From assembly GCA_023132135.1 (NCBI GenBank), contig JAGLYR010000282.1:1-5899 (forward strand): DNA of 5,899 bases. Direction: 5' to 3'. Shown here piece by piece: positions 1-5,899 of this stretch. The position numbers were made by a program, and so were the translations under genes. The notes beneath the pieces are model-generated. The model saw only the letters and a program-made list of their open reading frames with translations. It did no database searches and was not told where the DNA came from. The DNA is from Candidatus Eiseniibacteriota bacterium. GTDB taxonomy: Bacteria > Arandabacterota > Arandabacteria > JAGLYR01. The number at the start of each line of letters is the position of its first letter. Position 1 is the stretch's first letter.

Positions 1-1
1 G

Positions 2-469
2 GAAGGATTCATCGAGAAAGTGGGCTTGAGGAGCACCTGGATCCGGATGCTCCCCAACAACATAGTGATCGTCCCCAACGCGAAGCTGATCAGTGGTCAG
101 ATCCTCAACTACTACCTTCCGGAACGGGAGATGTCCACACTGGTTCAGGTCGGGGTCCACTATGACAGCGACCTGGAGCATGTCGAGCGGGTGACCATCG
201 AGACCGGCCGGGAGGTGATGGCCGAGATCGAGAATGGGGTGCCGGAGTTCGATCCGTTCATCCGGTATCATACCTTCGATGACTCCAGTATCAACTTCAG
301 CGTCATCCTGAGAACCCGCGAGGTGGTCGGCCGCTACCTGATCAAGCACGAGTTCATCAAGCGACTCCACAAGCGCTACAACGAAGAGGGCATTGTGATC
401 CCGTTCCCGATCCGGACGCTGGAGGTAAGTCAGGGAGATTTGGGACTGCTGGCCGGCGACAAGAAATGA
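2..469 (+). CDS. MscS-family mechanosensitive channel, C-terminal part (5' end outside window)
   Basis: The frame is open from the first complete codon at base 2 and stops with TGA at 467-469, giving 155 residues of a longer protein. It opens with EGFIEKVGLRSTWIR and continues to NNIVIVPNAKLISGQILNYY. This is the MscS beta-domain signature (G-x-V/I-E-x-I/V-G-L-R-S-T, then a V/I-P-N-x-x-L motif). A mixed alpha/beta domain follows to about residue 150, typical of the cytoplasmic vestibule. The pore helix (TM3) and any extra N-terminal membrane helices lie upstream and cannot be seen. Channels of this family sit in the inner membrane and release solutes on hypo-osmotic shock. The GTG at base 20 is an internal Val codon inside the conserved motif, not a start. 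No co-directional gene follows; the next gene is convergent, 129 bp away. The family is clear; the paralog type is not. Confidence 0.93.
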   Translation, partial: EGFIEKVGLRSTWIRMLPNNIVIVPNAKLISGQILNYYLPEREMSTLVQVGVHYDSDLEHVERVTIETGREVMAEIENGVPEFDPFIRYHTFDDSSINFSVILRTREVVGRYLIKHEFIKRLHKRYNEEGIVIPFPIRTLEVSQGDLGLLAGDKK

Positions 470-565
470 ATGGGCGACGCAGAAACCGCAGATTCAGGGC
501 CGCGCCTCAGTGACAGGTGGCAGGCGACTAGGATTGGGGAATACTGCTGTCCGCCGCTTGCGCTC

Positions 566-584
566 TCCGGGAATAGCTCCCGGA
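566..584. terminator. Weak hairpin between convergent genes
   Basis: TCCGGGA and TCCCGGA form a perfect 7-bp stem with a 5-nt loop. It lies between the channel stop (469) and the stop of the minus-strand small gene (599). Neither strand shows a T run after the stem, so it is not a canonical intrinsic terminator. It could block read-through in both directions or simply be a stable RNA 3' end. The rest of 470-598 holds no supported gene. Confidence 0.35.
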
Positions 585-598
585 ATACCCTGGAGTGT

Positions 599-859
599 CT
601 AGTCCTCAGTGACCAGGTATACTGTATCCGTCACCCGGGCATGCTCCGTGACCTTTAATCCAACCGAGTCTCCGGGTTTGGCGGACTCCACGTTCTCGTG
701 CTCCACCTCCATTGAGTCCACCGTCTGGGTGAAGTCGGATGTTGGACCCTTGATGTGGATAGTGTCTCCGACCTTGAGCTCACCTGCGGTAATGTCAATG
801 GCAGCAACACCGATCTTGCCGAAATAGTGAGAGATCTTTCCGATTTCGATCTCTGCCAT
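599..859 (-). CDS. Translation elongation factor-like protein (EF-Tu domain II-like), 86 aa
   Basis: The product begins MAEIEIGKISHYFGKIGVAAI and contains LKVGDTIHIKGPTSDFTQTV (about residues 29-47), then AKPGDSVGLKV (60-70). This is the beta-barrel pattern of EF-Tu/EF-G domain II, as found in short stand-alone proteins annotated 'translation elongation factor-like' in anaerobic bacteria and archaea, and related to the C-terminal barrel of U32 peptidases. There is no GTPase domain, and the length fits the stand-alone family. The cellular role is unknown; nucleic-acid or ribosome contact is inference from the fold. I chose the ATG at 857-859. The frame stays open 16 codons further upstream to 907, but that extension (RSLRRATVSQTRGGT) looks non-coding and contains the ribosome binding site. 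The gene is divergent from iorA and has its own strong promoter. It ends with TAG at 599-601. Confidence 0.88.
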   Translation of the reverse strand: MAEIEIGKISHYFGKIGVAAIDITAGELKVGDTIHIKGPTSDFTQTVDSMEVEHENVESAKPGDSVGLKVTEHARVTDTVYLVTED

Positions 860-862
860 TGT

Positions 863-872
863 CCCCCCCCTT
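863..872 (-). promoter_or_regulatory. Ribosome binding site made of a G8 homopolymer
   Basis: On the minus strand the start region reads AAGGGGGGGGACAATG, with eight consecutive Gs ending 3 nt before the ATG. It supports the start at 859. A mononucleotide tract this long in a ribosome binding site is prone to slippage, and length changes would shift the Shine-Dalgarno spacing without touching the reading frame. Confidence 0.6.
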
Positions 873-928
873 GTCTGTGAGACGGTTGCCCGCCTCAAGG
901 AGCGCAAAGTTCTTTCCGTCTGACGCGT

Positions 929-957
929 ACTCTATCAATAGAACCAAACCGTGTCAA
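929..957 (-). promoter_or_regulatory. Sigma70-type promoter for the EF-like gene
   Basis: On the minus strand there is a perfect -35 box TTGACA (952-957), a 17-bp spacer and TAGAGT as -10 (929-934). Transcription would begin near 921, leaving a leader of about 60 nt before the ATG at 859. It lies back to back with the iorA promoter candidate. Confidence 0.65.
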
Positions 958-978
958 CGGTCATCCTCGCCGGGCCAT

Positions 979-998
979 CCACACTTCCACACTTGTGG
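979..998 (+). promoter_or_regulatory. Direct repeat plus dyad upstream of iorA: possible operator
   Basis: CCACACTT is repeated head to tail at 979-986 and 987-994. The second copy forms the left half of an inverted repeat, CCACA-CT-TGTGG (987-998). The element sits just upstream of the candidate iorA -35 box and about 20 bp beyond the -35 box of the divergent gene, where a regulator could affect both promoters. The binding factor is unknown. Confidence 0.4.
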
Positions 999-999
999 C

Positions 1000-1027
1000 T
1001 TGCAATTCTGCGCCGGCCTGCTAGTCT
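1000..1027 (+). promoter_or_regulatory. Candidate iorAB promoter with extended -10
   Basis: TTGCAA (1000-1005), a 16-bp spacer and TAGTCT (1022-1027), preceded by TG one base upstream (TGC-TAGTCT), resemble a -35/extended -10 pair. The match is moderate. The predicted start lies close to the AGGAGGGA ribosome binding site at 1050-1057. Confidence 0.4.
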
Positions 1028-1060
1028 CGAACGCCCGCGTCCCAATCCGAGGAGGGAGAC

Positions 1061-2818
1061 ATGGCTCTACTGTCGGGGAACGAGGCGGTAGCCCGCGGTG
1101 CCTATGAGCACGGCGTGCGGGTTGCAACCGCATACCCCGGAACCCCGAGTACGGAAATCCTGGAGAACATCGCCGGGTACGATGAGATAGACGCCCAGTG
1201 GTCCACCAACGAGAAGGTTGCTTTCGAGGTTGCGCTGGGCGCGGCCTTCGGGGGAGCCCGGGCGCTGGTTGCCCTGAAACACGTGGGCCTGAATGTAGCG
1301 GCGGATCCCCTCTTCAGTTCGGTCCACACGGGAGTAACGGGTGGATTCATCATCATCTCTGCAGATGATCCCGGGATGCACTCGTCGCAGAACGAGCAGG
1401 ACAACCGGCTGTACGCCAGGTTCGCCAAGCTGCCCCTCATCGAGCCCTCCGATGGCCAGGAATGCCTGGATTTTCTTGGGGTAGCGCTGGATCTCTCCGA
1501 GGAGTATGGAATCCCCGTTCTTTTCCGGATGAGCACAAGGATCTGCCATTCCATGACCCCGGTGGAGATTGGATCGCGCCGGGAAGTTGAGGTGAAAGAC
1601 TACGAGAAGGACATCGGGCGGCGCCTCCTGATCCCGGCCCACGCGCGCAGGCGTCACGCGAGGCTGGAGGAAAAACTCGTTGAGCTCCGCCAGGCAGCGG
1701 AGGATTCGCCGCTGAACCGGGTTGAAGATGGGGCCAGGAAAATCGGAATCGTGACCAGCGGGATTTCGTACCAGTATGCCAAGGAAGCAATGCCGGACGC
1801 CTGCTTCCTCAAGCTGGGCTTCTCGTACCCGTTTCCCGAGGTGCTGGTCCGGGACTTCGCGAAACGATTTGATTGTCTCCATGTCGTGGAGGAGGGTGAA
1901 CCATTCTTGGAAGAGCAAATCGCCGCCCTCGGAATTCCAGTCGTCGGCAAAGAGCGAATCCCTGCGTGCGGCGAGCTGGACCAGGGGATCGTTGCCCGGG
2001 CTCTGAACGGGGGCGCGGGCGGGAAAGGGCGGGGGTCTGAGCCTGCATCGACGCCCCCCAGACCTCCGGTTCTCTGTCCGGGATGTCCCCACCGGGGATT
2101 CTTCTACCAGGTGAACAAGATGCGCCTGACGGTCACCGGCGACATCGGATGCTACACCCTCGGGGCACTGGAGCCACTGAACGGGATGGATACCTGTGTG
2201 TGCATGGGGGCATCCATTGGTAACGCGCTGGGTTTCGAGAAAGCGCAGGGCAGGGCCTTTGCCCGCAAGACGGTAGCTGTCATAGGCGACTCGACGTTCC
2301 TGCATTCTGGAATCACGGGTCTCATCGACATGGTGTACAACCACGGGACGGTGACGGTGGTGATCCTGGACAACAGCGTTACCGCCATGACGGGACACCA
2401 GGAACACGCGGGGACGGGCAAGACTCTCCGGGGGGAGCCAGCCCACGCGGTGGACTGCCAGGAGCTGGCCCGGGCTGTCGGGGTGAAACACGTGAAGGAA
2501 GTGGACGCTTTCGACCTTGGCGCTGTCTCGGAGGCGCTGGCAGAGGCCACGGATACTGAGGAGGCTTCCGTGATCGTCGTCAGGGGCGAGTGCATCCTCC
2601 GGATCCGGGATCGGTGGGGGCCGGCGCTGGCGGTGGACCCGGAGACGTGCACGGCGTGCGGGGTTTGTCTCAAGCTGGGCTGCCCGGCGATTTCCCGTGA
2701 TGCCGAAGGGAAGGCAGTCATCGACGCTTCCCTCTGTGTGGGGGAGGTCTGCAGCATGTGTGCGCAGGTTTGCCCCAAAGGGTGCATCGAGGTGGGGAAG
2801 GGAGGTGGTGACCGGTGA
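1061..2818 (+). CDS. iorA: Indolepyruvate:ferredoxin oxidoreductase, alpha subunit
   Basis: A 585-residue protein, the usual length for IorA. Residues 1-180 are the pyrimidine-binding domain (LLSGNEAVARGAYEHGV, then AYPGTPSTEI at 25-33). Residues about 225-315 form the middle domain. A low-complexity Gly/Pro linker spans about 317-336. The thiamine-diphosphate domain begins at CPGCPHRG (339-346), with GDIGCYTLG (360-368) and the TPP/Mg motif GDS (409-411) to DN (437-438), then TAMTGHQ. The C-terminal ferredoxin-like domain carries C530-x2-C533-x2-C536-x4-C541-P and C559-x4-C564-x2-C567-x3-C571-P, for two [4Fe-4S] clusters. The x4 spacing in the second motif is unusual. With IorB it converts indolepyruvate, phenylpyruvate and similar aryl pyruvates, CoA and oxidised ferredoxin to aryl-CoA, CO2 and reduced ferredoxin in the cytoplasm, in aromatic amino acid fermentation or in reverse for synthesis. 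The ATG follows AGGAGGGA at 1050-1057. It overlaps iorB by 4 bp. No aryl-CoA ligase or transaminase gene is in view. Confidence 0.96.
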   Translation: MALLSGNEAVARGAYEHGVRVATAYPGTPSTEILENIAGYDEIDAQWSTNEKVAFEVALGAAFGGARALVALKHVGLNVAADPLFSSVHTGVTGGFIIISADDPGMHSSQNEQDNRLYARFAKLPLIEPSDGQECLDFLGVALDLSEEYGIPVLFRMSTRICHSMTPVEIGSRREVEVKDYEKDIGRRLLIPAHARRRHARLEEKLVELRQAAEDSPLNRVEDGARKIGIVTSGISYQYAKEAMPDACFLKLGFSYPFPEVLVRDFAKRFDCLHVVEEGEPFLEEQIAALGIPVVGKERIPACGELDQGIVARALNGGAGGKGRGSEPASTPPRPPVLCPGCPHRGFFYQVNKMRLTVTGDIGCYTLGALEPLNGMDTCVCMGASIGNALGFEKAQGRAFARKTVAVIGDSTFLHSGITGLIDMVYNHGTVTVVILDNSVTAMTGHQEHAGTGKTLRGEPAHAVDCQELARAVGVKHVKEVDAFDLGAVSEALAEATDTEEASVIVVRGECILRIRDRWGPALAVDPETCTACGVCLKLGCPAISRDAEGKAVIDASLCVGEVCSMCAQVCPKGCIEVGKGGGDR

Positions 2819-3378
2819 AAGGGACCGTCGATCTCATGCTTTCCGGTGTCGGAGGTCAGGGAATCATCCTCGCCGGCAATCTTGTAGCGGATCTGGCTCT
2901 GGATGCGGGATTTGATGTGAAGAAGAGCGAAGTCCACGGAATGGCCCAGCGGGGCGGATCCGTGGTGAGCCACGTCCGCTTCGCCCGAAAGGTGTACTCG
3001 CCGGTGATTGTGGAAGGGCAGGCGACCCACCTGGTGGCCTTCGAGCTAATGGAGGCGCTTCGCTGGATTCACATGCTTGTCCCAGGCGGGACCCTGATTG
3101 TCAACGAGCAGGAGATCATTCCCAGTGGTCTGACCACTTATCCCAAGGCGATTCGCGAGGGCATAACATCGCGCTGTTCCCAGACCGTCTTCATCAATGG
3201 CGGCCGTCTGGCCGCGGAGGCGGGCAATGTCCGGGCGGTTAACGTTGCTCTGCTCGGGGCCCTTTCGAAGTACCTCGATTTCGATGTGTCGGAGTGGGAG
3301 CACGCGATCCGGAAACGTGTCCCGGAAAAGTGGATGGATGTGAATCTGAAGGCGTTTGAGATGGGCCGCGTGGGGTAG
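2815..3378 (+). CDS. iorB: Indolepyruvate:ferredoxin oxidoreductase, beta subunit
   Basis: A 187-residue protein, full length for IorB (2-oxoacid:acceptor oxidoreductase gamma/delta-type domain). Visible signatures are LSGVGGQGIILAG (9-21), a glycine-rich loop, SEVHGMAQRGGSVVSHV (38-54), the classic family motif, and a C-terminal VPEKWMDVNLKAFEMG (169-184). It is the partner of IorA and belongs to the half of the enzyme that binds CoA and substrate. The start is GTG at 2815, sharing GTGA with the iorA stop, with GGAGGT at 2801-2806 and an 8-nt spacer. This coupling implies equimolar translation. The stop is TAG at 3376-3378, two bases before a strong hairpin. No unusual residues were seen. 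Confidence 0.95.
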   Translation: MKGTVDLMLSGVGGQGIILAGNLVADLALDAGFDVKKSEVHGMAQRGGSVVSHVRFARKVYSPVIVEGQATHLVAFELMEALRWIHMLVPGGTLIVNEQEIIPSGLTTYPKAIREGITSRCSQTVFINGGRLAAEAGNVRAVNVALLGALSKYLDFDVSEWEHAIRKRVPEKWMDVNLKAFEMGRVG

Positions 3379-3380
3379 AT

Positions 3381-3415
3381 CGGAAGGGCGGCGGGTTTTG
3401 CCCGCCGCCCTTCCG
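3381..3415. terminator. Perfect 15-bp hairpin after iorB, shared with the convergent gene
   Basis: CGGAAGGGCGGCGGG (3381-3395) and its exact complement (3401-3415) enclose a TTTTG loop. The stem is very G+C-rich. It lies 2 bp after the iorB stop and 26 bp beyond the 3' end of the minus-strand secreted-protein gene, so it can act in both directions. Neither side has a real T tract (only GGTTTG on the plus strand), so termination may need Rho or the hairpin may act as an RNA-end stabiliser. Confidence 0.75.
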
Positions 3416-3441
3416 CAAGGTTTGACAGATTGGGAGGAACT

Positions 3442-4269
3442 CTACCGGAACAGGGCCTTCATCGAACTCCATGTCGAAGGCTCGGTGGAGCTTGGCCCGC
3501 CATCCAGCTCACCGAAGAGCTTCAGGATGGGGTTGCTCCCGGTGGCGTCGTTCCGGCATGAGCAGACCCAATGAACGTAGATTTCGGATCCGCACATGGG
3601 GTGGCCGAGGTATGCCATGGGAATGACCACCTCGATCACGTGCGTGTCGAATTCGTTCTCGATGACGCCAGTGGCCTGGTAGGTGAGATCCAGGGATCCC
3701 ACGAGGGTGCCGCCCGAGAAATTGGCTAGTTCTCCCTGCGCAGCGACGGAGTGGGACTCGTCATATACAAACCAGTCCGAAACGTCCGTGGCGTAGAGAT
3801 CGCCCGTTCCCCCGTCCACGTCAATCCCGAAGTCGTAGGTTCCGCCGTTGAGTCCAATGGCGATATCTCCCGGCACGACGTGGAAATCGGGGATTTCGGG
3901 GTGCGTGAACCCATCCGGAGGGAAGGAAGTCACGATGCTGAGGTAGAGGAACGCAGCATTGTTGTCCAGATAGATGGCCTCAACATCGAAAACCTCTCCG
4001 CCGCTGGGGACACTTCCGAACAGTGTGACCCACGGATCAAAGGAGAGGACATCCTTGCCGTACCAGTCGTCCATGGCCATGTCGGTCGTGGCGATGTGGA
4101 GGGTCGGGTTCCAATCGTGGACGAAGACATCCAGGAATGTGGTCTCTCCGAGGGTAACCTCTCCGGTTTCGAGGACGACCCCGAAATAGTCCTCGAGAAG
4201 ACCGGCTCCGGCCGTCATTGGGATGGCCAGAAGAACAACGGTGGCAATACACAGTAGCGATTTCGTCAT
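3442..4269 (-). CDS. Uncharacterised secreted protein, paralog A (275 aa)
   Basis: Residues 1-22 are a clear Sec signal peptide (Lys3, hydrophobic core to about 16, AGA before the predicted cut after Ala22). The mature protein is acidic, with no other membrane segment and no recognisable anchor or sorting signal; it ends KALFR. It aligns gaplessly with the gene at 4768-5595 at about 63% identity. The most conserved stretch is residues 81-160 (about 80% identical), including TLFGSVPSGGE, VEAIYLDN, SIVTSFPP, GFTHPEIPD, PGDI and YDFGIDVDGGTG. A second block is YVHWVCSCRNDATGSNPILK (231-250), with a CxC pair at 236 and 238. The mature protein also has Cys226. The Asp/Gly-rich, beta-type pattern suggests an extracellular beta-sandwich, possibly metal- or ligand-binding; this is inference. 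I do not recognise a named family. The ATG at 4267-4269 follows AAGGAGG with a 5-nt spacer. The stop is TAG. It has its own promoter candidate at 4380-4409. Confidence 0.85.
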   Translation of the reverse strand: MTKSLLCIATVVLLAIPMTAGAGLLEDYFGVVLETGEVTLGETTFLDVFVHDWNPTLHIATTDMAMDDWYGKDVLSFDPWVTLFGSVPSGGEVFDVEAIYLDNNAAFLYLSIVTSFPPDGFTHPEIPDFHVVPGDIAIGLNGGTYDFGIDVDGGTGDLYATDVSDWFVYDESHSVAAQGELANFSGGTLVGSLDLTYQATGVIENEFDTHVIEVVIPMAYLGHPMCGSEIYVHWVCSCRNDATGSNPILKLFGELDGGPSSTEPSTWSSMKALFR

Positions 4270-4337
4270 ATTCTCCTCCTTAGGAAGTGAGTGAGCTCTG
4301 TTCGTACTCCGTCTCCGGGACCCTCTCTCGCCCCCAA

Positions 4338-4353
4338 GAGACCAATTGTTCTC
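4338..4353. promoter_or_regulatory. 16-bp imperfect palindrome in the paralog A leader
   Basis: GAGACCAATTGTTCTC is an inverted repeat around CAATTG with one mismatched pair. It lies downstream of the predicted transcription start and upstream of the ribosome binding site of the minus-strand gene, a position suited to an operator or a leader structure. Nothing equivalent was found in the leader of paralog B. Confidence 0.35.
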
Positions 4354-4379
4354 GATTTCCCTAGTTTCGATCTAGATGA

Positions 4380-4409
4380 AGTATACCATATGCGGGGGTT
4401 GGTGATCAA
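4380..4409 (-). promoter_or_regulatory. Promoter candidate for secreted paralog A
   Basis: On the minus strand TTGATC (4404-4409), an 18-bp spacer and TATACT (4380-4385) give a good sigma70-like match. The transcript would start near 4373, with a leader of roughly 100 nt. An ATCTAGAT palindrome (4370-4377) lies at the predicted start. Confidence 0.55.
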
Positions 4410-4442
4410 CTGCTAATTCGCCTCGCAGCAAAGGCACCAGCG

Positions 4443-4475
4443 CGCCACGTTTAGACAGGTGGCGAAATTTTGACC
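4443..4475. repeat. Hairpin followed by AAATTTTGACC: possible insertion-sequence end remnant
   Basis: CGCCAC (4443-4448) and GTGGCG (4459-4464) form a 6-bp stem with a 10-nt loop, immediately followed by AAATTTTGACC. From memory, repeats of the form AAATTTTGACC occur at the ends of some IS21-like elements. No transposase remains nearby. On the plus strand the stem plus AAATTTT could also work as a terminator, though no plus-strand gene precedes it. Confidence 0.3.
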
Positions 4476-4500
4476 GTCATTGCCGATATGCTGGGGAAGC

Positions 4501-4524
4501 GGTGCTTCGTGCTACGTGCTACGT
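4501..4524. repeat. Heptanucleotide tandem array, unit CGTGCTA
   Basis: A degenerate unit GGTGCTT (4501-4507) is followed by two perfect units CGTGCTA (4508-4514 and 4515-4521) and a partial CGT. The period is 7 bp. Confidence 0.7.
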
Positions 4525-4547
4525 TCAAGGAAAAGGGCATTAGAACA

Positions 4548-4568
4548 AGTCCCTAGTCCCTGGTCCAA
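4548..4568. repeat. Second heptanucleotide array, unit AGTCCCT
   Basis: Two perfect units AGTCCCT (4548-4554 and 4555-4561) are followed by a degenerate GGTCCAA (4562-4568). The period is again 7 bp, but the unit is unrelated to that of the neighbouring array. Confidence 0.7.
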
Positions 4569-4601
4569 TGAAAAGGGCCCCTAAAGCCCCCGGGAGGACA
4601 G

Positions 4602-4642
4602 AGCGACAACGCCCAACCCTCTCGCGGCCTCGGCCTGTCGCT
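4602..4642. repeat. Dyad AGCGACA / TGTCGCT next to the 22-bp repeat
   Basis: A 7-bp perfect inverted repeat (4602-4608 and 4636-4642) encloses 27 nt, including the locally palindromic GGCCTCGGCC. It directly abuts the first copy of the 22-bp dispersed repeat, so the two may form one element. Confidence 0.4.
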
Positions 4643-4664
4643 GTTGTAGCCTGAATAATCCAGG
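4643..4664 (+). repeat. 22-bp dispersed repeat, copy 1
   Basis: The segment starts GTTGTAGCCTG and ends ATCCAGG. It matches 5875-5896 in the same orientation at 17 of 22 positions, and the inner CTGAATAATCCAG is itself nearly palindromic. Copy 1 lies 374 bp upstream of the paralog A start; copy 2 lies 280 bp upstream of the paralog B start. Confidence 0.55.
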
Positions 4665-4675
4665 CTCAATGGGGT

Positions 4676-4729
4676 GCGGGGGAAAAGCGGCCGCCGGTGG
4701 TCGTTTCCGGTTGCCAACTCTTCCCCCGC
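4676..4729 (-). terminator. Inverted repeat downstream of secreted paralog B
   Basis: GCGGGGGAA (4676-4684) and TTCCCCCGC (4721-4729) are perfect 9-bp complements around a 36-nt interior that contains the palindrome GCGGCCGC and a small CCGG/CCGG stem. It lies about 40 bp past the stop of the minus-strand gene, so it may form the 3' end of its transcript. There is no adjacent T tract on the minus strand. Confidence 0.4.
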
Positions 4730-4746
4730 GGGGTCTGGTGTTGATG

Positions 4747-4770
4747 GAGGGTCGTTTAGAGGGTCGTTTA
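4747..4770. repeat. Perfect 12-bp tandem duplication covering the paralog B stop codon
   Basis: GAGGGTCGTTTA occurs twice head to tail (4747-4758 and 4759-4770). On the minus strand each copy begins TAAACGACCCTC. The TAA of the first copy met by the ribosome is the actual stop (4768-4770); the second provides another in-frame TAA 12 bp later. Confidence 0.85.
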
Positions 4771-5595
4771 CCTGAACTGTGCCTTCACGCCGCCCCAGGT
4801 TGTCATCTGCGTTGCAAGGGGATCGCGGTCGATATCCCCTTCGAGTTTCAGAATCGGGTTACTGCCGCTGGCGTCATTCCGACACCCGCAAACCCAGTGG
4901 ACGTAAAGCTGGGTCCCGTCCGGCGGATCTCCCAGGAACACCAGCGGGATCACGGCTTCGATGAGAAAGGTGTCGCATTCATTCTCGGTGAGTTCCGCGG
5001 ACGTGTAGCTGAGAGCCACGGGCCCCAGAGCCACGCCGCCGTCGAAGTGAGTCAGCTCGCCCTGAGCGGGCACGGAGTAGGTCTCGTTCCAGACGTACCA
5101 GTCGGAGGGGGTCGTTGCATGGATGATCCCGGTGCCGCCGTCGACGTCAATCCCGAAATCGTACAGCCCGCCATTGATTCCGATCGTGATATCTCCGGGA
5201 GGAACATGGATATCCGGAATCTCCGGATGAGTGAAGCCTTCCGGAGGGAAGGAAGTGACGATGCTCACGTAGAGGAACTCGCCGTCGTTGTCCAGGTAGA
5301 TGGCCTCGACGTCGTACGGTTCGCCTCCACTGGGAACACTGCCGAAGAGGGTGATGTAAGGATCGAAAGAAAGAGACTCTTTCCCGTACCAGTCGTCCAC
5401 GACGAAATCCGTTGTGCCGATGTGCTGCGAAGGTGTCCAGTCATGCGTGAACACGTCTTCGAAGGTCTCGTCACCCAAACCGACACTGCCGGTGGACAGA
5501 GTGACACCGAAGTAGTCCGTCACCAGCCCGGCGTAGCTGGAGACGGGGACTGCCAGGAATACGATCGCAACGAAACCCAAGAGCATTTTCCTCAT
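4768..5595 (-). CDS. Uncharacterised secreted protein, paralog B (275 aa)
   Basis: It has the same architecture and exact length as the gene at 3442-4269. The signal peptide spans residues 1-22 (Arg2/Lys3, hydrophobic core, SYA before the predicted cut), then comes an acidic mature domain with no anchor. The conserved core (81-160) and the CxC block (YVHWVCGCRNDASGSNPILK, 231-250) are retained; it ends KAQFR. The only mature cysteines shared with the paralog are 236 and 238; this copy has Cys207 instead of Cys226. I chose the ATG at 5593-5595 because it follows AAGGAGG with a 5-nt spacer, matching the paralog. The frame stays open 84 codons further upstream, but that stretch lacks a signal-peptide-like start and would bury the signal sequence, so it is probably leader. 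The stop is TAA inside a 12-bp tandem repeat. Role unknown: the tandem copies suggest recent family expansion or two-component surface use, which is inference. No confident promoter was found. Confidence 0.85.
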   Translation of the reverse strand: MRKMLLGFVAIVFLAVPVSSYAGLVTDYFGVTLSTGSVGLGDETFEDVFTHDWTPSQHIGTTDFVVDDWYGKESLSFDPYITLFGSVPSGGEPYDVEAIYLDNDGEFLYVSIVTSFPPEGFTHPEIPDIHVPPGDITIGINGGLYDFGIDVDGGTGIIHATTPSDWYVWNETYSVPAQGELTHFDGGVALGPVALSYTSAELTENECDTFLIEAVIPLVFLGDPPDGTQLYVHWVCGCRNDASGSNPILKLEGDIDRDPLATQMTTWGGVKAQFR

Positions 5596-5614
5596 CACAT
5601 CCTCCTTCCAAAAG

Positions 5615-5693
5615 GCCGACGTCCCATCGGCTCTCGATCTTCGGTTCGGGGGAAACCCCCCAATCTGCCGGGTGAAACTTCCCGAGATCGAGA
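5615..5693 (-). promoter_or_regulatory. Structured leader upstream of secreted paralog B
   Basis: Two structures sit upstream of the ribosome binding site. GCCGA (5615-5619) pairs with TCGGC (5627-5631). TCTCGATCT (5632-5640) is a perfect 9-bp complement of AGATCGAGA (5685-5693), enclosing a second stem, GGGGG-AAA-CCCCC (5648-5660). The arrangement resembles a folded 5' leader, but I recognise no known riboswitch class. Confidence 0.35.
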
Positions 5694-5874
5694 ACCTCTC
5701 CTCTTGCGCTAACTCCATGTTGTGCATGGCCATTGCCCGAATTCGGTCTGGATATTGCACGGGTCTGGAGCCATTTGCCGGAGAGGTTATGCAGATTCGA
5801 TGCCAGGAAGGGCGAGTGCGCGAGAGGGCAACACGGCGAGGGGGCAACGCTGTCGTTCTGTCTCAGTCACTCGG
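5694..5874. other. Upstream region of paralog B with no gene recognised
   Basis: No convincing coding region or consensus promoter was seen on either strand. There is a short dyad CCATG-TTGTG-CATGG around 5716-5730 and a repeated GGCAAC word near 5826-5846. Confidence 0.4.
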
Positions 5875-5896
5875 GTTGTAGTCTGGGTTATTCAGG
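5875..5896 (+). repeat. 22-bp dispersed repeat, copy 2
   Basis: It starts GTTGTAGTCTG and ends ATTCAGG, and matches 4643-4664 at 17 of 22 positions in the same orientation. It lies at the window edge, so flanking parts of the element may be cut off. Confidence 0.55.
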
Positions 5897-5899
5897 AAT

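What the first reader, a model, noticed from the sequence alone, without database searches (positions are those of the whole stretch)
3442..5595. Tandem pair of equal-length secreted proteins from an unrecognised family
The two 275-residue proteins align end to end with no gap at about 63% identity, both with a 22-residue signal peptide. Conservation is uneven: residues 81-160 are about 80% identical, and the 231-250 block with the CxC pair and CRND is nearly invariant, while 170-230 and the C-terminus drift. That pattern suggests a constrained ligand- or metal-binding core and variable surfaces. The layout (D/N-rich core, PGDI-x-IG, late Cys/Arg-Asn-Asp motif) loosely recalls secreted PEP-CTERM-associated proteins with an HW...CGND motif, but these copies lack any sorting tag.
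Basis: partly seen in the sequence, partly recalled or inferred. Interest (0 to 1): 0.7.

Follow-up and report, generated by a model that had tools for sequence, protein, structure and literature searches.

The report
Undescribed C-terminal tag on exported proteins
The two look-alike exported proteins belong to a family that elsewhere carries a known sorting tag (PEP-CTERM), but here they end in a different, very short tag, W-G/S-x-I/V-K-x-L-Y/F-R, that about 30 mostly unrelated exported proteins of the same bacterium share and that I could not find described, so it looks like an unrecognised protein-sorting signal.

Summary
In detail: two adjacent minus-strand genes each encode a 275-residue exported protein, 63% identical without gaps and under purifying selection. 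The claim that these copies lack any sorting tag does not hold. Both end in TW[GS]x[VM]KA[LQ]FR-stop. A DNA pattern for that tail occurs 29 times in the 3.4 Mb host genome against 0 for the reversed control. All 25 complete host proteins checked have signal peptides, and they fall into 12 body groups. Twenty-one of 386 genomes carry 5 to 74 copies. All 21, and 13 more genomes with a single protein ending this way, encode the type IX secretion translocon SprA (100 of 386 overall). In some, that protein adjoins PorD and/or PorQ. The host has 118 ordinary type A CTD matches and no exosortase. The tail matches no NCBIfam or Pfam model. Best reading: a new, very short C-terminal sorting signal, probably serving type IX-related export, that replaces PEP-CTERM on this family. 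Receptor and final location are inferred, not shown.

The parts
3442..4269 (-). copy A, 275-aa exported protein (body family with C.ND motif)
4204..4269 (-). copy A signal peptide, residues 1-22
   Evidence: sequence; hydrophobicity score
3547..3558 (-). copy A C-R-N-D motif, residues 238-241 (C238 and D241 invariant in 16 relatives, N240 in over 90%)
3442..3471 (-). copy A C-terminal tail WSSMKALFR-stop
   Evidence: (pattern hit at C204:3442-3471)
4275..4281 (-). copy A ribosome-binding site AAGGAGG
4768..5595 (-). copy B, 275-aa exported protein
5530..5595 (-). copy B signal peptide, residues 1-22
   Evidence: sequence
4873..4884 (-). copy B C-R-N-D motif, residues 238-241
4768..4797 (-). 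copy B C-terminal tail WGGVKAQFR-stop (Arg codon AGG, so missed by the DNA pattern but the same peptide motif)
5601..5607 (-). copy B ribosome-binding site AAGGAGG
3381..3415 (.). 16-bp GC hairpin between the convergent ends of the oxidoreductase gene (stop at 3378) and copy A; probable shared transcript end
   Evidence: z -6.2; no T-run terminator found

Best explanation
Each protein is a Sec-exported beta-sandwich protein (body possibly like CBM9/DOMON ligand-binding folds) whose destination is set by an exchangeable C-terminal tag. In bacteria with exosortase the same body carries PEP-CTERM. This host has no exosortase, and the body instead carries a roughly 9-residue terminal motif, [ST]-W-[GS]-x-[IVL]-K-[AST]-[LM]-[YF]-R-stop, usually preceded by a short P-T/V-x-V/T-E linker. 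Shown: the tail is on about 30 exported proteins with mostly unrelated bodies in this genome and on many more in other lineages; it sits exactly at the C-terminus; it occurs in quantity only in genomes that have SprA. Inferred: the free C-terminal end is read in the periplasm by a receptor tied to the type IX secretion machinery and directs the protein to the outer membrane or cell surface, as an alternative to the roughly 75-residue type A CTD that the same genome also uses. The tandem duplication probably followed acquisition of the tail, since both copies share it.
For: Tail pattern: 29 hits against 0 reversed-control hits in the host. 25 of 25 complete host tail proteins have signal peptides; 12 body clusters among those 25, 37 among 87 overall. 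Residues not fixed by the search pattern are also conserved: S/T before W in 80 of 87, G/S/A after W in 87 of 87, L/M at -2 in 68 of 87. Distribution: 21 of 386 genomes with 5 to 74 copies, controls 0 to 1; SprA in all 21 and in all 13 single-copy genomes recognised, against 100 of 386 overall. Single tail proteins of G008, G058 and G200 adjoin genes matching PorD (NF052317, 1.7e-25 and 5.3e-15) and/or PorQ (NF033711, 2.6e-34 and 5.5e-31). Tag exchange: the window body has PEP-CTERM in exosortase-positive genomes and the W-tail in an exosortase-free one. A ScyF-like body and a choice-of-anchor-J-like body carry the W-tail. Within the host a beta-helix body occurs with a type A CTD (L175) and, about 30-35% identical, with the W-tail. 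Host has SprA and 118 type A CTD matches.
Against: No receptor or processing enzyme was identified. The link to type IX secretion is co-occurrence (phylogenetically non-independent: 9 families among the 21 rich genomes) plus adjacency in only some genomes; in G014, G081, G162, G222 and G351 the tail gene is not beside PorD. PorD (PF16119) is undetected in all 16 tail-rich genomes tested. About 66 SprA-positive genomes show no convincing tail, so SprA is not sufficient. Two single tail proteins (L056, L057) look like lipoproteins, which could mean a periplasmic or outer-membrane location rather than secretion. No experiment exists.
Confidence: 0.55

Rival explanations
1. The tail is a real C-terminal signal but has nothing to do with type IX secretion: it retains or anchors proteins in the periplasm or at the inner face of the outer membrane (or is a recognition end for a protease), and co-occurs with SprA only because both are inherited in the same lineages.
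For: Two single-copy tail proteins look like lipoproteins (L056, L057). Tail proteins lack the type A CTD that the same genomes use for type IX secretion. The tail does not resemble the ends of host CTDs (KMVLLK-like).
Against: 34 of 34 tail genomes are SprA-positive over many families, and some tail genes sit among T9SS genes. A homologous beta-helix body carries a CTD in the same genome.
Confidence: 0.3
2. The pair is an ordinary secreted ligand-binding family and the tail is only part of its fold; the shared motif is not a signal.
For: Both copies share the tail and are 63% identical throughout.
Against: The same nine residues end at least 12 body groups in this genome, and the closest body relatives have PEP-CTERM at that place.
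Confidence: 0.05
3. The tail is a decayed PEP-CTERM (TEPSTW...FR resembles PEPST...RRR) left after loss of exosortase.
For: Copy A reads TEPSTW and aligns to PEPST of relatives; host and its 7 classmates lack exosortase.
Against: The tail is abundant in genomes that do have exosortase and PEP-CTERM proteins (G076, G386-G389), has fixed spacing to the C-terminus, and is on many bodies unrelated to PEP-CTERM families.
Confidence: 0.05

Closest known systems
PEP-CTERM proteins with exosortase (Haft et al. 2006, PMC1569441)
   Same: Same body family; C-terminal tag shared by unrelated exported proteins, tens per genome.
   Different: No PEP motif, no C-terminal membrane helix, no basic cluster; host lacks exosortase.
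Type IX secretion type A, B and C CTDs (reviewed in PMC10202324, PMC12618676)
   Same: C-terminal signal on Sec-exported proteins; host has SprA and 118 type A CTD matches.
   Different: Known CTDs are domains of about 70 to over 200 residues (type A an Ig-like beta-sandwich); this tail is about 9 to 16 residues and matches no CTD model.
GlyGly-CTERM/rhombosortase and MYXO-CTERM (PMC3237569, PMC11980579)
   Same: Recognisable as a class only by a shared C-terminus on otherwise unrelated proteins.
   Different: Those are tripartite with a membrane helix; this tail has none.
CBM9 / DOMON-like beta-sandwich proteins (ethylbenzene dehydrogenase gamma 2ivf_C, 4jpq, 7nwn, 1i82)
   Same: Among the best structural matches of the predicted body in two methods.
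   Different: Z only 6.5 to 7.6, Foldseek E 8e-3 or worse, no Pfam match; relation unproven.

Membership tests
PEP-CTERM-tagged protein | C-terminal Pro-Glu-Pro motif, membrane helix and basic cluster | tested here: not met
   Window proteins: no PF07589 or TIGR02595 match; relatives L004 and L005 do match
PEP-CTERM-tagged protein | host encodes exosortase | tested here: not met
   PF09721 absent in the 96% complete host and in 7 classmates; present in most genomes of PEP-CTERM relatives
Body family with HW...C.ND motif (unnamed; includes PEP-CTERM members) | full-length homology with D-V/I-E-A-I-Y, G-D, and C.ND motifs | tested here: met
   D95, E97, A98, I99, Y100, Y109, G134, D135, W166, C238, D241 invariant over 16 sequences; L004 E=4.6e-37
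Type IX secretion type A CTD cargo | about 72-residue Por_Secre_tail domain (TIGR04183) at C-terminus | tested here: not met
   No match for the window proteins nor listed among the tail-bearing proteins scanned
Type IX secretion cargo (any signal) | host has SprA translocon | tested here: met
   G000:C275, PF14349 E=3.1e-20, frame of 1982 aa
Type IX secretion cargo (any signal) | export depends on SprA | not testable with these tools
   needs a mutant
CBM9/DOMON-like proteins | characteristic beta-sandwich fold | tested here: inconclusive
   Model pLDDT 74; CBM9-type chains are among the leaders of the VIA list at Z 6.5-7.6, below the reliable range
CBM9/DOMON-like proteins | sequence match to the family profile | tested here: not met
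   No Pfam match up to E=10; profile finds no PDB chain
W-tail class proposed here | [ST]W[GSA]x[IVLM]Kxx[YF]R at the exact C-terminus plus signal peptide | tested here: met
   Both copies

The most novel reading that the evidence does not exclude
The W-[GS]-x-[IV]-K-x-[LM]-[YF]-R tail is a previously undescribed, minimal (about nine residues) C-terminal sorting signal of type IX-secretion-bearing bacteria, interchangeable with PEP-CTERM and with the type A CTD on homologous proteins, and read by a still unknown receptor.
Probability: 0.45. Interest if true: 0.87.

Novelty: new variant of a known kind. Interest (0 to 1): 0.74.

Why it matters
C-terminal tags such as LPXTG, PEP-CTERM, GlyGly-CTERM and the T9SS CTD each led to a sorting enzyme or secretion system. 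A nine-residue tag on tens of proteins per genome, over several lineages of uncultured bacteria, is a searchable handle on the exported proteome of those lineages and allows direct discovery of its receptor by phylogenetic profiling. If it serves type IX secretion, it would show that the system can read a short peptide end rather than only a folded domain.

Tried and rejected
1. PEP-CTERM and exosortase in the host: none over cut-off. 2. PDB sequence search with one protein and with the 16-sequence profile: nothing meaningful (the lanosterol demethylase rows at E 0.4 are chance). 3. Tail as an amphipathic helix: hydrophobic moment not clearly beyond shuffles, so not claimed; the AlphaFold model does show a helix at 266-274 but at pLDDT below 50. 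4. Tail as the end of a CTD: host CTDs end in [KR]KMVLLK-like strands, different. 5. Adjacency to PorD as a general rule: holds only for some genomes. 7. Literature searches for a described tail or for type IX secretion in Eisenbacteria found nothing; only open-licence PMC papers were searched. 8. Single pattern hits in SprA-negative genomes that were opened were ends of short chance frames.

Full report
Observation. Two minus-strand ORFs, 4269..3442 (copy A) and 5595..4768 (copy B), encode 275-residue proteins that align over their whole length without gaps at 63% identity. Both have an AAGGAGG ribosome-binding site and a 22-residue signal peptide. dN is 0.27 and dS about 2.9 (saturated), so both copies are held by purifying selection. 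The genome (3.4 Mb in 345 contigs, 96% complete) has no third copy.

Family. Neither protein matches Pfam or NCBIfam, and no PDB sequence matches the 16-sequence profile. Related proteins do exist: 2 of the 97 other genomes searched (L004, 43%; L005, 34%) and 16 named loci, among them four Candidatus Eisenbacteria, Planctomycetota, Chloroflexi, Verrucomicrobiia, Elusimicrobiota, Omnitrophota, Neomarinimicrobiota and a Nanoarchaeia archaeon. Sixteen sequences share the invariant residues D95, E97, A98, I99, Y100, Y109, G134, D135, W166, C238 and D241, with N240 in over 90%. Cys236 of the proposed CxC is not conserved.

What differs is the end. L004 and L005 match PF07589 (PEP-CTERM); the Eisenbacteria, planctomycete, Omnitrophota and Elusimicrobiota relatives end in VPEPSTLLLLGTGLLG...RRRR-like tags; three Chloroflexi members have the body fused to longer proteins with a different hydrophobic end. 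The window copies end instead in TWSSMKALFR and TWGGVKAQFR. The host has no exosortase and no PEP-CTERM match over cut-off; its seven classmates have no exosortase either; most genomes holding the PEP-CTERM-tagged relatives have one (G049, G076, G386-G390, G393, G394, G398, G399; the 1.3-Mb Elusimicrobiota assembly G397 does not).

The tail. The third hit of the own-genome search was an unrelated 238-aa exported protein ending VEPSTWSNVKAMYR, matched only through the last 18 residues. The DNA pattern for W-x-x-hydrophobic-K-x-x-[FY]-R-stop (Arg as CGN) then hit the genome 29 times, with 0 hits for the same pattern read backwards. Nearly every hit ends a long ORF; all 25 host ORFs whose 5' end is in hand begin with a signal peptide by a hydrophobicity score, and they fall into 12 body groups: beta-helix proteins, CARDB, a proprotein-convertase P-domain protein and many without any family. 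Over 87 tail ORFs from several genomes there are 37 body clusters. W, K, R and the aromatic were imposed by the search, but free positions are conserved too: S/T before W (80 of 87), G/S/A after W (87 of 87), L/M at -2 (68 of 87), and a P-[TV]-x-[VT]-E lead-in. No NCBIfam or Pfam model covers the tail.

Range. Of 386 genomes, 21 hold 5 to 74 pattern hits with controls of 0 or 1: the host, its seven classmates, and 13 genomes in six further families. Four named Eisenbacteria assemblies hold 8 to 24 hits each (L010-L013 = G386-G389), while the named Planctomycetota, Chloroflexi, Verrucomicrobiia, Elusimicrobiota, Omnitrophota, proteobacterial and archaeal assemblies hold none. In 13 further genomes I recognised one protein (or one hit of the WG type) ending this way, several as WGSIKAMFR on a small FN3-like exported protein. 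SprA (PF14349) is present in all 21 rich genomes and all 13 single-copy genomes against 100 of 386 overall (Fisher p is tiny but the genomes are not independent). Exosortase is present in 8 of the 13 non-classmate rich genomes and absent from the rest, so the tail is not an exosortase tag.

Link to type IX secretion. Next to the single tail gene lie PorD in L072 and L076 (NF052317, 1.7e-25 and 5.3e-15) and PorQ in L076 and L078 (NF033711, 2.6e-34 and 5.5e-31). These scores are below the curated equivalog cut-offs but above chance by far. PorD binds PorW at the Sov/SprA translocon in P. gingivalis and PorQ is part of the attachment complex (PMC8754138). Other single-copy genomes lack this adjacency, and tail-rich genomes lack a detectable PorD. 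The host itself has SprA and 118 type A CTD matches, whose ends ([KR]KMVLLK) differ from the tail. One host beta-helix protein (L175) carries a type A CTD while homologues about 30-35% identical carry the W-tail. A ScyF-like body (a PEP-CTERM family; 1.3e-61) and a choice-of-anchor-J-like body also carry it. So homologous bodies occur with PEP-CTERM, with a type A CTD, or with the W-tail, which is how known interchangeable sorting tags behave.

Body function. The AlphaFold model (pLDDT 74, 16 sequences) is a beta-sandwich. CBM9-type and related ligand- or heme-binding chains (2ivf_C, 4jpq, 7nwn, 1i82) are among the leaders in VIA-align at Z 6.5 to 7.6 and some appear high in Foldseek at E 8e-3 or worse. 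This is a lead, not a membership; the tail region of the model is of low confidence.

Reading. Shown: a tail shared by exported proteins with unrelated bodies, restricted in quantity to SprA-bearing genomes, on a body that elsewhere has PEP-CTERM. Inferred: it is a sorting signal read at the free C-terminus, most likely by a type IX-linked receptor. Not shown: receptor, processing and final location. The type IX step is the weakest link; a tail that works independently of SprA remains at about 0.3. Known type A, B and C CTDs are domains of about 70 to over 200 residues (PMC10202324, PMC12618676), and known short tags (PEP-CTERM, GlyGly-CTERM, LPXTG, MYXO-CTERM) have a membrane helix (PMC3237569, PMC11980579); this tail has neither. 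Literature searches found no description, but only open-licence papers were searched.

Noticed in passing
4650-4666 and 5880-5896 (and 4617-4636 / 5809-5828): Imperfect inverted repeats flank copy B. The core CCTGAATAAYCCAGCCT recurs in intergenic stretches of other host contigs (14 hits in 181 kb of host loci, about 1 expected; some hits are the two strands or two loci of one site), several just after tail genes, so it looks like a dispersed REP-like element.
   Followed up: partly
599-907 (-): Stand-alone 102-aa protein made of an elongation factor Tu domain 2 (PF03144, 4.2e-8) without a GTPase domain.
   Followed up: no
1061-3378 (+): Two-gene operon resembling indolepyruvate ferredoxin oxidoreductase (TPP enzyme with ferredoxin domain, then POR gamma domain), convergent with the pair.
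   Followed up: no
2-469 (+): C-terminal part of an MscS-type mechanosensitive channel cut by the contig edge.
   Followed up: no
L072, L076, L077, L078 (tail ORF ending near 1527 or at 1504): Single-copy FN3-like exported protein of about 130-150 aa ending TWGSIKAMFR, beside PorD and/or PorQ; possibly an unrecognised type IX secretion component.
   Followed up: partly
L056, L057: Small lipoprotein-like proteins ending SWGYVKWIFR and DWGAVKGSFR in other SprA-positive genomes; they may point to a periplasmic role of the tail.
   Followed up: no
L015, L016, L019: Chloroflexi (Anaerolineae) members have the same body at the N-terminus of long proteins, two ending in a LALLSLKRRRK-like hydrophobic tag, although exosortase (PF09721) is undetected there; another possible tag exchange.
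   Followed up: partly
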